A stretch of 64,000 nucleotides of DNA from a virus: positions 1 to 64,000 of the IMG/VR virus record IMGVR_UViG_3300033145_001156; one strand, written 5' to 3'. Made by a program: the position numbers and the translations under genes. The notes beneath the pieces are model-generated. The model had not been told where the DNA came from. It did not search any database and saw only the letters and a list, made by a program, of their open reading frames with translations. This document shows, piece after piece, positions 1 to 64,000 of this stretch; within the stretch, counting starts at the first letter, position 1, and every line of letters starts with the position of its first letter.

Positions 1-78
1 GGACAGGGGCCGATAGAGGACGTGTACGCAGCATTGGAGGCGCTGGAAGTAGCGTGCCAGGACATCATGCCAGAATGA
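1..78 (+). CDS. 3' end of an unknown gene (partial)
   Basis: The first 78 bases read without a stop and end at TGA (76-78), giving 25 residues rich in Ala, Glu and Val. They include EDVYAALEALEVA, which looks helical. The next gene follows after nine bases with its own GAGGAGG ribosome-binding site. The start lies outside the window and no function can be assigned. Confidence 0.6.
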   Translation, partial: GQGPIEDVYAALEALEVACQDIMPE

Positions 79-87
79 GGAGGATGC

Positions 88-453
88 ATGCCACCATCGA
101 AATATGCGAAAGACATCGAGAAGATCAAGACAGCCCTGGCCGGGATAGTGCCGCAGGTGAAGTGCATCCCGGCGATCAAGGAGGCCATGTCGGACATGCG
201 CGTCGAGATGGCCGCGGTGGTGACGAAGATAGACCTGCTCCACGACAGCTGCCCGTACACCGGGGACATCGCGCTGGCAAGGGTGAACCACAAGAAGCTG
301 GGTGACGTGGAGGCAGACATCAAGGAGCTGAGGGAGAAGCGCAGCGAAGACCGCATCGACAGCGTGAAGGTGCTCGCGAAGGTGGCACTGATCGCCGCGT
401 TCGGAGGAGGGACTGCCGTCGGGTTGGACAAGCTGCTTGAATTCTTTCACTAG
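88..453 (+). CDS. Coiled-coil protein with C-terminal membrane segment
   Basis: A 121-residue protein preceded by GAGGAGG. Residues 5-50 and 70-95 are charged helices likely to form a coiled coil. Residues about 96-114 (VLAKVALIAAFGGGTAVGL) form one hydrophobic segment near the C-terminus. This layout resembles small phage proteins that accompany lysis genes (XhlA-like), and a secreted glycoside hydrolase lies nearby, but I see no diagnostic motif. A tail or membrane-tether role is equally possible. Confidence 0.75.
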   Translation: MPPSKYAKDIEKIKTALAGIVPQVKCIPAIKEAMSDMRVEMAAVVTKIDLLHDSCPYTGDIALARVNHKKLGDVEADIKELREKRSEDRIDSVKVLAKVALIAAFGGGTAVGLDKLLEFFH

Positions 454-461
454 GAGGTGCT

Positions 462-1307
462 GTGAGCAGGAAACTCGTAGTAGGACTGGCCGACACGCAT
501 TGCGGTCATAAGTTGGGGCTGCTGAGCCCCGACACCAGGCTCAAGAACGAGACGGGCATCGGGTACTACAAGCCGCAGATGACCAGCCCGCAGGAGTACC
601 TCTGGGGCATATTCCTGGAGGACGTGGAGAGCATCAGGAGGCTGGCCGGGAGAAGCCCGGTCGTCCTGGTGTTGCTGGGCGACTGGATGCAGGGTGAAAG
701 GCACCCGGAGCAGCTGATGACCCAGCGCCTGTCTGACCAGGTCAAGATAGCTGCGGAAGTAATCGACCCGCTGCTGCGCCGCATCAGGAAGGTCGAGAAG
801 GTGCGGGCGGTGATGAGCACCCCGGCGCACGACCCGCTGGGCGCGCTCACCCTGATGGCCTGCGAGCAGATCCGGAAGGAGCACGGGCTGGACATCGAGA
901 CCGCCATCAGGACGGTCGCCAGGATAGGCAAGTTCGCGCTGGACTTCTCGCACAAGGGCCCGCACCCTGGGGGCAGGGCATGGCTGGACGGCAACACAGT
1001 CAGGTACAGGCTGACGGACATGATGCTGCGGGACATACTGCACGGGAAGGAGCCGCCCAGGGTGTACTGGAGGGCGCACCGGCACGAGTACCGCCACGAG
1101 CGCCGGGAGCTGTACGGCATCCCAGACAGGGTGTCCGACTTGTTCATCTTGCCCTCGTACTGCGGGATGGGATACTGGGCGGCGCAGAACATAGACCAAG
1201 CATACCTGACCAACGGGATGGTGGTGCTGGAGGTCATCGACGGCGAGTTCGCGGGATACGAGACGTTCAAGCGGACGAGGGACGTGAGGCTGGAGGAAGC
1301 ATGGTGA
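462..1307 (+). CDS. Calcineurin-like metallophosphoesterase
   Basis: A 281-residue protein starting at GTG after GAGGTG. Metal-binding motifs of the metallophosphatase fold are visible: ADTHCGH near residue 10 (D and H of motif I), LLGDW near residue 73 (motif II) and RAHRHEY near residue 205 (a variant of GHxH). The family hydrolyses phosphomono- or diesters using two metal ions and includes SbcD/Mre11-type nucleases. The sequence does not reveal the substrate. Motif III (GNH) is not obvious, so activity is probable but not certain. It overlaps the next gene by seven bases. Confidence 0.85.
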   Translation: MSRKLVVGLADTHCGHKLGLLSPDTRLKNETGIGYYKPQMTSPQEYLWGIFLEDVESIRRLAGRSPVVLVLLGDWMQGERHPEQLMTQRLSDQVKIAAEVIDPLLRRIRKVEKVRAVMSTPAHDPLGALTLMACEQIRKEHGLDIETAIRTVARIGKFALDFSHKGPHPGGRAWLDGNTVRYRLTDMMLRDILHGKEPPRVYWRAHRHEYRHERRELYGIPDRVSDLFILPSYCGMGYWAAQNIDQAYLTNGMVVLEVIDGEFAGYETFKRTRDVRLEEAW

Positions 1308-1540
1308 CGGAAAAGAAGAGAACCCTGGCCGAGGAGATAGCCCACATCCTGGAGCCCCCGCGGCAGGAGGATGACGAAATCACGGTCAGGGAGTATGCCG
1401 AGTTCAACGAGTGCACAATTCGCATCGCCTATACGCGGCTCATGAACGCCGCCAAGGACGGGAAGATGACCAAGCGGGAGATTTTGGCTGACCGCAACTG
1501 GTCTTGGGTATTCAGGATGGTGAGAGATGAAGAAGATTAG
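1301..1540 (+). CDS. Small protein, possible DNA-binding
   Basis: A 79-residue protein whose ATG lies inside the end of the phosphoesterase gene. The central part (TVREYAEFNECTIRIAYTRL, then a basic stretch) resembles a short helix-turn-helix of the kind that reads a target and recruits a partner. I would not name a family. It overlaps the following glycoside hydrolase start by 14 bases, so the three genes are probably translated as a coupled set. Confidence 0.6.
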   Translation: MVTEKKRTLAEEIAHILEPPRQEDDEITVREYAEFNECTIRIAYTRLMNAAKDGKMTKREILADRNWSWVFRMVRDEED

Positions 1541-2744
1541 CGTCGTCATCTTGACGTTGTTCTTGCTGGGCACGAGGGCGCTGGCCGACAAGAAGGGCGT
1601 CGCCGGGCCTGGCGGCTGCCCGGACGTGCCGCCGCTGCCAGCATTCTACCACGAGCTGGGGGTGAGCTGGGCCTACTCGTGGGCGTGCTGCGACTGGCAC
1701 ACGGGGGTCGAATACGTGCCCATGGTGCGCAGCATCCACGGTTACAGCGCGGACGACCTGATCCGGATGGTGCTGCGGCATGGCAGCGGGTCATACTGGC
1801 TGATAGGCAACGAGCCGGACAACGGGGGGCAGGACGACCTGACCCCGTCCCAGGCCGCCGAGGCGTACGGCGAGATCGCCCAGAACATCCTGCTGGTGGA
1901 CCCGAACGCCAGGCTCATCATGCTGGGACTCCAGAGCGGGAGCTGGGACGGGCGGGAGTACCTGCGGAACTTCCGGGCGGAGTGGATGGAGCGCTGGGGC
2001 TTCGGCGTGGACGACGTCGTGGCTGGCTGGCACGTGCACGCCTACGCCCACCCCTGGGGGGGCCAGACCCAGGACGAGGCCATCGCGCGCGTCAAGACGT
2101 ACGTCCAGGCGTTCCGCATAGAGATCGACAGGGAGAGCTCCGGCGCCGAGCTGTGGGTGACCGAGTACGGCACGCTGTACGGGCCCTACGCGAACACGCT
2201 GCATGTCATGGAGGTCATGACGGAGTGGCTGGAGGGTTACCCGGGGGTGCAGCGGTACGCGTGGTTCTACTTCGGCCACCCCAGCTGCGAGTGGGACGGG
2301 ACGGCGCTGTACACCTGCGCATCCGAGATGTCCTCGCTGGGGAGGTTGTACGCGTCCCTCGCTCCCGGTGCCACTCCGGCAGTCACCCTGTCTCCCAGCA
2401 CGACCCCCGTGCCGAGCCGAACGCCGCCCCCGACATGCACCCCATCCGCGACGATGATTCCCACCCAGACTCCTACCCAGACTCCTACCCTGATCCCCAC
2501 CTCCACACCTGTTCCCAGCTCGACCCCGACTCCCACCCAGACCCCCGCTCTCACGCGAGTCCCCGTCTTCATAGAGCCCCGGCTGGACATGACCGTGTCC
2601 CCTGACCCCGTCGAGCGCGACATGCAGAAGACCCAGGTCTTCATCACGCTGGTGAACCACGTCCGGACCCTGGTCATCGGCGTCCTCCTGGTCGCCGGGC
2701 TGGTGAACGGGATCGACCTCGCCGTCAGGTGGAAGAAGTCCTAG
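1527..2744 (+). CDS. Secreted, membrane-anchored glycoside hydrolase (GH128/Asl1-like)
   Basis: A 405-residue exported enzyme. Residues 1-20 form a signal peptide (KKISVVILTLFLLGTRALA). Residues about 35-285 look like a TIM-barrel glycosidase. WLIGNEPD (about 91-98) supplies a likely acid/base Glu, WHVHAY follows near 168, and VTEYGT (about 211-216) supplies a likely nucleophile Glu. These features match the Asl1/GH128 endo-glucanase type, though family assignment by eye is tentative. Residues about 290-345 are a Thr/Pro/Ser-rich linker, and one transmembrane helix near residues 378-395 ends in basic residues. That fits a surface-tethered enzyme, either virion-borne or displayed on the infected cell. 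The stop codon is followed directly by a 20-bp palindrome. Confidence 0.85.
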   Translation: MKKISVVILTLFLLGTRALADKKGVAGPGGCPDVPPLPAFYHELGVSWAYSWACCDWHTGVEYVPMVRSIHGYSADDLIRMVLRHGSGSYWLIGNEPDNGGQDDLTPSQAAEAYGEIAQNILLVDPNARLIMLGLQSGSWDGREYLRNFRAEWMERWGFGVDDVVAGWHVHAYAHPWGGQTQDEAIARVKTYVQAFRIEIDRESSGAELWVTEYGTLYGPYANTLHVMEVMTEWLEGYPGVQRYAWFYFGHPSCEWDGTALYTCASEMSSLGRLYASLAPGATPAVTLSPSTTPVPSRTPPPTCTPSATMIPTQTPTQTPTLIPTSTPVPSSTPTPTQTPALTRVPVFIEPRLDMTVSPDPVERDMQKTQVFITLVNHVRTLVIGVLLVAGLVNGIDLAVRWKKS

Positions 2745-2761
2745 ACTTTGCGCAAAGTCTA
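2742..2761. repeat. Junction palindrome, copy 1 (longest)
   Basis: TAGACTTTGCGCAAAGTCTA is a perfect 20-bp palindrome. Its first bases are the stop codon of the glycoside hydrolase. It holds the 14-bp core (2745-2758) shared by all copies. Confidence 0.9.
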
Positions 2762-2805
2762 ATCTTAAAATTCTCCGATTTGTTCAAAACTGGTGCTGCA
2801 AACCC

Positions 2806-2834
2806 TTGACAAATGCAGAGAAATGTTGTATAAT
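2806..2834 (+). promoter_or_regulatory. Sigma70-type promoter
   Basis: TTGACA (2806-2811), a 17-base spacer and TATAAT (2829-2834) match the consensus exactly. Transcription would begin near 2841 and lead into the gene at 2876. Confidence 0.9.
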
Positions 2835-2875
2835 ATAGACAGATGAGGGACACGCAGACACAGAGGAGAAAGCAG

Positions 2876-3148
2876 ATGACAAAGCAGGAACAGGAAGCAA
2901 CCAAGCCAAAAGCATATTATACACTAAGTGAGGAGTTCGGGCAGGGAGTGGCAGAGACATACCTGAGTAAATGCAAACGAACAGTCATAGAATTCACGGG
3001 TGATGTGATGTATTTTGGCACGCGCGAGTCACATGATTATAGACTCCTAGTAGCTACCGGCAAAACCAGAGAAGAGCGCGATGCAGTCCGCAAGATCGAC
3101 TGGGCAGCGATCAATGACGAGATGGTGAGGCACACAGCGGGGCATTGA
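2876..3148 (+). CDS. Unknown protein behind a strong promoter
   Basis: A 90-residue protein. The ATG at 2876 is preferred over the in-frame ATG at 2843 because GAGGAG lies eight bases upstream and 2843 falls at the predicted transcription start. The N-terminus is charged (KQEQEATKPKAYY), followed by a mixed alpha/beta sequence. No family recognised. Its own consensus promoter suggests early, strong expression. Confidence 0.75.
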   Translation: MTKQEQEATKPKAYYTLSEEFGQGVAETYLSKCKRTVIEFTGDVMYFGTRESHDYRLLVATGKTREERDAVRKIDWAAINDEMVRHTAGH

Positions 3149-3355
3149 GTCCCGCTGAGGGGCTAGCTGAACGGGACAGACTTACAGTCTGTTGCCTGCT
3201 ATCCCACTGGGTCAACAAATGTGGAGATGCTGGAGCAATCCCAGTAAGTTCCAGGGCAGGCAAGAGGCCATAAAAGATTAGGCCCTACTGATAGCTATAG
3301 ATCCGTAAGGGGTTTAGGCGGACAGAGCGGCTCAATAATGAGTATAGCAACAGGA
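3149..3355 (+). ncRNA. Structured intergenic RNA (candidate)
   Basis: There is no gene in these 207 bases, but several strong hairpins are present: GTCCCG/CGGGAC (3149-3177), ACAGACT/AGTCTGT with a three-base loop (3174-3190), and TTGCCTGC (3192-3199) paired with GCAGGCAA (3256-3263). The last pair encloses ACTGGG/CCCAGT. The nested arms suggest a folded RNA between two genes rather than a terminator, since no T-tract follows. I cannot assign a known class. Confidence 0.45.
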
Positions 3356-3359
3356 GAGG

Positions 3360-3506
3360 ATGAGCATGGCAGACCACATGACCACAGACGATAGAGCGGA
3401 ACAGGTAAGCTGGCTCAGGGAGTTGGCAGTCAACATCTCCGAGAACCTCGGAGAGGGGACGGCTGAGGAGCTGGTCGAATACGCTGAGCGCCACATAACC
3501 AAATAG
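3360..3506 (+). CDS. Small acidic protein
   Basis: A 48-residue protein after AGGAGAGG. Two acidic helices can be predicted (AEQVSWLRELAVNISENL and TAEELVEYAERHI). No family recognised. It is followed by a short gap and another small acidic gene. Confidence 0.55.
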   Translation: MSMADHMTTDDRAEQVSWLRELAVNISENLGEGTAEELVEYAERHITK

Positions 3507-3551
3507 ACAGGAGCTTGCGCCTCTGCCGATTGCCTCACAGGAGGGGATACG

Positions 3552-3758
3552 ATGGACTGGACAAAACGAGTTGGAGAGTTGCACAAAATGGCGCACGACT
3601 ACCATGAGACGCAACCGGCAATGGTAGAGGACTACGAGTCGCCGGAGCAATACGTAGAGGCGATGGTGCGGTGCGTTTGCGCAGGTGAGCATATCACGGA
3701 TCTTGACGAGCGACGGGTGGTTCGCAACGAGTTGGAGCGCATAGTCGGAATCGACTAG
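3552..3758 (+). CDS. Small acidic helical protein
   Basis: A 68-residue protein with AGGAGGGG in front of the ATG. It is largely helical and acidic (HETQPAMVEDYESPEQYVEA), with two Cys (VRCVCAGEH) but no complete metal site. It is one of a run of small accessory genes. Function unknown. Confidence 0.7.
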   Translation: MDWTKRVGELHKMAHDYHETQPAMVEDYESPEQYVEAMVRCVCAGEHITDLDERRVVRNELERIVGID

Positions 3759-3817
3759 CAAGGAGCTTGCCTCGCGGGGCAGGCGAGAGCGGCGCAACGA
3801 TAGCGAGAAGGAATGAG

Positions 3818-4027
3818 ATGATGAAGCCACGATATACATACAAGAATTTCAATACAGTGAAAATCCATTATACCTCTGGGCGATTCATTGGGTGGAGCAA
3901 GGAAACTGGCCCGCTCAATGTCCGATATGCGGGATTTGACCGCGGAGTTACCATGCTCTGGATACCTTTCTACTTGCTGACCAGGGCCACAAAGGACGCG
4001 ATAGCTATATTAGAGGAGGCATCATGA
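3818..4027 (+). CDS. Unknown 69-residue protein
   Basis: Starts at ATG 3818 after GAGAAGG. The sequence is basic and aromatic at the N-terminus (KPRYTYKNFNTVKIHY) and more hydrophobic in the middle (TMLWIPFYLLTRA). It overlaps the start of the ribbon-helix-helix gene by four bases (ATGA), so the two are probably translationally coupled. Confidence 0.7.
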   Translation: MMKPRYTYKNFNTVKIHYTSGRFIGWSKETGPLNVRYAGFDRGVTMLWIPFYLLTRATKDAIAILEEAS

Positions 4028-4197
4028 AGAAACTTGCGACACTGAGCGTTAAAGTTCCCGAACAGGTACACGTGAAGATCAAGGCGGTTGCAACAAGGTA
4101 CGGCGTGTCAATAGCAACCGTTGTCCGCTGGGCGATCGCGACCTACTTTGAGGCCGAGGGGTTACCAAGGGCATTGGAGGCGGGCGATGGGGAATAA
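4024..4197 (+). CDS. Ribbon-helix-helix (CopG/Arc-like) DNA-binding protein
   Basis: A 57-residue protein. A short beta strand (ATLSVKVPEQ) is followed by two helices (VHVKIKAVATRYGVS and IATVVRWAIATYFEAEG), the order and length expected for a ribbon-helix-helix repressor that binds DNA as a dimer through the strand. The gene is short and easily missed, but it sits in an unbroken ATGA-coupled series. It could regulate this small-gene cluster or act as an antitoxin. No toxin is apparent beside it. Confidence 0.75.
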   Translation: MKKLATLSVKVPEQVHVKIKAVATRYGVSIATVVRWAIATYFEAEGLPRALEAGDGE

Positions 4198-4606
4198 GTG
4201 GGAAATCAACCCTGACGATCCGTATGAGATCGTAGATGAGAATGGGGATGTGATAGCCCGGGCATGTAACGAGCCTGACGCTCTGATGGCAATGTCTTGC
4301 GCCAACGCCCGTCTCATAGCCACCGCGCCGGAACTGTTGGCGGCTTGCGAGTCAGCACTTAAGGCCCTGAACGAACTGCCCAGCAGATTGTGGCCGATGG
4401 GCATGGATGGGCGCCGATTCTGCCCGTATTACTTCGTGATCTCTGATCTGCTCACCGTGATCGCCAAGGCAACGCTCAAAATCAGCGAGGAGGAGATGCA
4501 TGGGCAGGCGAGACAGCAGCATAGTGGCACGGATATTGTGGCTGGCGATAGCGGCGGCAGCGATCGTGTGGCTGATGTCCCCAGGAATAACGAGGTGACG
4601 GGATGA
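4187..4606 (+). CDS. Unknown protein with variable tail
   Basis: A 139-residue protein starting inside the end of the ribbon-helix-helix gene. Residues 1-100 look like a real domain with a pattern common in phage proteins (ANARLIATAPELLAACESALKAL). From about residue 105 the sequence is polar and low-complexity (GQARQQHSGTDIVAGDSGGS). This part lies over another small gene in a different frame, so the true selective constraint there may be on the other frame. Confidence 0.75.
   Translation: MGNKWEINPDDPYEIVDENGDVIARACNEPDALMAMSCANARLIATAPELLAACESALKALNELPSRLWPMGMDGRRFCPYYFVISDLLTVIAKATLKISEEEMHGQARQQHSGTDIVAGDSGGSDRVADVPRNNEVTG
4500..4598 (+). CDS. 32-residue membrane protein nested inside another gene
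   Basis: In the +1 frame of the preceding gene, an ATG at 4500 follows AGGAGG by five bases. It encodes a short basic N-terminus (GRRDSS) and one transmembrane helix (ARILWLAIAAAAIVWLM). The stop lies just before the next gene. The good ribosome-binding site and a clean hydrophobic segment argue for a real gene. Small phage membrane proteins of this kind can be holins, holin inhibitors or membrane anchors. Nothing here decides between them. Confidence 0.55.
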   Translation: MGRRDSSIVARILWLAIAAAAIVWLMSPGITR

Positions 4607-4800
4607 ACTTCGAGGAATGGCTATACCAGCGTTGTGCTAGTCCGGGGCGGGGCTGGCGTTATCGACTCTACCGCATCGTAGCTGACGCCAATCAGTGGTG
4701 GTTCTACACGTCCAGCTTCGAGCGCTGGACGGTATGGGTAGCGGCAATATTGATAGCGCTTCTGGCTGGCCTGGTGCTGGCCCGAATCATAGGAGGATGA
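4603..4800 (+). CDS. Small membrane protein
   Basis: A 65-residue protein. The aromatic, basic N-terminal half (EEWLYQRC, GWRYRLYRIV) is followed by a C-terminal transmembrane helix (VWVAAILIALLAGLVLARII). It starts in an ATGA overlap with the previous gene. It could be a holin-type or membrane-modifying protein. No family recognised. Confidence 0.75.
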   Translation: MNFEEWLYQRCASPGRGWRYRLYRIVADANQWWFYTSSFERWTVWVAAILIALLAGLVLARIIGG

Positions 4801-4801
4801 G

Positions 4802-5146
4802 GTGGGAATGGGTGGAGCATATCAAGATGCATTAGAAAAGGAACAGAAGCGCAAGGCTCAGGTCAAGGCCGAAGCCCTGGCTGCTGAGGATGCGGCGGTC
4901 TACAATCTGAGGGAGATACGTAAGCTGGAGCAACGCACTGAGAGGCTAGGGCGCATGTTTGCAGATTCCGAGCGCGCGGGCGTTCTGCTCACGCGGCTGG
5001 TCGAACGGATGGGACACGATCTAGCAGTAATTGCGGGAGAAGGCTGGGGCAACAAAGTCTACACCCTCATTGGCCAAGCTGAGTACGACGCGGCCATGCA
5101 CGACGCAGAGGGGCCGGACGTGAAGAGGGAGGATTGTGTGCCGTGA
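4802..5146 (+). CDS. Coiled-coil protein
   Basis: A 114-residue protein from GTG 4802, five bases after AGGAGG. An ATG at 4808 is the alternative. Residues 8-60 are strongly charged heptad-like helices (EKEQKRKAQVKAEALAAED, REIRKLEQRTERL). The rest is alpha/beta. Function unknown. Confidence 0.75.
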   Translation: MGMGGAYQDALEKEQKRKAQVKAEALAAEDAAVYNLREIRKLEQRTERLGRMFADSERAGVLLTRLVERMGHDLAVIAGEGWGNKVYTLIGQAEYDAAMHDAEGPDVKREDCVP

Positions 5147-5538
5147 GTGAGCCGAAACGATGGGAGAAGACCTACACAAAACCGGAACGCTCAGAGATGG
5201 CTCTACATGCCACCTTAGCATTGGGGGGCAATGAGGACAAGGTGGCAGTCGTATGCCTTCGCTACGAATACACGCTCCGGGCCAAGGACGTGCAATTTGC
5301 AGAATTGGTAGAGCTGTACAACGACCTCTATGACCTATCGCAGACCACAGTCCGGAAATACAAGATGCTTGAGGCCACGCTCAAGTCTAAGGACGTGCAG
5401 ATAGCGGCGCTGGTGATGGCGTGTCTTAAATTCTCGAAAGCACATGGCTATGATCACACTACAGACATTACAGATGCAATGGTAGACCCACAGGACTGGG
5501 CAGAGTTTGATGCTGCAATCAAGGAGGCGACGCAATGA
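5143..5538 (+). CDS. Helical protein, paralogue of the next gene
   Basis: A 131-residue protein. GTG 5143 is chosen over TTG 5134 because GGGAGGA then lies ten bases upstream. It shares TLRAKDVQ and the C-terminal IKEAT with the following protein (TLRAKDEQIAALV ... IKEAT), which points to duplication. The internal TLRAKDVQFAEL and TLKSKDVQIAALV segments look like an internal repeat. No function known. Confidence 0.75.
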   Translation: MSEPKRWEKTYTKPERSEMALHATLALGGNEDKVAVVCLRYEYTLRAKDVQFAELVELYNDLYDLSQTTVRKYKMLEATLKSKDVQIAALVMACLKFSKAHGYDHTTDITDAMVDPQDWAEFDAAIKEATQ

Positions 5539-5855
5539 GTGAGGCAATGAGTTTCGAGGAACGATTGTCGAGGGTGATCATACAATTGGGCCAACAGCGG
5601 GATGAGTATTTATATAACCGAACTCTGACAATGCTGGCAAACAATCAGCTACAGCTACGCTATGAGAAAACGTTGCGGGCCAAGGACGAGCAGATAGCGG
5701 CGCTAGTAGCTATACTAGAGAGCTTCATGTTAGAGCCTGGCCCGGAATGGGAACAGTCAGAACTTGTAGCAACGGACGGATTGATTGCTATCTACATTGA
5801 TGTTGACAAGTTCGCTAGGGCCAGAGCTGCAATCAAGGAGGCGACGAATGGATGA
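5535..5855 (+). CDS. Helical protein, paralogue of the previous gene
   Basis: A 106-residue protein in ATGA overlap with its paralogue. It contains one TLRAKDEQIAALV repeat and the same IKEAT end. The two probably form coiled-coil homo- or hetero-oligomers. Function unknown. Confidence 0.75.
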   Translation: MSEAMSFEERLSRVIIQLGQQRDEYLYNRTLTMLANNQLQLRYEKTLRAKDEQIAALVAILESFMLEPGPEWEQSELVATDGLIAIYIDVDKFARARAAIKEATNG

Positions 5856-6006
5856 GGCATCACGCACATGCAGCGAATGTGGCAAGGAGCGCCCAGTATC
5901 AGAGATGCACCAAATCGAGATATGGGTAAATCGTAGGTGGCGTTGGCTCTGGTTCTGCAAAGACACGACTTGCGCGGGCGACTTTCAAATGGGTTGCGAG
6001 GGTTAG
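5848..6006 (+). CDS. Zinc-ribbon microprotein
   Basis: A 52-residue protein. CSECGKERP and WFCKDTTCAGDF provide CxxC and CxxxxC pairs that can hold one zinc ion. The ATG is inside the end of the previous gene. It is one of many short Cys-pair proteins in this genome. Such proteins usually bind nucleic acid or a host protein, but no target is indicated. Confidence 0.7.
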   Translation: MDEASRTCSECGKERPVSEMHQIEIWVNRRWRWLWFCKDTTCAGDFQMGCEG

Positions 6007-6017
6007 GAGGCAACATC

Positions 6018-6185
6018 ATGAAGTGGAAAGTCACACGCAACGGCGAAGACCTGTACCCTGGTGATACCGGTCTGCCGAAGAGGGGCGCGATGCGACAGGC
6101 TCAGATGTTCAACCGCTGGGCCAAGGCGAACGGTGGGAAGGCGACGTATGGGATCAAGCCGCTGAAGGAGGGGAAGGGGAAATGA
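6018..6185 (+). CDS. Small basic protein
   Basis: A 55-residue, strongly basic protein after AGGAGG. It starts WKVTRNGEDLYPGDTGLPKR. It overlaps the next gene by four bases. No family recognised. The charge suggests nucleic-acid contact. Confidence 0.7.
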   Translation: MKWKVTRNGEDLYPGDTGLPKRGAMRQAQMFNRWAKANGGKATYGIKPLKEGKGK

Positions 6186-6544
6186 GAGTAAGTTGTTGGG
6201 AGTGTGGTAGGATATTACCCAGCATCCCACCCTACCACGAGGAGAGCAAAGACTGGGGCAAATACGAACTTTGTGGCAAATGCGAGGCGATCGCCGGAAA
6301 GAGGCGCGGGCGGGCGATAAAACGGGGGATATGCCCTTACTGTGACGGCCCACTAGAAGACGCCCCGGTTGATAATTATTGTTCACCCTGCCGGTGGTAC
6401 TTTGATAACTCAGATGAGGATCCCGGCCCGACACTTCCAATGGAAGACATAGATGCGGACCTTCTACCGGGCGATGGGATCATGACCCCATATGGCCCGA
6501 TGACGTCGGGATTCAATAGAGATAAGCCGCCGTGGCAGCGATAG
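6182..6544 (+). CDS. Double zinc-ribbon protein
   Basis: A 120-residue protein with CWECG and CGKCE in the first 35 residues and CPYCDG and CSPC near residues 50-72, that is, two four-Cys zinc sites. The acidic C-terminal part (NSDEDPGPTLPMEDIDADLL) looks disordered. It is the last gene before a strong promoter and structured leader. Confidence 0.75.
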   Translation: MRVSCWECGRILPSIPPYHEESKDWGKYELCGKCEAIAGKRRGRAIKRGICPYCDGPLEDAPVDNYCSPCRWYFDNSDEDPGPTLPMEDIDADLLPGDGIMTPYGPMTSGFNRDKPPWQR

Positions 6545-6546
6545 GC

Positions 6547-6575
6547 TTGACAAGATTCTAGATCCGTGGTATGAT
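6547..6575 (+). promoter_or_regulatory. Sigma70-type promoter of the Sak4-like gene
   Basis: TTGACA (6547-6552), 17 bases, TATGAT (6570-6575), preceded by TGG (extended -10). About 26 bases are nearly identical to the promoter at 8888, so the two are related by duplication. The start is predicted near 6582. Confidence 0.85.
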
Positions 6576-6580
6576 AGACT

Positions 6581-6666
6581 TGCTAGGGAGAGAGAAATGA
6601 GTATAATATCATCAAGCTCCTGGACGGCTCTCTCCCTAGCAGAAGAGATAAACCGGACGGGAGCTT
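6581..6666 (+). ncRNA. Pseudoknot-type leader R1
   Basis: TGCTAGGGAGAGAG (6581-6594) is fully complementary to 6628-6641 (14 bp). Inside its loop, AAGCTCCTG (6614-6622) pairs with CGGGAGCTT (6658-6666) lying outside it: nine pairs, one of them G-U. The order S1-A-S1'-A' gives an H-type pseudoknot, or two competing hairpins. TTTT-G-TT follows the last arm. The RNA starts at the predicted transcription start and ends about 12 bases before the ribosome-binding site of the Sak4-like gene, so it is a candidate cis-regulator. Confidence 0.65.
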
Positions 6667-6691
6667 TTGTTGTCTTACAGGAGGATGAGTG

Positions 6692-8029
6692 ATGGCCAAG
6701 GCAAGAGTAAAGTACAAAACCAACCCGTTTCAGAAAGCGACGAAGGAACGCTCCAAGCTACGCATGGCAATAGACGGCCCAAGTGGTTCCGGCAAGACGT
6801 TTACCGCGCTGATATTCGCAACGGCACTGGCGAACGGCGGGCGCGTGGCCGTCGTTGATACGGAGCGAGGTAGTGCCAGCAAGTACGCCGATATGTTCGA
6901 GTTCGATGTACTGGAGTTGTCAGAGTACGCGCCTGAGCGATACATAGCGGGGATCACGGCAGCCGAGAAGGCGGGCTATGATGTGATCGTGATCGACAGC
7001 CTGAGCCACGCATGGGAAGGCAAGGGTGGCATATTAGAGATGCACGATGATGCCACAAGACGAAGTCGAAGTAAAAACTCCTACATAGCGTGGCGCGACG
7101 TGACACCCAAGCACCGGTCATTGATAGATGCGATGCTACAGAGTCCATGTCACATCATCGCAACCATGCGAACCAAGACGGCCTATGTCCAGTCGAAGGA
7201 TAGCAGTGGCAAGACCGTTATTGATAAGGTGGGAATGGCCCCGATTCAGCGGGCGGGCATGGAGTATGAGTTTGATATCGTAGCTGATATGGACTTAGGA
7301 CATACAATGGTTATCGGTAAGAGCAGATGCTTCTCTGTGACAGATGACGTTGTGTCAAAACCTACCGCTGAATGGTTCGAGAAGGTACGGGCATGGCTTA
7401 CCACGGGCGCAGAGCCACAAGAGAAGCGAGAGCCGGAAATGGAGACGACCGAAGCGGAAGCGCCGAAGAAGGCCAATGGAGATCCCCCTCGCCCCTGGAA
7501 GCCGGACGTGCTCAAAAGGAAGATGCTAAAAGCAGCAGAGACGAAGGCCTTGTCGGATAGATACGGCGGCGAGCCATCCCAAGAGCAGATCGGTCTCCTG
7601 GCTGGCAAGCTTGAAGAGGCCTGGGCTGGTGACAAGGGCGCAAAGCAGAACCGCTACGAAGTTCTGGGCTGGCTGACGGGTAGACGTAGCACAAGGGACT
7701 TGAACCTTCCGTGGGTAGCAACACTTCTCAAGTGGCTGCTCAAGGGCAAGGATGAGGCAGGCAATTACGAGTTCAACGAGCATGCACGTGAAGAGGCACG
7801 GTTGGTCTACAAGCAGGCCATGCTAGACCAGGGTCAGCAGGAGCTGCCGACGGGCGCAACGCCGCACGAAGACATGAACGGTCATGTCTATGGAGAAGCT
7901 GAGCGCGGGATTAGAGCGCACGAAGCCCACAAGACGCCCGACCAAGGCCAGGAGAAGGCGCAATTCGACGCAGCGCCACAGGAGCAACTAGATGGCCTGG
8001 GCTTCGGAAAGGGAGAGCATGACGCATGA
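6692..8029 (+). CDS. Sak4-like RecA-fold ATPase (recombinase candidate)
   Basis: A 445-residue protein from ATG 6692, seven bases after AGGAGG. Residues 29-36 (GPSGSGKT) are a Walker A motif and residues 98-105 (VIVIDSLS) a Walker B motif. The following QR-rich strand (CHIIATMRTK) matches the RecA-core layout of phage Sak4/AAA_24 proteins, which promote single-strand annealing during recombination. Residues after about 235 are charged and low-complexity (EKREPEMETTEAEAPKK) and then helical, possibly for partner binding. The adjacent DEDDy exonuclease (four-base overlap) fits a two-part recombination system. Expression is likely controlled by leader R1. Confidence 0.85.
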   Translation: MAKARVKYKTNPFQKATKERSKLRMAIDGPSGSGKTFTALIFATALANGGRVAVVDTERGSASKYADMFEFDVLELSEYAPERYIAGITAAEKAGYDVIVIDSLSHAWEGKGGILEMHDDATRRSRSKNSYIAWRDVTPKHRSLIDAMLQSPCHIIATMRTKTAYVQSKDSSGKTVIDKVGMAPIQRAGMEYEFDIVADMDLGHTMVIGKSRCFSVTDDVVSKPTAEWFEKVRAWLTTGAEPQEKREPEMETTEAEAPKKANGDPPRPWKPDVLKRKMLKAAETKALSDRYGGEPSQEQIGLLAGKLEEAWAGDKGAKQNRYEVLGWLTGRRSTRDLNLPWVATLLKWLLKGKDEAGNYEFNEHAREEARLVYKQAMLDQGQQELPTGATPHEDMNGHVYGEAERGIRAHEAHKTPDQGQEKAQFDAAPQEQLDGLGFGKGEHDA

Positions 8030-8799
8030 AACTACTAGCGTTCGACTTAGAGATAAGCCGGCCCTTTGTGAACGATGAATGGCGCGGAAAAGACCTGGGC
8101 ATTTCGTGTATCGGTCTAGCGTCTTTCGACGGTGATAAGCACGGCTGTTGGACTATCACGGATGACGCCGCAAGGCACGGAGACCGTGCCATGAAACCGG
8201 AAGGGCTAGGCCTGTTCGTACAGACCCTGGCTCGCTATCAAACAGAGGGCTACGAGATTCTCTCCTGGAACGGCCTTGGCTTCGGCTTCCCGATGCTCTA
8301 CGAATACGTCGAACAGAGGGATCTCTGTAAGAAGGTAGCTCTCGCTCATTATGATCTGGCCTTCCAAATGTTCACGGCCAAGGGCTTCATGATCGGCCTG
8401 GACACGGCGGCAAAGGGGATGGGGCTGTCCGGCAAGCTCGTAGGAATGAGCGGGAAACTAGCGCCGATGATGTGGTCGGGAACGGATGACGCAGAACTGG
8501 CAGAGAGCCTTGAGGCACAGACTGACCTTGTGCCAGGTAGCGTCAAGGCCCAGGAAACCGTTCTCAAATACGTGCAGCAGGACGCGGTGACGACGCTGGA
8601 GGTGATTGAGAAGGCGAACCAGCAGAAGCGGGTATCCTGGATATCTCGGAGCGGGCGGCGGAATACATGGCTTTTGCCCGTAAGCGATCCAGCATGCGGC
8701 CTGCGCAACGTCGCCTGGTGCCTGCAGGAGCCGGAACCCGACACATCCTGGATGAGCGAGCCACGTAGTCGCAGTGATTATGCGGGATGGTTGGAATAG
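8026..8799 (+). CDS. DEDDy-type 3'-5' exonuclease
   Basis: A 257-residue RNase H-fold nuclease. AFDLEIS (D7, E9) is the first metal-binding motif, ILSWNGLGFGFPML near residue 85 is the second, and KYVQQDAVTTLEV near residue 185 carries the Tyr-x3-Asp of the DEDDy group. The C-terminal half (RVSWISRSGRRNTW, EPDTSWM, GWL) is a conserved extension of phage members. It probably resects DNA for the Sak4-like protein encoded just upstream, with which it overlaps as ATGA. Confidence 0.85.
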   Translation: MKLLAFDLEISRPFVNDEWRGKDLGISCIGLASFDGDKHGCWTITDDAARHGDRAMKPEGLGLFVQTLARYQTEGYEILSWNGLGFGFPMLYEYVEQRDLCKKVALAHYDLAFQMFTAKGFMIGLDTAAKGMGLSGKLVGMSGKLAPMMWSGTDDAELAESLEAQTDLVPGSVKAQETVLKYVQQDAVTTLEVIEKANQQKRVSWISRSGRRNTWLLPVSDPACGLRNVAWCLQEPEPDTSWMSEPRSRSDYAGWLE

Positions 8800-8804
8800 C
8801 ACCA

Positions 8805-8883
8805 CAGTGCGCAGCCTATCGTGACAAGGGCTATCGTTGCCCGGGCCGGACGAAAGAACTCCCTAGACGACGGCTGCGCACTG
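8805..8883 (+). other. Long stem-loop after the exonuclease gene
   Basis: CAGTGCGCAGCC (8805-8816) and GGCTGCGCACTG (8872-8883) form a perfect 12-bp stem enclosing 55 bases, which themselves contain GGGC/GCCC. No T-run follows, so it is not a standard intrinsic terminator. It ends five bases before the next promoter. Confidence 0.5.
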
Positions 8884-8887
8884 ACGC

Positions 8888-8916
8888 TTGACAAGATTCT
8901 AGATCTGTGGTAGAAT
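8888..8916 (+). promoter_or_regulatory. Sigma70-type promoter of the HNH gene
   Basis: TTGACA (8888-8893), 17 bases, TAGAAT (8911-8916) with TGG before it. It is a near copy of the promoter at 6547. The start is predicted near 8923. Confidence 0.85.
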
Positions 8917-8923
8917 AAGGCAA

Positions 8924-9026
8924 CTGTGAGAGTGCCTATAGATCGAGTGAGGAGCTTTTTCATGAAGATAGCCCGCAAGTTGAACGGTCTGGCAACTCTC
9001 ACAGGTGGCCTCCTCCGACTTGCGGG
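8924..9026 (+). ncRNA. Pseudoknot-type leader R2
   Basis: CTGTGAGAGTGCC (8924-8936) pairs with 8991-9004 (13 pairs, one bulged A). CCCGCAAGTTG (8972-8982), in the loop, pairs with CGACTTGCGGG (9016-9026) downstream (11 pairs, one G-U). TTTTCTTATT follows, so the second helix alone would resemble a terminator. Same arm order as R1, R3 and R4. It ends about 20 bases before the HNH start codon. Confidence 0.65.
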
Positions 9027-9047
9027 TTTTCTTATTGAGGGGCAAGC

Positions 9048-9524
9048 GTGAAAGAGATACCGTTGACACAAGGCAAGGTTGCGCTAGTAGACGATGAAGA
9101 CTTTGAGTGGCTAAGAAAATATCAGTGGGTTGCAAAGGCTGATGGCAGAACGCATTATGCCCATTGTACAATTCGGCAAGATGGTGATGTGAAAATGCTT
9201 CTTATGCATCGTTTAGTCATGAAGGCCCTGGCGAGATTGTATGTGCATCATATCAATACTAATGGGTTAGATAATCGGCATAGCAATCTCAAAGTATGCA
9301 CAAGTAGCCAAAATGCTATGAACCGACGAAAGAGGACTAAATGTAGCTCTAAGTACAAAGGCGTACATTGGAATAAATCTCACAAAAAGTGGTATGCAAT
9401 GATAAGATTACGTGGAAGGGTAGAATGGCTTGGCTCATTTAACTGTGAAGTAGAAGCAGCCAAGGCATATAATCAGGCCGCCAAGAGGCTATTTGGCGAC
9501 TTTGCCAGATTGAATCCTCTATAG
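9048..9524 (+). CDS. HNH homing endonuclease with AP2-type DNA-binding domain
   Basis: A 158-residue protein from GTG 9048. The N-terminal half has the HNH pattern seen in phage homing enzymes (MHRLVM near 55, [19 protein letters not shown] near 65-84, then SSQNAMNRR). The C-terminal part ([18 protein letters not shown] ... [19 protein letters not shown]) is an AP2/ERF-like fold that recognises DNA. Such proteins nick or cut DNA to spread themselves or nearby sequence. Codon use is more AT-rich than the neighbours, as expected for a transferred gene. It has its own promoter and leader. Confidence 0.9.
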
Positions 9525-9605
9525 GTAGACAACCGTGAGAAGCCACCGTATGAGGTTACGGTACAGGGTGTAGCAAGCCTGCACGTGGGGGTAGAGGCAG
9601 GCATA

Positions 9606-9752
9606 GGGCGCGGGCAGCGTGGAAGGACATGCACCCCTCGGCTGGGGTCCACACCCGTAGGAGTCAGCCGAAAGCCACGAGCCTTAACGGATGCGCATCC
9701 CGAGAGGCCAGCGATCAAGTTGGGAGCCGGTATCGAATCCGGCCCCGCGCCC
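9606..9752 (+). ncRNA. Cloverleaf-like structured RNA with a tRNA-like T-arm
   Basis: GGGCGCGGG (9606-9614) pairs with CCCGCGCCC (9744-9752). Within it lie CGTGG/CCACG enclosing CGGCTG/CAGCCG and GGGT/ACCC, then GCCT/AGGC with GGAT/ATCC, then GCCGG (9726-9730) and CCGGC (9739-9743) around TATCGAAT. The last stem abuts the closing stem exactly as a T-arm abuts an acceptor stem. At 147 bases it is too long for a tRNA and no CCA end is present. It could be a tRNA-like, Y-RNA-like or intron-like element. The HNH gene is just upstream. Confidence 0.5.
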
Positions 9753-9767
9753 GAACTTAGGAGAATG

Positions 9768-10001
9768 ATGCGTTACGGTTGTAGAAAATGCGATTTGGTT
9801 GGTCAGAATCCTATATGTCCAGAATGTGGCAAGCCTGCTGCACCGGTAGTTCAAGATTATGTGATATGCCGCAGCTGCCACGGGGGAGGGCGCATTTTAC
9901 ACCCTTTCATGCCCTCTTGGGAATGTCCGGTATGTGGAGGCACAGGCGCTGGCTTGGGTTGGATGAAACTCGATCTTCAGACCAGCTCCGCACCCGTTTA
10001 A
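9768..10001 (+). CDS. Multi-CxxC zinc protein
   Basis: A 77-residue protein from ATG 9768 after AGGAG. It contains CRKC, CPEC, CRSC and CPVC pairs, the last two within a DnaJ-type CxxCxGxG-like repeat (CRSCHGGG, CPVCGGTGAG). It can bind two zinc ions. Such small proteins often bind nucleic acid or act as chaperone adaptors. The role here is unknown. Confidence 0.7.
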   Translation: MRYGCRKCDLVGQNPICPECGKPAAPVVQDYVICRSCHGGGRILHPFMPSWECPVCGGTGAGLGWMKLDLQTSSAPV

Positions 10002-10038
10002 CGCTAGGCTATGACAGATTTCACAAGGAGGCCCACAC

Positions 10039-10251
10039 ATGGAACTTGACGGCAGGATCATATCATTTATGAAGCGACTAGATAACTTGAGAGAATATCA
10101 ATATAGATGCGTGATGCGACGTACAAAGCGACGCTTTGGCATAGCGGTCAATACCGATCCAGATGCACTGGAATGGCAGAAGCTAGATCGGGATATTCAC
10201 AATCTCTATAATGAGGCGATTGCCGTCGATAACAACAGGAGGATCCCATGA
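10039..10251 (+). CDS. Small basic helical protein
   Basis: A 70-residue protein after AAGGAGG. Basic helices (KRLDNLREYQYRCVMRRTKRR) are followed by a more acidic helix. It overlaps the next gene by four bases. No family recognised. Confidence 0.7.
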   Translation: MELDGRIISFMKRLDNLREYQYRCVMRRTKRRFGIAVNTDPDALEWQKLDRDIHNLYNEAIAVDNNRRIP

Positions 10252-10451
10252 CAGCGACAACCGAGAAGATACACCAATACCGAACGCTTGAACTCTGGCG
10301 TCACGCTCAAAACGTGATAGCCCGCAATCGTCGTCAGCGCAAGGCGGCTCGGGCCACGCGCCAGAATAGAGGCCAGCGGGCGCGGCACACACGGACAGGG
10401 GCCTGGGCGCGGACGAAACGGGCGTTCTGCAGCCGGAGCTGGAGGAAGTAA
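10248..10451 (+). CDS. Very basic small protein
   Basis: A 67-residue protein with more than 25% Arg and Lys (RNRRQRKAARATRQNRGQRA). It is likely to bind nucleic acid or be disordered. TAATG overlap with the next gene supports translation of this frame up to its end. Confidence 0.6.
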   Translation: MTATTEKIHQYRTLELWRHAQNVIARNRRQRKAARATRQNRGQRARHTRTGAWARTKRAFCSRSWRK

Positions 10452-10540
10452 TGAGCGATGCCGCGCTAGGCATTGGCTTCTGGCTGTTCGCCCTCGGCCT
10501 TTTAGTCCTGAGCATATGGGAACGAATCACGAGGAGGTAA
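10451..10540 (+). CDS. 29-residue membrane protein
   Basis: Starts at ATG 10451 after GGAGGAAG, overlapping the previous stop. One transmembrane helix (ALGIGFWLFALGLLVLSIW) is followed by a basic tail (ERITRR). Short membrane peptides like this recur across the window. Confidence 0.6.
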   Translation: MSDAALGIGFWLFALGLLVLSIWERITRR

Positions 10541-10544
10541 TGAA

Positions 10545-10760
10545 ATGTGGTACACAGACTCGCACGGAATACCGCACTACGCATTGATAAGCGAGATATC
10601 GGAGTCCGAGGCGATGATTCAGCACGCCGTCACGGACGCCACCGGGGGCGCGTATACTGCGCCGGATGATCCTCACCGGCGAGGGTGCCTGGGTCGCGTC
10701 TTCGCAGGCGCGATGATGCTTATTGCCCTTTTTTGGCTGGCGATGACCGCAGAATTGTAA
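10545..10760 (+). CDS. Small protein with C-terminal membrane helix
   Basis: A 71-residue protein after GAGGAGG. The N-terminal 45 residues are polar. Residues about 50-68 (VFAGAMMLIALFWLAMTA) form a transmembrane helix. Function unknown. Confidence 0.7.
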   Translation: MWYTDSHGIPHYALISEISESEAMIQHAVTDATGGAYTAPDDPHRRGCLGRVFAGAMMLIALFWLAMTAEL

Positions 10761-10784
10761 ATTTGATGAAAGGAGGTGATACTT

Positions 10785-10862
10785 ATGACACCAAAACCGT
10801 CACCGGCCACAGAGAACCGCAAGCCACAGAAGCCGCATAAGCCGGCAGGGAGCCAGGGATGA
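10785..10862 (+). CDS. Proline/lysine-rich peptide gene (25 residues)
   Basis: An ATG at 10785 follows the near-ideal ribosome-binding sequence AAAGGAGGTGAT. The product is PKPSPATENRKPQKPHKPAG-like, disordered and basic. The strong ribosome-binding site is the main support. A second tiny frame (10859-10906) overlaps its end and may couple it to the gene at 10903. Confidence 0.45.
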   Translation: MTPKPSPATENRKPQKPHKPAGSQG

Positions 10863-10902
10863 GACGCGTGGTGAGGACCGCGCCGACCGAGAGGATGATG
10901 GG

Positions 10903-11202
10903 ATGATGCACAAGGGAATAGACTTGCACGACCTGGTATGTGAGCGCACCCAGCGCGTAGCTGAGATTGCAGCACTGCCACCGGAAAAACGCACAGAAGC
11001 GCTACTGGCATTGCGCGCCGAAGTCGAAGCCGCGCGTGGCAAGGGCATGGTACTGGGTGACAGGCAGATAGCGCGGGAGCTGATACGGGCACGAAGGGAA
11101 TTAAGGGAACATGCTAAAGGCGACGATCTACCTTTCGGCATGGGCAGCAAGATTCCGATGGAGAGACCCGTCACGCTGAGGATCGAGGATGATAGGGCAT
11201 GA
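10903..11202 (+). CDS. Unknown helical protein
   Basis: A 99-residue protein. The first half is helical and charged (PPEKRTEALLALRAEVEAARG), and the second ends in ELIRARRELREHAKGDDL. It overlaps the following gene by four bases. No family recognised. Confidence 0.7.
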   Translation: MMHKGIDLHDLVCERTQRVAEIAALPPEKRTEALLALRAEVEAARGKGMVLGDRQIARELIRARRELREHAKGDDLPFGMGSKIPMERPVTLRIEDDRA

Positions 11203-11417
11203 AACGATCGCGACACGACTGGGACAATCACCTAGCAGAGTACATCACGGAAGAGGTGAGAGATAGAGCTGAAAAACTGGTGAGGGGCATAGCGGATCAG
11301 GATAAGCCGAAGAAGAGGCCAGTGAGAGAAGCATCAAGCGGTTGCTTGACAATGTTAATGCTGCTAATCGTGGCAGCGATAGTGTGCGCACATAGCGCAG
11401 AAAGGAAGTTGACGTGA
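11199..11417 (+). CDS. Small protein with membrane helix
   Basis: A 72-residue protein with a charged N-terminal helix (LAEYITEEVRDRAEKLV) and a transmembrane helix near residues 48-64 (CLTMLMLLIVAAIVCAHS). The 18-bp direct repeat at 11385 overlaps its 3' end. Confidence 0.7.
   Translation: MKRSRHDWDNHLAEYITEEVRDRAEKLVRGIADQDKPKKRPVREASSGCLTMLMLLIVAAIVCAHSAERKLT
11385..11402 (+). repeat. 18-bp direct repeat, copy 1
   Basis: TGCGCACATAGCGCAGAA occurs here and at 11667-11684, each time just before the ribosome-binding site of the next gene. It contains the dyad GCGC-n5-GCGC and may be a diverged form of the junction palindrome. Confidence 0.7.
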
Positions 11418-11635
11418 AGACATTAGGGATTTTGATCGTTCTGGCAGGTATGATGGTAGTAGCCTGGGGATTCGCTGGCGTGACCCAACAGTATGACTTG
11501 TCTCGTGCCAGTGCAATGCAACTGACACAGGTTTATACAGAATCCCTCCGGGTGATGGCGCTGGGCATTGCATCAATGCTGCTTGGCGTGATGGTTATGA
11601 TCCTGCCGCCAGATACAACGCCAAAAGAGAAGTAG
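11414..11635 (+). CDS. Two-helix membrane protein
   Basis: A 73-residue protein from GTG 11414 after AAAGGAAG. Two hydrophobic segments (TLGILIVLAGMMVVAWGFAG and VMALGIASMLLGVMVMIL) are separated by a polar loop. The size and topology match small class II-type holins, but many phage membrane proteins look alike. The lysis context is weak. Confidence 0.75.
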   Translation: MKTLGILIVLAGMMVVAWGFAGVTQQYDLSRASAMQLTQVYTESLRVMALGIASMLLGVMVMILPPDTTPKEK

Positions 11636-11639
11636 CGAC

Positions 11640-11668
11640 TTGACAAACTCTGGCAGGTAGTGTATTTG
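11640..11668 (+). promoter_or_regulatory. Possible weak promoter
   Basis: TTGACA (11640-11645) is a perfect -35, but the sequence 17 bases on (TATTTG, 11663-11668) is a poor -10. It overlaps the second copy of the 18-bp repeat. Confidence 0.35.
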
Positions 11669-11684
11669 CGCACATAGCGCAGAA
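11667..11684 (+). repeat. 18-bp direct repeat, copy 2
   Basis: Identical to 11385-11402. It is followed by the ribosome-binding sequence GGAGAG and GTG at 11696. Confidence 0.7.
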
Positions 11685-11695
11685 GGAGAGGTATC

Positions 11696-12319
11696 GTGGA
11701 GACACTTAAGAAATGGGGCAAGAGAGTGCTGTTTGTGGTGGGCGCAATGGCGCTCATCCTGGTCGGCATGATGATGGCCCCGGCGGGAGAGACTGAGCAG
11801 GTCCCGGCGGCGACGCACACGCCGTATCCGACGCCGGAACCACTACCGACGCACACGCCGTATCCGACGCCGGAACCGACATATGCGCCAGTTCCAACAT
11901 CAAGGCCGGAACCGACGGTAGCGCTGGAGATCTATAACGAGCAGGAGTTCCTCGTGATGTTCACCTTGCACGTCTGCAACTCGGCGTTCTGCGAAACCAT
12001 CAAGGAGTACAGGGCGGCATTCCTGAGCGGGGATGCTTCCCTACAGTACGAGGCATTCCTCGCAGTGTGGGCTGTGGACTCAGTCACGATCGAGGCGCTG
12101 GCGATGACGAGCCTTGCCGGGGTGGGCGGCAAAGTCCGGGACCTCTACCGCGACACGCTGGAGACCGCTGAGTCTGTGGTGGGGATGTGTGACGTCGGGA
12201 TGGAACTCACTTCGACCGGCGTTGCTGCTCCACGGGACACCATGGTGGATTGGCTCGACGCCGCAGGAGAGTTGTGCGACCTTCTGGCGACCAGCGCGAT
12301 CTGGGAACCGTTCCGGTAG
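11696..12319 (+). CDS. Membrane-anchored protein with Pro/Thr-rich linker
   Basis: A 207-residue protein from GTG 11696. Residues 10-25 form a transmembrane helix or signal anchor (RVLFVVGAMALILVGMMM). Residues about 33-75 hold two copies of the repeat THTPYPTPEP and similar linker sequence. A helical outer domain follows, with three or four Cys (CNSAFC, CDVG, LCDLL) that could form disulfides. It resembles the linker style of the secreted glycoside hydrolase at 1527. Probably exposed outside the cell membrane. Function unknown. Confidence 0.75.
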   Translation: METLKKWGKRVLFVVGAMALILVGMMMAPAGETEQVPAATHTPYPTPEPLPTHTPYPTPEPTYAPVPTSRPEPTVALEIYNEQEFLVMFTLHVCNSAFCETIKEYRAAFLSGDASLQYEAFLAVWAVDSVTIEALAMTSLAGVGGKVRDLYRDTLETAESVVGMCDVGMELTSTGVAAPRDTMVDWLDAAGELCDLLATSAIWEPFR

Positions 12320-12326
12320 AGAGGAG

Positions 12327-12355
12327 TTGGCGTTTGGCTGACTATGTGGTATACT
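12327..12355 (+). promoter_or_regulatory. Extended -10 promoter
   Basis: TTGGCG (12327-12332), 17 bases, TATACT (12350-12355) preceded by TGTGG. It leads directly into the gene at 12373. Confidence 0.65.
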
Positions 12356-12372
12356 AGCCAAGGAGGTGGAAG

Positions 12373-12687
12373 ATGTGTGAGATCTTGTTTACGATGGTGG
12401 AGAAGTTGGAGATAGTAGTTGCCGTGTCGTTCGTGATCGGCCTCTTGGTCGAGCTGTTCCCTGGGTTCTCTGAGTTGGAGGAGTACAAGAGGGCGTTGAT
12501 CGCGGCAGGCATCTCCGTCGTCCTGCCCGTGGGGGCGTTCCTGATCGGCGCGGTGCAGTCCTGCTGGGCAATGAACTGGGACTCGGCACTGCCGTTCGTG
12601 GTCGCGGGACTGGCAGCCGCGGTGGCTGCGCTAGGTGGTGAGAAGGCTGTTGGGGGCAAGCGGAGCTTCAGCGCGAGGAACAAGTAG
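12373..12687 (+). CDS. Three-helix membrane protein, holin-like
   Basis: A 104-residue protein after AAGGAGG. Three hydrophobic segments can be read (EIVVAVSFVIGLLVELF, ALIAAGISVVLPVGAFLIG, ALPFVVAGLAAAVAALGG), with a basic C-terminus (GKRSFSARNK). The length, three-helix topology and charged tail fit a class I holin. It has its own promoter and a junction palindrome after its stop. A holin role is inferred from topology alone. Confidence 0.75.
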   Translation: MCEILFTMVEKLEIVVAVSFVIGLLVELFPGFSELEEYKRALIAAGISVVLPVGAFLIGAVQSCWAMNWDSALPFVVAGLAAAVAALGGEKAVGGKRSFSARNK

Positions 12688-12688
12688 G

Positions 12689-12702
12689 ACTTTGCGCAAA
12701 GT
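12689..12702. repeat. Junction palindrome, copy 2
   Basis: ACTTTGCGCAAAGT, exact core, one base after the TAG stop of the holin-like gene. Confidence 0.9.
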
Positions 12703-12976
12703 TTAGCCCAGGCCCGGAGGCCGTCTTGGGGATTGAGGGAGGTGGGTGCCATCGTCGGGATTGCGGGTATGGCTTAACCAAGAAGGTGATGACGCTGGGT
12801 AGTACTCACATGAACACGGGACTGAATGTGAGGAATGGGTGCAAGAGTACCCAGCCAAAAGAGCATGGGCGGTACGGGGAACGTACTTGCGGTTATTAAG
12901 AGTCAAAACGTAACTTATCTTCATTGTTCTAGGGGGGTGGGTTAGCCACCCACCCCCCCAAAAAAGGAGAAGCAAC
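12703..12976 (+). other. Non-coding stretch with hairpins
   Basis: No convincing gene. CTGGGTA-(GT)-ACTC near 12796 pairs with GAGTACCCAG near 12847 and encloses CACAT/ATGTG. Next comes GTAC/GTAC. Then GGGGGGTGGGT (12932-12942) pairs perfectly with 12948-12958 across a five-base loop. Adenines, not thymines, follow the last hairpin, so it is not a + strand terminator. Confidence 0.5.
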
Positions 12977-13096
12977 ATGTGGAGAGACAAGCGGATATGT
13001 AGACTGTTATGCGTGCTGGGAATCCATGTTCTGCTAGTTGGATTGCCGAATGGGCTATATCATTGTGGGCATTGTTCGACAGTAGTGGTGGCATAG
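12977..13096 (+). CDS. 39-residue Cys/His-containing hydrophobic protein
   Basis: ATG 12977 follows AAAGGAGAAG. A basic start (WRDKRICRLL) leads into a hydrophobic stretch (CVLGIHVLLVGLPNGL) and then HCGHC. It could be a small membrane peptide with a metal-binding end. No family. Confidence 0.5.
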   Translation: MWRDKRICRLLCVLGIHVLLVGLPNGLYHCGHCSTVVVA

Positions 13097-13120
13097 TAAT
13101 TTGAGAAATGGGTGGGCATC

Positions 13121-13312
13121 ATGCAGGCAGTTTATAACGATGGCACGGAAGGCGAACAGCTCACGGCCCGAGGGGCGCAGGAAACTTATCTGACCCTCGC
13201 AGCCCTATTGGCCGACGCGAAAGTAGAAAGCGTGAGAGTTACGCGCCAGCCAAGGCCGGAGACATGGCGTAGGGCTGGCAAGAAGGGGCGCAAGCAGGAA
13301 CGGTACTTCTGA
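13121..13312 (+). CDS. Unknown small basic protein
   Basis: A 63-residue protein. The N-terminal half is mixed (YNDGTEGEQLTARGAQETYL), and the C-terminal half is basic and ends RRAGKKGRKQERYF. The ribosome-binding site is weak (GGTGGG), which lowers confidence. Confidence 0.5.
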   Translation: MQAVYNDGTEGEQLTARGAQETYLTLAALLADAKVESVRVTRQPRPETWRRAGKKGRKQERYF

Positions 13313-13362
13313 GATACGGGAATGGCCATGACTGGGCGGGTGGGGTTGGCCAGGAAGATGAC

Positions 13363-13391
13363 TTTACAGATTTGGCGAAACGTGGTATAAT
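13363..13391 (+). promoter_or_regulatory. Sigma70-type promoter, first of a tandem pair
   Basis: TTTACA (13363-13368), 17 bases, TATAAT (13386-13391) with TGG in front. It would transcribe through the second promoter and the R4 leader. Confidence 0.7.
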
Positions 13392-13468
13392 TATAGTGCG
13401 TCTGGGATGAGTCATTGAGTGTCTCGTAGCGGGATTATCAATCCTAGCCCTAGTCGCAGAACGTAATT

Positions 13469-13496
13469 TTGACAATTCACTGAAATGTAGTATAAT
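13469..13496 (+). promoter_or_regulatory. Sigma70-type promoter of leader R4
   Basis: TTGACA (13469-13474), 16 bases, TATAAT (13491-13496). Transcription would begin near 13503, at a hairpin formed by TTGGTGGG and CCCATCAA. Confidence 0.85.
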
Positions 13497-13538
13497 ATGG
13501 TTGGTGGGACGGGGCAACCCATCAATAATCACAAGGAA

Positions 13539-13698
13539 GACACACACAATGATAAGTTACATAACGACTAATGAAAACGGTTCTCACAGGCCAGTCCTTT
13601 CGCAGAAGGGGCTGCCCAGCCCTAAACATTGTGTGTGTCGGGGGCTGGCCGGTGAGAATCGTTTTTGCATTTGTGGGGACAGGTATGCGCCTGTCCCC
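13539..13698 (+). ncRNA. Pseudoknot-type leader R4 with terminal hairpin
   Basis: GACACACACAATG (13539-13551) pairs perfectly with 13627-13639. In its loop, 13574-13594 pairs with 13645-13665 downstream: 21 positions with one mismatch and one G-U. A nine-pair hairpin, GGGGACAGG/CCTGTCCCC (13675-13698), follows. The crossing arms give the same topology as R1-R3, with larger stems. The gene at 13743 begins 45 bases later, after a junction palindrome. The leader is long enough to be an independent RNA. Confidence 0.65.
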
Positions 13699-13713
13699 TT
13701 CGTGCGTTCTAGG

Positions 13714-13727
13714 ACTTTGCGCAAAGT
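13714..13727. repeat. Junction palindrome, copy 3
   Basis: Exact core within TAGGACTTTGCGCAAAGTTT, followed directly by AGGAGGG, the ribosome-binding site of the gene at 13743. Confidence 0.9.
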
Positions 13728-13742
13728 TTAGGAGGGACCATT

Positions 13743-14291
13743 ATGGGCATCAGACCTAAATTGCTTCTGTGTATTGGCATCGATGACTTTGCGCCCGGTG
13801 ATCGATTTGACGAGACCACATACCTACGTGTCATGGAAGATGATGTGTTTGATATTCCGTTAGGATTCATGGAGCAAGAGCACCCAGAACTTCAGGAGAA
13901 ACGGTTCTTGCACGACTACATCGTTCATGATACTGAATATGGGGACCCGCAGATTTTCGCCATTAGGGCACCTGGTAGTCAAACTATCGGCCCGGAGATA
14001 CCACTATATGCCCTCGCTCAGTATTTGGGTTGCAACACGAACTGGCATTATGTGTTTCAACCTGTGCAGTGGGGGAAAGATGGTTATTGGCCTCATGAAG
14101 TAGCAGAGTGGCAAGCAGAGCATCAAGGCAGATTTGGAAACGGTGCTGGAATTGACCGGCATTATGATCTACTTGAGTATCCTTATCTGTGCGAGTCAGT
14201 CATGCAGTGGGCCACGAAGGTGCTGAACTATGTGGGATTTCATGTTAGCATTGAAGATTTGAAAGTCATGCTGTACTTGTACTGGTGTTAA
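13743..14291 (+). CDS. Unknown 182-residue protein
   Basis: Starts at ATG 13743 after AGGAGGG. The sequence is rich in aromatic and acidic residues (EEHPELQEKRFLHDY, NWHYVFQPVQWGKDGYWP) and looks like a folded globular domain. No motif recognised. Its position behind the elaborate R4 leader and in front of a methyltransferase/nuclease pair makes it worth testing as part of that system. Confidence 0.75.
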   Translation: MGIRPKLLLCIGIDDFAPGDRFDETTYLRVMEDDVFDIPLGFMEQEHPELQEKRFLHDYIVHDTEYGDPQIFAIRAPGSQTIGPEIPLYALAQYLGCNTNWHYVFQPVQWGKDGYWPHEVAEWQAEHQGRFGNGAGIDRHYDLLEYPYLCESVMQWATKVLNYVGFHVSIEDLKVMLYLYWC

Positions 14292-14313
14292 GACAACTGA
14301 AAGAACTGAATAG

Positions 14314-14327
14314 ACTTTGTGCAAAGC
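14314..14327. repeat. Junction palindrome, copy 4 (variant)
   Basis: ACTTTGTGCAAAGC, two changes from the core, 18 bases upstream of the methyltransferase start and followed by GAAAGGGAG. Confidence 0.8.
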
Positions 14328-14344
14328 GCAAGAAAGGGAGAGAT

Positions 14345-15907
14345 ATGACAGAACCAACATGGCAAATTTCTTTGCCCTCACCAAGAGGCAATAAACGTCT
14401 CATAGAACTACCAGCAACTGGTATGGTTATCAGCCCTCTGAACCCCCGGAGGACGCGCCCAGAAGATGAGATAGATTTACTGGCATCCAGAATCAGGCAG
14501 CATGGTTATGAGATCACCCGCGCTATTTGGGTACACGAGGTGAACGAGCATTACGAAGTTTTCGCCGGAGGCACACGACTTGAGGCGGCCAAGCGCGCAG
14601 GAATGTCGCTGATTCCTTCGATTCTGCATGAAGGATTCAGCGAAGATGAAGTTTGCAAGCTGGCCGAACTTGACAATGAGAACGACGAGTACCACCAGCC
14701 CGTGCCTATCGTGGACGTGTGGCTGTCCTACAAGGCTCTGGCTAACGCGGGTTGGACGCAGCCCCGGATAGCGCGGGCTAAGGGATGCTCACAGTCATTT
14801 GTAAGTCTGCGCTTGGCATTAGCAAAACTACCTGAACCTATCCTAAGACAATTTATTAACAATGAAGAGTTGAAAGAGCGACATGCTCTTGAAATCATCA
14901 AATTATTAACAGTTAATAATCTCACTCCCTGGCTGACCCGCGAACAGGCCATGCTGGAGGTCATCAAGAAGGTGGGGATCGGGACGGCGGCGCAGTTCGC
15001 CAAGAAGGTGAAGACGTACAATACCATCATCGGAGAGGTGCAGACGTTTGCTGACGGCCTGGAGTATCAGCGCCGGCAAGAGTTCCTGGAGGTCCTTGCC
15101 GAAAAGAAGGTGCGGACGGTAGCGGCAGCTAAGAACATAGCGGCCAGGATCACGTATGCCATTGCTGAGGCGGCGCGCAGGGCCGAAGAGGATGCCCTCA
15201 TTGCTGTGCAAGAGGCCGAGCGCGAACGCATCGAGGCGGAACGCAAGGAACGTGAGGCCCAAGAACGGCAACGATGGTTCGATAATAACGTAACCCTGAT
15301 TCACGGCGACTTATTGTCGGTACAGATCGAGGACGAATCGGTGGATATGATATTCACGGATCCCCCGTACAGTGAAGATTCTATTTCACTATACGGCGAT
15401 CTGGCGAAGTTGGGGGCGCGTGTATTGAAACCTGGTGGCAGCCTGATCTGCTATGCGGGCCACTATGCCCTTCCCGAGATATTCTCCTTGATGACGCCAC
15501 ACCTGCGGTTCTGGTGGACGCTGGCCTGTGAGCATGGCGGCAACTCTGCACGACTACCTGGCAAGTGGGTATTCGTGGGGTGGAAACCAATGCTGTGGTT
15601 CGTCAAGGAAGGCCGTCGAGACAAGGAGTACGTGGCCGATATCTTCAAATCTACGCAGCCGGACAAGTCCCTGCATGAATGGCAACAGGATACCTCGGAG
15701 GCGGCCTACTACATTGAGCACCTGACCGGTCAGGGCGATATCGTGTTGGACCCGTTCTGTGGATCGGGCACTACGTTAGTAGCAGCGATCAATCTGGGAA
15801 GATTGATTATCGGCGTTGACCAGGATAGAGAATCGATTGAGACAACCAGGGAGCGACTAGATGAATACTACACCCGACAATCCGGAGCATATCCAACTAG
15901 AGAATGA
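14345..15907 (+). CDS. ParB-like domain fused to an amino-group DNA methyltransferase
   Basis: A 520-residue protein from ATG 14345. Residues about 25-105 form a ParB/sulfiredoxin fold (EVFAGGTRLEAAKRAGM). Residues about 120-200 resemble ParB helix-turn-helix regions (GWTQPRIARAKGCSQSFVSLRLAL). A charged coiled coil (AEEDALIAVQEAERERIEAER) leads to a methyltransferase with TDPPY (about residue 338) and LDPFCGSGTT (about 468). The order of the motifs fits the beta or gamma class, which transfers methyl to N6-adenine or N4-cytosine. The ParB part could bind DNA or hydrolyse CTP. A nuclease gene overlaps its 3' end by 47 bases, which suggests a modification-restriction pair. Confidence 0.9.
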   Translation: MTEPTWQISLPSPRGNKRLIELPATGMVISPLNPRRTRPEDEIDLLASRIRQHGYEITRAIWVHEVNEHYEVFAGGTRLEAAKRAGMSLIPSILHEGFSEDEVCKLAELDNENDEYHQPVPIVDVWLSYKALANAGWTQPRIARAKGCSQSFVSLRLALAKLPEPILRQFINNEELKERHALEIIKLLTVNNLTPWLTREQAMLEVIKKVGIGTAAQFAKKVKTYNTIIGEVQTFADGLEYQRRQEFLEVLAEKKVRTVAAAKNIAARITYAIAEAARRAEEDALIAVQEAERERIEAERKEREAQERQRWFDNNVTLIHGDLLSVQIEDESVDMIFTDPPYSEDSISLYGDLAKLGARVLKPGGSLICYAGHYALPEIFSLMTPHLRFWWTLACEHGGNSARLPGKWVFVGWKPMLWFVKEGRRDKEYVADIFKSTQPDKSLHEWQQDTSEAAYYIEHLTGQGDIVLDPFCGSGTTLVAAINLGRLIIGVDQDRESIETTRERLDEYYTRQSGAYPTRE

Positions 15908-16466
15908 CGTTAGAAAATACCTGTCTGGATTGGGGTTTTTGACAGATGAGGCCACGTATCATAGCGTTATGAACCCGAAAGTCAAGGATCGGTTATCTCA
16001 CATTTACACGCCAACTTCGTTATATATCAGGGGAAGAGCTGACAGGATCGCCGTCCATACTCAATATGATATCGTTTTTGAGTGGGAGGCCAAGACGCAT
16101 ACGTCAAAGAAGTACCATGATATGACATTAGAAGCTCTGCCACTGTGTCATCATCTGGCGAAAATTCAATTAGACGTTGAATGTCTTTATGTCTATCGTG
16201 ACTCAATTGTTGGCTATGATTGTGGGTTCTGGGTGAAAGACATTCCGCCGATACGCGTCATAATGATCCCTGAGCGATGGGGCAGAGCCAAGTCGGATTG
16301 GTTCAAGGATCAATTCACCAGATTTTGGCCCGAAACAAAGATACGAACTACTCCGGCCTACGGCGGTAGCGGAGATCCGTTTGTGATCATAGATCAGTCA
16401 ATCGTGGCAAAATTATCACATTGGCAAGATTGTATCCGAGCGAAATTGAGCGAAGGCGAATTCTAA
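15861..16466 (+). CDS. PD-(D/E)XK-like nuclease, candidate partner of the methyltransferase
   Basis: A 201-residue protein. Asp near residue 61 (RGRADRIAV) and FEWEAK near residues 72-77 give the D-...-ExK arrangement of restriction-type nucleases, with supporting helix KKYHDMTLEALPL. The motif assignment is by eye. Overlap with the methyltransferase gene in another frame implies coupled translation. If it is active, methylation by the partner could protect phage DNA while host or rival DNA is cut. A long non-coding stretch follows. Confidence 0.7.
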   Translation: MNTTPDNPEHIQLENDVRKYLSGLGFLTDEATYHSVMNPKVKDRLSHIYTPTSLYIRGRADRIAVHTQYDIVFEWEAKTHTSKKYHDMTLEALPLCHHLAKIQLDVECLYVYRDSIVGYDCGFWVKDIPPIRVIMIPERWGRAKSDWFKDQFTRFWPETKIRTTPAYGGSGDPFVIIDQSIVAKLSHWQDCIRAKLSEGEF

Positions 16467-16964
16467 CAACTGAATAGGCACGTCCAGCGAACGCAGATAA
16501 CGCTGACCAAATAATACTGTCCCGACGTCGAAAGACAGCGCTCAGCGAACCAGAAAAAACCGGCAGGGCATGTCGGATGCTGAAAACAAATCCCGCGCTA
16601 CGGTGAGAATTGGGGCACTCACGAAGGCATCAATCGAAGCAACATCAGGGTTCACCGCGTAGCCAGCGACCCTCAGAGATTGACGTCGACCCTCCTGTCT
16701 GAGCCAAAAAGTCGTTGCCTGGGGCGGGTTATGCCTAAGAATAAAATATAAAGTAAAGTGCGTAAGCACTCCTGCGTAGCAGGAAAAACAGAAATAAACT
16801 AACTCAAGTTTATGGATTTGGCGGGGATATTGTCTACGACGTTCTTGGTGGGAGTTTTACGCGCTACGCGCGTGCTGCTACGCAGCATTTTCCACAACAG
16901 GGAAAAACACGTATATGATGTAGATAATTGGCATTTTAGTGGTAGATAGTCCTGGGGGGATGAG
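16467..16964 (+). other. 500-bp non-coding region with small hairpins
   Basis: I see no gene here. Compact hairpins are GTGC-gtaa-GCAC and CCTGC-gta-GCAGG (about 16758-16783), then GCGC/GCGC and TGCTG-ctacg-CAGCA followed by TTTTCC (about 16860-16893). The last can act as an intrinsic terminator for the upstream cluster. AT content rises towards the end. A replication origin or an undescribed RNA is possible, but there are no iterons that I can see. Confidence 0.5.
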
Positions 16965-17144
16965 ATGGTGATGCTGAGGGTGAGTTCCGAGCTGGGTGAC
17001 GGGGTGATGGTGCGCCTGCTGACCGAGAGGTCTATGGAGGTGTGCGACAGGTTCTCGGACGTCATGGAGGACGTGGTGACTTGCAGGTTGCGGGACGAGT
17101 GCGAGGTCAAGTGCGAGCTGATCGAGGCGTTCAAGGAGGGGTGA
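16965..17144 (+). CDS. Small helical protein, relative of the gene at 17732
   Basis: A 59-residue protein after GGGGGGATGAG. A helical body (ERSMEVCDRFSDVMEDVVTC) with four Cys recalls LSRKAEELADSLAGAVEDVI in the protein at 17732, so the two may be paralogues. It overlaps the next gene as TGATG. Function unknown. Confidence 0.6.
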   Translation: MVMLRVSSELGDGVMVRLLTERSMEVCDRFSDVMEDVVTCRLRDECEVKCELIEAFKEG

Positions 17145-17704
17145 TGTTCAAGAAGATTGATGGGGTGGAGATGGAGTTCACCGATGAGGCGGACAAGTGG
17201 GGGTATTATCCGGCGGGGATTCCGGTGGATTTGGCGTTTTGCCAGGGTAAGTGGTGTTGGGGGGCTAGTGTTGGGGACAACACGGAGCAGTTGTATCGGG
17301 CGGCACAGAACGCGAGGCATAGGCACGACTTTCTTCCCTGCTATGTATTAGTATCGCTTGACTTGGAGAATTGGGCCAACTCTGTGAGTCATGGGATTGA
17401 AAAAGGGGGCGATGATTATCGCTGGGGGGGCAGGTATTTACAGGTTGAGGTCGCCGGGTATTTGCCCGAGAACACTTGGTTTTTGACGGGGCCTGATGAT
17501 TTTGAGGGGAAGTCGCGACAAGTTGAGGAAGACCTGAGTGCATACAGGTATCGAAAAGAAAACCCTCGCCCTCGTTTGTCATGGCTTGCGCTTTTGTTGC
17601 CAAATGGCGATTTGGGTATGCACCCACTTGGTGTAATATTTACGTTCTTGGGCATGGTGTTGGTTGTAACCCTGATTTGGGGCATGATCGGTAGTTGGTG
17701 GTAG
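17144..17704 (+). CDS. Unknown protein with C-terminal membrane helix
   Basis: A 186-residue protein. A soluble, aromatic-rich domain (residues 1-150) ends in a transmembrane helix (VIFTFLGMVLVVTLIWGMIG). The TAG stop is directly followed by a junction palindrome. No family recognised. Confidence 0.75.
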   Translation: MFKKIDGVEMEFTDEADKWGYYPAGIPVDLAFCQGKWCWGASVGDNTEQLYRAAQNARHRHDFLPCYVLVSLDLENWANSVSHGIEKGGDDYRWGGRYLQVEVAGYLPENTWFLTGPDDFEGKSRQVEEDLSAYRYRKENPRPRLSWLALLLPNGDLGMHPLGVIFTFLGMVLVVTLIWGMIGSWW

Positions 17705-17718
17705 ACTTTGCGCAAAAT
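17705..17718. repeat. Junction palindrome, copy 5 (variant)
   Basis: ACTTTGCGCAAAAT, one change, immediately after TAG and before AGGAGG. Confidence 0.85.
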
Positions 17719-17731
17719 TTAGGAGGTAGTG

Positions 17732-17932
17732 ATGGTGGTGTTGATGTTCAGCGTGGGCGCGGGGTTCTCCGATGAGAAGTTGGCGAGGCTGTTGTCTAGG
17801 AAGGCGGAGGAGTTGGCTGATAGTTTGGCCGGTGCGGTTGAGGACGTCATATGCGAGGAGCATGGTTGGGACATGACTGAGGTTCACTGCGAGATGTTGA
17901 AGCAGGTGTGTCAGACTTTGCGCAAAGTTTGA
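17732..17932 (+). CDS. Small helical protein
   Basis: A 66-residue protein after AGGAGG. It is helical and acidic (SDEKLARLLSRKAEELADSL), with two Cys pairs spread over the second half. Its 3' end overlaps the converging RusA-like gene and a palindrome, whose bases encode the C-terminal residues TLRKV. Probably a paralogue of the gene at 16965. Confidence 0.65.
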   Translation: MVVLMFSVGAGFSDEKLARLLSRKAEELADSLAGAVEDVICEEHGWDMTEVHCEMLKQVCQTLRKV

Positions 17933-18284
17933 CGTCGAACACGATACGTGGGTTATCGCTTCTTACTGCGGGGTGACTGGTGATTCTAAAATGACAGTCG
18001 TCCAGGCCGATGACAGAGGCTAGAATATCAACAGGCAACTTCACCATGTTCGAACTGTCAGGGAGTCGTCCTCGCCTTCGTGGGCAGAACACCCGGACGT
18101 CCACGAACACCTTCTCCGGGACTCCCCGGTAGTCCAGCAGCATGAGCTGGTTCTGGATGAGTAGCCTGAAGTCCCACAGCCAGTCGGTCACGACCTTCTT
18201 CTTCCCGTACCGGGGACTTCCTCGTCGGTAACAAGAGTTGACCGAGAGAGCTGCCAGGTAGGGACACACTACTGTGAATTCCAT
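17847..18284 (-). CDS. RusA-type Holliday junction resolvase
   Basis: A 145-residue protein and the only convincing minus-strand gene. The start is ATG 18284: the -10 of a minus-strand promoter lies seven bases before it, so the mRNA is probably leaderless. Motifs of RusA nucleases are present: LPDSSNMVKLPVDILASVIG (Asp/Asn and Lys of the active site) and LDDCHF (paired Asp). RusA dimers cut four-way junctions, which here would resolve recombination and replication intermediates. The C-terminal 85 bases run antisense to the gene at 17732 and read through a palindrome as KLCAKS. The tail after this may be non-functional. Confidence 0.85.
   Translation of the reverse strand: MEFTVVCPYLAALSVNSCYRRGSPRYGKKKVVTDWLWDFRLLIQNQLMLLDYRGVPEKVFVDVRVFCPRRRGRLPDSSNMVKLPVDILASVIGLDDCHFRITSHPAVRSDNPRIVFDVKLCAKSDTPASTSRSEPQSCPNHAPRI
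17915..17928. repeat. Junction palindrome, copy 6
   Basis: Exact core, lying inside the overlap of two converging genes rather than before a ribosome-binding site. Confidence 0.85.
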
Positions 18285-18290
18285 GCCCAG

Positions 18291-18319
18291 AGTATACCAC
18301 GAACGTCGTTTTGGCGCAA
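18291..18319 (-). promoter_or_regulatory. Minus-strand promoter of the RusA-like gene
   Basis: On the minus strand TTGCGC (18319-18314), 17 bases, TATACT (18296-18291) preceded by TGG. The predicted start coincides with the ATG at 18284, giving a leaderless transcript. Confidence 0.6.
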
Positions 18320-18421
18320 GTTTGTCTGCCAATATGTCGCAACTTTACAATATTATCCGTAAATATATCCCCATAAACGCAAAGTAAAGTAAACTCATCG
18401 TGAAACTCGTGCTAAAAACCC

Positions 18422-18450
18422 TTGACAATTGTAATATTATGTGGTATAAT
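18422..18450 (+). promoter_or_regulatory. Sigma70-type promoter of a long leader
   Basis: TTGACA (18422-18427), 17 bases, TATAAT (18445-18450) with TGTGG in front. It starts the + strand transcription unit after the RusA gene. Confidence 0.9.
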
Positions 18451-18816
18451 TCAACTAGAAAAGAGAGAGAAAACCTTAACAAGAAAATACACTCAGCGAC
18501 ACCGGACAAGATCCAGAACCACCACCAAGTAGGCGATGACCTAGAGAATCCCAAGAGGGCTAGGCCAACCGAAGTGGCAAGAGGGGGGAGGGGCTAACAA
18601 GGTGGGGAAGGCGGCAGGAGGTTGAGTCCTGCCAGATGCTCGGGTCATCAGACCGCTGCTAGGAACCGCCAACGTGGTGAGCCGATGTGGCGACGGCTGA
18701 GGGAACGTGAAACTCAGAAGGACGTCGAAGGTGAGTGGGAGCGCCGAAACGGAACTGGCGATGACCTGGGTATCTGGTAGGACTCAAACGAACTTATAAC
18801 CCTAAAGGAGAGAGTA
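18451..18816 (+). ncRNA. Long structured 5' leader (about 360 bases)
   Basis: There is no gene between the promoter and 18817. Visible arms: CCTAG/CTAGG around 18541-18563, GGCAGGA/TCCTGCC (18612-18632), GGT/ACC around CATCAG.G. GGCGATGACCT occurs twice (about 18532 and 18757), and each copy could pair with GGTCATC (about 18643). Two identical partners for one segment are what a switching RNA would need. It includes copy 1 of the GGCAGG hairpin repeat. Confidence 0.45.
18606..18635 (+). repeat. GGCAGG hairpin repeat, copy 1
   Basis: GGAAGGCGGCAGG, a short loop, then TCCTGCCAG. The stem is GGCAGGA/TCCTGCC. GGTCATCAG follows 12 bases later, as it does after copy 2. Confidence 0.6.
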
Positions 18817-19173
18817 ATGAACATTCAGAGGAAATTGAGCAATGGGAACTGGACAGATACGGGAGAGTTCACTGATAGCTACATTAGTGATGCTCTCAAC
18901 AGGGAACCGATGCAGGCCGAATGGTTCAAGCGGGAACCACTAATGAGCAAGGCCGAGGTTCTGGATCACCTGGCCAGCGGCCAGACTCTCAAATATGATG
19001 ATGAGTGGTATGAGGAATTGAGAGACGCGGATGCAGCGAAGTGGCAGCCGAAACCACGTCGGGTCGTAGAGATGGTGCGATGTGATTGTGGGCATGATGT
19101 TCCAGTAGGAACGGCAATGTCATCGTCACGTGGGACATGCTGTCCAGACTGCTATGACAGGATGAGTGATTAG
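18817..19173 (+). CDS. Zinc-ribbon protein behind a long leader
   Basis: A 118-residue protein after AAAGGAGAGAG. The N-terminal 85 residues are mixed alpha/beta with conserved-looking KAEVLDHLASGQTLKYDDEWYE. CDCGHDVP and CCPDC in the last 30 residues make a zinc ribbon. Function unknown. Expression is probably controlled by the structured leader. Confidence 0.75.
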   Translation: MNIQRKLSNGNWTDTGEFTDSYISDALNREPMQAEWFKREPLMSKAEVLDHLASGQTLKYDDEWYEELRDADAAKWQPKPRRVVEMVRCDCGHDVPVGTAMSSSRGTCCPDCYDRMSD

Positions 19174-19179
19174 CGGTGA

Positions 19180-19210
19180 GGAAGGCGGCAGGGATTATGT
19201 CCTGCCAGAA
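19180..19210 (+). repeat. GGCAGG hairpin repeat, copy 2
   Basis: GGAAGGCGGCAGGGATTATG followed by TCCTGCCAGAA. Starts seven bases after a stop codon and is followed by GGTCATCAG. Confidence 0.6.
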
Positions 19211-19676
19211 GGTCATCAGCAGATTGATTGAGTTCAGCTATTAGTTTCGGCGGTTGGGGGACTGCCGAGGCACTGCTGGTGGTTTTCTGGTAGAATATAA
19301 ATAAAAGACAATCCTAACAGAGCAAGAAGATCGGGGGGACTTTGTCCTCCATATATGCCGGTGCGGGCACAGAGACCCACCAGCCAACGAGACGTGATTA
19401 CCCAAAGTACCCGTGCTCGCGGGGAAACAGAGAAAGCGGGCTGGCACTTGGTGCGAAACCAGGGCGCGGCAGCAGCATATTTCACCAGTCATACGATTGG
19501 TTTGTAGAGAGGGTGGTCCGGGGGGTCGTGCCCCTGGGAGCTAAGGCCAGCAGGAGACGGGACTGCAATTCGCCGGGGGATGACACCCTGGATGGAACGC
19601 GGCGACGGGGAAGCTGGTGCTGGAAGGTGCGGGTAAAGAGGCTCGGTGGGACGCCACCCTAATCTAGGAGGAGAAT
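19211..19676 (+). ncRNA. Long structured non-coding stretch before the DUF2958 gene
   Basis: About 460 bases without a gene. A possible extended -10 promoter (TGG-TAGAAT, 19291-19296; no good -35) could start an RNA of about 380 bases. Hairpins include GGAC-ttt-GTCC (about 19337), GCAC-ttg-GTGC inside CTGG/CCAG (about 19441-19462) and GGTG-ggacg-CCACC just before the ribosome-binding site AGGAGG. Like the stretch at 18451, it looks like a regulatory leader. Confidence 0.4.
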
Positions 19677-20036
19677 ATGAAACTGCTGACGAAGAAGTTG
19701 AAGAAGGCGTTGCCGGAGTTGTACAGCCAGGAGGAAGTGGAAGACCCGACGATCGTGGTCAAGTTCTTCCACCCGATGAGCAGCTGGAAGTGGTTTGCAT
19801 ACGAGGCCAGCGCTCAGTGGCTCGTGGACGGAGAGGTGGTCTACAGGGCGCTGAGTGACCCGGACGAATCGGGGGAGTACCTGGACACCACGTTCTTCGG
19901 GCTGGTGAAGGGGTTCGAGGAAGAGCTGGGATACTTCTCGCTGAAGGAATTGTCGGAGGTGCGAGACAGTTGGGGTTTGGGCGTGGAGCGCGACATGTAC
20001 TTCAATTCGGTTCCATTGTCTGAGGTAAGGAGTTAG
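19677..20036 (+). CDS. DUF2958 family protein
   Basis: A 119-residue protein. The whole length matches the DUF2958 pattern as I know it: [14 protein letters not shown] at the start, [44 protein letters not shown], then [10 protein letters not shown] and a final SEV. The family is common on plasmids, integrative elements and phages, and its function is not established. The stop is followed within a base by copy 3 of the hairpin repeat. Confidence 0.9.
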
Positions 20037-20067
20037 GAAGGCGGCAGGGATTGTGTCCTGCTGGAAG
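20037..20067 (+). repeat. GGCAGG hairpin repeat, copy 3
   Basis: GGAAGGCGGCAGGGATTGTG followed by TCCTGCTGGAAG. Directly after the DUF2958 stop. The 3' arm is slightly diverged. Confidence 0.55.
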
Positions 20068-20132
20068 TCTGGCAGTGGGGATATTACTGGGATTGGTGAT
20101 GGGATTGTTATCAGTTATCGGGAGGGATGAAC

Positions 20133-20411
20133 ATGAATAAGATGACGTGGGCACACGCGATAGAGCTTGGGATACTGAGCGATGAAGCCAGCGCATACTT
20201 TGAGGCGCTAGAGGCCGAGGCGCGGGCGAAAGAATCCTTAACCTATGAGTACAGGCGCAGCTTTCCCAGCCCATATCCACCATACGCTGTTCAGTTACAG
20301 GATGGCGTAGCCATCGGTGCGACGGCCAATCTCTATGATGGCGCTGAGAATGAAGACCCCCGAACGTGGCGCTACTATCCCGCCGAGGCCGGGGTATGTG
20401 CTATCGAGTAG
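20133..20411 (+). CDS. Unknown 92-residue protein
   Basis: ATG 20133 gives a seven-base spacing to GGGAGGG. ATG 20127 is too close. The N-terminal helix (THAIELGILSDEASAYFEAL-like) is followed by an aromatic, Pro-rich part (RSFPSPYPPYAVQLQDG). No family recognised. Confidence 0.7.
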   Translation: MNKMTWAHAIELGILSDEASAYFEALEAEARAKESLTYEYRRSFPSPYPPYAVQLQDGVAIGATANLYDGAENEDPRTWRYYPAEAGVCAIE

Positions 20412-20478
20412 CTCGAAACGCCCCACGGGGCGTCCACCGGTGAGGCCGGTGCTGATGAGAGCAGACGGGAGGAGGAGG

Positions 20479-20748
20479 ATGGTAACGAGGGAGCAGAACA
20501 GGCTGAACATCCTTGTGGATTTATACTTGGATGATCGGAGTATCCTGTCAGACAGGCAGAAGAACGCTGCCTGGGAGGAGATCAAGCGGCGCGATGCGCT
20601 GGGTGAGTTTTGGTCGGTCATGTTGCAGCGATGGGTGGGAGGAGATGATGCAACTACTACGGTGGAGGATACGCAGCGCGGATCCCGGCTGGCCAGAAGT
20701 GGAAGTGAGCGCGCCATCTGCTCAGGAAGCAGCAGAACAGGGCTTTGA
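20479..20748 (+). CDS. Small helical protein
   Basis: An 89-residue protein after GGAGGAGG. The first 55 residues (REQNRLNILVDLYLDDRSIL, then KNAAWEEIKRRDALGEF) look real. The Gly/Ser/Arg-rich tail lies over the start of the next gene in another frame and may be incidental. Confidence 0.65.
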   Translation: MVTREQNRLNILVDLYLDDRSILSDRQKNAAWEEIKRRDALGEFWSVMLQRWVGGDDATTTVEDTQRGSRLARSGSERAICSGSSRTGL

Positions 20749-20947
20749 TTGGTATGAGCGCGTGGTTGTGCGCGAAGTCATGATGGATTCGCTCGGGCGC
20801 AAGAGAGGATTGGGAAAAGAAACGGAATGGCATAAGGAGGATAATCATGGCGTGGTCAGTGACGAGGCGGGCGACGGACGAGGATTACGAATTACTGGAG
20901 AAGCGGGCAGCGGCCTTCATCGGGCGACACCAGATCACGTGGCATGA
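20645..20947 (+). CDS. Unknown protein overlapping both neighbours
   Basis: A 100-residue frame from ATG 20645 (or 20648) after GGGAGGAG. Residues 1-65 (WPEVEVSAPSAQEAAEQGFD, WYERVVVREVMMDS) look like a folded domain. The last 30 residues overlap the gene at 20847 by 101 bases and resemble out-of-frame sequence. The overlaps on both sides are large for this genome, so the 3' boundary is uncertain. Confidence 0.5.
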   Translation: MMQLLRWRIRSADPGWPEVEVSAPSAQEAAEQGFDWYERVVVREVMMDSLGRKRGLGKETEWHKEDNHGVVSDEAGDGRGLRITGEAGSGLHRATPDHVA

Positions 20948-21125
20948 AGGGGATTCGGCAGTCGGGGCAGTAGAGCTCGAGATTGAGTGGCTTCGGTTAC
21001 CCGATAGCAATGAATTCCAGCAGATGGAGGGCAAACGCCTGGAGCGTCTCTGGAAACGAATCTGCAACAGGGCGATAGGAGACGACGGGATCTGTTTCGG
21101 GAGTGTCGGGCATAGCGTGGATTAA
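20847..21125 (+). CDS. Unknown 92-residue protein
   Basis: Starts at ATG 20847 after AAGGAGG. Charged helices (TDEDYELLEKRAAAFIG and FQQMEGKRLERLWKRICNRA) flank a beta-like centre. No family recognised. A long non-coding structured region follows. Confidence 0.7.
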   Translation: MAWSVTRRATDEDYELLEKRAAAFIGRHQITWHEGDSAVGAVELEIEWLRLPDSNEFQQMEGKRLERLWKRICNRAIGDDGICFGSVGHSVD

Positions 21126-21186
21126 CATGTACAGCGCACGAGAGGAGCGCTATATAAGAGTTGCCCTAACGCCATGAAAAAACCAG

Positions 21187-21417
21187 CGGGGTGCGTAGAA
21201 AGCTGGGACGACTGGGCTTCGAGAATTCAGCGGTATCAGCGTATTTCATATGGCTGTGTCTACACGCACCGGAAAGTTGATCCTTCCCGCCAGCAGGGAT
21301 GCGGAAGTTGTCTTCAGTGACGGCCTAAATGTGGGTAGTGGGTAATGTAGAGTCCCGCGACTTCCTTCACTTGAACTAGACAAGTGCAGCATCATCCCTG
21401 CTGGCGAGAGTGATCAA
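21187..21417 (+). ncRNA. Large structured RNA or cruciform
   Basis: GTGCGTAGA near 21191 pairs with TCTACACGCAC near 21259. A second, long inverted repeat has arms 21277-21301 and 21393-21417: 25 bases with 22 pairs. Inside lie GGAAGT/ACTTCC and CACTTG-aactaga-CAAGTG (21369-21387). The distal arm ends just before the ribosome-binding site of the gene at 21437, so folding could control its translation. The region has no gene. A mobile-element remnant is the alternative. Confidence 0.55.
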
Positions 21418-21436
21418 TAAATCAGAGGAGGAAAAA

Positions 21437-21958
21437 GTGATCAAGTATCATAGCCATAATGGGTTTTACAATGACGGGAATTCGTGTTACGTAACTGAGG
21501 ATCGGACACTCGATATTGAAGCTGGGACCCTGACTATTAAGTCGGTCGAGAGCTTGGGTGGGCAGCTTGCAGGTAACCACCAGTTTGCTCACAAGGAGAA
21601 TGTCACTGAGGAAATCCGGGAGGCTGTTCCGTTTTCGGTTGAGCAAGAAGATGCTGTTTGGAAGGCGCTGGAGCCGCTGGTGGAGACGGCGAGGAAGTAT
21701 CCGCATTTGGAGACGTTCCGGTTCTTCTCCGACAAGCACCGGTGGTTCGTGAAGGGTCGAATCGACAAGGCGGTCAGGCTGGCGGGGGATAGCGACTACC
21801 ACGGGGTGTATTGCTTGAAGGACGTGTTCGCGCTCCCGAAGCATGGCGTGGTATTGACGGCTTATTATGAGGACACCTATAAGCATTCGTATTGGAAGTT
21901 CAGGGTGGAATCGCTAGGAGGAGAAGGTGAAGACGCCATACATCGGGTTCAGCAATGA
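21437..21958 (+). CDS. Unknown 173-residue protein
   Basis: GTG 21437 is chosen because GAGGAGG lies six bases upstream. The ATC-rich sequence before it belongs to the structured RNA. Beta-rich N-terminal half, helical centre (EQEDAVWKALEPLVETARKY). No motif recognised. It overlaps the next gene by 32 bases. Confidence 0.7.
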   Translation: MIKYHSHNGFYNDGNSCYVTEDRTLDIEAGTLTIKSVESLGGQLAGNHQFAHKENVTEEIREAVPFSVEQEDAVWKALEPLVETARKYPHLETFRFFSDKHRWFVKGRIDKAVRLAGDSDYHGVYCLKDVFALPKHGVVLTAYYEDTYKHSYWKFRVESLGGEGEDAIHRVQQ

Positions 21959-22130
21959 GACATTGGACAAGATGCCCACGGTCAAGGCGGGGACATTATC
22001 GAATGTCAGAAGTGCGGCGGTGAACATAGCGCGAAGGGCGTTGTACAAGAAGGCTGACTGGGAAAAGAAGGGTGGTTACAAGGCGTTTCATCGCAGTTTC
22101 GCAAATGCAAGCACTTTCACAACAGAATGA
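21927..22130 (+). CDS. Small basic protein
   Basis: A 67-residue protein from GTG 21927 after AGGAGGAGAA. Basic helices (NVRSAAVNIARRALYKKADW) and a C-terminal KKGGYKAFHRSF suggest nucleic-acid or membrane contact. No family recognised. Confidence 0.65.
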   Translation: MKTPYIGFSNETLDKMPTVKAGTLSNVRSAAVNIARRALYKKADWEKKGGYKAFHRSFANASTFTTE

Positions 22131-22649
22131 CGTTTTCGACAGGATGCAGTTACACATCCTGAGCCTGGGGTACTACGTGGACCAAAAGGTACTGATCCTA
22201 GTACTCTTGTAGCGTAGAAACGCTACGCTTAGTGTATCCTGGGCTGAACCGCGCGCTTTGCGCGCACTACTTGGGTCGGTTGCAGTCTTCGAGAAGTGAA
22301 GTAGGAAACTGTAACACGAGGTGACATATGAGCAAGAAGAAATTGCGAGAGGTGGTTGCAGTCTTCGAGAAGTGAAGTAGGAATCTGCTGAACCCATCGC
22401 GACGCCAGGAAAACAAGCGGCCATGGTCGGCGAATACGTGCATGGCTACGGCGACGATTCGGCAGCAGCGGGGGCTAGTCTCCCGCTGTCCGCCGAACAT
22501 GTTCGGTGTGGTAGCGCTCACGGATCCCAGGGGTGCCTACTACCAGTTGATAGCGTGGTGGTTCTAGACAGCTGCATAGCGACTTGGGCATCGGATGGGG
22601 GATCTGACATCATGTTCGGCGGGCAGAGTGGGATTAGCAATAGAAACCC
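22131..22649 (+). other. 520-bp non-coding region with hairpins and a repeat pair
   Basis: No convincing gene. Hairpins: AGGATG/CATCCT (about 22139-22158), GTAGCGT/ACGCTAC (about 22209) and GCGCGC-ttt-GCGCGC (about 22252). Then a direct repeat pair (22278 and 22354) and CAGCGGG/CCCGCTG near 22466. CCGCCGAACATG (22490-22501) is perfectly inverted at 22611-22622. The second half is therefore a 130-base stem-loop ending just before the next promoter. Confidence 0.5.
22278..22387 (+). repeat. Two-copy 34-nt direct repeat with 42-nt spacer (CRISPR-like)
   Basis: 22278-22311 and 22354-22387 agree at 33 of 34 positions, starting GGTTGCAGTCTTCGAGAAGT, at a period of 76. The repeat length, spacer length and a slightly degenerate last copy fit a minimal CRISPR array (a 36-37 nt repeat class), and no cas gene is present. 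Against this, the second repeat also forms the end of a 15-codon frame with a ribosome-binding site (22328-22375), so the pair could be a duplicated gene end. Confidence 0.45.
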
Positions 22650-22678
22650 TTGACAATTCTGTTCTTTTGTGATATAAT
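22650..22678 (+). promoter_or_regulatory. Sigma70-type promoter
   Basis: TTGACA (22650-22655), 17 bases, TATAAT (22673-22678). It leads directly to the gene at 22699. Confidence 0.9.
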
Positions 22679-22698
22679 TAAGTAGAAAGGATGGGGTG

Positions 22699-22926
22699 AT
22701 GAGGAGCAAGATTCTGGATGAAGTTGTGGCTCACGGGGTCAACTCAGATACAGTGTGCGAGGTCGCGGGGTTGCTGGCGGTGGAGGGTACGGTGGGTGTC
22801 TTTGAGGTTGCGACGGAGATAGGAACTCGGACGGATCAGATGTACCAGCCACATCTGGGGGTAAAGAAGAGACCGACGCAGGAACTGGTCGATTGGGTGG
22901 CCGAGGTTTTGGAAAAGGAGTGGTGA
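22699..22926 (+). CDS. Unknown 75-residue protein
   Basis: ATG 22699 is preferred to GTG 22696 for spacing to AAAGGATGG. The arrangement of short helices (SDTVCEVAGLLAVEGTVGVF, EVATEIGTRTDQMY) vaguely resembles a helix-turn-helix. The sequence ends in a charged helix. First gene of a promoter-driven set. Confidence 0.7.
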   Translation: MRSKILDEVVAHGVNSDTVCEVAGLLAVEGTVGVFEVATEIGTRTDQMYQPHLGVKKRPTQELVDWVAEVLEKEW

Positions 22927-22927
22927 T

Positions 22928-23362
22928 ATGAAGGGACAGGAGCTGTGTGACGCACACATCGCGGCAATCAGGCATGCGAGCGGTGACAGGTGTGCCGACA
23001 AAAGTGAGGTGTATCATGACAAGGGCTGGTACTATGTCAAGGTGGCACAGAAGGCCCATGACGGCAGTTGGGGCACGTGGGGAGTAGCTAGTCCTCGTCG
23101 CGCCCAAGACATCATCGCCAGGATAAGGATGTTGCGGGGGAGGGTTAGCTATGAGACGAGAAGGAGCCGCCTAGCCCATGCCCGTGAAGTTGAACTCGCG
23201 CATCACATATCCGTCGAGCGCGTCTGGCGGGAGGTGTCGGACAGCTACGAGGTCAGGATGTCCGTCCCGTCGTCGCTCATCAAGGGGATCCAGGACATGC
23301 GGGACTTCGGGGACACGGTTGATGAGGCTATCAGGGTGGCGGAGGGGATGGAGGGGGAGTGA
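22928..23362 (+). CDS. Unknown 144-residue protein
   Basis: The N-terminal 75 residues (KGWYYVKVAQKAHDGSWGTW, SPRRAQDIIARIRML) form an alpha/beta unit. The C-terminal part is helical with SSLIKGIQDMRDFGDTVDEA. No motif recognised. It overlaps the next gene by one base (TGATG). Confidence 0.7.
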   Translation: MKGQELCDAHIAAIRHASGDRCADKSEVYHDKGWYYVKVAQKAHDGSWGTWGVASPRRAQDIIARIRMLRGRVSYETRRSRLAHAREVELAHHISVERVWREVSDSYEVRMSVPSSLIKGIQDMRDFGDTVDEAIRVAEGMEGE

Positions 23363-23772
23363 TGCTGAGGGAACGAGCACTAGAAGCGTGGATCGAAGAG
23401 GAGAGGGGCCGGAAGGATGCTCAGGAGCGCACGGACGTCGGGCTGTTCAGGAGGGCCAGGGAGCATTTCTCCAAGGCGTTCGGGGTGGAACCTGAGGTTG
23501 TCAAGCGCACCAGCCACTGGGTCGAGGTGGGGGCCGGGGGCATGGTGTTCTTCTTCAACCCGATGACGAAGACTTACTGGTTGTGGGGCGAGTGCCCGGA
23601 CTGCGGATGGCATTGCTGGTCGTCGCGCGGGTTCCAGACGCTGGGCGAGATGGGGAGGGTGATTGCCGAGTTCAAGCCTGAGGGGCACAAGTGCGGGACC
23701 CCAGAGGATGTGGAGGAGACTGCCGCTGAGACTTTGCGCAAAGCGTGGCGAGCCTTTATGATGGAGGAGTGA
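23362..23772 (+). CDS. Zinc-ribbon protein
   Basis: A 136-residue protein. Residues about 60-100 form a beta-rich zinc domain (WLWGECPDCGWHCWSSRGF), with further Cys at HKCG. The C-terminal TAAETLRKAWRAF is encoded partly by a junction palindrome. It may bind single-stranded nucleic acid, but that is speculation. Its TGA overlaps the ATG of a small gene that the TnpB element interrupts. Confidence 0.75.
   Translation: MLRERALEAWIEEERGRKDAQERTDVGLFRRAREHFSKAFGVEPEVVKRTSHWVEVGAGGMVFFFNPMTKTYWLWGECPDCGWHCWSSRGFQTLGEMGRVIAEFKPEGHKCGTPEDVEETAAETLRKAWRAFMMEE
23731..23744. repeat. Junction palindrome, copy 7 (variant)
   Basis: ACTTTGCGCAAAGC, inside the 3' end of a coding region (encodes TLRKA), 28 bases before its stop. 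Confidence 0.75.
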
Positions 23773-23798
23773 TGAAGGAGCGAATAAGGAAATGGAAT

Positions 23799-23827
23799 TT
23801 GACAATTTCGTAGAGATGTAGTATACT
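23799..23827 (+). promoter_or_regulatory. Sigma70-type promoter of tnpB
   Basis: TTGACA (23799-23804), 17 bases, TATACT (23822-23827). It begins 14 bases inside the left boundary of the element. Start predicted near 23834. Confidence 0.85.
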
Positions 23828-23835
23828 ATTGACAC

Positions 23836-23935
23836 TGCGAAGAACCGATAGCGTTTCCGAGGACTTTCTTTTGGGGCTAATCCCCGAGATTAAGCGCTGG
23901 TTCTTCGCAGGAAGCAGCCTTGGGTCTCGGGGATT
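23836..23935 (+). ncRNA. Pseudoknot-type leader R3
   Basis: TGCGAAGAACC (23836-23846) pairs perfectly with 23899-23909. AATCCCCGAGA (23879-23889) in its loop pairs perfectly with TCTCGGGGATT (23925-23935) outside it. GGGG-cta-ATCCCC is a competing local hairpin. Same S1-A-S1'-A' order as R1 and R2, again starting at the predicted transcription start and ending about 22 bases before the start codon. Confidence 0.65.
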
Positions 23936-23957
23936 GTCTATTTCTGGAGATGATTGA

Positions 23958-25073
23958 ATGATCAGAGCAAGAGCATATAAGACGAAGCTGAAATTGAATA
24001 ATTGTGAGAAGACGTGGTGCAGGCGGTGTGCTGGTGCATCACGTTTTTGTTATAATTGGGGCCTGGCCCAAATGAAAGAAGCTTATGAGCAAGGAAGAGA
24101 GACGAGCGTGGGGGCTGAGAAGAAGCGCCTCAATGCCACCAAGGATGAAATCGCTCCGTGGTTGCGGGATGTACCTTATGCTGTGTTGCAGTCTGCATTT
24201 GATAACCTGTTCAAGGCATACTTGAATTTCTTTCGGAGGGTGAAGAAGAGGAAAGGCCCGGCAGGATTCCCGAAGTTCAAGTCGAGGCGTAATTCGCGGC
24301 AATCATTTACTCTACGAGGCAGTATTCAGCTCACGGAGACTGGTATCAAGTTGCCCCGTATCGGTTGGTTGCGGTTGGCAGAACATGGTTACATGCCTAC
24401 AACAAAGCGGGCGCGAATCTTGTCGGTGAACGTCTCAACCCGAGACCACGGGCTAACCTGGTATGCCAGTATCCAGGTAGAGGAAAGTGTACCTGAACCT
24501 ACCCCGGCGACTGGTGAACCACTGGGGATTGACCTGGGGATACATGCATTGGCGGTGCTGAGTGACGGTACGGTGTATGAGAACATCAAGCCATTGAGGA
24601 CGGCGCAACGAAAGGTGAAGCGGCTGTCGAAGGAATTAGCGCGTCGCACGAAGGGCGGCAAGAACTGGCTGAAAACCAAGGCCAAGTTGAACAAGGCTCA
24701 TTTGCATGCGCGGAATGTTCGGTTATCTTACCTGCACCAGATCAGCGCCGAGACAATTGCAAAGTATCCCAGAGTGATCGTGATGGAAGACCTCAATGTA
24801 GCAGGGATGGTAAAGAATCACTGTCTGGCGAGAGCGATAGCAGATTTAGGGATGTATGAGGTTAGGAGACAGATGAGCTATAAGGCTGCGTGGAATGGTT
24901 CTGAGTTCAAGTTGGCTTCCAGATGGTATCCTTCCTCGAAGGCATGTTCTGGGTGTGGGTGCATCAAGGACGGGTTGACGCTGGCCGACCGGACGTTCAC
25001 TTGCTCGGACTGTGGACTAGCGATCGATCGAGACCTAAACGCGGCCTTGAACCTGGCGGCGTTGGCACGTTAA
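23958..25073 (+). CDS. tnpB: TnpB RNA-guided nuclease (IS605 OrfB family)
   Basis: A 371-residue protein with an intact RuvC-like active site: GIDLGIHALA (Asp about 192), IVMEDLNVAGM (Glu about 277) and DRDLNAALNL (Asp about 357-359). A zinc ribbon, CSGCG ... CSDCG (Cys 330, 333, 349, 352), lies between the last two. The N-terminal half (residues 1-180) matches the helical and beta-barrel region of TnpB that binds the target-adjacent motif and the omegaRNA. TnpB proteins cut DNA guided by an RNA made from the transposon end. The enzyme should be active. It lies in the middle of a defined insertion and is followed by its likely guide RNA region. Confidence 0.95.
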   Translation: MIRARAYKTKLKLNNCEKTWCRRCAGASRFCYNWGLAQMKEAYEQGRETSVGAEKKRLNATKDEIAPWLRDVPYAVLQSAFDNLFKAYLNFFRRVKKRKGPAGFPKFKSRRNSRQSFTLRGSIQLTETGIKLPRIGWLRLAEHGYMPTTKRARILSVNVSTRDHGLTWYASIQVEESVPEPTPATGEPLGIDLGIHALAVLSDGTVYENIKPLRTAQRKVKRLSKELARRTKGGKNWLKTKAKLNKAHLHARNVRLSYLHQISAETIAKYPRVIVMEDLNVAGMVKNHCLARAIADLGMYEVRRQMSYKAAWNGSEFKLASRWYPSSKACSGCGCIKDGLTLADRTFTCSDCGLAIDRDLNAALNLAALAR

Positions 25074-25218
25074 CAACCGTTGGAGGCCCCCAGAACCGGG
25101 GGTGACTGCCTGGGGAGTTGGAGTGCTGTAATGCTCTACTATGAACCAGGAAAGGCGCAGAGGAAGTCGCTCATAAGTCGCCTGGGGAATCCATGCAAGT
25201 TTATGCAGTTTGCATAGG
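25074..25218 (+). ncRNA. Candidate omegaRNA scaffold downstream of tnpB
   Basis: A GC-rich, hairpin-containing stretch without a gene: GGAGGCCCCC, then CCCCCAG/CTGGG-type pairings, GCGACTT/AAGTCGC-like arms (AGTCGCTCATAAGTCGC), and TATGCA-gtt-TGCATA just before the first repeat. In IS605-type elements the guide RNA scaffold overlaps the end of tnpB and extends to the right end, which is exactly this interval. Boundaries are inferred. Confidence 0.5.
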
Positions 25219-25309
25219 GTTTCCCCCACGCACGTGTGGGGAGTTTGAACACCATCTGCTACTACGCGGTGAAGCGGAACGTTTCCCCCACGCACGTGTG
25301 GGGAGTTTG
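25219..25309 (+). CRISPR. Two-repeat, one-spacer CRISPR-like array at the TnpB element's right end
   Basis: A 29-nt sequence starting GTTTCCCCCACGCACG and ending GTGTGGGGAGTTTG occurs at 25219-25247 and, identically, at 25281-25309. The spacer between is 33 nt (25248-25280). CCCCAC-gcacgt-GTGGGG forms the hairpin. The dimensions fit a type I-E-like mini-array, but the hairpin followed by GGGGAGTTT is also the form of an IS605 right end and omegaRNA 3' end. No cas genes are nearby. I saw no match to the spacer elsewhere in the window. Confidence 0.75.
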
Positions 25310-25444
25310 GAGCGAACGAAGTTCCGTCTGTATCGGTGGTGGGCGAAGCTAACAGGCGAACCGGTGATCATCTGTTGTCAGAAGAGACGTGCGCCCAGGT
25401 GGTGGATTGTGTTTCCGCACAGGGGGAGATGATGAGGAAGGGAA

Positions 25445-25531
25445 GTGAGATTGGGGCTGGATGAGGATGTTTGGTTTCGGTATCCCGCTGTTGTGCCTTG
25501 GGACGTAGAGGTTATAGAGGAGGACTTGTGA
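25445..25531 (+). CDS. 28-residue acidic peptide gene
   Basis: GTG 25445 follows GAGGAAGGG. The product reads RLGLDEDVWFRYPAVVPWDV and ends EVIEEDL. Its TGA overlaps the ATG of the next gene, the usual junction type here, which supports translation. No function known. Confidence 0.5.
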   Translation: MRLGLDEDVWFRYPAVVPWDVEVIEEDL

Positions 25532-25818
25532 TGGAGTACTGGCGCGGAGTTATGTGGTGGACAGTTTCGCCTGAGTGGGCCTGCATCATATGCGGGCACA
25601 GAGGGATGACGTGGGGGTTCGTCCGCGCGGAGTGCAGGTGCGACCTGTGCCATGCGAGGTACTTCATGCGGGACAGGGACGGGAAGATCATCAATGTCCC
25701 CATCACGCTGTTGAAGGAGGATTTCCAGGAACCGGCCAGGGAGCTGTGGGGGAAGTACCGGATACCTATTGATCAATTAACGGATGAACAGTGGGAAGAG
25801 GTGGGTATCGAGTTATAA
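25531..25818 (+). CDS. Zinc-binding protein
   Basis: A 95-residue protein after GAGGAGG. CIICGH near residue 18 and CRCDLCHA near 33-40 form a zinc site. The C-terminal half is acidic (DQLTDEQWEEVGIEL). Function unknown. Confidence 0.75.
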   Translation: MEYWRGVMWWTVSPEWACIICGHRGMTWGFVRAECRCDLCHARYFMRDRDGKIINVPITLLKEDFQEPARELWGKYRIPIDQLTDEQWEEVGIEL

Positions 25819-25828
25819 GGGGGATGAC

Positions 25829-25975
25829 GTGAAGAAGAAGGAGTATCAGAAGCTAGTGAAGACGTGTCAGGAGAGCAAGGGTCAGGGGACCTGTGATGGC
25901 TGTCCTGACTTCTGGGCGAAGGAGTGTGTGAAGGGGAAACATGCCATCTTGCGCTGGATAGGGGGATGGATATGA
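25829..25975 (+). CDS. Small Cys-rich basic protein
   Basis: A 48-residue protein from GTG 25829 after AAGGGGG. CQESKGQGTCDGCPDFWAKEC holds four Cys for one metal. Basic N-terminus (KKKEYQKLVK). It overlaps the next gene by four bases. Confidence 0.65.
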   Translation: MKKKEYQKLVKTCQESKGQGTCDGCPDFWAKECVKGKHAILRWIGGWI

Positions 25976-26316
25976 ACAGGGATGAATTTCTAGCACGGGA
26001 AGTCATGCAATGGCACTGGGAGATACATGAGGCCATTCTTGGGTGGGTTGAGTATTGGGAGGGCTGGGTTGCCAGTGATGGGAAATGGAAGGCATCTAAG
26101 TGGAATCCTGGCGAGAGCTGGCCTCAGACTGGGATGGTCTTGAAGGAGATGGAGAAGGATGGTTGGGAATGCAGCATAACTACTCGTTTCGGGTTGCCCA
26201 AGTGCGTCATATTTCTCCGGCCTGCTAAGGACTGGATTTACAAGATGGCTGAACATGATGACTTGCGGGAGGCCATTGCGAACGCGGCGGCTAGGGCAAA
26301 AGGGTGGGAAGGATGA
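25972..26316 (+). CDS. Phage ABA-sandwich-type protein, copy 1
   Basis: A 114-residue protein; start 25972 for spacing to ATAGGGGG. The order LAREVMQWHWE ... SKWNPGESWPQTGMVLKEME ... GWECSI fits the small alpha/beta family called phage ABA sandwich, seen often in phage and prophage genes with no known role. Two relatives lie at 38824 and 39185. Confidence 0.75.
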   Translation: MNRDEFLAREVMQWHWEIHEAILGWVEYWEGWVASDGKWKASKWNPGESWPQTGMVLKEMEKDGWECSITTRFGLPKCVIFLRPAKDWIYKMAEHDDLREAIANAAARAKGWEG

Positions 26317-26669
26317 ATAACCTGTACTTAGTTGTGAGTGAGGAGTTGAGTTACGTTGCAGTCATTGACCCGGAGATCGGCGGGCCGACGGAGTGGTACC
26401 GGATAGCCGAGCTGGTGGTGGCTGGGGGCCATTCCCAGGCACGGTATCTGGCATGGCAGGCAGACAAGGATGGGTATGCGTGGACTTATGATTTCAACGA
26501 GATGCCGAAGTTTGCTGTCCGGCTGAAGGAGAAGGACGTCGAGGGGCCAGCACGGATCGCCACGGATGAGCATAGGTTCCCCGGGGACTTTGGCGAGGAC
26601 TACGAGCGGGAGTATCATGCGTTGTGGGACGTCGGGAAGGCCCCGCATATCGGTTATGGAGGGGAATGA
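26313..26669 (+). CDS. Unknown 118-residue protein
   Basis: Starts in ATGA overlap after GGGAAGG. It reads as a folded alpha/beta protein (LYLVVSEELSYVAVIDPEIG, SQARYLAWQADKDGYAWTYD). It resembles hypothetical proteins frequent in phage accessory operons. Function unknown. Confidence 0.75.
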   Translation: MNNLYLVVSEELSYVAVIDPEIGGPTEWYRIAELVVAGGHSQARYLAWQADKDGYAWTYDFNEMPKFAVRLKEKDVEGPARIATDEHRFPGDFGEDYEREYHALWDVGKAPHIGYGGE

Positions 26670-27022
26670 TGGTAAAGTGGTTGACGACGGTGCAGGGTGA
26701 ATGTCAGCGATTGACTGGGGTATCTGGGGAGCTGCGGTCGTTGGCGGATGCCTGCAAGGTGGTGGGATTGGGAGAGTTGAACGAGCAGTTGTTGGTATGT
26801 GCTTATGACATAGAGGGTGCGCAGTCCGAGATTCTCGGGGCTGTCGGGACCATGATATCTGATGAGCTAAGAGATAGCCAGGCAGCCATCCACGACACGT
26901 TCTTGGCCATGTTGGGGGGGCAGGATGATGCGAACGATCTGGAAATATGCATTACCGTGGGCAGTGAACAAAACAGAGATGCCTTGCGGCGCAGAAATCT
27001 TACAGATACAGGCGCAAGGTAA
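26666..27022 (+). CDS. Helical protein
   Basis: A 118-residue protein after GGAGGGG. Helical throughout (LTTVQGECQRLTGVSGELRS, SDELRDSQAAIHDTFLAML). The last 30 residues overlap the next gene in another frame and may not be conserved. No family recognised. Confidence 0.65.
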   Translation: MMVKWLTTVQGECQRLTGVSGELRSLADACKVVGLGELNEQLLVCAYDIEGAQSEILGAVGTMISDELRDSQAAIHDTFLAMLGGQDDANDLEICITVGSEQNRDALRRRNLTDTGAR

Positions 27023-27194
27023 TGATATTGTCTTCTGGGCCATAGTGGACCCGAATGCTCCCATGGAAGAGAGAACATTCCATGTGATCAACACAGGACG
27101 GGCACTACCAAGAGTGGATTATGAGGATGGGATTGTGTATATGGGGACGGTGCAGATCAACGAGGTCGTGTGGCACGTGTTCGAGGAGGTGTGA
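26928..27194 (+). CDS. DUF7352-like phage protein
   Basis: An 88-residue protein. The pattern RTIWKYALPWA ... EMPCGAEILQIQAQG ... FWAIVDPNAP ... RTFHVINTG ... YMGTVQINEVVWHVFEEV matches a widespread small phage family (DUF7352) of unknown function. ATG 26925 is an alternative start three bases upstream. Confidence 0.85.
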   Translation: MRTIWKYALPWAVNKTEMPCGAEILQIQAQGNDIVFWAIVDPNAPMEERTFHVINTGRALPRVDYEDGIVYMGTVQINEVVWHVFEEV

Positions 27195-27583
27195 TGAGCA
27201 CGAAGAGATGGGGGAAGTTGAGGAGGGAGCTCCTGTTGCAGTTGCATTCCCGTCGTTCGCATACTGTTACTGAGCTAGCTAAGCGGACGGGGCGGCACAG
27301 ATCATCGGTTAGCAGGACGTTGGCAGTGATGAAAAACGATGGTCTAGTTGCGAGGCATCTTGGCTATCTGGTGCTCACCGTTGACGGGGATTTTGCTGCT
27401 TTTGAGGTAGATGAGCAGATCCGGCGAGAGATCAATGAGGCGAAGCGGTATATCGGCGACCTTGAGGCTGTGCTGATGAGGCGCGATGGGTGTCGGAGGG
27501 GAAGGTGGGAGGATGATCTTCCTTCTATCGGCGTATTTGATGCGATGGCGAAGGAGGTTATGGGGCATGATAAAGCTGAGTGA
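27194..27583 (+). CDS. Winged-helix (MarR-like) DNA-binding protein
   Basis: A 129-residue protein in TGATG overlap. Residues 10-70 are a winged helix: LLLQLHSRRSHTVTELAKRT, then RHRSSVSRTLAVMKNDGLVA (recognition helix) and a wing (RHLGYLVLT). The C-terminal helices probably form the dimer interface. A transcription regulator, its target unknown. Confidence 0.8.
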   Translation: MSTKRWGKLRRELLLQLHSRRSHTVTELAKRTGRHRSSVSRTLAVMKNDGLVARHLGYLVLTVDGDFAAFEVDEQIRREINEAKRYIGDLEAVLMRRDGCRRGRWEDDLPSIGVFDAMAKEVMGHDKAE

Positions 27584-27794
27584 GTTGAGGGAGTCCGACA
27601 GGGGCAGGATGGTCATCTACAGATCGCAGGGTGGGGACAAGGTGGAACGGGGTAGGATATCCAGTTGGAACGAGTGCTGGATGTTCGTGGAATATGACGG
27701 CCCCTACCGTGGTGCAGCGATGTACACGGCCCCGACGAGACCGGAAGATCTGGAGTGGCTAGAGGACTTTGTGCAAAGTGAGGAGGGGGAATGA
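27567..27794 (+). CDS. Conserved small phage protein
   Basis: A 75-residue protein after AAGGAGG. KLSELRESDRGRMVIYRSQG ... GRISSWNECWMFVEYDG ... TRPEDLEWL is a layout I recognise from many phage hypothetical proteins. It is SH3-like in pattern, with no known role. A junction palindrome variant forms part of its 3' coding sequence. Confidence 0.8.
   Translation: MIKLSELRESDRGRMVIYRSQGGDKVERGRISSWNECWMFVEYDGPYRGAAMYTAPTRPEDLEWLEDFVQSEEGE
27766..27779. repeat. Junction palindrome, copy 8 (variant)
   Basis: ACTTTGTGCAAAGT, one change, inside the last codons of a gene and followed by GAGGAGGGGG. Confidence 0.8.
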
Positions 27795-28090
27795 CGTGGC
27801 CGAATCCCGAGTTTGAAATGAGTAGTGAAGATTGGCCCGAAGTGTGGTTTGGGCCAGTGAAGAAGGAGGAAGGGGCAATGGAGTTTGAAATCAGGTGCGC
27901 GAGCGGGAAGCTGCCGCCCGAGTCTCCGTGGACGATGAAGAAGAGCAGCAACGGTTACATAATCACTCTTTCGACCTTTGCTGATTTGGCCGAATATGTC
28001 AAGCGGTACGGTGTGGTTATCGTCAGCGAGTGTTGGTGGAATCCAGATGTGGCCATGTTGATCACGCTTTATGATTCGGCGATAGAATGA
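27791..28090 (+). CDS. Unknown 99-residue protein
   Basis: Starts in ATGA overlap at 27791. An in-frame ATG at 27878 has its own AAGGAGGAAGGGG and could begin a shorter form. The C-terminal two thirds (GYIITLSTFADLAEYVKRYG, VVIVSECWW) look folded. No family recognised. Confidence 0.7.
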   Translation: MTWPNPEFEMSSEDWPEVWFGPVKKEEGAMEFEIRCASGKLPPESPWTMKKSSNGYIITLSTFADLAEYVKRYGVVIVSECWWNPDVAMLITLYDSAIE

Positions 28091-28635
28091 CTGTCTACGT
28101 CACTGGGGATTGCCACTTAGGGCATACTGCAATCATCAAGTATACTGGAAGACCTTTCCTCACCATCAAGGAGCACGACGAGGCACTGATAGGGGAAAGG
28201 AACCGGATCGTGGGGCCGGAGGATACAGTGTACGACCTGGGGGATGTCACTCTCGGGGATGAGCAGGTGGCGCGGCGCTACTTCGCCAGGATGAATGGGA
28301 AGCTGTTCGTGCTGGGGAATACGTTCCATCATGACAGGCGATGGCTGTCTGGCGGACTGTACTGGACGAAGCACTATGAGGTCGTCATCTTGCCGCCCAT
28401 CCACACGATGAAGATTGATGACCTGTTCATCGTGCTCTGCCACTTCCCGTTCGCGGTGTGGGACAGGAAGCACTATAACAGCCTGCATCTCCATGCCCAT
28501 TGCCACAATAAGTATAAGCCTGAGCAGGGATTGATTTTGGATGTGGGGGTAGATAGCATTTTTAAGTTGCTGGGACAGTATAGACCGATTTCGTTGGATG
28601 AGATTGTGGAATACATGAAATCCAGGGAGGAATGA
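28087..28635 (+). CDS. Calcineurin-like phosphoesterase
   Basis: A 182-residue protein with the full motif set of the family: TGDCHLGH (residues 6-13), YDLGDVTLGD (about 56), VLGNTFHHD (about 80-88), CHFPF (about 118) and HLHAHCH (about 138-144). A two-metal phosphohydrolase. Phage members may act on nucleotides or nucleic acids. It is unlike the longer enzyme at 462. ATGA-coupled to the previous gene. Confidence 0.9.
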   Translation: MTVYVTGDCHLGHTAIIKYTGRPFLTIKEHDEALIGERNRIVGPEDTVYDLGDVTLGDEQVARRYFARMNGKLFVLGNTFHHDRRWLSGGLYWTKHYEVVILPPIHTMKIDDLFIVLCHFPFAVWDRKHYNSLHLHAHCHNKYKPEQGLILDVGVDSIFKLLGQYRPISLDEIVEYMKSREE

Positions 28636-28887
28636 ATGATGGATAATCAAATGATGGGGACTCTTGCGGCAGCTTATACGTTGTTGCTTTCTACCAAAAT
28701 TGTCGACCATATTCCCCCTCGCGGGCAGGAGATTTTGGATCGCCTACGAGACTGCATTGCTGAGGCCTGTGTAGCAGATGCGGAGGAAGTGCGAGTTCGA
28801 TATGAGACCTTGGCTGGTACGATACGATATGCGGCCCCAGAAGTCATCGATGAGATTTTGGGAAGTCTGCTGAGAGGAGATCGGTGA
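28636..28887 (+). CDS. Helical protein
   Basis: An 83-residue helical protein (LRDCIAEACVADAEEVRVRY). ATG 28639 is an alternative. Function unknown. Confidence 0.65.
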   Translation: MMDNQMMGTLAAAYTLLLSTKIVDHIPPRGQEILDRLRDCIAEACVADAEEVRVRYETLAGTIRYAAPEVIDEILGSLLRGDR

Positions 28888-28890
28888 GGG

Positions 28891-29073
28891 ATGGATGAGA
28901 GGTACTGTGGCGAATGCGCGCTTTTCCGACTGAGCGCTTGGCAACTCCTGCCCGTTCAGGCGCAGAAGCTGCTCCAGGGGTGGGGCAAGTGCGAGTCCAC
29001 TGGTAGGGTGACTCACGAGAGCATGTTGTGCATTGACTGCGGGGACTACTCGGAAGACGAGGAGGGGGAATGA
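28891..29073 (+). CDS. Small Cys-containing protein
   Basis: A 60-residue protein. YCGECALFRL near the start, C-E-S-T-G and CIDCGDYS near the end provide two CxxC pairs for zinc. It resembles the first 45 residues of the protein at 57725 (LRCGDCALFERG). ATGA-coupled to the methylase gene. Confidence 0.7.
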   Translation: MDERYCGECALFRLSAWQLLPVQAQKLLQGWGKCESTGRVTHESMLCIDCGDYSEDEEGE

Positions 29074-29516
29074 GCGGCTACTTCGAGGTAGGCATCTTCC
29101 ATGGTAAGTGCAGGCATAATATTGGCACGCTGTGGAGAAGTGCCTACACGTTCGGCGCAGCAGGGATATTCACCATTGGGCGCAGGTACAAGAGGCAGTG
29201 CAGCGATACCTTGAAGACGTGGCGACAGGTTCCGCTGCGGCACTATCTCACATACGAAGATTTCTCGAAAAACCTTCCCTATGGAGCGCAGTTGGTCTGC
29301 GTGGAGTTGGCAGATGGGGCAGATGAGCTGTCGGAGTTTACTCATCCGAAGATGGCCGTCTATCTGCTGGGAGCTGAAGACCACGGGTTGCCAGACGAGA
29401 TTCTTGGGAGGTGTTGGAAAGTGGTGATCCCAACGCCTCGCCCGTTCTGTCTCAACGTCGCCACTGCGGGGTCGATCGTGCTGTATGACAGGTATGTGAA
29501 AGGATTGGGGAGATGA
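29070..29516 (+). CDS. SpoU/TrmH-family RNA methyltransferase
   Basis: A 148-residue SPOUT methyltransferase. Motif 1 is HNIGTLWRSAYTFGA (residues 15-29), motif 2 is AVYLLGAEDHGLPDE (about 90-104) and motif 3 is PFCLNVATAGSIVLYDR (about 124-140). The knot formed by motifs 2 and 3 binds S-adenosylmethionine. The family methylates ribose 2'-OH in tRNA or rRNA. This short form resembles single-domain TrmL/TrmH-like enzymes and could protect or retune tRNA during infection. Confidence 0.9.
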   Translation: MSGYFEVGIFHGKCRHNIGTLWRSAYTFGAAGIFTIGRRYKRQCSDTLKTWRQVPLRHYLTYEDFSKNLPYGAQLVCVELADGADELSEFTHPKMAVYLLGAEDHGLPDEILGRCWKVVIPTPRPFCLNVATAGSIVLYDRYVKGLGR

Positions 29517-30127
29517 CGATTGAAATAGTGTTTCCAGCGGGGGCGTTCGGGCCATCTGAGTACGACACCGAGCTGGACGCGGCGCTCAGGGAGATAGCGG
29601 TGGCGTTCAGGTATGAGGGTGAGTGGGCCGAGAAGTACGGGACGAACTATGAGGGCAAGAAGTTCAGCATGTTCCGGTACTGGTGGGGAGCGTGCGAGTG
29701 CGGGTTCGCGGATGAGGATAACGAGTGGTGGCGGACACACAGTCATGACGAGAGCTGTTTCTATTGGAAGGCGCATGAGTTTGATGAAGAATGGGGCAAT
29801 GCTCGATGGATTGATGATCCGAGGCACGGGAAGTATGAGGTCGCAAGGGACGAGCTCCTGACTGAACACGGTGTGGAGTTGCTCGGTTGGGTGGCACACT
29901 GCTCCTGCGGATTGAGGGATGAATACCATGAGTGGCGCAAGGCGCACAACTGCCATCCCGACTGCCCGGCGGTGAGGCCCAACTTCCATTGGCACGGGGA
30001 TGATGAGGTTGCGGAGTTGCGAGTTGACTGGTATAAATTTTTAGGCCGGGGTGTTGAGGTGAGTCGGGAGGTGACATCTGAAGAGTTGCGGCACATATTA
30101 TCGGAATGTTTGAAGGAGGCGCGATGA
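29513..30127 (+). CDS. His/Cys-rich protein
   Basis: A 204-residue protein with two related Cys/His blocks: ACECGFADEDNEWWRTHSHD near residue 60 and HCSCGLRDEYHEWRKAHNCH near residue 130. These read as an internal duplication of a metal-binding unit. The C-terminal part is helical. Function unknown. Confidence 0.75.
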   Translation: MTIEIVFPAGAFGPSEYDTELDAALREIAVAFRYEGEWAEKYGTNYEGKKFSMFRYWWGACECGFADEDNEWWRTHSHDESCFYWKAHEFDEEWGNARWIDDPRHGKYEVARDELLTEHGVELLGWVAHCSCGLRDEYHEWRKAHNCHPDCPAVRPNFHWHGDDEVAELRVDWYKFLGRGVEVSREVTSEELRHILSECLKEAR

Positions 30128-30342
30128 GTTTGAGGATTGCTGTCTGCGTGGGGTTGAGGGTCGTTGCTCAGGTGATGATGTTCGCCGGGATCGGCGAGGA
30201 GAAGTCGTCGTTCGTGAGGGGACTGAAGATGTGGTGGGTGACGATGTGGGTGGTATTGACGGTGGTATATTTCGTGTTGTATGCCTTGGGCCTGGGCGGG
30301 GATGATGTGGCCTGGTGGTTGTCTATGGGATACCTGGGATAG
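30124..30342 (+). CDS. Small membrane protein
   Basis: A 72-residue protein with two hydrophobic segments (LRIAVCVGLRVVAQVMMFAG, WWVTMWVVLTVVYFVLYALG). Its TAG stop is followed at once by a junction palindrome. Function unknown. Confidence 0.7.
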   Translation: MSLRIAVCVGLRVVAQVMMFAGIGEEKSSFVRGLKMWWVTMWVVLTVVYFVLYALGLGGDDVAWWLSMGYLG

Positions 30343-30343
30343 G

Positions 30344-30357
30344 ACTTTGCGCAAAGC
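30344..30357. repeat. Junction palindrome, copy 9 (variant)
   Basis: ACTTTGCGCAAAGC, after TAGG and before AGGGAGGGG. Confidence 0.85.
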
Positions 30358-30369
30358 GCAGGGAGGGGA

Positions 30370-31143
30370 ATGATGGGCAGGGAGATACGTAGGGTTCCGC
30401 TGGATTTTGATTGGCCGTTGAAGAAGGTATGGAGCGGGTTCGTGAACCCGTGGTATGAGTTCTGCAAGAGATGCGAGGCATGTGATGGCACAGGACTCAA
30501 CCTAGAGTCAGCGCGCATCGAGCGGGCGTGGTACGACTTTGAGGGGTTGGGTGTCAAGTGGTGTTACGGGATTACCCAAGACGAGGTCAGGGCGCTGGTC
30601 AAGGCGGGGCGAATATCAGACTTGACGCATAGGTATCAGGTGGATCGGAGTGGGCGCGGCTGGGTTCCGACATGGGTTCCGCAATGGGTTCCGGTGAAGA
30701 TCGGGAGGCGACTGCCAGTTTTGCAATATCCTACCCCTGTCGGCGTGAATGCGTGGGCTAAGTCTGGTTGTTTGGGTCACGACACTATTAACCAAGGCAT
30801 TTGTGTGAAGACCCGTTGTAAGCGATTAGGTGTTTGGGGCTATTGTGAGGTCTGTGGCGGGGATGGGGATGTATGGAAACCATCTCGGGCAGAGGGAGAA
30901 GCTGAGGATTGGAAGGAGACGCCGCCGCCAGAGGGCGAGGGGTGGCAGTTGTGGGAGACGGTATCTGAGGGAAGTCCTGTCAGTCCAGTGTTTGCTACAA
31001 AGGAAGAGTTCGCTGAGTATTTGGTCGGCGAGGGGTACAGCGAGAAGGCGGTTGAGGGGTTCATCGGGGATGGGTGGTGTTTCAGCGGGATGGTCGTGGA
31101 CGGTAAAATATACGATGGCATTGAGAGTTGTGGATTGCGCTAG
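30370..31143 (+). CDS. Conserved phage zinc-motif protein
   Basis: A 257-residue protein whose start (GREIRRVPLDFDWPLKKVWSG) is characteristic of a large phage family of unknown role. CKRCEACDGTGLNLES and CEVCGGDGDVW are DnaJ-type CxxCxGxG units separated by about 110 residues. The C-terminal part (VFATKEEFAEYLVGEG) is also typical of the family. Possibly an adaptor that binds RNA or protein. Confidence 0.85.
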   Translation: MMGREIRRVPLDFDWPLKKVWSGFVNPWYEFCKRCEACDGTGLNLESARIERAWYDFEGLGVKWCYGITQDEVRALVKAGRISDLTHRYQVDRSGRGWVPTWVPQWVPVKIGRRLPVLQYPTPVGVNAWAKSGCLGHDTINQGICVKTRCKRLGVWGYCEVCGGDGDVWKPSRAEGEAEDWKETPPPEGEGWQLWETVSEGSPVSPVFATKEEFAEYLVGEGYSEKAVEGFIGDGWCFSGMVVDGKIYDGIESCGLR

Positions 31144-31159
31144 GGCGCAGGAGGAGATG

Positions 31160-31411
31160 ATGGCTAGGAAGAAGAAGTTTACCAGGATTAAGAAGCAGGT
31201 ACGTGAGGGGGCAGAATTGGGTCGAACGCCCGTGGTGACTCCCCCATACGTGTTGGTTGAGATGTATTTCAAGCCTGATGGGAGAGGTAAGCCATATGTG
31301 GGTCGGGGGTTCGCCAAGTGTTGCCCCAAGGATGTTTGGGATGAGGCGCGGGGGGTTGCCATTGCTAAGGGGCGGGCTGAGGTAGACATCGCGCGGCAAC
31401 TCTGCGCGTAA
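31160..31411 (+). CDS. Small basic protein
   Basis: An 83-residue protein from ATG 31160 after AGGAGG. Basic N-terminus (RKKKFTRIKKQVREGAELGR), then a beta-rich part with CCPKDVWDEARGVAIAKGRA. The last gene before a strong promoter. Confidence 0.65.
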   Translation: MARKKKFTRIKKQVREGAELGRTPVVTPPYVLVEMYFKPDGRGKPYVGRGFAKCCPKDVWDEARGVAIAKGRAEVDIARQLCA

Positions 31412-31416
31412 AACCC

Positions 31417-31445
31417 TTGACAATTCCCTGGAATTGTGGTATAAT
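31417..31445 (+). promoter_or_regulatory. Sigma70-type promoter of the 31.5 kb operon
   Basis: TTGACA (31417-31422), 17 bases, TATAAT (31440-31445) with TGTGG in front. It leads into 31467. Confidence 0.9.
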
Positions 31446-31466
31446 TAGAGAAGGAAGGAGGACGTG

Positions 31467-31943
31467 ATGAAGCAGGAGTTTCCGGAGAAGCTCATAGTGA
31501 AGCAGGAGTTCTCGGTTGATTCGCCAGCAAAGCTGTTGGTGAAGTTCTCGGTGGACGGGGATCGGCGGTACGTGGCGGGGGAGTTGGAGCGGGACTGTTC
31601 CGGCCTGGACGAGGCGCTGGGGCTGTTCGACGAGATCAGGGAGAGGTACAAGGGCAAGGTCGGCCCGAGCCCGCTGGAGGTGTTCGTCAGCTTGCTGAGG
31701 TTAGAGCAGGTGGTAGACCTGTTCACGGAGGAGACGGCAGCAGCCATGCCGTTCCCGCTGGAGAAGGTCAAGGATAAGAGCTACGTCGGCAAGACGGTCG
31801 GGGACGTGTTCATGGCCGAGGAGGGACTGGTGAACTGGGTTCAGAAGAAGATCAAGTTCGATGAGGAGAGCGACATCACGAAGAGGTTGGGGATCGCAGC
31901 GTGCGTGTGGTATTTCAGTGATAATGAGGAAGGGAGTTACTGA
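31467..31943 (+). CDS. Unknown early protein A
   Basis: A 158-residue protein from ATG 31467 after GGAAGGAGG. The N-terminus repeats KLIVKQEFSVDSPAKLLVKF, a beta pattern, and the rest is helical. Its one-base overlap with the 385-residue gene and shared strong promoter suggest they work together, perhaps in DNA replication or recombination, since primase and helicase genes follow. Confidence 0.75.
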   Translation: MKQEFPEKLIVKQEFSVDSPAKLLVKFSVDGDRRYVAGELERDCSGLDEALGLFDEIRERYKGKVGPSPLEVFVSLLRLEQVVDLFTEETAAAMPFPLEKVKDKSYVGKTVGDVFMAEEGLVNWVQKKIKFDEESDITKRLGIAACVWYFSDNEEGSY

Positions 31944-33100
31944 TGGTACAAGAACGGGAAGTTGATGGATCTGTCATTTTCGACAAGGGGCAGTACGCGG
32001 TCAGGTTTGACAAGTTCTCGAAGAAGGATTCGACGGACGGGCTGCCGATCGCCGAGTTGGTGAACTGGGGCGGCGAGGAGCTCATGATAGTCCGATACAA
32101 CACGGTTATTCCAGAAGGGAGAGGGCCTTCTGGGAGCGTGAGGGTTGGGGAGTTGTTGTTGTTAATGCGGGCGTTCGGGTGCGATGTGTCCAAGATGCCC
32201 AAGCGGATCAACGAGGACACGCTGGCCGATGCCCTGATGGAGGCCGCTCTTCAATTAGAGGGGTGCCAGAACGAGGTCGTCGTTCACGTGACCAAGGAAG
32301 GAAGTTGGTTGTCCTGGATCGAAGGGATGGGGTTGCCGCAGGACGAGACGTTTCAGTTCAGGTTGTCCCAGTTCACGACCCTGAACGAAGAAGGTATCCC
32401 GTGTCCCAGGGTGCATCCTGCGAGTGAGGATTACGGGAGGGTCTTCTTCGTAAAACTCGAAGTCGTTGGGGGAGAGTTTGATGGCATAGAAGTGCGCTGC
32501 ATGGTTCCCTACGCTTACGCGGTTAATGAGAGGGGCGAGCCGACGTTGCCGACATACACAGACCGAAAGACTGGCGAGAAGGTGAAAGCAGTAGGGTATG
32601 TGAGGACTGTGAAGTTTGAGAGCCTTTTTCTTGATGATGAGTATGACTGCGAGGATGGCCCGAGCGACAACGTCGTTGCGATAATGGCGAAGCACATTTC
32701 CAATAAGACTGCTCTCGGGCGGGTGAACAAGTACGGGGCGGACCTGGACTCCATGATGAAGCCGCCAGAAGGGTCGGTGCCAAAAACCCAGCCCCCTCTA
32801 TCAGAAGGGGAAGAAGAGGCCCTGTCGAAGATCGAGCATGATACCATCGGGGATGACCAGCTGCGGGACCTGATGGCAAAGCATGCCACCATGCCGGTGT
32901 TCAAGGAAGGCACCTGGGTGTTCACCAAGGATGGGCTGGCATGGGCGAAGGACATCCTTGCTGGGTGGTCGGACAAACACAACCTGCCCAGGAAGTGTAG
33001 CCAATGGAACAAGGCGCAGCGGTCCCTGGTAGTGAAACTGCTGGATGGTGAACTGGCTGGCAGGGAATGGTTCGGAGAGGAAGAAGAAAGTGCCTTCTGA
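31943..33100 (+). CDS. Unknown early protein B, possible DNA-binding
   Basis: A 385-residue protein. The first 220 residues are rich in beta strands (VIFDKGQYAVRFDKFSKKDS, FFVKLEVVGGEFDGIEVRCM). A linker and a helical C-terminus (TWVFTKDGLAWAKDILAGWS) follow. The beta-rich core and the position at the head of a replication gene set would fit a single-strand binding protein, but no motif proves it. Confidence 0.75.
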   Translation: MVQEREVDGSVIFDKGQYAVRFDKFSKKDSTDGLPIAELVNWGGEELMIVRYNTVIPEGRGPSGSVRVGELLLLMRAFGCDVSKMPKRINEDTLADALMEAALQLEGCQNEVVVHVTKEGSWLSWIEGMGLPQDETFQFRLSQFTTLNEEGIPCPRVHPASEDYGRVFFVKLEVVGGEFDGIEVRCMVPYAYAVNERGEPTLPTYTDRKTGEKVKAVGYVRTVKFESLFLDDEYDCEDGPSDNVVAIMAKHISNKTALGRVNKYGADLDSMMKPPEGSVPKTQPPLSEGEEEALSKIEHDTIGDDQLRDLMAKHATMPVFKEGTWVFTKDGLAWAKDILAGWSDKHNLPRKCSQWNKAQRSLVVKLLDGELAGREWFGEEEESAF

Positions 33101-33386
33101 CTTGGGGTTCAGCGAATCGATTTTCAGGGGCAGGAAGAAGGTGAAGACGCGGATGGTCGAGCCTGTGCTTGACACCCCGTACAGGCTGGCGCGGTACTGG
33201 CATGACAGCATGTGCGAGGTCGGGGTCGAGCCTCCGTGCGGGCCGGGCGCGATGTGCGCTATGGCGAAGAAGGTTCTCGCGCTGTGGGGGCCGAGGTTGG
33301 CGAAGGCGAAGGTGGATGAGCTGGTCGAGGGGGCGCGCAAGAGAGGTACTTGGGCGTCCCTGAAGCCGTTGCTGAGGGGGAAGTGA
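33090..33386 (+). CDS. Unknown 98-residue protein
   Basis: GTG 33090 keeps the overlap with the previous gene to 11 bases. ATG 33045 is an alternative with a longer overlap. The C-terminal half is basic and helical (WGPRLAKAKVDELVEGARKR). It overlaps the next gene by one base. Confidence 0.65.
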   Translation: MPSDLGFSESIFRGRKKVKTRMVEPVLDTPYRLARYWHDSMCEVGVEPPCGPGAMCAMAKKVLALWGPRLAKAKVDELVEGARKRGTWASLKPLLRGK

Positions 33387-33547
33387 TGAAGATATTGCGT
33401 CTAGTAGTGATTAGTGGTCTTGTCGGGTTCGTGGTGATGTATTGCAGCATGGCAGTCTTCCCTCGTCCTTGGGGGTTCATTACCGGGACGTTGGGATGCG
33501 TGGCTGGTGGGTATCTCGTTAGTATATGGAGTGATCGCAAGGAGTGA
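33386..33547 (+). CDS. Small two-helix membrane protein
   Basis: A 53-residue protein: ILRLVVISGLVGFVVMYCSM and GFITGTLGCVAGGYLVSIW are hydrophobic helices with a short Pro-containing loop. TGATG overlap with the gene before. Function unknown. Confidence 0.7.
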   Translation: MKILRLVVISGLVGFVVMYCSMAVFPRPWGFITGTLGCVAGGYLVSIWSDRKE

Positions 33548-33552
33548 CGAGG

Positions 33553-33566
33553 ACTTTGCGCAAAGT
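33553..33566. repeat. Junction palindrome, copy 10, upstream of the LexA-like gene
   Basis: Exact core, 13 bases before the ATG of a LexA-like DNA-binding protein. A natural candidate operator for autoregulation. Confidence 0.9.
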
Positions 33567-33578
33567 TTGGGGGAAGTG

Positions 33579-33869
33579 ATGCTGAGGGCATGGGTATCTG
33601 AGAAGGACAGAGCGGAGATAGGCGACGTCCGGCTGCATCTGCTGGCGTACATCCAGGGGTATGTCGAGGGCCACGGCTATCCCCCGACTGTCAGGGAGAT
33701 CCGTGACGTGTCGGGGTTCGCCTCGACGAACACTGTCCAGTACCACCTGGACAGGTTGGTTGAGATGGGGCTGCTCACGAAGGTTCGCGGGAAGTCGCGG
33801 ACGCTGAGGATCACTGATGAAGCGAGGAAGAGAATTGCGTTCACGTGGGAGGATGATGATGCGAAATGA
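33579..33869 (+). CDS. LexA-like winged-helix DNA-binding protein without peptidase domain
   Basis: A 96-residue protein from ATG 33579. Residues 17-85 match the LexA N-terminal domain: LLAYIQGYVEGHGYPPTVRE, IRDVSGFASTNTVQYHLDRL, VEMGLLTKVRGKSRTLRIT. The S24-type autoprotease domain of LexA is absent. A dimeric repressor of this fold would bind a palindrome, and the 14-bp element lies immediately upstream. The same element recurs at 18 other places in the window. Confidence 0.85.
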   Translation: MLRAWVSEKDRAEIGDVRLHLLAYIQGYVEGHGYPPTVREIRDVSGFASTNTVQYHLDRLVEMGLLTKVRGKSRTLRITDEARKRIAFTWEDDDAK

Positions 33870-34023
33870 AGGTTCTGAAGGAGCATGGCTTAGCGCAGCT
33901 GCCCTGTTGGTGGTGTTGTTGGGATTAGGGTTGGAGGCATTGCGACCAGGATTGGGCGTCAATACAGCATTCTTGTTAGGCGCAATAGTAGGTGGCATGT
34001 TTTGCATCGTGATATACGGATGA
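33859..34023 (+). CDS. Small membrane protein
   Basis: A 54-residue protein with WLSAAALLVVLLGLGLEALR and a second hydrophobic segment (TAFLLGAIVGGMFCIVIYG). ATGs at 33853 and 33856 are alternatives. It overlaps the primase gene by four bases. Confidence 0.65.
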   Translation: MRNEGSEGAWLSAAALLVVLLGLGLEALRPGLGVNTAFLLGAIVGGMFCIVIYG

Positions 34024-34970
34024 ACCCGTTTGAGGCGGCGAGGGAGAAGGACATCGTGGACGTGATCGGTCGGGATGTGAGGCTGAGGAAGTCCGGCCAC
34101 GTCCACAAGGGGCTGTGCCCGTTCCACGATGACTATGAGCCTTCCCTGGTGGTCTATCAAGACTCATTCTGGTGCTTCGGTTGCGGCGTTGGTGGGTCAG
34201 TTATAGACTACGTGATGTTGCGGGAGCGATGTGGTTCGCTGGAGGCTGCGAGGAAACTGGTTGGCGGGAGCTTTCTCCCCTATGTGCGGCGGCCCGCCAG
34301 ACAGAAAACGATTGCGCCTGCCGTGCCTCGATGGGTTCTTGGATACTGGCACGGAAAGTTGCTGGCGGGCTGCCGCACGTACTTCCATTCGCGAGGGTTC
34401 ACGGACGAGACGATTGACTTGTTACAGTGGGGCTGGGATGGCAGGCGGTTCACGATCCCGGTCTGGGACGGAGTTCCTGGAGAGAGCAGGGTTCACCAGG
34501 TCGCGAGGAGGCGATGCGATGAAGTAGAGATGAGGCAGTTGAGGGAAGAGATGCCTGAGGCCGATGAGCAGACTTTGCGGGAGGCGCTCCCGCAGAAGTA
34601 TTTGAATATCTGGGGATATGGTGGAAATCATCTTTACGGCAAGTGGAGCCTGAAGGGGCCTGTTCTGTACGTGTTCTTTGGGTTGCTGACGGCGGCGATG
34701 GCGATCCAGGACGGACTTCCTGCGTGCAGTCCGAGCAACGGCGTCGGGAGCTGGCAGGATGAGTGGAGTCAGTATTTCCAAGAGGCTGACACGGTATGGG
34801 TTCTCCAGGACAACACGCCGTCCGAGAGGGACGCAACGCACCTGGTCGCGGCCAGCATCGGGGGTCATGCAAGGGTCGTGGTGACTCCTGGAGAAGGAGA
34901 CTATGCAGACTACAAAGTGGGTGGGGGTACTGTCAAGGAGTTCTTGGAGTACATAGAAAAGGAGAATTGA
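34020..34970 (+). CDS. DnaG-type primase with degenerate TOPRIM
   Basis: A 316-residue protein. A CHC2 zinc finger (GLCPFHDDYEPSL ... FWCFGCGVGGSVIDY, residues about 35-70) is clear and typical of DnaG primases, which make RNA primers for the DnaB helicase. The following part should be the TOPRIM domain (VLYVFFGLLTAAMAIQDGLP, then WVLQDNTPSERDA near residue 265). The usual EG at its first motif is replaced by FG, and the DxD motif is not evident. Either the domain is unusual or primer synthesis is done with a partner. ATGA-coupled to the membrane protein upstream. Confidence 0.85.
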   Translation: MNPFEAAREKDIVDVIGRDVRLRKSGHVHKGLCPFHDDYEPSLVVYQDSFWCFGCGVGGSVIDYVMLRERCGSLEAARKLVGGSFLPYVRRPARQKTIAPAVPRWVLGYWHGKLLAGCRTYFHSRGFTDETIDLLQWGWDGRRFTIPVWDGVPGESRVHQVARRRCDEVEMRQLREEMPEADEQTLREALPQKYLNIWGYGGNHLYGKWSLKGPVLYVFFGLLTAAMAIQDGLPACSPSNGVGSWQDEWSQYFQEADTVWVLQDNTPSERDATHLVAASIGGHARVVVTPGEGDYADYKVGGGTVKEFLEYIEKEN

Positions 34971-34971
34971 C

Positions 34972-35577
34972 GTGGGGATAAGTCCAGCAGCATTGATGGC
35001 GTTGTTGAAAGGTGATTTTGAGAATGCGATAGTGGCCTCGACGCCAGGGGGCATTGAGGCTCAGGAGGCGGCAGGGCAGAAGAGCTTCGTGGCTGATACT
35101 ACTTTGCCCATCAAGTGTGATTATTGCACTCGGGAGCAGTTGGAGCAGATGGGGATAGTGTTTGGCGAACCCGTGGATGACTTGTTCGTAGAGGTGCAAT
35201 TACCCGAGGGGCGGAAGAAGGTTGCCACCTCGCATTCGATGCATTCTGATTTGTTGGATGACAGGGGGCGCAAGCGGGCGGGCATCTACTACAAAGCGGC
35301 CTTCTATGATCGCAGAGCAGGTATAAGTTTGGAGCATCGGTTTCATGTCTTTTCGGAACCCGTTGGTGGTTGGTCTGGGTATGACAGGCACACAACGCCA
35401 TTTATTGTGGTGATAAGAGACTGTGGTGAGATTGTGTGGGAGGCAGAGGTAGTTGGCCCCGTAGCTGAGGAGTATTCGGAAGGGGGCGTGTTTGAAAAGA
35501 AGTGGAAGATTGTGGCCAGACATTGGCTGGATGAGTACTATCCTGATTGGGAGAACCCATTAGCACATTGGGATTAG
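34972..35577 (+). CDS. Conserved phage protein of unknown function
   Basis: A 201-residue protein from GTG 34972. It starts with SPAALMALLKGDFENAIVAS and TPGGIEAQEAAGQ, continuing with EGRKKVATSHSMHSDLLDDR and KRAGIYYKAAFYDRRA. I recognise this combination from hypothetical proteins of many environmental phages. The fold is unknown. The stop is followed by a junction palindrome. Confidence 0.8.
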   Translation: MGISPAALMALLKGDFENAIVASTPGGIEAQEAAGQKSFVADTTLPIKCDYCTREQLEQMGIVFGEPVDDLFVEVQLPEGRKKVATSHSMHSDLLDDRGRKRAGIYYKAAFYDRRAGISLEHRFHVFSEPVGGWSGYDRHTTPFIVVIRDCGEIVWEAEVVGPVAEEYSEGGVFEKKWKIVARHWLDEYYPDWENPLAHWD

Positions 35578-35578
35578 G

Positions 35579-35592
35579 ACTTTGCGCAAAGC
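35579..35592. repeat. Junction palindrome, copy 11 (variant)
   Basis: ACTTTGCGCAAAGC after TAGG, followed by GCATGAAAGGGAG. Confidence 0.85.
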
Positions 35593-35611
35593 GCATGAAA
35601 GGGAGTTGATG

Positions 35612-35947
35612 ATGGAGTCCTTGGAGAAGAGGCAGTTGAGGATTTTGTTCTCAGCGGTTAGAAGGGCTTATGAGATGCTAACGACTGGCGGCGACATAGA
35701 TCGGATCGGGGCAGCAGCAAAGATTCTCCGCGAGGCGAACGAGGCCGTGATGCGGGAGGAAGAGTGGGTAACTCTAGGTGACCTTGAGAGTGGGTCTTTG
35801 TTTACAAAGGTTGACGGTGGATTATATCTCAAGAGAGCTGCCTTTAAAGACTATGCATATCCTTGTGTTGGGGTCGGTGATGGTGTTACGCATTACTTCG
35901 CACCCTCCATCGTAGTCCGTAAAATCCAGGCTCCGACAATAGATTGA
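35612..35947 (+). CDS. Unknown 111-residue protein
   Basis: ATG 35612 (35609 alternative) after GGGAG. Helical first half (RQLRILFSAVRRAYEMLTTG, GAAAKILREANEAVMREE) and a beta-rich second half with SLFTKVDGGLYLKRA. The second half resembles domains that display a threshold value, but no family is certain. Confidence 0.7.
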   Translation: MESLEKRQLRILFSAVRRAYEMLTTGGDIDRIGAAAKILREANEAVMREEEWVTLGDLESGSLFTKVDGGLYLKRAAFKDYAYPCVGVGDGVTHYFAPSIVVRKIQAPTID

Positions 35948-35958
35948 TTAGAGGAGGA

Positions 35959-36024
35959 ATGATGAACGCGTTCAAGACTGAGGGGATGGTGAATAGTGAA
36001 GATAAGTTCTATCGGCTGGTGTGA
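35959..36024 (+). CDS. Short leader peptide before the DUF5131 gene (tentative)
   Basis: A strong GAGGAGG precedes ATG 35959, which opens a 21-codon frame ending 29 bases inside the next gene. The DUF5131 start (GTG 35996) has no strong ribosome-binding site of its own, so translation of this peptide may deliver ribosomes to it. Confidence 0.35.
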   Translation: MMNAFKTEGMVNSEDKFYRLV

Positions 36025-36898
36025 CTACTCAGGAGGAAGCCTAAATATAGTGGTTCGCGGTTCTGCCAAGGGAGATTGTGAGTGTGGTCCTGGCTGTACG
36101 AATTGTTATGTCAAGGCTTTTGACAACAGGTTTCATTTCCTGCCCGAGAGGACGATGTGGTATCCTGATAAGCTGAAGAAGCTGGCGACGATGAGGTTCC
36201 CCGAGTTCAGCCCGAAGCGGGGTGCGCCTCACAGGCCGATGTGCTTCGTGGCCGATACTGGAGACCTGTTTCATGAAGATGTACCAGACTTGTTTCTGAT
36301 GCACGTATTTGATGTGCTCCGTGGTAGGCCAAATGTCATTTGGCAGATACTCACGAAGCGCCCGCGCCGCATGGGGGACATCATAACAAGGTATTGTAGA
36401 GACCGTGCTAACATAGCAAGATTGCGAGACAGCATTTGGTTGGGCGTCTCTATCTCCAACCAGCGCACTGCCGACGAGCGAATCCCGATCTTGCTAGACA
36501 TACCGCCAGCGGCGAGGTGGGTTAGTATAGAGCCAATGTTGTCAGCGATGGACATCTTGCACTATCTGGACGGATGCCCTGAGCCTTGCGGCGGCGGTCA
36601 TCTGGGTTACGTCTCACATGACATGGCTATTGATGCAGAGTGCCCAGAATGGGAAGGCGCGAGCCTTGGCTACCAAGAGCCAGAATGGGTACAGACAGCC
36701 CCATGCCTGGACTGGGTGGTATTAGGCGCAGAGAGCGGTTCGAATCGGCGGCCTTTCAAAGTGGAGTGGGCTGCTGATATTAAGCAACAATGCGATGCAG
36801 CTGGTGTGGCCTTTTTCGGAAAACAGGACAGTGGATTGCATCCAGGCAAGCCGCTGTTGGTGGACGGGAGAGAATGGAAAGAATGGCCAAAGATATAG
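35996..36898 (+). CDS. DUF5131 (phage Gp37/Gp68) family protein
   Basis: A 300-residue protein. SSIGWCDYSGGSLNIV, CECGPGCTNCYVKAF and MCFVADTGDLFHEDVPDLF, followed by WQILTKRPRRM and ARWVSIEPMLS, give the signature of this family. It looks like a TIM-barrel with a three-Cys cluster and is related in pattern to radical-SAM enzymes. Members are frequent in phages near DNA-modification genes. The reaction is not established. Cys spacing is intact (CxCxxxCxxC), so it is probably active. Confidence 0.9.
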   Translation: MKISSIGWCDYSGGSLNIVVRGSAKGDCECGPGCTNCYVKAFDNRFHFLPERTMWYPDKLKKLATMRFPEFSPKRGAPHRPMCFVADTGDLFHEDVPDLFLMHVFDVLRGRPNVIWQILTKRPRRMGDIITRYCRDRANIARLRDSIWLGVSISNQRTADERIPILLDIPPAARWVSIEPMLSAMDILHYLDGCPEPCGGGHLGYVSHDMAIDAECPEWEGASLGYQEPEWVQTAPCLDWVVLGAESGSNRRPFKVEWAADIKQQCDAAGVAFFGKQDSGLHPGKPLLVDGREWKEWPKI

Positions 36899-37278
36899 AT
36901 ACATCTAGCTCATTCAAATTAGATATATATGTCTCTCCATTTCTTCCGATATATTTTCCAGCCAAGAATGAGGGAGAACTAGATTCAGTATTGCATCAAG
37001 TACAATTACCAAATAACCGTGTAGTTGTTAGCGAAGAGCTAATGGAAGAGATAAAAAGAACAGTGATGGGTGAAAAGATAGACTATGACATGGCATGTAC
37101 TTACATAGAATCACTAACAGACGCTAGGCCCAATTCACTTGACGAGGCAGAGTTAGAAGTCTTTGCCCTAGCGGTTGATGAGTATGAACAGATTCATTAC
37201 CCTATTGATTTGCCTAATCCTATTGAGGCAATTAAGTTTCGTAAAGAACAGGAGCAAATAGATGAGTGCCAACCGTGA
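36874..37278 (+). CDS. HigA-like antitoxin-domain protein
   Basis: A 134-residue protein. Residues about 75-125 (YDMACTYIESLTDARPNSLD ... VDEYEQIHYPIDLPNPIEAI) match the N-terminal region that precedes the helix-turn-helix in HigA/HTH antitoxins. The helix-turn-helix itself is missing. Codon use is AT-rich compared with most of the window, and the same is true of the next two genes, pointing to a transferred block (36.9-38.2 kb). Confidence 0.75.
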   Translation: MERMAKDIDTSSSFKLDIYVSPFLPIYFPAKNEGELDSVLHQVQLPNNRVVVSEELMEEIKRTVMGEKIDYDMACTYIESLTDARPNSLDEAELEVFALAVDEYEQIHYPIDLPNPIEAIKFRKEQEQIDECQP

Positions 37279-37426
37279 TATAGACGGCAAACTCAAGCAG
37301 AAGTTTGGTGACACTGAGCCACACGTTGGTGATTGGAAGCCTAAGAAGCCTAGGTTAGTCATTGGATGTCTATTGCCAGTGCTGATATTGGCTAGTATAA
37401 TCCTTAGTATATTGTGGATGCTATAA
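37262..37426 (+). CDS. Small membrane protein
   Basis: A 54-residue protein overlapping the previous gene. A polar N-terminus (SANRDIDGKLKQKFGDTEPH) is followed by a transmembrane helix (LVIGCLLPVLILASIILSIL). Its stop overlaps the next ATG (TAATG). Confidence 0.7.
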   Translation: MSANRDIDGKLKQKFGDTEPHVGDWKPKKPRLVIGCLLPVLILASIILSILWML

Positions 37427-38235
37427 TGGCTGAGATATCTATCTTGATGAATGGGGTTGGCGTAAGGGCAACATTGAATAAGCGCAAGACTCAGACTCGT
37501 AGACTTATCTTACCTCAACCTACTGGTAAAAACCTAGAGATATTAGAGCGTAGTTATGGTGGTGATTGTGATATTGATAACTATTATCAAGCATTAACCG
37601 CAGATGATATGGGTTACGAATCCACTACGTTACGTTGTCCGTTTGGGGGTTATGGAGACTTTCTCTACGTTCGGGAGACTTGGTGCAAGGTGCTGACAGA
37701 AGTCCATTACACGGGAGAAGGTCATGGGGGTGATAGTGATCTTTGCTGTGGGTATAGAGCTACGATGACTTACACGTGTGGGAAGCCCATGCCTGAGAAC
37801 CCGTTTCGCAAGTGGAAGCCTTCTATTCACATGCCGAAGAAACGTGTTAGGCTGTGGTTAGTTAATGAAGGAACTGGGGTTGAGCAAGTTCAGGATATTA
37901 GTAAGGCTGATGCAATTGCAGAGGGAATACAGTGGAGCAAAGCATTTCCAGAAGGTTATACAATAGACGCCTCAGAAGACTTGGATGGCTCTATGGTTGG
38001 TGGTAATTATGAGATTTGCTCTTATGATGCTATACAGTGTTTTAGTAAGCTATGGGATTCAATCTATGCTAATCCTCGTCCGGTGCGCATCAAGGGTGTG
38101 ATTGACCATTATGTAAGTTATCCCTGGGATGATATTCGGGAGGTCAGTGAGCATCGGGGTAAGCTATGGTTCATAATAGGTAACGCATGGTTGTGGAAAC
38201 TAAGATATAGAATTAGAGAGAATAGTAATAAGTAG
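37426..38235 (+). CDS. ASCH-like phage protein (morphogenesis-type), copy 1
   Basis: A 269-residue protein. It begins ISILMNGVGVRATLNKRKTQ, continues DFLYVRETW and KPSIHMPKKRVRLWLVNEGT, and has GVEQVQDISKADAIAEGI. These are the hallmarks of the phage ASCH-like family, which probably binds RNA or modified nucleic acid. A relative lies at 46354 and a fragment at 45449. AT-rich codon use sets it apart from the surrounding genes. Confidence 0.85.
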   Translation: MAEISILMNGVGVRATLNKRKTQTRRLILPQPTGKNLEILERSYGGDCDIDNYYQALTADDMGYESTTLRCPFGGYGDFLYVRETWCKVLTEVHYTGEGHGGDSDLCCGYRATMTYTCGKPMPENPFRKWKPSIHMPKKRVRLWLVNEGTGVEQVQDISKADAIAEGIQWSKAFPEGYTIDASEDLDGSMVGGNYEICSYDAIQCFSKLWDSIYANPRPVRIKGVIDHYVSYPWDDIREVSEHRGKLWFIIGNAWLWKLRYRIRENSNK

Positions 38236-38247
38236 GGAGAAATAAAT

Positions 38248-38484
38248 ATGAGTAGACAGTACAAGCGCGTATGTGACAATTGCCTAGACGAAATGATAGA
38301 GATGTGGGGTTGGTGGCGGGTTGAGAGAGTGAGGCGATATCCCTCTCCAGAGGTAAGTCATGCTTATTTGACTGAACCCAGAATAGAATGGGATTTCTGT
38401 AGTCAAGAGTGCATGGTAGAAAAAGTACGAGAATGGACAGAGGAACAGGCAAAGCTAGCGCGGCTGAGAGCAAGTGGTGATTAA
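38248..38484 (+). CDS. Zinc protein
   Basis: A 78-residue protein with VCDNCLDEM near the start and DFCSQECMVEKVREW near residue 55, a two-part zinc site followed by a charged helix. Probably binds nucleic acid or protein. Target unknown. Confidence 0.7.
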   Translation: MSRQYKRVCDNCLDEMIEMWGWWRVERVRRYPSPEVSHAYLTEPRIEWDFCSQECMVEKVREWTEEQAKLARLRASGD

Positions 38485-38641
38485 GACAGAGACTGACTAT
38501 CTCAACGCCCTGTCAATGGCTGAGGCATGGATGGATGCCGAGCCTGGGTCAAAAGAGGAAGACATGCTGAGACTATTAGTGGAAGACATTATCGCATATG
38601 AGGAGGTTCACTATCCGATGGGGGAAGATGATGAAGCTTGA
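38477..38641 (+). CDS. HigA-like antitoxin-domain microprotein
   Basis: A 54-residue protein from GTG 38477. IKTETDYLNALSMAEAWMDA, EPGSKEEDMLRLLVEDIIAY, EEVHYPMG is the HigA N-terminal signature almost alone, without helix-turn-helix. It could be a stand-alone dimerisation module or an anti-antitoxin. A second such domain lies in the gene at 36874. Confidence 0.7.
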   Translation: MIKTETDYLNALSMAEAWMDAEPGSKEEDMLRLLVEDIIAYEEVHYPMGEDDEA

Positions 38642-38834
38642 GCATAAACCGCCAGAAACAGAAGAAGAGATAGACACTTATCTTCGACTACATGGCTATG
38701 ATCCGAGGGAAGTCGCTAGGTGGGGTAAAGAGATAGCGACGTTAGCGATGTTAAACGTGCAGGTAGCAAGAGTAAGGAAGCTCCTAGAGTGGCTGTTGGG
38801 AGAAAAGCGAGTGGAGGAAGATGATGGAGATTGA
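38631..38834 (+). CDS. Small helical protein
   Basis: A 67-residue protein: PPETEEEIDTYLRLHGYDPR followed by long helices ending in RKLLEWLLGEKRVEEDDGD. It overlaps neighbours on both sides. A common type of phage accessory protein. Role unknown. Confidence 0.7.
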   Translation: MKLEHKPPETEEEIDTYLRLHGYDPREVARWGKEIATLAMLNVQVARVRKLLEWLLGEKRVEEDDGD

Positions 38835-39195
38835 GCGGATGCGACGGATATTGGCAGAACGGTGCATGGGCTGGCACAAAATGGAGATGGAACTTGAACT
38901 TGGTGCACGAGCGATATATTGGGTGGACGCAAGTGGCGAGGCTAGGGCTAGCGTGTCACGCTGGAAGCCTGATCAAAAGTGGCAAGACTGCTTACTTACC
39001 ATTGAGGAAATGCGGAAGGCAGGATGGAAGGATGACCTAGCATGGCTTCCTGACGGTACATTTCGGGTACGTTTCAATCGTGGCGATGCATGGGGCGAGT
39101 CATGCAATGTGGTAGATGGTGAATTGTCAGAGCCACACGCTCGTATGCTTGCCGCCGCCCGCGCCCTGGAATCGGAGAATACTGATGGACACTAA
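38824..39195 (+). CDS. Phage ABA-sandwich-type protein, copy 2
   Basis: A 123-residue protein. RRILAERCMGWHKMEM at the start, WKPDQKWQDCLLTIEEMRKA in the middle and EPHARMLAAARALES at the end match the family seen at 25972 and 39185. The C-terminal ARMLAAARAL is the most conserved part. Function unknown. Confidence 0.75.
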   Translation: MEIERMRRILAERCMGWHKMEMELELGARAIYWVDASGEARASVSRWKPDQKWQDCLLTIEEMRKAGWKDDLAWLPDGTFRVRFNRGDAWGESCNVVDGELSEPHARMLAAARALESENTDGH

Positions 39196-39541
39196 GCAGA
39201 TGCGGGAGACGCTTGCGACTAGGGCGATGGGTTGGGTATGGAATGAGTTCGAGGGGTTGGAGATGTGGGGAATCCTGAGCCACGGGGGGATAAAATTGGA
39301 GTGCTGGCTTGATGATTGGGAGCCAGATAAGAACGGTAAGCAGATGATGGATGTTATCGAGAAGATGCGGGAGAAGGGGTGGCGCTGCGTCGTGAACGAT
39401 GCTCTCTACCCGACTATCACGGCGGTCTGGTGGCGCAAGGACAATATATTCTGCCAGTTCGACGCCAAGGGTGAATCGGAATGCGAAGCTCGTATGTTGG
39501 CCGCAGCTCGTGCCCTGGGGATGGAGGATAGTAATGGCTGA
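39185..39541 (+). CDS. Phage ABA-sandwich-type protein, copy 3
   Basis: A 118-residue tandem paralogue of the previous gene (TLATRAMGWVWNEFEG, DDWEPDKNGKQMMDVIEKMR, CEARMLAAARALG). The two share clear similarity at both ends, consistent with recent duplication. Confidence 0.75.
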   Translation: MDTKQMRETLATRAMGWVWNEFEGLEMWGILSHGGIKLECWLDDWEPDKNGKQMMDVIEKMREKGWRCVVNDALYPTITAVWWRKDNIFCQFDAKGESECEARMLAAARALGMEDSNG

Positions 39542-39698
39542 ACAAATAAACTGTCCGCGGTGCTTATCTATTCAAGTACAATCGTGGTGGGGATGTTGGC
39601 GCTGCATGGATTGCGGGCACAAGTGGTGGCGATTCGCGGGATTCAAGAAGATACACATGGGAATCTCAACGGTGGGCAGATGGGAGTCGGGGGAATAA
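39534..39698 (+). CDS. Zinc-ribbon microprotein
   Basis: A 54-residue protein. NCPRCLS and CWRCMDCGHKWW form a four-Cys zinc ribbon like those of transcription or transposase zinc ribbons. It overlaps both neighbours by short stretches. Confidence 0.7.
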   Translation: MAEQINCPRCLSIQVQSWWGCWRCMDCGHKWWRFAGFKKIHMGISTVGRWESGE

Positions 39699-39904
39699 TG
39701 GATGAGCATGTTCAGCAGGGTGGGTTGCGCGGTGAAAAGGTTCAGTACCCAGATGGCGTTGGTTGCTGTGTTTGGTATCCCTGGGAAGATGACACAGACA
39801 CAGGATTGTGTTTTGACTTCCCTGAAGAAGACATAGATGATTTGATAGTACTACTTCAGAAGCTCAAGGTAGTAGAAGCCAGGACATATAAGGAGGAAGA
39901 ATGA
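39698..39904 (+). CDS. Small acidic protein, paralogue of the next
   Basis: A 68-residue protein. GGLRGEKVQYPDGVGCCVWY, PWEDD, then DIDDLIVLLQKLK is repeated in the next gene as GRLRGERVHGGYRVWRPFEDD ... DLDDLITLCQVFK. A tandem duplication. Function unknown. Confidence 0.7.
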   Translation: MDEHVQQGGLRGEKVQYPDGVGCCVWYPWEDDTDTGLCFDFPEEDIDDLIVLLQKLKVVEARTYKEEE

Positions 39905-40128
39905 TGAGCATTGATCTGCCGAATGGTTCTGTGATAGGTAGTAATTATTATGTGCAGGGCCGGTTGCGCGGAGAGAGGGTTCATGGCGGGTATCGTGTTT
40001 GGCGTCCATTTGAGGATGATCCGTGGGTGTTTGTACATTGTGATTTTTCAATGAAGGACTTGGATGATTTGATAACCCTTTGTCAAGTATTTAAGAATAT
40101 GGAAAAGGAGGAGCGGGAGTGTCAGTAA
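39901..40128 (+). CDS. Small acidic protein, paralogue of the previous
   Basis: A 75-residue protein in ATGA overlap with its paralogue. ATG 39904 is an alternative start. It shares the RLRGE...W.PFEDD...DLDDLI pattern. Confidence 0.7.
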   Translation: MMSIDLPNGSVIGSNYYVQGRLRGERVHGGYRVWRPFEDDPWVFVHCDFSMKDLDDLITLCQVFKNMEKEERECQ

Positions 40129-40346
40129 AATTGCAGGAAGTACGATATGGTACGAATGATATTGGTGTTGCCATAGAAATCAGGGAGGCCCAAAATGGGG
40201 GACTTGTACCCAGAATGATCATTAGAACTTACGGAACCCTGGAGGATGACAATACAGGAGTATTGAAGTTAAGCCTAGATTCTTGGGATGTTGTGAAGGC
40301 TGTTGGCAATGAGGTGTTTGCCGCATGGCAGATGCTTGACAAGTGA
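40119..40346 (+). CDS. Unknown 75-residue protein
   Basis: Starts at GTG 40119 after GGAGGAGCGGG. Beta-rich (VAIEIREAQNGGLVPRMIIR). No family recognised. Confidence 0.65.
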   Translation: MSVKLQEVRYGTNDIGVAIEIREAQNGGLVPRMIIRTYGTLEDDNTGVLKLSLDSWDVVKAVGNEVFAAWQMLDK

Positions 40347-40376
40347 TTTACGGGGAGACGGGAAGGAGGAAGAGTG

Positions 40377-40793
40377 ATGAGCGCTGATCTGCACATTCAC
40401 GTGTACGAGGGGTTGACGAAGGATGACCTGAGAAGGTTTTTCAGTCACACGATGGGGTCGAAGTGGTTCACACTAAGTAATTTGTGGACTCCGGAGGAGC
40501 ACCAGGAGAGTTCCAACAAGATGATGGATAGTCCTGACGTCTGGGTGGGCAGCGTTTCATGGCTCAAGGCGGCACTTCTTGAGGACGGGGACAAGTACAT
40601 CCCGTCACCCGTCATGAAAGTGAGTGAGATCGTCGGGGAGGATCTGCCCGTGGTAGATGATGTATTGATCGGGCGGATCAAGGAAGCGCTGGCGCTGGAG
40701 AACACGACGGGTTACAATGTGGCGTCGCCGGAGACGGTTGTTGCGTTTCTGGAGGAGCATCGCGGGAAGCGGGTCTTCACGATCAGTTGGTAG
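40377..40793 (+). CDS. Conserved phage protein of unknown function
   Basis: A 138-residue protein. SADLHIHVYEGLTKDDLRRF and GSKWF, SNLWTPEE, then the C-terminal VVAFLEEHRGKRVFTISW, resemble hypothetical proteins of many phages. Probably a small folded enzyme-like domain, but no catalytic motif is convincing. Confidence 0.75.
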   Translation: MSADLHIHVYEGLTKDDLRRFFSHTMGSKWFTLSNLWTPEEHQESSNKMMDSPDVWVGSVSWLKAALLEDGDKYIPSPVMKVSEIVGEDLPVVDDVLIGRIKEALALENTTGYNVASPETVVAFLEEHRGKRVFTISW

Positions 40794-40803
40794 GGAGGTG
40801 TCT

Positions 40804-41064
40804 GTGAGAGTGCGGGATTTGCGAGGTCTTGATGGATTGGGTGTGCTAGTTAAGAGAAGCTCTAAGCTCAAGAATGTCGAGCGGGATTTCCAAGAGCAGT
40901 TGGCAGAGGCGGTCGAGAAGTTCAGGGAGAAGATGGGAGAAGAACCTAACACCATCCTGCTGGGGGTCCAGTTCGCTAGCTACGAGACGGGGATGGAGAC
41001 GCTGGTGAGTAAAGATGCCCCATTTTCAGGGTTCATTCTCTATAATATCCCTGACGTCCCATGA
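40804..41064 (+). CDS. Unknown 86-residue protein
   Basis: GTG 40804 after GGGAGGTG. A basic N-terminus and charged helix (NVERDFQEQLAEAVEKFREK) are followed by a hydrophobic C-terminal half. ATGA overlap with the helicase gene suggests a helper role. Confidence 0.65.
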   Translation: MRVRDLRGLDGLGVLVKRSSKLKNVERDFQEQLAEAVEKFREKMGEEPNTILLGVQFASYETGMETLVSKDAPFSGFILYNIPDVP

Positions 41065-42425
41065 AAATCTCTGAACTGGAGGAGGCGGTCATCGCGGCCT
41101 GCATGGCCGACCCGGAGGCGATGGCGGAGGCGGCGTCGAGCCTTCCGGAGGACAGGTTCGGGACTCACCAGGAGGTCTATTCGGCCATGCTGGAGATGTT
41201 CTTCGCCGGTGGCGGGATCGACCTGATAGGGCTGGCGAAGCAGATCGGGCCTGACCTGGACTCGGTCGGCGGGGTCCCGAAGCTGCGCTACCTCAAGCGG
41301 TCGATGGAGAGGCTGGACGTGAGGCCGGGCGGCTGGCGGAGCTGGATCAAGCTCGTGGGCGGGGCTGGCCAGTTGAGGCAGATGGCCCTGTTCGTGGATG
41401 GGTACCACGAGAAGCTGTCCGACCTCGACAGGGCGCTGATGGAGATACGGGACGTTGAGCAGTTCATGTCCGCGTTCTCGACCAAGTTCCAGGCGTCCCT
41501 GGGGGGTGACAGTGGCGGGCTTCGTCCGATAGGCGAGTTCGTCGAGGAGTGGAAGGGCATCATCGGCGACAAGCTGGCTGGGAAGGTCGTGGACAGGATC
41601 CCGACTGGCTGGCCGACGTTCGACTCGGTATTCGGGGGGTTCCCGATGCCGGGCCTGGTCATATTCGCGGGGCTGCCGGGGACCGGCAAGACTCAGTTCG
41701 CCATACAGGTCGCCGTGGACATCGCCCGGAGGATAAGGGACACGGGGCAGAAGGGCTGCGTGGGGATATTCTCGATAGAGATGAAGGGCAGCTCCTTGGT
41801 CAACAGGATCATCTGCGCGGACATGGGGCTGGACACGAGGAAGATCAATTCATGCCTGGAGGACTGGCGGGCATCCAGGCTGTACGAGGCGGGCGACGGG
41901 CTGGCCGCGCTGCCTTTGTACGTCGACCCTTCAGACATGGTGACTTCCGAGATGATCTCCTACCGGGCCGCCGCACTCCACATGAGGCACGGACCCTTGA
42001 GATTCCTGGTCATCGACTTCGCAGAGCTCATCGGAGACAAGCGCATGGAGTCTGAGGAGCTGAGGGTGTCTGGGATATACCGGAATGCGACCTCGCTGTC
42101 GAAGACACTCGACATGACCGTCATGCTGCTGGCGCAGTACAACCGGGGGGTCGCTGCGAGGGACACTAAGCTGGGGGGGAACTCCGACATACGGTACTCG
42201 TCCTTCGCGGAGATAACGGCGTCGATGATACTCCACGGCTACAACCCGGTGCAACTGCGAAAGATGGGGGTCAGCCTGAGGACGCCGAAGGACTATCCCG
42301 GCATAGAAGGTAGGGCATATGTGTTCTGCGGCAAGCATCGCGAGGGGCCGACAGGCATCATAGAGCTGGACTGGAACCCGAGTTCGACGTTCTGGTCGGA
42401 CCCGCAATCGGAGGGGGCATTTTGA
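41061..42425 (+). CDS. DnaB-type replicative helicase
   Basis: A 454-residue protein. The N-terminal domain (residues 1-110: SELEEAVIAACMADPEAMAE, LPEDRF, GGVPKLRYL) matches the DnaB N-domain. The RecA-like motor has GLPGTGKT near 204 (Walker A), RFLVIDFAE near 315 (Walker B) and MLLAQYNRGV near 354. It unwinds DNA at the phage replication fork as a hexamer and would cooperate with the DnaG-type primase at 34020. High GC and its own style of codon use, but continuous with the operon. Confidence 0.9.
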   Translation: MKISELEEAVIAACMADPEAMAEAASSLPEDRFGTHQEVYSAMLEMFFAGGGIDLIGLAKQIGPDLDSVGGVPKLRYLKRSMERLDVRPGGWRSWIKLVGGAGQLRQMALFVDGYHEKLSDLDRALMEIRDVEQFMSAFSTKFQASLGGDSGGLRPIGEFVEEWKGIIGDKLAGKVVDRIPTGWPTFDSVFGGFPMPGLVIFAGLPGTGKTQFAIQVAVDIARRIRDTGQKGCVGIFSIEMKGSSLVNRIICADMGLDTRKINSCLEDWRASRLYEAGDGLAALPLYVDPSDMVTSEMISYRAAALHMRHGPLRFLVIDFAELIGDKRMESEELRVSGIYRNATSLSKTLDMTVMLLAQYNRGVAARDTKLGGNSDIRYSSFAEITASMILHGYNPVQLRKMGVSLRTPKDYPGIEGRAYVFCGKHREGPTGIIELDWNPSSTFWSDPQSEGAF

Positions 42426-42925
42426 TGATCAAGGGAGAGTTCCATAACGTAGACATCAACTTGGGATACGAAAGGCTCGCGAAGGCTATCGTCGTGGGTG
42501 GGCTGCGAGGGTGGAATTACAAGTTCCTCGCCTCCGACTGGTGCTTGGACTTGTGCCTGATGGTGGACTGGGACAGGGACGAGCTGGTGCGGAAGCTGAG
42601 GAAGGTTGAGAAGCGGGAAGGGCCGTGCTGGTGGAAGCTGCGGCGGACATGCGATGACTGTGAGAAGCCGATAGCCGACTGGAACAAGTCTGGATACTGC
42701 AAACTTTGCGCAAAGTCTCACAGGAAGCGTAATGACCATAACTATGGCAGGGCCAGGATGTGTCTGAAGTGTGGTGGGCGAATAACCAATAACGCGAGAT
42801 TATGCAGGACGTGCGAGAACAAGAGGAGGAGAAGTGCTGGACTTGACGGTGGCGGACAGGCAGTTGGCGTTCACGAAAACTGTGTTGGGGAGGATGGAGG
42901 AGTTCGAACACAAGGACATAATTGA
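42425..42925 (+). CDS. Zinc-motif protein overlapping the next gene
   Basis: A 166-residue frame. CDDCEKPIADWNKSGYCKLC near residues 77-96 and CLKCGG ... CRTCENKRRRS near 115-135 are two zinc sites. The last 31 residues overlap the gene at 42834 out of frame and may not matter. A junction palindrome encodes part of YCKLCAKS. Confidence 0.7.
   Translation: MIKGEFHNVDINLGYERLAKAIVVGGLRGWNYKFLASDWCLDLCLMVDWDRDELVRKLRKVEKREGPCWWKLRRTCDDCEKPIADWNKSGYCKLCAKSHRKRNDHNYGRARMCLKCGGRITNNARLCRTCENKRRRSAGLDGGGQAVGVHENCVGEDGGVRTQGHN
42713..42726. repeat. Junction palindrome, copy 12 (inside a gene)
   Basis: Exact core within coding sequence, 121 bases upstream of the next start. Its presence here shows the element is not confined to junctions. 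Confidence 0.85.
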
Positions 42926-43532
42926 GGCGACCAGGGTGCAATGCGGACTCCTGTCCGATTGGAAGACTGTCGAGCGGAAGGCCGCGTTGAACATGATGAT
43001 CGGCGTCTACACGCTGGATTTGTTGTGGCGGGAGCTGGGGAGCGATGACGTGTACTCGTTCTATGAGCAGGCTCCATGGTGTCCGATAGAAGAGTTCAAC
43101 TACTCGTTCGAGCAGTTCATGGACAGGGCCTTCGAGCTGGACTGGGCCACGGTGAGGAACTGGTGCAGGGTGGCGGACACGTGGCTCATCAATCCCCCCA
43201 TGATTGAGTTCAAGCCGGAGGAGGTAGAGCCTTCCAAGCTCTTGCTGTTCACAGCAAAGGAGCGCAAGGGGGAGATGACGGAGGAGGACTACGAGGTGCT
43301 GGGGAGCGGGTGCTCGTGGAGGAAGATGCGGCAGCACCTCTTGGTGAGCAGGCACGGGGAGAGCCCGATGAACGACAGGGTCATCATCCTGGACGGGGGG
43401 ATACTGTGGGCAAAGGACGGCAGGGGACCGAGGGTCGCGATAGGGAGTTTAGAAGTCGATGAAGAGGATGATCTTATAAGATGGGGGGTAGAGCGGATCG
43501 TTAAGGCGGCGGGTGTGAAGATAAGGGGATGA
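42834..43532 (+). CDS. Unknown 232-residue protein
   Basis: Starts at GTG 42834 after GAGGAGGAGAA. Helical first part (LAFTKTVLGRMEEFEHKDII, AALNMMIGVYTLDLLWRE), then a region rich in Trp and charged residues. No family recognised. Last large gene of the operon. Confidence 0.75.
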   Translation: MLDLTVADRQLAFTKTVLGRMEEFEHKDIIEATRVQCGLLSDWKTVERKAALNMMIGVYTLDLLWRELGSDDVYSFYEQAPWCPIEEFNYSFEQFMDRAFELDWATVRNWCRVADTWLINPPMIEFKPEEVEPSKLLLFTAKERKGEMTEEDYEVLGSGCSWRKMRQHLLVSRHGESPMNDRVIILDGGILWAKDGRGPRVAIGSLEVDEEDDLIRWGVERIVKAAGVKIRG

Positions 43533-43699
43533 GACTGGGGCCATATCTTTTGGGATAGAGCGGACGAGGCTGGTTTTCATGGCTGTCTAAGGCCGCTAGG
43601 AACTATTCTCTTTGGAAAGTAGAGAGCTTGGAGAAGTTAGTTAGGTAATAAGTGTTAGTTTACGAGAGCAGCGGGACGTAGAAGGAAGGAGATGAAATA
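43533..43699 (+). other. Intergenic stretch
   Basis: No gene. Weak hairpins (CTCT-TTGG-AAAG-TAGAG near 43605) and a GGAAGGAG ribosome-binding site at the end. Nothing else seen. Confidence 0.4.
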
Positions 43700-43819
43700 A
43701 TGTTGGAAGTGTTGGAAGTAGAGAGGTTTTTCCAGGTGGTTGGAATGTGCGTTGTGTTTGGTGGGCTGATTTGGGTTTTCGGGTCAGTCGTAGTTGATAT
43801 ATGGAGAGGCAAAGCATGA
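43700..43819 (+). CDS. 39-residue membrane protein
   Basis: ATG 43700 after GGAAGGAG. Acidic N-terminus (LEVLEVERFF) and one transmembrane helix (VVGMCVVFGGLIWVFGSVVV). Its stop overlaps the ATG of the next gene. Confidence 0.6.
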   Translation: MLEVLEVERFFQVVGMCVVFGGLIWVFGSVVVDIWRGKA

Positions 43820-44109
43820 CTCAGAAAGAAAGGACGGCGGACATGGGAGAAGAGGGTGTGAATCGGAAGTCGTTGAGGTTGTATGGTTATGAGGTGGCGA
43901 GAGACTATGGCATGCGGGTTAGATCATCATCTGATGCTGTGTATTTACACTTATGTGACATAGCCAACGACGACAAGCTATACGTGACGCGCATAACGTT
44001 GTTTAGGTTACAAGAGATCATTGCTGACGCGATGCAGCTATTCAAGCAGGCAGACGAGGTAGAAAAAGCACAAATAGCTGAACGAGAAGAGGTGAGTGTG
44101 CTAGAATAG
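43816..44109 (+). CDS. Unknown 97-residue protein
   Basis: ATGA overlap with the previous gene selects ATG 43816. It contains SLRLYGYEVARDYGMRV, LHLCDIANDDKLYVTRITLF and an acidic C-terminal helix. No family recognised. Confidence 0.65.
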   Translation: MTQKERTADMGEEGVNRKSLRLYGYEVARDYGMRVRSSSDAVYLHLCDIANDDKLYVTRITLFRLQEIIADAMQLFKQADEVEKAQIAEREEVSVLE

Positions 44110-44161
44110 GTTGGTTAGGCGAACTGGTTAATTGGTTGACATTGACGATAAGCATGAATGG

Positions 44162-44175
44162 ACTTTGCGCAAAGC
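44162..44175. repeat. Junction palindrome, copy 13 (variant)
   Basis: ACTTTGCGCAAAGC, 18 bases before the next start and followed by GCAAGAAGGG. Confidence 0.85.
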
Positions 44176-44193
44176 GCAAGAAGGGATTAAACC

Positions 44194-44526
44194 GTGAGGA
44201 TTGAGACTAGATTTATAAACCAGCTTTTGAATCAAATACAAAAGAGTAGATTCTATGATGGAAGCTATACTTACGTAGACCCTCTCTTATTGGTTCGTCA
44301 CAAGTTGGAATGCCTACGGGATGGCCGAGAGTGTAATCCTCTTAATGATTATGATGCCAGACTGTTGTTGAGGGCCATTAGGACAAATAGGGATCACGTT
44401 ATAGAACATGATCGGTCCGAAGCGATAGAAAAGCTGCTTGACAAGATGTACCAAATTTGTGTTCATGGTGAGTGGGCGCATCCTGGGGGAATCGTTGGCG
44501 ATCCCCGGGCGGAGGGCGCGGGTTGA
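44194..44526 (+). CDS. Helical protein
   Basis: A 110-residue protein from GTG 44194. TRFINQLLNQIQKSRFYDGS and LLLVRHKLECLRDGRECNPL, then a helical end. The C-terminal 18 residues (HPGGIVGDPRAEGAG) look unstructured. No family recognised. Confidence 0.65.
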   Translation: MRIETRFINQLLNQIQKSRFYDGSYTYVDPLLLVRHKLECLRDGRECNPLNDYDARLLLRAIRTNRDHVIEHDRSEAIEKLLDKMYQICVHGEWAHPGGIVGDPRAEGAG

Positions 44527-44610
44527 GCCAGCATAAGTAGTGCATATGGTTCTAATCCGTTTTCTGCGAAGAGACTGGATGGAATACAGAAGAAGTTATT
44601 TGAGTAACCC

Positions 44611-44639
44611 TTGACAATTCGGGGTATTTGTATTATAAT
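44611..44639 (+). promoter_or_regulatory. Sigma70-type promoter
   Basis: TTGACA (44611-44616), 17 bases, TATAAT (44634-44639). It leads into 44660. Confidence 0.9.
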
Positions 44640-44659
44640 TCAGGCAAGGAGGTGGAGAT

Positions 44660-44863
44660 ATGACTCACAAGGTGATATACAAGATGAACCTGAGGGGGGA
44701 CGGGCGATTGGTGGAGTTCCTTCAGCCCTTCCTGGCCAGTTACGTCGAGGAGAAGCTGACCCTGGGCAGGGCGAGGAAGTTCAAGTCTGCGCTGGAGATC
44801 ATCTTCGGAGACGCCGTGACCGTCCAGACGGCCAGCCTGCCGATCAGCATCAAGATTCTGTAA
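44660..44863 (+). CDS. Small protein behind a strong promoter
   Basis: A 67-residue protein after AAGGAGGTGG. Beta strands and a helix (RLVEFLQPFLASYVEEKL), then a hydrophobic end (PISIKIL). Similar in position and size to other first-in-unit small genes. Function unknown. Confidence 0.7.
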   Translation: MTHKVIYKMNLRGDGRLVEFLQPFLASYVEEKLTLGRARKFKSALEIIFGDAVTVQTASLPISIKIL

Positions 44864-44873
44864 TGCTCTTCAC

Positions 44874-45179
44874 GTGAAAAAGTGGCAGAAGAGGATCTGG
44901 CAGGAGGTCATCGACCGGGATGAGGGGTTGTGCTTATACTGCGGAAGGCAGGGATGTCAGGTCCATCATGTCACGCCACGGTTGCGCTATGGTAAAGAGG
45001 GCAAGAGGAAGGGCGGCCCATTGTGGCAGTTGAAGAACATGTGCTGTGTGTGTTTCAGGTGCAACGTGGAGGCGCACACGAGGGGGATGAGGATCAGGGC
45101 CATGGAGATTCTGCACCAGCGATTCGAATATGACTACTCTGACGGGCCATGGGCGGAATATGGGGTGGGCGATGGATGA
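44874..45179 (+). CDS. HNH endonuclease
   Basis: A 101-residue HNH nuclease. The zinc and catalytic motif reads CLYCGRQGCQVHHVTPRLRY ... QLKNMCCVCFRCNVEAH: two CxxC pairs around the HH and N...H of the beta-beta-alpha metal fold. Stand-alone phage HNH proteins can be homing nucleases or packaging nickases. There is no terminase next to it, so homing or defence is likelier. Confidence 0.85.
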   Translation: MKKWQKRIWQEVIDRDEGLCLYCGRQGCQVHHVTPRLRYGKEGKRKGGPLWQLKNMCCVCFRCNVEAHTRGMRIRAMEILHQRFEYDYSDGPWAEYGVGDG

Positions 45180-45363
45180 CAAGGACTTCCGGGAGATTGA
45201 TGCTTATCTCATTTTCCAAAGGAAGTTAGCGGAGGAGACGGAGAATGCTGGCAAGATGGTGGCGGGGTTTTTCAACACCCTCGTTCAGCATGGCGTACCA
45301 GAACAATGGGCAGCATACATGACCTCATTCTACTTTTGGGCACTGACGCAGAAGGGGAAATGA
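45172..45363 (+). CDS. Unknown 63-residue protein
   Basis: ATG 45172, inside the end of the HNH gene. Helical (RKLAEETENAGKMVAGFFNT, VPEQWAAYMTSFYFWAL). ATGA overlap with the next gene. Confidence 0.65.
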   Translation: MDDKDFREIDAYLIFQRKLAEETENAGKMVAGFFNTLVQHGVPEQWAAYMTSFYFWALTQKGK

Positions 45364-45452
45364 GCGGAGACCGGTTCGACTTGGTTGGGGGCTTCCTGAT
45401 CTTGATGCTCGCAGTCGTGGTGGTGTTGGCGATATGGGGAGGTTGCAGATGA
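45360..45452 (+). CDS. 30-residue membrane protein
   Basis: One transmembrane helix (LVGGFLILMLAVVVVLAIWG) after a short polar start. It overlaps both neighbours as ATGA, which supports translation. Confidence 0.6.
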   Translation: MSGDRFDLVGGFLILMLAVVVVLAIWGGCR

Positions 45453-45514
45453 GAGAACTGCCGATCTTGCTTAATGGCGAAATGGTACGGGCGACGATGG
45501 AGGGGCGCACTTGA
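45449..45514 (+). pseudogene. 5' fragment of an ASCH-like gene, cut by homing endonuclease insertion
   Basis: ATG 45449 opens RELPILLNGEMVRATMEGRT and then stops. This is the conserved N-terminus of the ASCH-like family (compare RELPVLMNSSMTIATMARTK at 46354). The stop codon overlaps the TTGACA of the LAGLIDADG gene's promoter, so the inserted unit truncated the gene here, while an alternative N-terminus is encoded on the far side. Confidence 0.65.
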
Positions 45515-45539
45515 CAACTAGAGTAGTCTGTACTATACT
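45511..45539 (+). promoter_or_regulatory. Sigma70-type promoter of the LAGLIDADG gene
   Basis: TTGACA (45511-45516), 17 bases, TATACT (45534-45539). Confidence 0.85.
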
Positions 45540-45577
45540 ATACCTGAGAATGTTTAGTCCATGAGGAGGTATAGGGC

Positions 45578-46369
45578 ATGATTAACTGGCAGGATAAGGA
45601 CTGGTCATATTTACTAGGCGTTATACATGGCGATGGATGTATCGCCCCGCGCAGCATAAATATTGCTGTAGGATATGGTGATCGGGACTACGCAGATGTG
45701 TTAATGTCTTTATGGGAATCGTTGGGATATTTTCCCAAGTTGTACCGCCCACGCTCTGCACTTAGGGTAAGCGTTCACAGCAAAGTGTTGCGTGATGAGA
45801 TAGCGCCATTCAAGCAGAAAGGTATTTGGTCATGGCCGGAAGGGTTGCAGGAGTCGGAATATCTTTCTGGGGTATTCGACTCTGATGGATGGGCATCTTT
45901 GGCGGGCGGTAGTAAGAAGATTGGTATTACACTCAAACGGAGCGGAAATCTTAAGAGACTAGCTGCCTACCTGGGTCATTTGGGAATTCCTAGAGTAACC
46001 GTTCAAAATAGAGTAACAAGCTATAAGGGTCGCCCCTACGAAATAGAGAGAATACTCATTTGTGATTCAGCAAGGATTGTTCAGCTCGGAGCCTTGTTGA
46101 ATTTTCGTAATGCTAGAAAGGCAGGCATGTTTGATGCGGTTTATCAACATGCTAAGAACTATTTGAATCGGGTCCCACTGTGGCGCGAGGTAGGATTATG
46201 GCTAATGGAAGAGTCTAGAGATTGGCGCGAAATTGCCAAGAAGTTTAATTTGTCGAAGGCTCAAGTTGATAGTGTCCTGCAGAACTTACGCCAGAACGCA
46301 GACGTTCAGACAACGCCCCAGGTAGTAATCTTGACGAAATACGAGGTGAGGGAGTGGCGAGACAAATAA
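45578..46369 (+). CDS. LAGLIDADG homing endonuclease
   Basis: A 263-residue protein with two LAGLIDADG motifs: YLLGVIHGDGCI (residues about 11-22) and YLSGVFDSDGWASL (about 94-107). Single-chain enzymes of this type bind long targets and cut DNA to spread. The C-terminal 60 residues (WREIAKKFNLSKAQVDSVLQ) look like a helix-turn-helix. It lies between two pieces of an ASCH-like gene, has its own promoter and is AT-richer than its surroundings. Confidence 0.9.
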   Translation: MINWQDKDWSYLLGVIHGDGCIAPRSINIAVGYGDRDYADVLMSLWESLGYFPKLYRPRSALRVSVHSKVLRDEIAPFKQKGIWSWPEGLQESEYLSGVFDSDGWASLAGGSKKIGITLKRSGNLKRLAAYLGHLGIPRVTVQNRVTSYKGRPYEIERILICDSARIVQLGALLNFRNARKAGMFDAVYQHAKNYLNRVPLWREVGLWLMEESRDWREIAKKFNLSKAQVDSVLQNLRQNADVQTTPQVVILTKYEVREWRDK

Positions 46370-46986
46370 GAGAACTTCCCGTGTTAATGAATAGCTCTAT
46401 GACTATAGCGACAATGGCCAGGACGAAGACGATGACTCGCAGGCCGATGAGGCCGCAGCCTGAACATGATGCGCGATACACTCACCAGCCCCAGCGGTTG
46501 GTTTGGAGGGCGCGTAGTGGATGGGAAGGCATCATGTGGGAGCCGTGGAAGCTAGGACATCCCCGGCCAGGATATGAGCACGTTGCCAAGCAGGGGCCAT
46601 ACGGAGTCCCCGGCGACTTCCTCTATGTGCGGGAGACGTGCCGGGCTGAGGAGCTTGAAAGCGGCCTCGACGGTATACGTTACTTGGCCGACAATGCCTT
46701 CATCGAAATCGAGGATAGTCTAGAAGCGGGCAAGCGCTGGAGCCAGATGTACCATTATCGAGGGGGCGAGGGGCTGACTATTCCCAGTATCCACATACCC
46801 AAGTGGGCCACACGGACGTGGCTGGTGAATACGGGCGTGGGAGTGGAGCGCGGGCCAGAGATCACGGAAGCCGATGCGAGGGCCGAGGGGTTCGAGAGCG
46901 CCGACGCGTTCATGATCTGGTGGGAGAATCAATACCCTGGAATGGACTGGCGGTTCGTGACTAGCTACGAGGTGATAGAGCGATGA
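46354..46986 (+). CDS. ASCH-like phage protein, copy 2
   Basis: A 210-residue protein from GTG 46354. The order RELPVLMNSSMTIATMARTK, GDFLYVRETC, TIPSIHIPKWATRTWLVNTG, GVERGPEITEADARAEGF matches the relative at 37426. Its first residues are encoded inside the end of the homing endonuclease gene, so the insertion rebuilt this gene's start. Confidence 0.85.
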   Translation: MARQIRELPVLMNSSMTIATMARTKTMTRRPMRPQPEHDARYTHQPQRLVWRARSGWEGIMWEPWKLGHPRPGYEHVAKQGPYGVPGDFLYVRETCRAEELESGLDGIRYLADNAFIEIEDSLEAGKRWSQMYHYRGGEGLTIPSIHIPKWATRTWLVNTGVGVERGPEITEADARAEGFESADAFMIWWENQYPGMDWRFVTSYEVIER

Positions 46987-47240
46987 GAGATGATCTTGGA
47001 CGTACGACATGGCCCGACAAGGTGCGAGCAGAGCGCGACAAATACGGGGAGTTCATCGAGCGGCTGGCGCGGACGGGACTAAAATGGCGACTTGACAATC
47101 CATCTTACTGGTACTGTCCGCACTGTGACGGCGGGGTAGTCCGTTCTGGCATAGGGCTCACCCACGAAGGCAACTGCCCCGTCGTCGAAGCTCGCCGTCT
47201 CTTGGGCTGGCCCGTGGATGAGCGGGGGAATCTGGAGTGA
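46983..47240 (+). CDS. Small zinc protein
   Basis: An 85-residue protein. WYCPHCDGGVVRSGIGLTHE and a following Cys form the metal site. The rest is charged and helical. Common type in phage accessory regions. Confidence 0.7.
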   Translation: MRDDLGRTTWPDKVRAERDKYGEFIERLARTGLKWRLDNPSYWYCPHCDGGVVRSGIGLTHEGNCPVVEARRLLGWPVDERGNLE

Positions 47241-47422
47241 TGATGACAATAAATGAATTCGTATGCAACGGGATCGACAGGCTCATGGCAGACGCGGCAG
47301 CGCAAGCATCTGAGTTCACGGATGCTAGCAGTGCGTTGGCAATAGCGTTCCTCGACGCGCCGGACACGTTGCGGAGGGCCTGGCATGACTGGCTAGTGAG
47401 CGAGGAGGAGAACGATGAGTGA
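47240..47422 (+). CDS. Small helical protein
   Basis: A 60-residue acidic helical protein (GIDRLMADAAAQASEFTDAS). ATG 47240 in TGATG overlap. Function unknown. Confidence 0.65.
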   Translation: MMTINEFVCNGIDRLMADAAAQASEFTDASSALAIAFLDAPDTLRRAWHDWLVSEEENDE

Positions 47423-47768
47423 GCGAACAGCATCTGAGATTCGGACGTATTGTGAGGCGGCAAGCGAGGGGCCGTGGCACAAAAACGGATTCCTGCCGCA
47501 ACGGGCATATAACGGGGCTAGTCAATGTGTTCTCGTTGCTCCTGCACGAATCTTTGTTCGTAGCGAAGTAGCCATCGCCGAAGCAAACCTCGCATTTTGC
47601 GTCAACGCCCGCGTCGACCTGCCCCGCGTGTTGGAGGTAGCGGTGAAGCTGCGAGAGATGGCAGAGTTTGCTTGTGAGCTTGCCGACGACGATGTGGACT
47701 GGGATGCAGTGAACGTGTTGCTAGACGAAACTAGGTGGCTAGCGGAGGATACCGATGGAGATGAGTGA
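47415..47768 (+). CDS. Conserved small phage protein, paralogue set member 1
   Basis: A 117-residue protein. SERTASEIRTYCEAASEGPW, AFCVNARVDLPRVLEVAVKL and WLAEDTDG. The next two genes share SERTAAQIRAYL, VDMPRLLEAAVKL and TAWLA, so three tandem relatives exist. The family is frequent in phages from metagenomes. Role unknown. Confidence 0.75.
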   Translation: MSERTASEIRTYCEAASEGPWHKNGFLPQRAYNGASQCVLVAPARIFVRSEVAIAEANLAFCVNARVDLPRVLEVAVKLREMAEFACELADDDVDWDAVNVLLDETRWLAEDTDGDE

Positions 47769-48033
47769 GCGGACGGCGGCACAAATCCGCGCGTACCTGG
47801 CAGAGGATATGAAGCTGCACAACTTCCTGGCATTGGTGGAAGTGGACATGCCGCGATTGCTGGAGGCGGCAGTGAAGTTGCGGGAGGCGCGATTGAGTGA
47901 TCGGCGTTGTATTATTGGCACTGCTTTCTATTCCCCGCTTTCTGAAGAGAAAATTGAGCGTCTGGCACAGCAAGATACCCTTTTGATCGAAACCGCATGG
48001 CTAGCAGAGGGGGATACTGATGGAGGCACCTGA
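47761..48033 (+). CDS. Paralogue set member 2
   Basis: A 90-residue protein. ATG 47761 is chosen by analogy with the previous gene (both begin SERTA). VEVDMPRLLEAAVKLREARL and ETAWLAEGDTDGG are shared elements. Confidence 0.7.
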   Translation: MSERTAAQIRAYLAEDMKLHNFLALVEVDMPRLLEAAVKLREARLSDRRCIIGTAFYSPLSEEKIERLAQQDTLLIETAWLAEGDTDGGT

Positions 48034-48382
48034 GCGGATCTACTTGCAAGCGAGCATGACGGAAGAGGATGACGACTGGGATGACGAGGTTGGAGTGACT
48101 TGGTGCGTTGACAGGATCAATGATACCGATGTTGAATATGTGCGGCGGGACGTGGCGGCGAAGCTGAGGGCGGCGCTTGCGCACTATCGTCTCACGGTTT
48201 CGGCGTATCATGGCAAATGCGCGGATCTCTTTGCCGAAACCGCATGGCTGGCAGATTCACCGGAAGCGGCAGTTTCACTAAACGCTGAAAACGGAGAGGA
48301 GAGTGAAGGCCACGTGCTGGCAGATGGTAAGCTGCATGATGGCATATCGACGACGGGACAATGGGGGGAGGGTGAAGCGTGA
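48020..48382 (+). CDS. Paralogue set member 3
   Basis: A 120-residue protein. APERIYLQASMTEED ... WCVDRINDTDVEYVRRDVAA is a pattern I know from phage small proteins. ETAWLADSPE links it to the two genes before. The tail (NAENGEESEGHVLADG) is polar. Confidence 0.7.
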   Translation: MEAPERIYLQASMTEEDDDWDDEVGVTWCVDRINDTDVEYVRRDVAAKLRAALAHYRLTVSAYHGKCADLFAETAWLADSPEAAVSLNAENGEESEGHVLADGKLHDGISTTGQWGEGEA

Positions 48383-48624
48383 CAGACTTGGAATCGGCAA
48401 TTTGGGGATTGGTGACAGAGAAGGAACTAAAAACGATCGGTGACCAGAAGCAGTTAGTGCGAGATATCGTAGCGCTATTCCCGCCGCAAAATCTGACACA
48501 TTACGCTCTTCGGGGTATCGTGGAGCAACTGCGGCTTTGCGGGTACGAATGTGAAGCTGGGCCGCTGATACTCAATACGGCATTTATAGCACTAGAGGAA
48601 TTGTCTCGCCAGGGAGGAGAGTGA
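48379..48624 (+). CDS. Unknown 81-residue protein
   Basis: GTG 48379 in GTGA overlap with the preceding stop. Helical with SAIWGLVTEKELKTIGDQKQ and two Cys. No family recognised. Confidence 0.65.
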   Translation: MTDLESAIWGLVTEKELKTIGDQKQLVRDIVALFPPQNLTHYALRGIVEQLRLCGYECEAGPLILNTAFIALEELSRQGGE

Positions 48625-48627
48625 AAC

Positions 48628-48861
48628 GTGCACAAGTGGCTGACGGCAGAAGAGATTGAGTGTATGGAAGAGACCTTGGTAGGTTTGGAAGAGCGACTTA
48701 TCGCTGCTCCCCTTTTTGCGCCTGATATGCGACGTCTCATAGCCGACCGTCGAGAGACGCGGAAACTGCTTAGGCGCGTTGTGTTCGGAGATATATTCAT
48801 GGATTTGAGGCTAGCGCTAAGTGACATAAGCGATATGTTGGAGGCAACCGCCGATGACTAA
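48628..48861 (+). CDS. Small helical protein
   Basis: A 77-residue protein from GTG 48628 after GGGAGGAG. Helix-rich (AEEIECMEETLVGLEERLIA, RRLIADRRETRKLLRRVV). Probably forms a helical bundle or coiled coil. Function unknown. Confidence 0.65.
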   Translation: MHKWLTAEEIECMEETLVGLEERLIAAPLFAPDMRRLIADRRETRKLLRRVVFGDIFMDLRLALSDISDMLEATADD

Positions 48862-49018
48862 CTGGCAAAAGTGTCCTGATTGCGGTAAGGTTTGCGCGAA
48901 GCTAAGAATATGGGGTAACATCTTAGTTGGGTATTGTCTGGGCTGTGACCTCAAGTGGTGGGGTATGTTGGGTACGGAGCACCTGATAGGCAGGAAAGGC
49001 GGGAAGAAAGATGACTGA
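48854..49018 (+). CDS. Zinc-ribbon microprotein
   Basis: A 54-residue protein. KCPDCGKVC and YCLGCDLKWWG form the zinc site, and the end is basic (IGRKGGKKDD). Part of its coding sequence (GTTTGCGCGAAGC) looks like a diverged junction palindrome. Confidence 0.65.
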   Translation: MTNWQKCPDCGKVCAKLRIWGNILVGYCLGCDLKWWGMLGTEHLIGRKGGKKDD

Positions 49019-49115
49019 CGCTGAAAAGATGCTTCTGAAGAAGCTACGCGTGCTCCTGGTGGAAATGATTCACTTGATTGACGCGCGGCTATCGATGGCA
49101 AGCGCCGGGGGGTAG
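49011..49115 (+). CDS. 34-residue peptide gene
   Basis: ATG 49011 in overlap with the previous stop. AEKMLLKKLRVLLVEMIHLI is an amphipathic helix with basic and hydrophobic faces. It could associate with a membrane. It lies directly before the transglycosylase gene, so an accessory lysis role is possible. Confidence 0.45.
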   Translation: MTDAEKMLLKKLRVLLVEMIHLIDARLSMASAGG

Positions 49116-49120
49116 CACAA

Positions 49121-49579
49121 ATGACTGATGCACAGATGCTCCAGACAATCACAACAATGCTGACAGGCCCACCTTCCAGCCTGGTGATAATCATGGCGAT
49201 TGGGGCGGCGGCGCGGTTGCATGGCCTAGACGGCTTGATGTACTACCGCCAGATATGGGCCGAATCCAGGTTCAATCCTGAAGCGGTCAACCCAAAGTCC
49301 GGCTGCCTTGGGCTGGGCCAGATGAATCCGAAGTTCTGGCCGGAGGCGACGACCGACGTGAAGGGCAATCTGAAATTGTCGGCAGGGTACATGGAGAACT
49401 TGTTGGAGCAATATGGGGGCAACTACGAAAAGGCACTGGCGGCATATAACTGGGGCCCTGCGAGAGTAGATTTTATGATTGACAAGTTCGCTGCTTATGG
49501 CGGCAGCTGGTATGCCGTCTTGCCCCAGGAGACGCAGAAGTACATCCGCTGGATCATGGAGGGGGATGGAGATGAGTGA
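49121..49579 (+). CDS. Lytic transglycosylase (SLT-like)
   Basis: A 152-residue protein. A hydrophobic N-terminal segment (LVIIMAIGAAARLHG) may anchor or export it. AESRFNPEAVNPKSGCLGLG carries the catalytic Glu of soluble lytic transglycosylases (E about 47), with GLGQMNPKFW, ALAAYNWGPARV and ETQKYI completing the family pattern. It cleaves peptidoglycan glycan strands and may act in lysis or in DNA entry. Confidence 0.9.
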   Translation: MTDAQMLQTITTMLTGPPSSLVIIMAIGAAARLHGLDGLMYYRQIWAESRFNPEAVNPKSGCLGLGQMNPKFWPEATTDVKGNLKLSAGYMENLLEQYGGNYEKALAAYNWGPARVDFMIDKFAAYGGSWYAVLPQETQKYIRWIMEGDGDE

Positions 49580-49919
49580 ACTGATTGATATAGTCAGGTG
49601 TCACAGGTGCAACAACAGGGCTATCGTGGCGGGACTCTGCGCTGGGTGCGCCAGCAAGGAGATCAAGCGGCTGCGCGAATCACTACGAGGGGCGCAAGAT
49701 AACGTGACGCGCCAGATCGAGGCAGTCAAGGATGCGGAGAGGGAGATCAAGCGCTTGCGGAAGATTGAGGCGGCACTGTTATTGCCTTGGCAAGTGGATG
49801 TTGACCCCAGGAAGGCCGCGATCACCTGGTATCGGAAAATGGCTCTTTATTCTGCCGGCGGCGACGCTCTGAGGGCGCAACGGTTCGCCATGGCCGATGC
49901 GCTGGAGGGGAAACCATGA
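49572..49919 (+). CDS. Zinc and coiled-coil protein
   Basis: A 115-residue protein; ATG 49572 fits the spacing to GGAGGGGG. CHRCNNRAIVAGLCAGCAS is a zinc site near the start. Heptad-like helices follow (KEIKRLRESLRGAQDNVTRQ, DAEREIKRLRKIEAALL). Function unknown. Confidence 0.7.
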   Translation: MSELIDIVRCHRCNNRAIVAGLCAGCASKEIKRLRESLRGAQDNVTRQIEAVKDAEREIKRLRKIEAALLLPWQVDVDPRKAAITWYRKMALYSAGGDALRAQRFAMADALEGKP

Positions 49920-50149
49920 CAGATGCACTTCAATTAGAGCTACTCAATGCGCGCATCAAAACACTGGAAGCCGAAAATGCGTTGCTAGGTGCTCAGCATG
50001 ATGCCTATGAAGATTTCATATGGGCCGTATTAGGTATGTTCAGCGGAAAGAATATGGAGGCTTTCAAGGTATGGGTTGCTAATGTTCTCAAGTCTATTGA
50101 TGCGTTGCCGAATAGCGATAAGATTAGAGAGGCATTGGAGGCGAGATGA
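49916..50149 (+). CDS. Small coiled-coil protein
   Basis: A 77-residue protein in ATGA overlap. LLNARIKTLEAENALLGAQH is a leucine-zipper-like helix. Function unknown. Confidence 0.65.
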   Translation: MTDALQLELLNARIKTLEAENALLGAQHDAYEDFIWAVLGMFSGKNMEAFKVWVANVLKSIDALPNSDKIREALEAR

Positions 50150-50238
50150 GCAAGGGCGGGTGGTTCGTGGCGGCATGCGCACTGGGGGTCTTGGGGTACG
50201 CACTCGTGTCGTGCGGGCTGTGGACGCTGGTGCGTTGA
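50146..50238 (+). CDS. 30-residue membrane protein
   Basis: One transmembrane helix (WFVAACALGVLGYALVSCG) flanked by basic ends. ATGA overlap upstream. Its stop codon lies within the -35 of the next promoter. Confidence 0.6.
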   Translation: MSKGGWFVAACALGVLGYALVSCGLWTLVR

Positions 50239-50263
50239 CTAGAGCGCCGTTTTGTGGTAGAAT
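50235..50263 (+). promoter_or_regulatory. Sigma70-type promoter
   Basis: TTGACT (50235-50240), 17 bases, TAGAAT (50258-50263) with TGTGG in front. It leads into 50278. Confidence 0.75.
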
Positions 50264-50277
50264 TATGGGAGGGAAGG

Positions 50278-50511
50278 ATGAAGCATTTCGTTGATGGGGA
50301 TCAGGTGGCGATCACGCTGGACGACTTTGTGGACTTGCAGCAATCGCCCGCCGTGTTCATTCCCGTGGACAGCGACGACGGGAGGGCCGTGATCGCTGGC
50401 GGGGTGGCGCAGTTGTCTGTGGGGCGGTTGAGCGAGATATTCAACGAATTGAGGACTTTGCGCGAAGCGCAGGAAGGGGATGGAAATGGGCGGGCAGGTC
50501 TTGAAGGTTAG
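50278..50511 (+). CDS. Small acidic protein
   Basis: A 77-residue protein after GGGAAGG. Beta-rich (DQVAITLDDFVDLQQSPAVF, RAVIAGGVAQLSVGRL), then a polar tail encoded partly by a diverged junction palindrome (LRTLREAQEG). Function unknown. Confidence 0.65.
   Translation: MKHFVDGDQVAITLDDFVDLQQSPAVFIPVDSDDGRAVIAGGVAQLSVGRLSEIFNELRTLREAQEGDGNGRAGLEG
50455..50468. repeat. Junction palindrome, copy 14 (variant)
   Basis: ACTTTGCGCGAAGC, two changes from the core, 18 bases before the start of the next gene and followed by GCAGGAAGGGG. Confidence 0.75.
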
Positions 50512-50965
50512 GCGGTACAAGGCGGGGTACGAGGTTCGGACGATACATCATCCAGAAGAAGATTGCGGCGTTCCCGGCGGGATGGAGATGAAGTCCGCCT
50601 TCACGCCGGAAGGGTACTACATCGGCAATTCCAAGGATGCATACCGATTGATAGTCAAGCGGGGCATCAAGCCGGAACCCATGAAGCCGGATCGTCCGGA
50701 GGCTAACGGGGGTTGGGGGCGGACGTGTTCCATCGGGTTCTGTGAGCGCGACCAGAAGTGGTTCGGCTGGTCACACAGGGCTATCTACGGGTTCGGAATT
50801 GGCGCTAAGGTAAAAGAGGGGGACTGTGCTGCGAGTTCGGGATGGACTGACGAGTGGTTGGCAGAGTATCCTGAAGATGACCTTAGCTTACCAGTCGGAT
50901 TTGTCGCTGAGTCATTAGCTGATTGTAAACGAATGGCGATAGCGTTTGCGGAAAGTGTATCCTAG
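50486..50965 (+). CDS. Conserved phage protein of unknown function
   Basis: A 159-residue protein. YKAGYEVRTIHHPEEDCGVP, GGWGRTCSIGFCERDQKWFG, WSHRAIYGFGIG, then EDLSLPVGFVAESLADCKRM: a set of phrases I recognise from phage hypothetical proteins. Probably a single globular domain. ATG 50480 is an alternative start. A palindrome follows its stop. Confidence 0.8.
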   Translation: MGGQVLKVRRYKAGYEVRTIHHPEEDCGVPGGMEMKSAFTPEGYYIGNSKDAYRLIVKRGIKPEPMKPDRPEANGGWGRTCSIGFCERDQKWFGWSHRAIYGFGIGAKVKEGDCAASSGWTDEWLAEYPEDDLSLPVGFVAESLADCKRMAIAFAESVS

Positions 50966-50966
50966 G

Positions 50967-50980
50967 ACTTTGCGCAAAGT
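50967..50980. repeat. Junction palindrome, copy 15
   Basis: Exact core after TAGG, extended on the right to CT. Confidence 0.9.
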
Positions 50981-51021
50981 CTGGGGGAGCGACGGTCGGG
51001 GTTCGCAGGCATGGGTTCGAC

Positions 51022-51273
51022 ATGGAGTGGGCGCACCACAGGCACGGGGTCCGGGTGGGTGATGAGAGGGTGTCGGAGTACGTCGAGGATGTGCTCAGGC
51101 AGGTGAAGAGGAGCGGCAACGGATTCGTGGGGACGGGCGACTTGGCGGTGTACGGGTATCTGGCTGACGAGGCTGATCTGTATGTGCTCGTCATCCTTCA
51201 CGGGGCGGAGAGCTACTGCCTGGAGATGACGGCAGAGGCGGTTCATGCGAGACTCGTGGATTCAATGCCCTGA
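51022..51273 (+). CDS. Unknown 83-residue protein
   Basis: ATG 51022 lacks a good ribosome-binding site, which lowers confidence in the start. The sequence is alpha/beta (RVSEYVEDVLRQVKRSGNGF, DEADLYVLVILHGAESYCLE). No family recognised. Confidence 0.6.
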   Translation: MEWAHHRHGVRVGDERVSEYVEDVLRQVKRSGNGFVGTGDLAVYGYLADEADLYVLVILHGAESYCLEMTAEAVHARLVDSMP

Positions 51274-51355
51274 TTGCAAGGGCCTTGGCAAGATTGACGG
51301 GAAGAAGTGTCCGCGCTGCGGGGGGAAGTTCTGCGTGAAGAAAGAGGAGGATTGA
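51245..51355 (+). CDS. DnaJ-type zinc microprotein
   Basis: A 36-residue protein. CPDCKGLGKIDGKKCPRCGG carries two CxxCxGxG-like units, which chelate one zinc. It overlaps the previous gene and ends one base before the next ATG. Confidence 0.65.
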   Translation: MRDSWIQCPDCKGLGKIDGKKCPRCGGKFCVKKEED

Positions 51356-51673
51356 ATGGAGACGTTCAAGTGCTACGTGTGCAAGGTGGAGGTCGAGGGA
51401 GGATACCACGTGTTCATGGAGGCCCGGAGCGCCAGGGAGAAGGACAGGTTCAGGGACGTGTGCGAGAAGTGCGTGCCGGGGGCGACCGAGTTCGACAGGT
51501 GTCTCAGTCCTGAAACGATAAAACAGATGCATGGGGAGTATGCGTCTGGGATGGGTCCGAGGGAGATCGAGCTGAGGGAGATGTTCCGGGAGGCGATGAA
51601 GATACTCCCTGACAGGGTGAGGCACGGGATCTACGAGGCGTATTGGGAGAAGTGCGAGAGGGTGCTGGGATGA
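51356..51673 (+). CDS. Small zinc protein
   Basis: A 105-residue protein after AGAGGAGG. FKCYVCKVEVEGGYHVFMEA and CEKCVPG form the zinc site, and the C-terminal half is helical (REIELREMFREAMKILPDRV). Function unknown. Confidence 0.7.
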   Translation: METFKCYVCKVEVEGGYHVFMEARSAREKDRFRDVCEKCVPGATEFDRCLSPETIKQMHGEYASGMGPREIELREMFREAMKILPDRVRHGIYEAYWEKCERVLG

Positions 51674-51696
51674 CCTTGCAGCAAAGGGAGTGAAGC

Positions 51697-52185
51697 ATGG
51701 CAACGTTGGGTGACCTCAGGCAGGACCCTAAAAATGCAAGAAAACATTCAGCGCGCGGTTTTGGGATGCTAGTCGATACTATCCAGGAAGTCGGCGCAGC
51801 ACGTTCCGGTGTGTGCGATGAGGACGGTGTGATCCTTGCGGGAAACTTGACCTGGGAAGCTATGGCTGAGGCTGGGATCAATAAGGTGAAGATCGTGGAC
51901 GCTGAGGGTGATGAATGGGTGGTCGTTCGGCGTAAAGGGCTGAGTAATAAACAGAAGGTCAAGCTGGCTGTGGGTGATAACCGGATCGGCGAATTGTCTG
52001 AGTGGGATGTGGATGTATTAGAGGGGCTGGACATTGACTTGGGCGATATGTGGTTCGACTCAGAGCTTGCAGAGATAGGACTAGTCGATCCGGCTGACGT
52101 GGTATTTCCAGAATATGATGAATCTATAGCTGGCGAGGTAGAATACATTGAATGCCCCGAATGCGGACACAAATGGCCCAAGTAG
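51697..52185 (+). CDS. ParB-like (sulfiredoxin-fold) protein next to a C5 methyltransferase
   Basis: A 162-residue protein. DPKNARKHSARGFGMLVDTI, QEVGAARSGVCDEDGVILAG and NLTWEAMAEAGI make a ParB-type domain, followed by NRIGELSEWDVDVLEGLDID. CPECGHKWPK at the end is a zinc knuckle. Phage proteins of this type often accompany DNA methyltransferases. It overlaps the C5 methyltransferase gene by 34 bases and may target or regulate it. Confidence 0.85.
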   Translation: MATLGDLRQDPKNARKHSARGFGMLVDTIQEVGAARSGVCDEDGVILAGNLTWEAMAEAGINKVKIVDAEGDEWVVVRRKGLSNKQKVKLAVGDNRIGELSEWDVDVLEGLDIDLGDMWFDSELAEIGLVDPADVVFPEYDESIAGEVEYIECPECGHKWPK

Positions 52186-53195
52186 ATTACATGGCTATTC
52201 TGGAGGGGGCGTGGCAGCAGCATCTTGAAGAACGTAAGCTGGATGCCCCGACGCTGATAAGCACTTTCGCAGGTTGCGGCGGTTCCTCCCTCGGCTACAG
52301 CATGGCAGGGTTTCGGGAACTCCTGGCAGTCGAATGGGATGACAATGCAGTCGCAACGTTCAAGTTGAACTTTCCAGACGTGCCGGTCTATCATGGTGAC
52401 ATTCACAAGCTGACAGTTGAAAAGTGCTTGGAAATGATCGGCCTGCAACCTGGGGAGATTGACCTTCTGGATGGTTCACCGCCTTGTCAGGGATTCAGTA
52501 CGGCAGGCAAGCGCAAGATGGAGGACAAGCGCAATCAACTTTATATGGAGTTTATCCGATTGCTCAGGGGGTTAAGGCCGAAGGTGTTCGTGATGGAGAA
52601 TGTGAGCGGCCTGGTCAAGGGCAAGATGAAGCTGGTGTTTGCTGACATCATGCAGGAGATGAAGGCAAGCGGTTATAGGGTCAGGTGCAAGTTGCTCAAT
52701 GCGATGTACTTTCAGGTTCCGCAGAGTAGACAACGACTGATATGGATCGGGGTTAGGGATGATTTGGGAATTGAAGTGAGCTTTCCGAAGGCAGAGCATA
52801 GACCGATAACAGCGGGGCAAGCTATTGTCGGGGCTGATTCTATGCCTCTTGGGAGACCGACATTAGCAGTTCGTAATGTTAGCCGACAAATACGACCAGG
52901 TGAAGGGGCGGGCAAGTATACTAAACATGGTACGGCTTTTAGCGTGATCCGTCTCGATGAACGAAGACCAGCACCAACGTTGACAAAGTCATTAGCTGGG
53001 ATGAGTGGAATTATGCAGCCGACAGGGGATAGCTATCTATCAGCAGCACAGATCAAAAGACTAGCAAGCTACCCAGGTTCATTTCGATTGATGGGTGCTG
53101 CTACTAGAAAGTGGGCATGTATTGGTAATTCCGTTCCGCCCCTCTTCATGCGGGCAATTGCAAAACATATCAGAACAGAGATATTGAAAGCATAA
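52152..53195 (+). CDS. DNA cytosine-5 methyltransferase
   Basis: A 347-residue enzyme with ordered C5-MTase motifs: FAGCGGSSLG (I, S-adenosylmethionine), DGSPPCQGFS near residue 109 (IV, catalytic Cys), MENVSGL near 148 (VI), QSRQRLIWIG (VIII), then SVIRLDERRPAPTL (the target-recognition part) and KRLASYPGSFRL with GNSVPP (X). It methylates cytosine in an unknown target. No matching restriction enzyme is adjacent, so it probably protects phage DNA from host restriction. In-frame ATGs at 52176 and 52191 are alternative starts. Confidence 0.9.
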   Translation: MPRMRTQMAQVDYMAILEGAWQQHLEERKLDAPTLISTFAGCGGSSLGYSMAGFRELLAVEWDDNAVATFKLNFPDVPVYHGDIHKLTVEKCLEMIGLQPGEIDLLDGSPPCQGFSTAGKRKMEDKRNQLYMEFIRLLRGLRPKVFVMENVSGLVKGKMKLVFADIMQEMKASGYRVRCKLLNAMYFQVPQSRQRLIWIGVRDDLGIEVSFPKAEHRPITAGQAIVGADSMPLGRPTLAVRNVSRQIRPGEGAGKYTKHGTAFSVIRLDERRPAPTLTKSLAGMSGIMQPTGDSYLSAAQIKRLASYPGSFRLMGAATRKWACIGNSVPPLFMRAIAKHIRTEILKA

Positions 53196-53242
53196 CAGAA
53201 ATAGGGTTAGGACCCAAGTTATTGGAATCATGAGGCGCAACG

Positions 53243-53365
53243 ATGGGAGCGGTTAAGTTTATGTCAACAAATGAAACACAGGCGTGCGAGTGGTTTGCTG
53301 TACATGTCTCAGAAAGTGAGTATGATTTGTTTGCCTTGGTAACTGTTTGCATAGTTGGTGCATAA
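53243..53365 (+). CDS. 40-residue protein
   Basis: ATG 53243 with no strong ribosome-binding site. The C-terminal half is hydrophobic (EYDLFALVTVCIVGA). TAATG overlap with the terminase small subunit gene gives moderate support. Confidence 0.4.
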   Translation: MGAVKFMSTNETQACEWFAVHVSESEYDLFALVTVCIVGA

Positions 53366-53922
53366 TGGGCAGACGCAGAGAACTGGCAGAACTAAGGCGG
53401 GACAGGCGAAGGATAGCTACTCTATATCTCAGAGGTAAACTTCAAACGGAAATCGCTGAAGAGCTAGGGATCAATCAGTCAACTGTAAGCCGTGATTTGA
53501 AAGCGCTTCAGAAGGAATGGCTGGAAGACACCAAGATTGACTTCGACAAGGCTAAAGCCAGAGAGATTGCCAAGATTGATAACCTCGAACGCATTTACCA
53601 TGTTGCTTGGATACGCAGTTGTGAGGATGCTGAGACTATTCGTAAGAAGAAGGCAGAAGTTGCTGGGGTAGAGCGTAAAGAGATCGTCACTACTGCTAAG
53701 GGGCAGGTAGGTGATCCTCGTTTTTTGACGGGGGTACAGTGGTGTATTGAGCGGCGCTGTAAAGTGTTGGGCATTGATGCGCCAACGAAGATAGCACCGA
53801 CAGATCCGACAGGGGAGAAGGAATATACAGGGCTTACGGACGAAGAGCGAAATAGACGGATATGTGCGCTCCTTGGGATCAAGCCAGAGGGTGAAGCTAG
53901 ATCGGATACTTCTGACGAGTGA
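53365..53922 (+). CDS. terS: Terminase small subunit
   Basis: A 185-residue protein. Residues 10-60 (RRRIATLYLRGKLQTEIAEE, LGINQSTVSRDLKALQKEW) are a helix-turn-helix of the kind that recognises packaging sites. A helical centre for oligomerisation and a polar C-terminus follow, and the large subunit gene lies directly downstream, overlapping by 59 bases. It selects phage DNA for packaging. Confidence 0.8.
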   Translation: MGRRRELAELRRDRRRIATLYLRGKLQTEIAEELGINQSTVSRDLKALQKEWLEDTKIDFDKAKAREIAKIDNLERIYHVAWIRSCEDAETIRKKKAEVAGVERKEIVTTAKGQVGDPRFLTGVQWCIERRCKVLGIDAPTKIAPTDPTGEKEYTGLTDEERNRRICALLGIKPEGEARSDTSDE

Positions 53923-55417
53923 CGTTTTCAAGAAGGTATACCGTGATGACAGGGCGGCTTTCGTCTGGGACTGCATAGACTGGCAAGCTCCCATTCTGAA
54001 AGGCGAGACGATGGCGGCCTACCAGGAGGAGATACTGTCTGAGCTGGACGTCAGGGAGAGAGTGTCTGTTCGGGGGCCCCACGGTCTCGGGAAAACTGCG
54101 CTGGCAGCTTGGAATGTTTTGCATTTCGCGTTGACGAGGGATGGGGAGGATTGGAAGGTTCCCACGTTGGCGTCCGTCTGGCGGCAACTTGTTGAGTACC
54201 TTTGGCCTGAGGTACATAAATGGGCATCCATATTGAGATGGGACAAGATAGGGAGGAATCCTTTTGGTGATCAGTTGATGGTATTGCGGCTCCGGTTGTC
54301 TACGGGGGCCGCTTTTGCTGTTGCGGCAAAAGACCCTGGGTTGATCGAGGGAGCTCATGCAGAGCAAATGTTGTACGTTTTTGATGAGAGTAAGTCTATT
54401 GCCGACAGGATGTGGGATGCTGCTGAGGGTGCGTTCGCGTCTGGCGACGTCAAGTGGTTTGCCATTAGCACGCCTGGGGAGACGCAGGGCAGGTTCTGGC
54501 AGATACAGGCGCGCAAGAAGGGCTACCACGACTGGTGGGTGAGGCACGTCACACTGGAGGAGGCTCTTGCTGCTGGGCGGATGCGCCCCAAGTGGGTCGA
54601 GGAAAGGAAGCTACAATGGGGGGAGCAGTCTCCCATCTACCAGAACCGCGTGCTGGGGGAATTCGCGGACTCGCCCTCGGACGCCATCATACCGCTGACT
54701 TGGGTGGAGGCGGCCAACGAGCGCTGGCGGGAGTGGGACAAGGAGGGGGTGCTGACGGCGGTCGGGGTGGACGTCGGGGGCGGGCTGGCCACGGGGAACA
54801 AGAGCGTGATAGCTAAGGCGTACGACAGGTTCAAGATCGCCGAGCTGGTGAAGATACCCATGGCGAGCGACCCGAAAGTAGCGACGATGGAACTCACCGG
54901 GAGGATAGTCGCGATGCTGCGGGGCACAGATGCGACAGCGGTGGTGGACTCGATAGGGATAGGGGCCGGGGTGCTGCACAGGCTGTGCGAGCTGGAGTAC
55001 AAGGCCATCGACTTCGTGGCGGGCAGGAAGACGTCCCTGATGGACCAGGTGGATTCGTACGGGTTCAGGAACTGGAGGTCCGCCGCATGGTGGATAACCA
55101 GGGAGCTGCTGGAGCCGGACAGCGGGTACGACGTGTGCCTGCCGCCGGACGACGAGCTGACGGGCGACCTGACGACGCCGAAGTGGAAGCCGGTGAGCGC
55201 CGGGCTAATCCTCGTCGAGCCGAAGGACAAGGTGAAGGACAGGCTCCCGGAGGGGCGGTCGACGGACTGCGGGGATGCCGTGGTGCAGGTGCTGGTGGGG
55301 AAGACGCTGGAGAACGCCCGTCTGCTGGAGGAGGTCAGGAGGAAGAAGCCGAAGGTGAAGAGCGTGTGGGCACCGGGGTACAGGATAGGGAAGGGGTTGA
55401 CGAGGGGGAGAGGATGA
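53864..55417 (+). CDS. terL: Terminase large subunit
   Basis: A 517-residue packaging motor. Walker A is RGPHGLGKTALAA (about residue 70), Walker B is MLYVFDESKSI (about 168), and the coupling motif is KWFAISTPGETQG. The nuclease domain has VGVDVGGGLATGN (Asp about 303) and a later Asp in STDCGDAVVQ. It pumps DNA into the prohead and cuts it. The start is uncertain (GTG 53864 or GTG 53891). No portal gene follows, which is unusual: the next genes are small zinc proteins. Confidence 0.9.
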   Translation: MRSLGSSQRVKLDRILLTSDVFKKVYRDDRAAFVWDCIDWQAPILKGETMAAYQEEILSELDVRERVSVRGPHGLGKTALAAWNVLHFALTRDGEDWKVPTLASVWRQLVEYLWPEVHKWASILRWDKIGRNPFGDQLMVLRLRLSTGAAFAVAAKDPGLIEGAHAEQMLYVFDESKSIADRMWDAAEGAFASGDVKWFAISTPGETQGRFWQIQARKKGYHDWWVRHVTLEEALAAGRMRPKWVEERKLQWGEQSPIYQNRVLGEFADSPSDAIIPLTWVEAANERWREWDKEGVLTAVGVDVGGGLATGNKSVIAKAYDRFKIAELVKIPMASDPKVATMELTGRIVAMLRGTDATAVVDSIGIGAGVLHRLCELEYKAIDFVAGRKTSLMDQVDSYGFRNWRSAAWWITRELLEPDSGYDVCLPPDDELTGDLTTPKWKPVSAGLILVEPKDKVKDRLPEGRSTDCGDAVVQVLVGKTLENARLLEEVRRKKPKVKSVWAPGYRIGKGLTRGRG

Positions 55418-55725
55418 TGGAGCACAAGTGCGAGGCGAATGAGGGCGGTACTCACGTAGAGTTCTGGCCCAAAGATCAGAAATGGCATTTGAGTACTTGC
55501 GGAACTCTCTTATATTGTCCCTACTGCGGCATCAAGCTGGAGAAGCCAGATGAGAAGATCGAGGTGAGCCGGAACGCGTTGAGAGAGGTTGTCGATCAGT
55601 TGTGGATAGTCCATGAAGAAGATGCTTGGGGGGGGCATCGCACAGATGCTCCCGAGAGGGTCTTTGCTCAATGCCAACGGATCAACAAGATGCTGCGGGA
55701 TGCAGAGCGCGAGGAGGGGGGATGA
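55417..55725 (+). CDS. Zinc-ribbon protein, tandem paralogue 1
   Basis: A 102-residue protein after GGGGGAGAGG. HKCEANEGG and TLLYCPYCGIKLEKPDEKIE, then VSRNALREVVDQLWIVHEED. The next gene repeats the same plan (HCPYCGVKLEPPDVKIEVSR). A probable recent duplication. Function unknown. Confidence 0.75.
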   Translation: MEHKCEANEGGTHVEFWPKDQKWHLSTCGTLLYCPYCGIKLEKPDEKIEVSRNALREVVDQLWIVHEEDAWGGHRTDAPERVFAQCQRINKMLRDAEREEGG

Positions 55726-56027
55726 TGGAGCACGAGCACAGATGTACAAAGAGTGCGAGTGTCAGAATTCTATGGCGTACCGATCACTGGAGTATCGTAG
55801 ATTCTACAGGCTGGCCGCGTTTCGGTATCACTCACTGCCCCTACTGCGGCGTGAAGCTGGAGCCGCCGGACGTCAAGATTGAGGTGAGCCGGAAGGCACT
55901 ACTAAACTGGGCTAGTCGTTTAGACCTTGCTAATAGCGAATTACTAGGGGGCTGGCTGAGAACAGAAGTTAGTACTTTCATTGGGGCAATTGCAATTTGT
56001 ATCAGGACGGCAGCACTCAATGACTGA
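55725..56027 (+). CDS. Zinc-ribbon protein, tandem paralogue 2
   Basis: A 100-residue protein preceded by GAGGAGGGGGG. CPYCGVKLEPPDVKIEVSRK matches the previous gene, and the C-terminal helix differs. Both neighbours begin with a short EH-rich stretch. Confidence 0.75.
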   Translation: MEHEHRCTKSASVRILWRTDHWSIVDSTGWPRFGITHCPYCGVKLEPPDVKIEVSRKALLNWASRLDLANSELLGGWLRTEVSTFIGAIAICIRTAALND

Positions 56028-56045
56028 GCGCGAGGAGGGGGGATG

Positions 56046-56285
56046 ATGTGGACTGACGTGTACGACAAGTGGGGTACTGGGGAGCATGAGGACGTTCCGT
56101 GCAAGTTTGCGGGGCAGACGATAATGTTGAGCAGGGAGAAATGCGAAGCCGGGCTGGGTGACTTGGTGAAGGAGTACGTTCGCATCCTGCGCACCCCGTG
56201 GTGGCGGAGGACGTTCGGCTGGGGGTTCGCGGAGAAGTTTCTGCGGAAGCGCCTGAACGTCTCCATCCTTGAATGGCATAAGTAG
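56046..56285 (+). CDS. Unknown 79-residue protein
   Basis: ATG 56046 (56043 alternative) after GAGGAGGGGGG. Basic and aromatic C-terminus (PWWRRTFGWGFAEKFLRKRL). It may lie at a membrane surface. A diverged palindrome follows its stop. Confidence 0.65.
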   Translation: MWTDVYDKWGTGEHEDVPCKFAGQTIMLSREKCEAGLGDLVKEYVRILRTPWWRRTFGWGFAEKFLRKRLNVSILEWHK

Positions 56286-56286
56286 G

Positions 56287-56300
56287 ATTTTGCGTAAAGT
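56287..56300. repeat. Junction palindrome, copy 16 (diverged)
   Basis: ATTTTGCGTAAAGT, two changes, after TAGG and before CAGGAGG. Confidence 0.75.
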
Positions 56301-56313
56301 TCAGGAGGAAGCG

Positions 56314-56898
56314 ATGATGTTGCCTGGCAGTTTGGTGGCCGAGATGGTAGATGCGACAATAACAGGAAACATAGTACTATTCTTCCCCCACGAGATACCA
56401 GAACAGTTTCCTGGAGTAACTGGCAAGTTGCTGTGCCATGCACCACCATTGGAAGATGGTGGTCTTAGACATGCTTTCGTGTATCTAGGGCCGGAGCAAG
56501 CGGACGAGGCCGGGTTCTGCCATGTGTGCGGAGAGTTTCAGTTGCCTATTGTTGTTCTTGCGAACTCGTGGTCTGCGTGTGGATATTGTGGCAGTAAGCG
56601 CCTTGTGCGCGAAGTTCAGGGGGTAATGATGAGGGGGATAAAGTCGTATTGGTGGCAGTGCGACGTCTGCAAGAAGACCGCAGAGACGAGACAAGATAAG
56701 TTACCGCTAGGGTGGATGCCTGCCTACGGGATGCACGTGTGTTCTGAGGAATGCAAGCAGAAGATGATCAAGATTCAGTCTGAGGTCTACTGCATCGGTC
56801 CTGGGGAGACCTTGGATTTCGAGACGATGAGCATCATTGACTGGCAGGTAGGTGAGGGTAAGTTGTACCTGACTGTTGATGAGGGGAGAATGGGGTAG
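56314..56898 (+). CDS. Multi-zinc protein
   Basis: A 194-residue protein. The first 60 residues are a beta-rich domain (GNIVLFFPHEIPEQFPGVTG). FCHVCGEF, ACGYCGSK and QCDVCKKTAETR, then HVCSEECKQK, provide at least two zinc sites. An internal CCTTGTGCGCGAAGTTCAGG (about 56601) looks like a decayed palindrome-plus-ribosome-site unit, suggesting that two genes fused here. Confidence 0.7.
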   Translation: MMLPGSLVAEMVDATITGNIVLFFPHEIPEQFPGVTGKLLCHAPPLEDGGLRHAFVYLGPEQADEAGFCHVCGEFQLPIVVLANSWSACGYCGSKRLVREVQGVMMRGIKSYWWQCDVCKKTAETRQDKLPLGWMPAYGMHVCSEECKQKMIKIQSEVYCIGPGETLDFETMSIIDWQVGEGKLYLTVDEGRMG

Positions 56899-57141
56899 AT
56901 GGGTGAGAAGAGGATATGCTACCACCTGTTCCTCGTGCCGACGGCATGGGACCAAAAGAGGCCGGGGCCATGCGAGGTCAACTCTTGCAGGTGCGGGCAG
57001 AACTGGACGTGCCCCGTGTGCGGGTACGGGCAGGGTTCGTGGCCGCACGTGTGTGACATGCCGGACGGGGAGCACGAGAGATTGTTGAAGCGGAGCCTGG
57101 TGGAGAATGCAGACATATGGAGGGCGTTGGCAGATGCGTGA
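56899..57141 (+). CDS. Zinc microprotein
   Basis: An 80-residue protein. ICYHLFLVPTAWDQKRPGPC, CRCGQNWTCPVCGYGQG and HVCD provide several Cys/His ligands. No family recognised. Confidence 0.7.
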   Translation: MGEKRICYHLFLVPTAWDQKRPGPCEVNSCRCGQNWTCPVCGYGQGSWPHVCDMPDGEHERLLKRSLVENADIWRALADA

Positions 57142-57418
57142 CGAGACGTTGTTCCTGGAGTGCGAGTGCCACAGCGACGAGCACGTCCTGAGGTGGAGCC
57201 TGGTTGCCGATCCCAAGTGGCCCGCCTTGTACACCTCGGTGTTCTTGTGCCAGTACAGGAACGTGTTCAAGCGAGTATGGGTTGCCGTCAAGTACGTCCT
57301 TGGGTACAAGTGCAGGTATGGGCATTAGGACTGCTTCGAGTTGAACCCAAAGGACATAGGGCGGATGATAGCCCTGCTGGAGGTATACCGGGAGGCAGTG
57401 CATGGTGGAGAGTCTTGA
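57134..57418 (+). pseudogene. Conserved phage gene split by an in-frame TAG
   Basis: ATG 57134 encodes DETLFLECECHSDEHVLRWS ... VWVAVKYVLGYKCRYGH and stops at TAG (57326-57328). The same frame continues without interruption as DCFELNPKDIGRMIALLEVY REAVHGGES to TGA at 57418. The phage family I recognise here normally continues YGHWDC/DEF..., so a Trp codon (TGG) has probably changed to TAG. Either a nonsense mutation, a read-through product, or a sequencing error. Confidence 0.65.
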
Positions 57419-57668
57419 GGAGGCTGCCGAGTCGGTGGGGAAGGTCGACTGGGACCAGTTCGTGGCAACCATCTGCGAGAGTCGGGAGCGGGTGATCGAG
57501 GAGTTCTGCTGGTGGGCGGAACATTGCGGGGAAGCGCTCGCAGAAGCTTATGCCTTGTGGGAGGAGTCTTGTGGTAGACCTCCGATGACCAAGAACGAGA
57601 AGAAGCAGGCGTGGTTCAACTACGTGCGTGAAAGGGAGAGGGATGGGCAAGGCGTTCGAGATGAATGA
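57402..57668 (+). CDS. Unknown 88-residue protein
   Basis: ATG 57402 after GGGAGG, overlapping the extension of the interrupted gene by 17 bases. Helical and acidic (VESLEEAAESVGKVDWDQFV, ICESRERVIEEFCWWAEHCG), with a basic end. Function unknown. Confidence 0.65.
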   Translation: MVESLEEAAESVGKVDWDQFVATICESRERVIEEFCWWAEHCGEALAEAYALWEESCGRPPMTKNEKKQAWFNYVRERERDGQGVRDE

Positions 57669-57724
57669 CGATGGTTGGTCGTCCCACGGGACATAGCCAT
57701 CAGGCTGGGAAGAGGAGGGTGAGG

Positions 57725-58192
57725 ATGAGTGAGATGCTGCGGTGCGGGGACTGCGCGCTGTTCGAGCGGGGCGGCACGGCTGCCCTTTACAATTGGTGGG
57801 GTGACTGTGAGGTAAGCCCGGATCCCCTCTCGGTGCATGGCTCGGACGAGGCCTGCAAGAAATTCAAGCCGAAGGGGGAACCCGAGCTACTGGCGGAGAA
57901 GGTATACGAATGGGACATAGGTGACTTTAAGATGCACGAGACTGGGGATGTGCAGGAGCTGCCAGTGGAAGACGCGTGTATCAATATCTTTGATTCTGCG
58001 CCTGTGCGGTTAGGAGGATATAAGGCAGTATACATTTATCGATTCCCTTGGCTTGCGTTCAAGCCCAAAGGTTGGCGGCAGTGGGTTGTCTTCCTGTGGG
58101 GGACGGACGTCTGGTTCGGGCGGTGGCCGTTCTGCAAGTGCCTGTTCGCGGCCAACGTCCTGGTCTGGATGCTGGGGTGGGTGATGGGATGA
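57725..58192 (+). CDS. Cys-containing protein with C-terminal membrane helix
   Basis: A 155-residue protein from ATG 57725 after GAGGAGGGTGAG. LRCGDCALFERGG near the start recalls the protein at 28891. The middle looks beta-rich. The end is hydrophobic and aromatic (FCKCLFAANVLVWMLGWVMG). Function unknown. Confidence 0.7.
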   Translation: MSEMLRCGDCALFERGGTAALYNWWGDCEVSPDPLSVHGSDEACKKFKPKGEPELLAEKVYEWDIGDFKMHETGDVQELPVEDACINIFDSAPVRLGGYKAVYIYRFPWLAFKPKGWRQWVVFLWGTDVWFGRWPFCKCLFAANVLVWMLGWVMG

Positions 58193-58452
58193 GCAGGGTC
58201 CATCAGGTCAAGTGCGACGGTTGCAGGAAGATACAGGAGGACACGCGGGACAACGCCATGCCAGAGTGGAGGGACCCGGACAGGTGGGACGGCTGGTGGT
58301 CGCTGGACGTGGCAGGAGACGGTCGGGAGCACTACGACTTGTGCTGCCTCAAGTGCCTGAAGGAGTGGGTGGGGAATAGGGTTGAGTACTGGGAGCGATA
58401 CGAAAAGGAGGCTGTTGACTTGAAAGTGGATCAGGGGAGGGCGATGCAGTGA
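58189..58452 (+). CDS. Small zinc protein
   Basis: An 87-residue protein in ATGA overlap. VKCDGCRKIQE and YDLCCLKCLKEWVGN, with WSLDVAGDGREHYDLC between, form a zinc ribbon common in phage proteins. A charged helix follows. Confidence 0.75.
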   Translation: MSRVHQVKCDGCRKIQEDTRDNAMPEWRDPDRWDGWWSLDVAGDGREHYDLCCLKCLKEWVGNRVEYWERYEKEAVDLKVDQGRAMQ

Positions 58453-58492
58453 ATAACCAGGTGCAAAACTTGTCAGTTCTCAGGAGGGCGGC

Positions 58493-58795
58493 ATGAGGAG
58501 GGTAACTTGGGCTCGTTGGATTGAGCTGTGTACTGATGATTGCGATTTTGAGTGCTATGTAGAAGATAGTCGGCTCTTCGCGATACCAAGAACTGGCAAG
58601 GTGTTTGAGATTCTCATGCCAGGGCACTGGGAGAAGCTGCGCGGCGGCCCATTCATTCGTCACGGGGGCGACCTCAGCTTCCATTGCGCCTGTGGCAAGC
58701 CCGTAGTGTTAGCTGACGAGGCTATCATGGACTGTTCATGCGGACGGCGATATCGGTTGCCACCCGCAGAAGTGGAAGTATGGAGGGAACGATGA
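58493..58795 (+). CDS. Zinc-ribbon protein
   Basis: A 100-residue protein after AGGAGGGCGG. LSFHCACGKPVVLADEAIMD, CSCGRRYRL make a two-CxC zinc ribbon in the last 40 residues. The first 55 are unassigned. Confidence 0.7.
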   Translation: MRRVTWARWIELCTDDCDFECYVEDSRLFAIPRTGKVFEILMPGHWEKLRGGPFIRHGGDLSFHCACGKPVVLADEAIMDCSCGRRYRLPPAEVEVWRER

Positions 58796-58959
58796 AGAAG
58801 CTGGAGGAGAGATTGGAGAGGGAGGATGATGGGTGCGGGGAGTGGAGGCCCCGTTCCGTATTTGCAGCTACCCGATACAGAATAGAAAACGGGGAGGAGG
58901 TGATACTTGGGGACAAGGTACTTCCTGACTGTGAGCTGCCTTCAATGCGGGAGAACTAA
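58792..58959 (+). CDS. Small acidic protein
   Basis: A 55-residue protein in ATGA overlap. Charged throughout (KKLEERLEREDDGCGEWRPR). The last 50 bases overlap the next gene. Confidence 0.55.
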   Translation: MKKLEERLEREDDGCGEWRPRSVFAATRYRIENGEEVILGDKVLPDCELPSMREN

Positions 58960-59167
58960 TAATGATATTTACTACGCCCCGACGTGCGGCTTCCTGACCC
59001 ACAAGTGCGACCACTGCGGGGTGGAGTTCGACATCGAGGCCCAGCTCTGCGAGAGGGAGAGGACGGAACTCAGGCGGCAGCAGGAGGAGCACAGTGCGAT
59101 GATAGAGAGGATGGTGGAGGGTTTTGGACGGAGTGGTGCCGTCATTGACTTGGAGGACTTCACATAA
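58907..59167 (+). CDS. Zinc protein with coiled coil
   Basis: An 86-residue protein from TTG 58907 after GAGGAGG. CLQCGRTN, HKCDHCGVEFDIEAQLC and a helix (RERTELRRQQEEHSAMIERM). The rare start codon is supported by the good ribosome-binding site. Function unknown. Confidence 0.65.
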   Translation: MGTRYFLTVSCLQCGRTNNDIYYAPTCGFLTHKCDHCGVEFDIEAQLCERERTELRRQQEEHSAMIERMVEGFGRSGAVIDLEDFT

Positions 59168-59195
59168 AATGGCGAGGGCTATGAGTTGGCAGAAC

Positions 59196-59209
59196 ACCTT
59201 GCGCAAAGC
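59196..59209. repeat. Junction palindrome, copy 17 (diverged)
   Basis: ACCTTGCGCAAAGC, two changes, 18 bases before the next start, and followed by GCAGAGGGGGAG. Confidence 0.7.
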
Positions 59210-59227
59210 GCAGAGGGGGAGTGACAA

Positions 59228-59677
59228 GTGATAACGCGGAAATTCTCTTGCGGGAGCGGTTGTTCTTTTTATCATGCGATATACGTTGAAGGCCTGAACA
59301 GGGGCTACATCTGCCTCGCTCAACCCGGAGAAGAACCAGAAGGTTGTCCGATGGTGAGGCCCGTCATTGATGGAGACTATGTGCACATTCATTGCCCATC
59401 ATGCTATGCTTGCGTGCCCATCGTTGAAGGGGGATACGAGGTTTGCGACAAATATGATAAGCCGTTTGGGCGGATGGACCAACAAGTAGATTCCTGCGTG
59501 GGGTGTCCGTTTTATCACCCAAACAAGAAGGCGGGTGGATGGCTTGAGTCGCGGGAAGACTTAATAAAAGAGCTTCACAGGCTTCGTACAGAGTTGCTTC
59601 GTGCAGCGAGGAGGGCAGAGCGGGCAGAGAAAGAGATCAAAGACAAGGCGACGGAAGAGCATGAGGGTTTTATGTAG
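59228..59677 (+). CDS. Cys-rich protein with coiled-coil tail
   Basis: A 149-residue protein from GTG 59228. FSCGSGCSFYHAIYVEGLNR, GYICLAQPGEEPEGCPM, HCPSCYACVP and CVGCPFYHPN supply about ten Cys, probably two or three metal sites. The tail is charged and helical (KELHRLRTELLRAARRAERA). Function unknown. Confidence 0.7.
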   Translation: MITRKFSCGSGCSFYHAIYVEGLNRGYICLAQPGEEPEGCPMVRPVIDGDYVHIHCPSCYACVPIVEGGYEVCDKYDKPFGRMDQQVDSCVGCPFYHPNKKAGGWLESREDLIKELHRLRTELLRAARRAERAEKEIKDKATEEHEGFM

Positions 59678-59691
59678 CCATTAGAGATGGC

Positions 59692-59787
59692 GTGGAGTTC
59701 AAGTTGGTTAAGTGTGCGAGGTGTCGCAAGTGTGGAAACATCAACGACATGCGGTTAGTCTCGTGTTCTTGGATGCACAAGAAGTGA
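59692..59787 (+). CDS. 31-residue zinc microprotein
   Basis: GTG 59692 is a tentative start. EFKLVKCARCRKCGNINDMR and a later Cys form a possible zinc site. The TGA is followed at once by an exact palindrome, the usual junction arrangement, which supports the 3' end. Confidence 0.5.
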   Translation: MEFKLVKCARCRKCGNINDMRLVSCSWMHKK

Positions 59788-59788
59788 G

Positions 59789-59802
59789 ACTTTGCGCAAA
59801 GT
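59789..59802. repeat. Junction palindrome, copy 18
   Basis: Exact core, two bases after a TGA stop and directly before GAGGAGG. Confidence 0.9.
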
Positions 59803-59813
59803 GAGGAGGTCTA

Positions 59814-60287
59814 ATGTCTGAATGGAACTGGAGTGATGTTCGCGAGCCGATAGAGAAGCTACTGCGGGAGAAGTATGGTGTAGGGTTGGAATCGGTCACG
59901 GTGGTGAGGACTGCCCGCTCGAACTGGCATGCCCACGTTCCGGCAGGTCTTACGTTCGTGCCTACCCGATACCGAAACGTTGACAGGAAGGGTGTGAGGG
60001 CATGGCTGTGGCGCTTCTTCGGGAAGGTGCTTGGGAAGCCCCGCTGGGGGCAAGACAAGGTGATGCTGGAGCCCATGTGTCCTCACGAAGTGGAGGAGAT
60101 CCAGTTGTCGCAATACACCGCTAAAGATCCGTGTGGTGTTGAATACAGATGGTGGATGGGATACGGCCCGGAGTCGAAGGTCCTGGCTATCGGTGATTGG
60201 GAAGGTTCGACTGGCTTTGCGCAAAGCAGGAAGGGGGAAAGAGATGCTGACGATGGAGCATCGGCCCAAGATCGAGAAGGCGTATGA
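59814..60287 (+). CDS. Unknown 157-residue protein
   Basis: ATG 59814 after GAGGAGG. The first 130 residues are basic and aromatic (SVTVVRTARSNWHAHVPAGL, WLWRFFGKVLGKPRWGQDKV). The tail beyond the palindrome at 60214 (SRKGERDADDGASAQDREGV) looks incidental. Function unknown. Confidence 0.65.
   Translation: MSEWNWSDVREPIEKLLREKYGVGLESVTVVRTARSNWHAHVPAGLTFVPTRYRNVDRKGVRAWLWRFFGKVLGKPRWGQDKVMLEPMCPHEVEEIQLSQYTAKDPCGVEYRWWMGYGPESKVLAIGDWEGSTGFAQSRKGERDADDGASAQDREGV
60214..60227. repeat. Junction palindrome, copy 19 (symmetrical variant)
   Basis: GCTTTGCGCAAAGC: both end bases changed together, so the palindrome is kept. It precedes AGGAAGGGGG and ATG 60244. Confidence 0.85.
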
Positions 60288-60324
60288 GGATGCGATTGTT
60301 GAAGTCAAGGAAGGGAGAAAATGA
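60244..60324 (+). CDS. 26-residue peptide gene
   Basis: ATG 60244 after a palindrome and AGGAAGGGGG. TMEHRPKIEKAYEDAIVEVK is a single charged helix. ATGA overlap with the next gene. Confidence 0.5.
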   Translation: MLTMEHRPKIEKAYEDAIVEVKEGRK

Positions 60325-60611
60325 TGAAGTGGCCGGGGATGGGTGAATATGGTGATGTCAATGAGGGAGAGGGGTCGGTTCACCTTCCGTTCACTCAGGT
60401 GGATGTGGAGTTCTTTCCGAAACTCATGTACGGCTATAGGGGCTACACATGGCCCGACGACCTGTGTCCGCACGTGAAGGACAACAAGATTGAGCGGGTT
60501 TTGGTGCTGACCAGCCAAGACGGCTACACCGGCGCGGGGATATGCCTGGACTGCCTGATGGAGTGGGCGGAGCGGAACCGCAGCAGGATATGGAAGGGAG
60601 AAGGCGAGTGA
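60321..60611 (+). CDS. Small zinc protein
   Basis: A 96-residue protein. WPDDLCPHVKDNKIERVLVL and ICLDCLMEWAERN contain C, H and CxxC that can hold a metal. GTGA overlap with the glycosyltransferase gene. Function unknown. Confidence 0.7.
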   Translation: MMKWPGMGEYGDVNEGEGSVHLPFTQVDVEFFPKLMYGYRGYTWPDDLCPHVKDNKIERVLVLTSQDGYTGAGICLDCLMEWAERNRSRIWKGEGE

Positions 60612-61858
60612 AGAAGGTGGCGTTCCTGACGACGTTCTTCGAGGTCGAGAGCGGGTATTCCCTGGTGGCGGTGACGGAGACCCAGATCAGGATGCTGTTG
60701 GACCACGGGTACGAGCCGGTCGTCCTGGTGCAGGAGGACTTCAAGCCCCACGGGATGTGGGCCCCGGAGATGCTGGACGTGCGCCCCGTGATCCCCAGAT
60801 TGAAGCTGACGCAGGGGGTCGCCAAGGACTTCGAGGAACGAGTGAACAGGATACAGGAGGCGCTGGAGGAGAACCTGGAGGGGGTCGACGTCTGCATCAC
60901 GCAGGACATCATCCTCCAGGCATTCTACAAGGAGCACAACGTGGCCATGAGGCGATACGCCAGGCGGCACGAGCTCCTGTGGCTGCACTGGATACACTCG
61001 TGCCCGAGCGCGGGGGACCAGGGGAAGTACCCCGGCAACTGCCGGTTCACCCCTCCCCCGGGCTACATCGTGTACCCCAACTCGTCCGATAAGTCGCTGG
61101 TGGTGGGCGCTTACGGGCTAGGCGGTCAGGAGTGGCGGGTGAAAGTGAGCAGGGCTGGCCACTCGATAGACCCGATGCTGCTGTGGCCCTACGACGAGCT
61201 GACGCGGGACCTCGTCTCCAAGTTCGCTCTCCACCAGGGGGACGTGTCCGTCGTGTACCCCGCCAGGCTGGACAGGGGGAAGCAGCCCGAGAAGATCATA
61301 CGGCTGCTGGCGGGGGTCAAGAAGTTGGGCTACACCCCCAGGCTCCTGGTCATCGACTGGCAGTCGATGGGCAAGAGGTTCCAGAAATACATAGACGAGC
61401 TGCTGGAGCTGGCCAGGGAGTTGGGGCTGGAGGGGGAGGTCGCGTTCACGAGCAGGCTGGACGACAGGTGCTCCCAGGGCGTCCCGAGGAGGATCGTCGT
61501 CGAGCTGATGGACTTATCCAACGTGTACGTCCACCCCTCTAGGGTCGAGACTTACTCGTTCGTCGTGCATGAGGCCATGCTCAGGGGCTGCCTGTGCGTC
61601 CTGAACCACGACCTGCCCATGATGCGGGAGCTGTACGGGGACGCGGCGATATACATGGACTTCAGCAGCGACAGAATGAGTCGTAAATATCAGCCCGATG
61701 AGCAGTCGTTCTGGGACGACGAGGCCAAGAGGCTGATGGCTGAGTTGGGGCAGAACAGGGCGCTAGCGGCGAGGCAGAAGGCACGGAAGGAGTGGACGCC
61801 CCAGGCACTGTGGAAACAATTCGAGCCCCTGCTTTTCCTAATACCAGTAGGTGAATAA
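60608..61858 (+). CDS. Glycosyltransferase, GT4-like (GT-B fold)
   Basis: A 416-residue protein from GTG 60608. The N-terminal Rossmann half starts VAFLTTFFEVESGYSLVAVT. The C-terminal half has VVYPARLDRGKQPEKIIRLL and the donor-site region VYVHPSRVETYSFVVHEAML with Glu pairs, then CVLNHDLPMMRELYGDAAIY. These match retaining GT4 enzymes, which add sugars from nucleotide donors. Neighbours are a sulfotransferase-methyltransferase fusion and a GT2 enzyme, so a glycan is probably built and decorated. Confidence 0.85.
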   Translation: MKKVAFLTTFFEVESGYSLVAVTETQIRMLLDHGYEPVVLVQEDFKPHGMWAPEMLDVRPVIPRLKLTQGVAKDFEERVNRIQEALEENLEGVDVCITQDIILQAFYKEHNVAMRRYARRHELLWLHWIHSCPSAGDQGKYPGNCRFTPPPGYIVYPNSSDKSLVVGAYGLGGQEWRVKVSRAGHSIDPMLLWPYDELTRDLVSKFALHQGDVSVVYPARLDRGKQPEKIIRLLAGVKKLGYTPRLLVIDWQSMGKRFQKYIDELLELARELGLEGEVAFTSRLDDRCSQGVPRRIVVELMDLSNVYVHPSRVETYSFVVHEAMLRGCLCVLNHDLPMMRELYGDAAIYMDFSSDRMSRKYQPDEQSFWDDEAKRLMAELGQNRALAARQKARKEWTPQALWKQFEPLLFLIPVGE

Positions 61859-63219
61859 TGAATATCATTGTTACAGGCACTGGTCGGTGCGGTACAGGAT
61901 TTATGGCCAGGTGGTTATCTAGTGCTGGTATCAAATGTACTCACGAAGGAGTGTTTAACACTAAGGGTTGGGACTACGCGCTAGAGCAGATACGGTTGCG
62001 GTTGGCCAATCCCTATTGGGGCTGGCAAGCTGATTCATCATGGCTTGCCGCTCCATGGCTAGGGCAACCAGAGCTTAAAGATATGACTGTGATTCATGTT
62101 GTGCGTCATCCCAAGCCAACTATAGATTCGTTCTTGCGACTAATTTTGTATGCTAACAACCGACCATATTTTGACTGGGCGGCCCAGTTCCTTCCTAGAT
62201 TGAGGGAACTAAATCCAGTAGATAGTATGGTTTACTGGTATATAACTTTGAACGAGATGATAGAACCATATGCCCACTATCGACATATGGTAGAAGATAG
62301 TACCATGTCACTAGAACGGTTCTTAGGCATAGATATAGAACCTGAGAAGCTCTATAATAATACTCTATACAACACTAGGGCTGGTCTTGGCCCATCAAAT
62401 ATTAGACTAGAAGACATCAACTCAGAGTTAAGAGATAAGCTACTAGCCATGACAGACAAATATGGATACGAATGGGATGATGCTTTTGTACCCGAGACCA
62501 TAGAGGCTACGTGGTGGGCAGGACAATCTATATTACTAGATTCAAGATCAGGCTACCTTGGTGGTTCTTGGCAGTGGCGTGACACTAACGGAAAACCATT
62601 AGCCTATGATGGTGATCTCGTTAAGTTCTTCTATGAACAAACACTCTCAGTGGAACACCCATTCGTAGTAGACGTTGGGGCTAGCACGGGTAGCTTTACC
62701 CTGTTACCCTTGTTACATCCAACAATGAATGTCTTGGCATTTGAACCTAACCCTATGGCATTTAGTGTGTTAGAGAGCAATATTAAATTGCATAACCTTC
62801 AAGATAGAACATCGCTGTGTCAAATAGCACTATCAGATACTAATGGAACAGGAACACTAAAGGTTCCCGAAGGCAGCACCCATATGGCTATTGGATGTTT
62901 GGGATCGCCAAGGCCACGCGGACTTGAATGGTATGATGTGCCTGTGGAAATCAAAAGTCTAGATAGCTATAACCTCCCAGTATTAGATTTCCTTAAGATT
63001 GATACCGAGGGAAATGAACTGAATGTTTTGAAGGGTGGCGAGGTTACAATTAAAAGGTTCTTGCCATCAATATTGCTAGAATATCAAGCACTTAATACTA
63101 GACAGTTTGGGTACGAGCCTGAGAAGATAATTGAGTTGCTAGAAAGCTGGGGTTATGACCATTTTGAACACGTAGGGATAGAGGACATCTATGTTAGTTG
63201 CGATCATAACGACTCTTGA
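61858..63219 (+). CDS. Sulfotransferase-like domain fused to FkbM-type methyltransferase
   Basis: A 453-residue protein. Residues about 3-200: VTGTGRCGTGFMARWLSSAG is a P-loop-like PAPS-binding motif and VIHVVRHPKPTIDSFLRL the second PAPS motif, as in sulfotransferases. Residues about 255-440: FVVDVGASTGSFTLLPLL, AFEPNPMAFSVLESN, and FLKIDTEGNELNVLKGGE are the FkbM methyltransferase motifs, with S-adenosylmethionine as donor. The two halves would sulfate and O-methylate the same glycan. Codon use is AT-rich compared with both flanking genes, so the gene was probably acquired separately. Confidence 0.85.
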   Translation: MNIIVTGTGRCGTGFMARWLSSAGIKCTHEGVFNTKGWDYALEQIRLRLANPYWGWQADSSWLAAPWLGQPELKDMTVIHVVRHPKPTIDSFLRLILYANNRPYFDWAAQFLPRLRELNPVDSMVYWYITLNEMIEPYAHYRHMVEDSTMSLERFLGIDIEPEKLYNNTLYNTRAGLGPSNIRLEDINSELRDKLLAMTDKYGYEWDDAFVPETIEATWWAGQSILLDSRSGYLGGSWQWRDTNGKPLAYDGDLVKFFYEQTLSVEHPFVVDVGASTGSFTLLPLLHPTMNVLAFEPNPMAFSVLESNIKLHNLQDRTSLCQIALSDTNGTGTLKVPEGSTHMAIGCLGSPRPRGLEWYDVPVEIKSLDSYNLPVLDFLKIDTEGNELNVLKGGEVTIKRFLPSILLEYQALNTRQFGYEPEKIIELLESWGYDHFEHVGIEDIYVSCDHNDS

Positions 63220-64000
63220 CAACCTGCCCTTGCTGAAGGAGCAGATCCTCGTCCTGCGGAGCGACCCGTTCGTGGACGAGATCGTGGTAGTCAGCAATGG
63301 TTCTAATGATGGAACTAATGAATGGTTAAAGGAGCAAGATATTATTTCTGTTATTAGGGAGAACGACGGGGCCGGGCCTGGCAGGAACGCTGGTCTTGAT
63401 ATGGCAGGAGAGTTCGACTACGTGCTCATGCTCGACGGCGGGATCAGGCCGCTGGTGAACGGGACGGGGCACATGCTGGACTACCTGGAGAGGCACCCCG
63501 GGGTCGACGTCCTCGGGCTGGAGGTCCCGCACTTCGAGACCGACAGGGGGAGGGCGTGGCGTAGGTGGCCTAGGCCAATAACTGACGACCAGACGTACAG
63601 GCACAGCCATCTAAGCCTCACGGCGTATTGCCTCTCGCGGGCGCGCGCGTGGGACGGGCTGAGGTTCAGCGAGGAGGGGCCGTTCGGGGAGCCCGGGTGG
63701 GGCGTGGACGATGACGAGATGGCCTGCCAATGGGCCGAGGCGGGGATAGTCCTGTACTCAGTAACTAACATCCACCCCTACAGGCGGGGGTCGGGCAGCT
63801 TCAGGAGGCTGTTCCTGGAGACGGGCGTCTGGCCGAACCAGTACGGATCGGTATACGAGAAGAGGCTGGTCTGGATGCAGCAGAACTGGCCGCAGTACGG
63901 GCGGGGGGTGCAATGGGGAGAACCCTGGCTTACCATCGTCGTCAAGGTCGGGGAACTGGAGGGGACGGCCAGGATCATCAAGCGCGCGCACAACATGCTG
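63191..64000 (+). CDS. Glycosyltransferase, GT2-like (partial, runs off the window)
   Basis: Open from ATG 63191 to the end, 270 codons so far. LVAIITTLDNLPLLKEQILV and EIVVVSNGSNDGTNEWLKEQ form the nucleotide-binding strand. ENDGAGPGRNAGLDMAGEFD and YVLMLDGGIRPL give the DxD-like metal site (here DGG). WGVDDDEMACQWAEAG may be the acceptor base region. A GT-A fold transferase. The first 29 bases overlap the fusion gene. Confidence 0.8.
   Translation, partial: MLVAIITTLDNLPLLKEQILVLRSDPFVDEIVVVSNGSNDGTNEWLKEQDIISVIRENDGAGPGRNAGLDMAGEFDYVLMLDGGIRPLVNGTGHMLDYLERHPGVDVLGLEVPHFETDRGRAWRRWPRPITDDQTYRHSHLSLTAYCLSRARAWDGLRFSEEGPFGEPGWGVDDDEMACQWAEAGIVLYSVTNIHPYRRGSGSFRRLFLETGVWPNQYGSVYEKRLVWMQQNWPQYGRGVQWGEPWLTIVVKVGELEGTARIIKRAHNML

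Follow-up and report, generated by a model that had tools for sequence, protein, structure and literature searches.

The locus comprises an exact copy of the palindrome ACTTTGCGCAAAGT (33553-33566) and, directly downstream on the plus strand, a LexA-like gene of 96 codons (33579-33869), with its ATG at 33579 and its stop codon at 33867-33869. The adjacency claimed in the preliminary description is correct, but the ATG lies 12 rather than 13 bases after the palindrome. A longer in-frame ORF of 120 amino acids starts at a GTG at 33507; the 96-residue start is favoured because its layout of palindrome, Shine-Dalgarno (SD) sequence and ATG is common to other sites. The gene lies in the middle of a replication operon, between the gene at 31943 and one for a DnaG-like primase. 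The nearest promoter upstream of this operon, a 12/12 sigma-70 promoter on the plus strand (31417-31445), contains no copy of the palindrome. It belongs to a series of near-perfect sigma-70 promoters of the form TTGACA-N17-TATAAT, found at 31417-31445, 6547, 8888, 18422, 22650 and 44611, in which TGTGG often precedes the -10 element; the spacer of the promoter at 31417 holds an inverted repeat of its own, CAATTCC-CT-GGAATTG.

The window, by which we mean the whole stretch of 64,000 nucleotides analysed, is part of a 105,622 bp (105.6 kb) phage record. The record begins and ends with an exact terminal direct repeat of 114 bp (1-114 and 105509-105622) and for this reason is probably a complete genome, although it is not flagged as such. 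Nearly all genes called, using a simple home-made caller, lie on the plus strand. No integrase of the tyrosine or serine type (Phage_integrase, Resolvase) was found in the phage and no clear ParA was recognised; the only partition-type gene encodes a fusion of a ParB-like protein and a methyltransferase. The window also contains a Type II hammerhead ribozyme (20410-20470) that scores above the Rfam gathering threshold and, within this phage genome, a transposase gene (23958-25073; phrog_506, 1.6e-107).

The LexA-like protein

Pfam assigns residues 20-75 to the LexA DNA-binding domain (LexA_DNA_bind, PF01726; E=5e-14, 52 bits against a cut-off of 23.7), and the ORF ends 21 residues past that domain. 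Nothing in the ORF is similar, by Pfam, to the C-terminal S24 peptidase/dimerisation domain of LexA, bearing out the earlier claim that the 96 residues hold the DNA-binding domain only. The AlphaFold model, based on 11 sequences, has a mean pLDDT of 90, and 65 of its residues superimpose at 0.9 A on E. coli LexA in its DNA-bound form. Its best PDB matches are the LexA-DNA complexes 3jsp and 3jso, the protein matches the sequences of solved LexA proteins, and extra short terminal strands are modelled at residues 2-5 and 87-90. Domain match and model together show that the ORF encodes a DNA-binding protein consisting of a LexA-type winged helix on its own, like GIL01 gp6; it thereby adds a member to a type of protein already known.

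The recognition helix reads STNTVQYHL, compared to SSSTVHGHL in Gram-positive LexA. The SOS boxes CGAAC-N4-GTTCG and CTGT-N8-ACAG do not occur in the genome, and GAAC-N4-GTTC occurs once. The different helix and the lack of a CGAAC-N4-GTTCG box are consistent with a new specificity. Searches using the LexA-like protein alone returned no relatives from viral_contigs or genome_contigs, and no phage carrying a close homologue was found.

A family of start-associated palindromes

With up to two mismatches allowed, ACTTTGCGCAAAGT occurs 19 times in the window, exactly the number of dispersed sites counted previously, where 0.12 are expected; 100 shuffles of the window gave at most 2 matches. The whole record contains 25 copies. 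The palindromes are certainly real. The site spans 14 bp with a CG centre, and its core is a perfect palindrome; asymmetry resides in the flanks alone.

Besides the copy at 33553, exact copies are located at 2745-2758 (within TAGACTTTGCGCAAAGTCTA, after the stop codon of the gene at 1527-2744 and 61 bp before a 12/12 sigma-70 promoter), 12689-12702 (preceded by a stop codon), 13714-13727 (followed by TTAGGAGG and the ATG at 13743), 17915-17928 (towards the 3' end of a small gene, with no SD after it), 42703-42716 (followed by an SD and an ATG), 50967-50980 and 59789-59802 (followed by an SD and the ATG at 59814). Copies with one mismatch at 17705-17718 and 30344-30357 are each placed between a stop codon and an SD with its ATG (17732 and 30370, respectively); others are found at 23731-23744 (in the 3' end of a gene), 27766-27779 (inside the preceding gene, yet followed by an SD and the ATG at 27791), 35579-35592 (before 35609) and 44162-44175 (before 44194). 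Two mismatches are present at 14314-14327 (before the ParB-HTH/methyltransferase gene), 50455-50468, 56287-56300 (between a stop codon and an SD with the ATG at 56314), 59196-59209 (followed by an SD) and 60214-60227 (with G..C ends, followed by an SD and an ATG). The copies at 14314, 30344, 35579, 44162, 50455 and 59196 are of the GCGCA type. Those at 50455 and 50967 flank the gene for a Tad6-like anti-Thoeris protein (50480-50965; PF25188, E=2e-55), the former before it and the latter directly 3' of it. At 27766 and 60214 the preceding gene overlaps the next start, and the site keeps to the start, not to a non-coding gap.

Most sites have a stop codon (or gene end) on one side and a Shine-Dalgarno sequence on the other, in one orientation relative to transcription. 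Across the record, an SD-like tetramer follows within 14 nt in 18 of the 25 copies (background 0.30), an SD together with a start follows within 34 nt in 15 (background 0.14, p about 1e-7), and 16 have a stop triplet at their left edge (background 0.26). The flanks are oriented as well: G at -1 without C at +14 is seen in 19 copies and the converse in 2 (p=2e-4), and among copies with unequal ends, A is kept on the left only in 10 and T on the right only in 1 (p=0.01). The copies come in two 3' types, AAAGT and AAAGC-GCA, and 7 of the 9 of the A...C form continue as GCA. No sigma-70 promoter matching 10/12 or better contains a copy. Statistically, the palindromes are shown to form a single family of regulatory sites, directional and associated with starts, in the non-structural operons of the phage.

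A rough estimate of clustering of the sites around single genes was not significant. A scan for AGGACTTTGCGCAAAGY returned 15 contigs with one copy apiece, most likely by chance.

Candidate binders and rival explanations

Relatives of the phage were sought by terminase (80 loci kept), by primase and by the 31943 protein, and no second genome with the same palindrome was found among them. The terminase search retrieved a distant relative, G049 (IMG/VR 3300014613_000020; 98,979 bp), the only relative retrieved by the 31943 protein, which has terminase, primase, DnaB and the 31943 protein in common with this phage at roughly 28-40% identity. It contains 28 copies of a kindred palindrome, CTTTTGYRCAAAAG (TTTTG-YR-CAAAA), where about 2 are expected for the TTTGNNCAAA core; without exception, TTTGNNCAAA is extended by the additional T/A and centred on a pyrimidine-purine step. 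The centre is CA in 14 copies and TG in 8, so the orientation is mixed. Because the core TTTG-YR-CAAA is common to both phages, we infer that the two palindromes are homologous. Four G049 copies fill the 17-bp spacer between the two elements of a sigma-70 promoter (TTTACT or TTGACT upstream, TATAAT or TATACT downstream), which supports a DNA operator rather than an RNA element. Examples of the palindrome in G049 (L103-L107) are at record positions 32247, 33858, 81204 and 86202; its other promoters have TTGACTTTTG in common, with a degenerate right half. G049 has no match to LexA_DNA_bind or ParB_N, and no LexA-like ORF between its 31943 homologue and its primase.

Two further dispersed palindromes, both in other relatives, were set aside as different systems. 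TTGTATACAA is repeated 4-5 times on the minus strand of the phage contigs L127 (9046-11890) and L142 (9934-13300), about 20 nt upstream of an SD and an ATG, and no LexA domain was found in these two records. TTACC-N5-GGTAA occurs 5-6 times in L084 and L088, often running into a -10-like TAAAAT.

In the gene set scanned, Pfam recognised only three helix-turn-helix (HTH) proteins. In addition to the LexA-like protein, they are a fusion of ParB_N, HTH_ParB and an N6/N4 DNA methyltransferase (14345-15907, plus strand), whose start, as read from the sequence, is 17 nt after the site at 14314, and a MarR/ArsR-like winged-helix protein of 129 amino acids (27194-27583, plus strand) without a site upstream. 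To call the LexA-like protein the best candidate in the window, as was done earlier, is defensible but not decisive, given two other HTH proteins, one of them with an upstream site of its own.

The LexA-like protein as the palindrome binder is one plausible candidate reading, and it is possible, if somewhat short of probable, that it regulates through the palindromes. In what is the most likely mechanism, a LexA-like dimer would occupy the 14-bp palindrome with one recognition helix per half-site. Once bound, it would lower the expression of the gene just downstream, by stopping RNA polymerase that reads through the operon, by covering the DNA beside the ribosome-binding region of the message being made, or both; the copy at 33553 would let it repress its own gene. 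If the protein does bind, the placement of the sites outside promoters and before starts within operons points to a read-through block and autoregulation, not to promoter repression or gp6-type activation, and their orientation recalls phage L5, where reversed stoperators fail (PMC9283540).

Several observations favour this mechanism: the LexA winged helix is seen by both Pfam and fold, GIL01 gp6 offers a precedent with the same 14-bp geometry, and the sites far exceed expectation and are enriched for SD sequences, starts and stops around them. A site upstream of the LexA-like gene is also what autoregulation would require; as evidence for binding, this adjacency is weak because most sites directly precede some gene. 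Against it, G049 has its kindred sites and no LexA_DNA_bind match, flanks so strictly oriented would not be expected if the site were simply a symmetric one for a dimer, no sigma-70 promoter of 10/12 or better contains a site, and no integrase was found. We advance dimeric binding with lowered downstream expression tentatively, as something less than an even prospect. The silencing network proposed in the preliminary description, taken as lysogeny, is unsupported, no integrase having been found and the LexA-like gene lying within a replication operon. It is conceivable but unlikely that a single-domain LexA derivative released from RecA control throttles read-through at about 20 genes, its own and the anti-Thoeris gene included, by way of one palindrome set in a fixed orientation before their ribosome-binding sites, and that it does so without lysogeny in a phage of about 105 kb.

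LexA-domain-only proteins are present in many phages, and Cosmo gp13, Phage Wrath, PVJ1 and Mx8 p17 (PHROG 362/3502) have the same domain and size class as the protein described here. Six phages with a LexA-domain match were checked: Cosmo, Mx8, Mx4, PVJ1, ct4oC223 and part of MT835478. Unlike the present phage, Cosmo, Mx8, Mx4 and PVJ1, all of which encode LexA-domain-only proteins, have no comparable dispersed palindrome. Mx8 has no copy of our palindrome despite the similar recognition helix of p17 (STNTWQCYL). Eight GAACG-N1-CGTTC elements in ct4oC223 were rejected as operators, since their contexts read as coding-sequence repeats. The LexA-domain gene of the Phage Wrath group has just one SOS-box-like sequence before it, CGAAC-N4-GTTTG, read by eye. 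The array and the LexA-domain gene do not track each other in this sample, other phages showing one without the other; the comparison does not single out the LexA-like protein as the binder.

The palindromes may instead be DNA regulatory sites for another protein, namely the ParB_N/HTH_ParB/methyltransferase fusion, the MarR/ArsR-like protein, an unrecognised phage protein or a host regulator, with the LexA-like gene merely among the genes regulated. We consider this a substantial possibility, though short of probable. The ParB-like fusion and the MarR-like protein both have recognised HTH domains, and the gene for the fusion has a site just upstream; ParB sites, however, are usually clustered centromeres and not start-associated, and the MarR-like gene lacks an upstream site. 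The G049 sites, in a genome without LexA_DNA_bind and ParB_N matches, fit a host factor or an unrecognised protein, but no candidate binder is common to G049 and this phage. The palindromes of Cluster O mycobacteriophages likewise lack an assigned binder (PMC4351075). A reading as promoters for a phage RNA polymerase or a sigma-specific protein was rejected, as no such protein was recognised among the proteins scanned.

It is quite improbable that the palindrome is a start-associated element of the message, serving mRNA processing or the initiation of translation as has been proposed for the Cluster K SAS. The tight coupling to SD and start in one orientation would suit such an element, and 7 of the 9 A...C copies would fold into a stable hairpin, TGCGC-AAA-GCGCA, immediately ahead of the SD, but the T-ending copies form no common stable hairpin. 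A hairpin common to all sites was accordingly rejected, only the GCGCA-type copies folding well. Kindred G049 sites, moreover, lie in promoter spacers that would escape transcription, and the central dinucleotide there is in mixed orientation. Least probable of all is that the palindrome and SD form a spreading gene-cassette boundary with little regulatory role, made by recombination or copy-paste of the stop-site-RBS junction: consecutive sites do flank single genes, as around the Tad6-like gene, and palindromes of Cluster O are described as recombining with one another (PMC4351075), but the core is almost invariant in unrelated contexts and symmetric like protein sites, and site spacing is not obviously clustered.

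If the LexA-like protein does bind the sites, a LexA-domain-only phage protein would be linked to a genome-wide palindrome array, and a testable binder would be available for dispersed phage palindromes of the Cluster O type. If it does not, the comparison still shows arrays of this sort in phages that are only distantly related and whose palindromes are akin without being the same, a few of the sites sitting inside promoters.

Comparison with known systems

The LexA-like protein is not a full-length LexA SOS repressor, which has an S24 peptidase/dimerisation domain. It is closer to gp6 of the Bacillus tectivirus GIL01, a truncated LexA that binds a 14-bp palindrome, GaCACAC/GTGTGaC, unlike the SOS box, needs its recognition helix for binding, and turns on a single late promoter by way of a site located at the -35 of that promoter (PMC6182141). 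Both are phage LexA DNA-binding domains without a peptidase domain, and here too a 14-bp palindrome lies upstream. Whereas gp6 has one activator site at a -35, about 24 putative sites are found here at gene starts, and no strong sigma-70 promoter holds a site that could overlap its -35.

Cluster A stoperators (L5, TipsytheTRex), which belong to temperate phages, are asymmetric sites of 13 bp recognised by a monomeric repressor with two domains (PMC9283540). The likeness to stoperators drawn earlier is sound as regards dispersed repetition: more than 20 sites, many in short intergenic spaces, are oriented with transcription in both. It does not extend to asymmetric sites or a two-domain monomer, since our sites have a palindromic core and keep to gene starts, the LexA-like protein is a single 96-residue winged-helix domain without the HTH and stoperator domains of the Cluster A repressor, and the integrase expected among the integration and partition genes of a temperate phage was not found.

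The SAS/ESAS elements of Cluster K occur in 11-19 copies just upstream of start codons, mainly of non-structural genes and in one orientation (PMC3203893). Most copies described here are also directly upstream of starts; the SAS, however, is asymmetric and overlaps the SD, whereas here a palindromic core stands before the SD, and the sequence differs from the 13-bp SAS consensus GGGATAGGAGCCC. The palindromes of Cluster O, TGTTCGG-N3-CCGAACA, number 34 in Corndog, and a dimeric binder has been suspected (PMC4351075). That sequence has no copy in our genome. Both arrays consist of many dispersed, near-invariant inverted repeats in a genome without an integrase, but those of Cluster O are loosely tied to translation starts with little orientation, while ours are mostly start-associated and oriented. 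The array is closer to the Cluster K SAS and the Cluster O palindromes than to the Cluster A stoperators. It combines the symmetry of Cluster O with the start association and orientation of Cluster K, and as a start-associated palindromic array it is a new variant.
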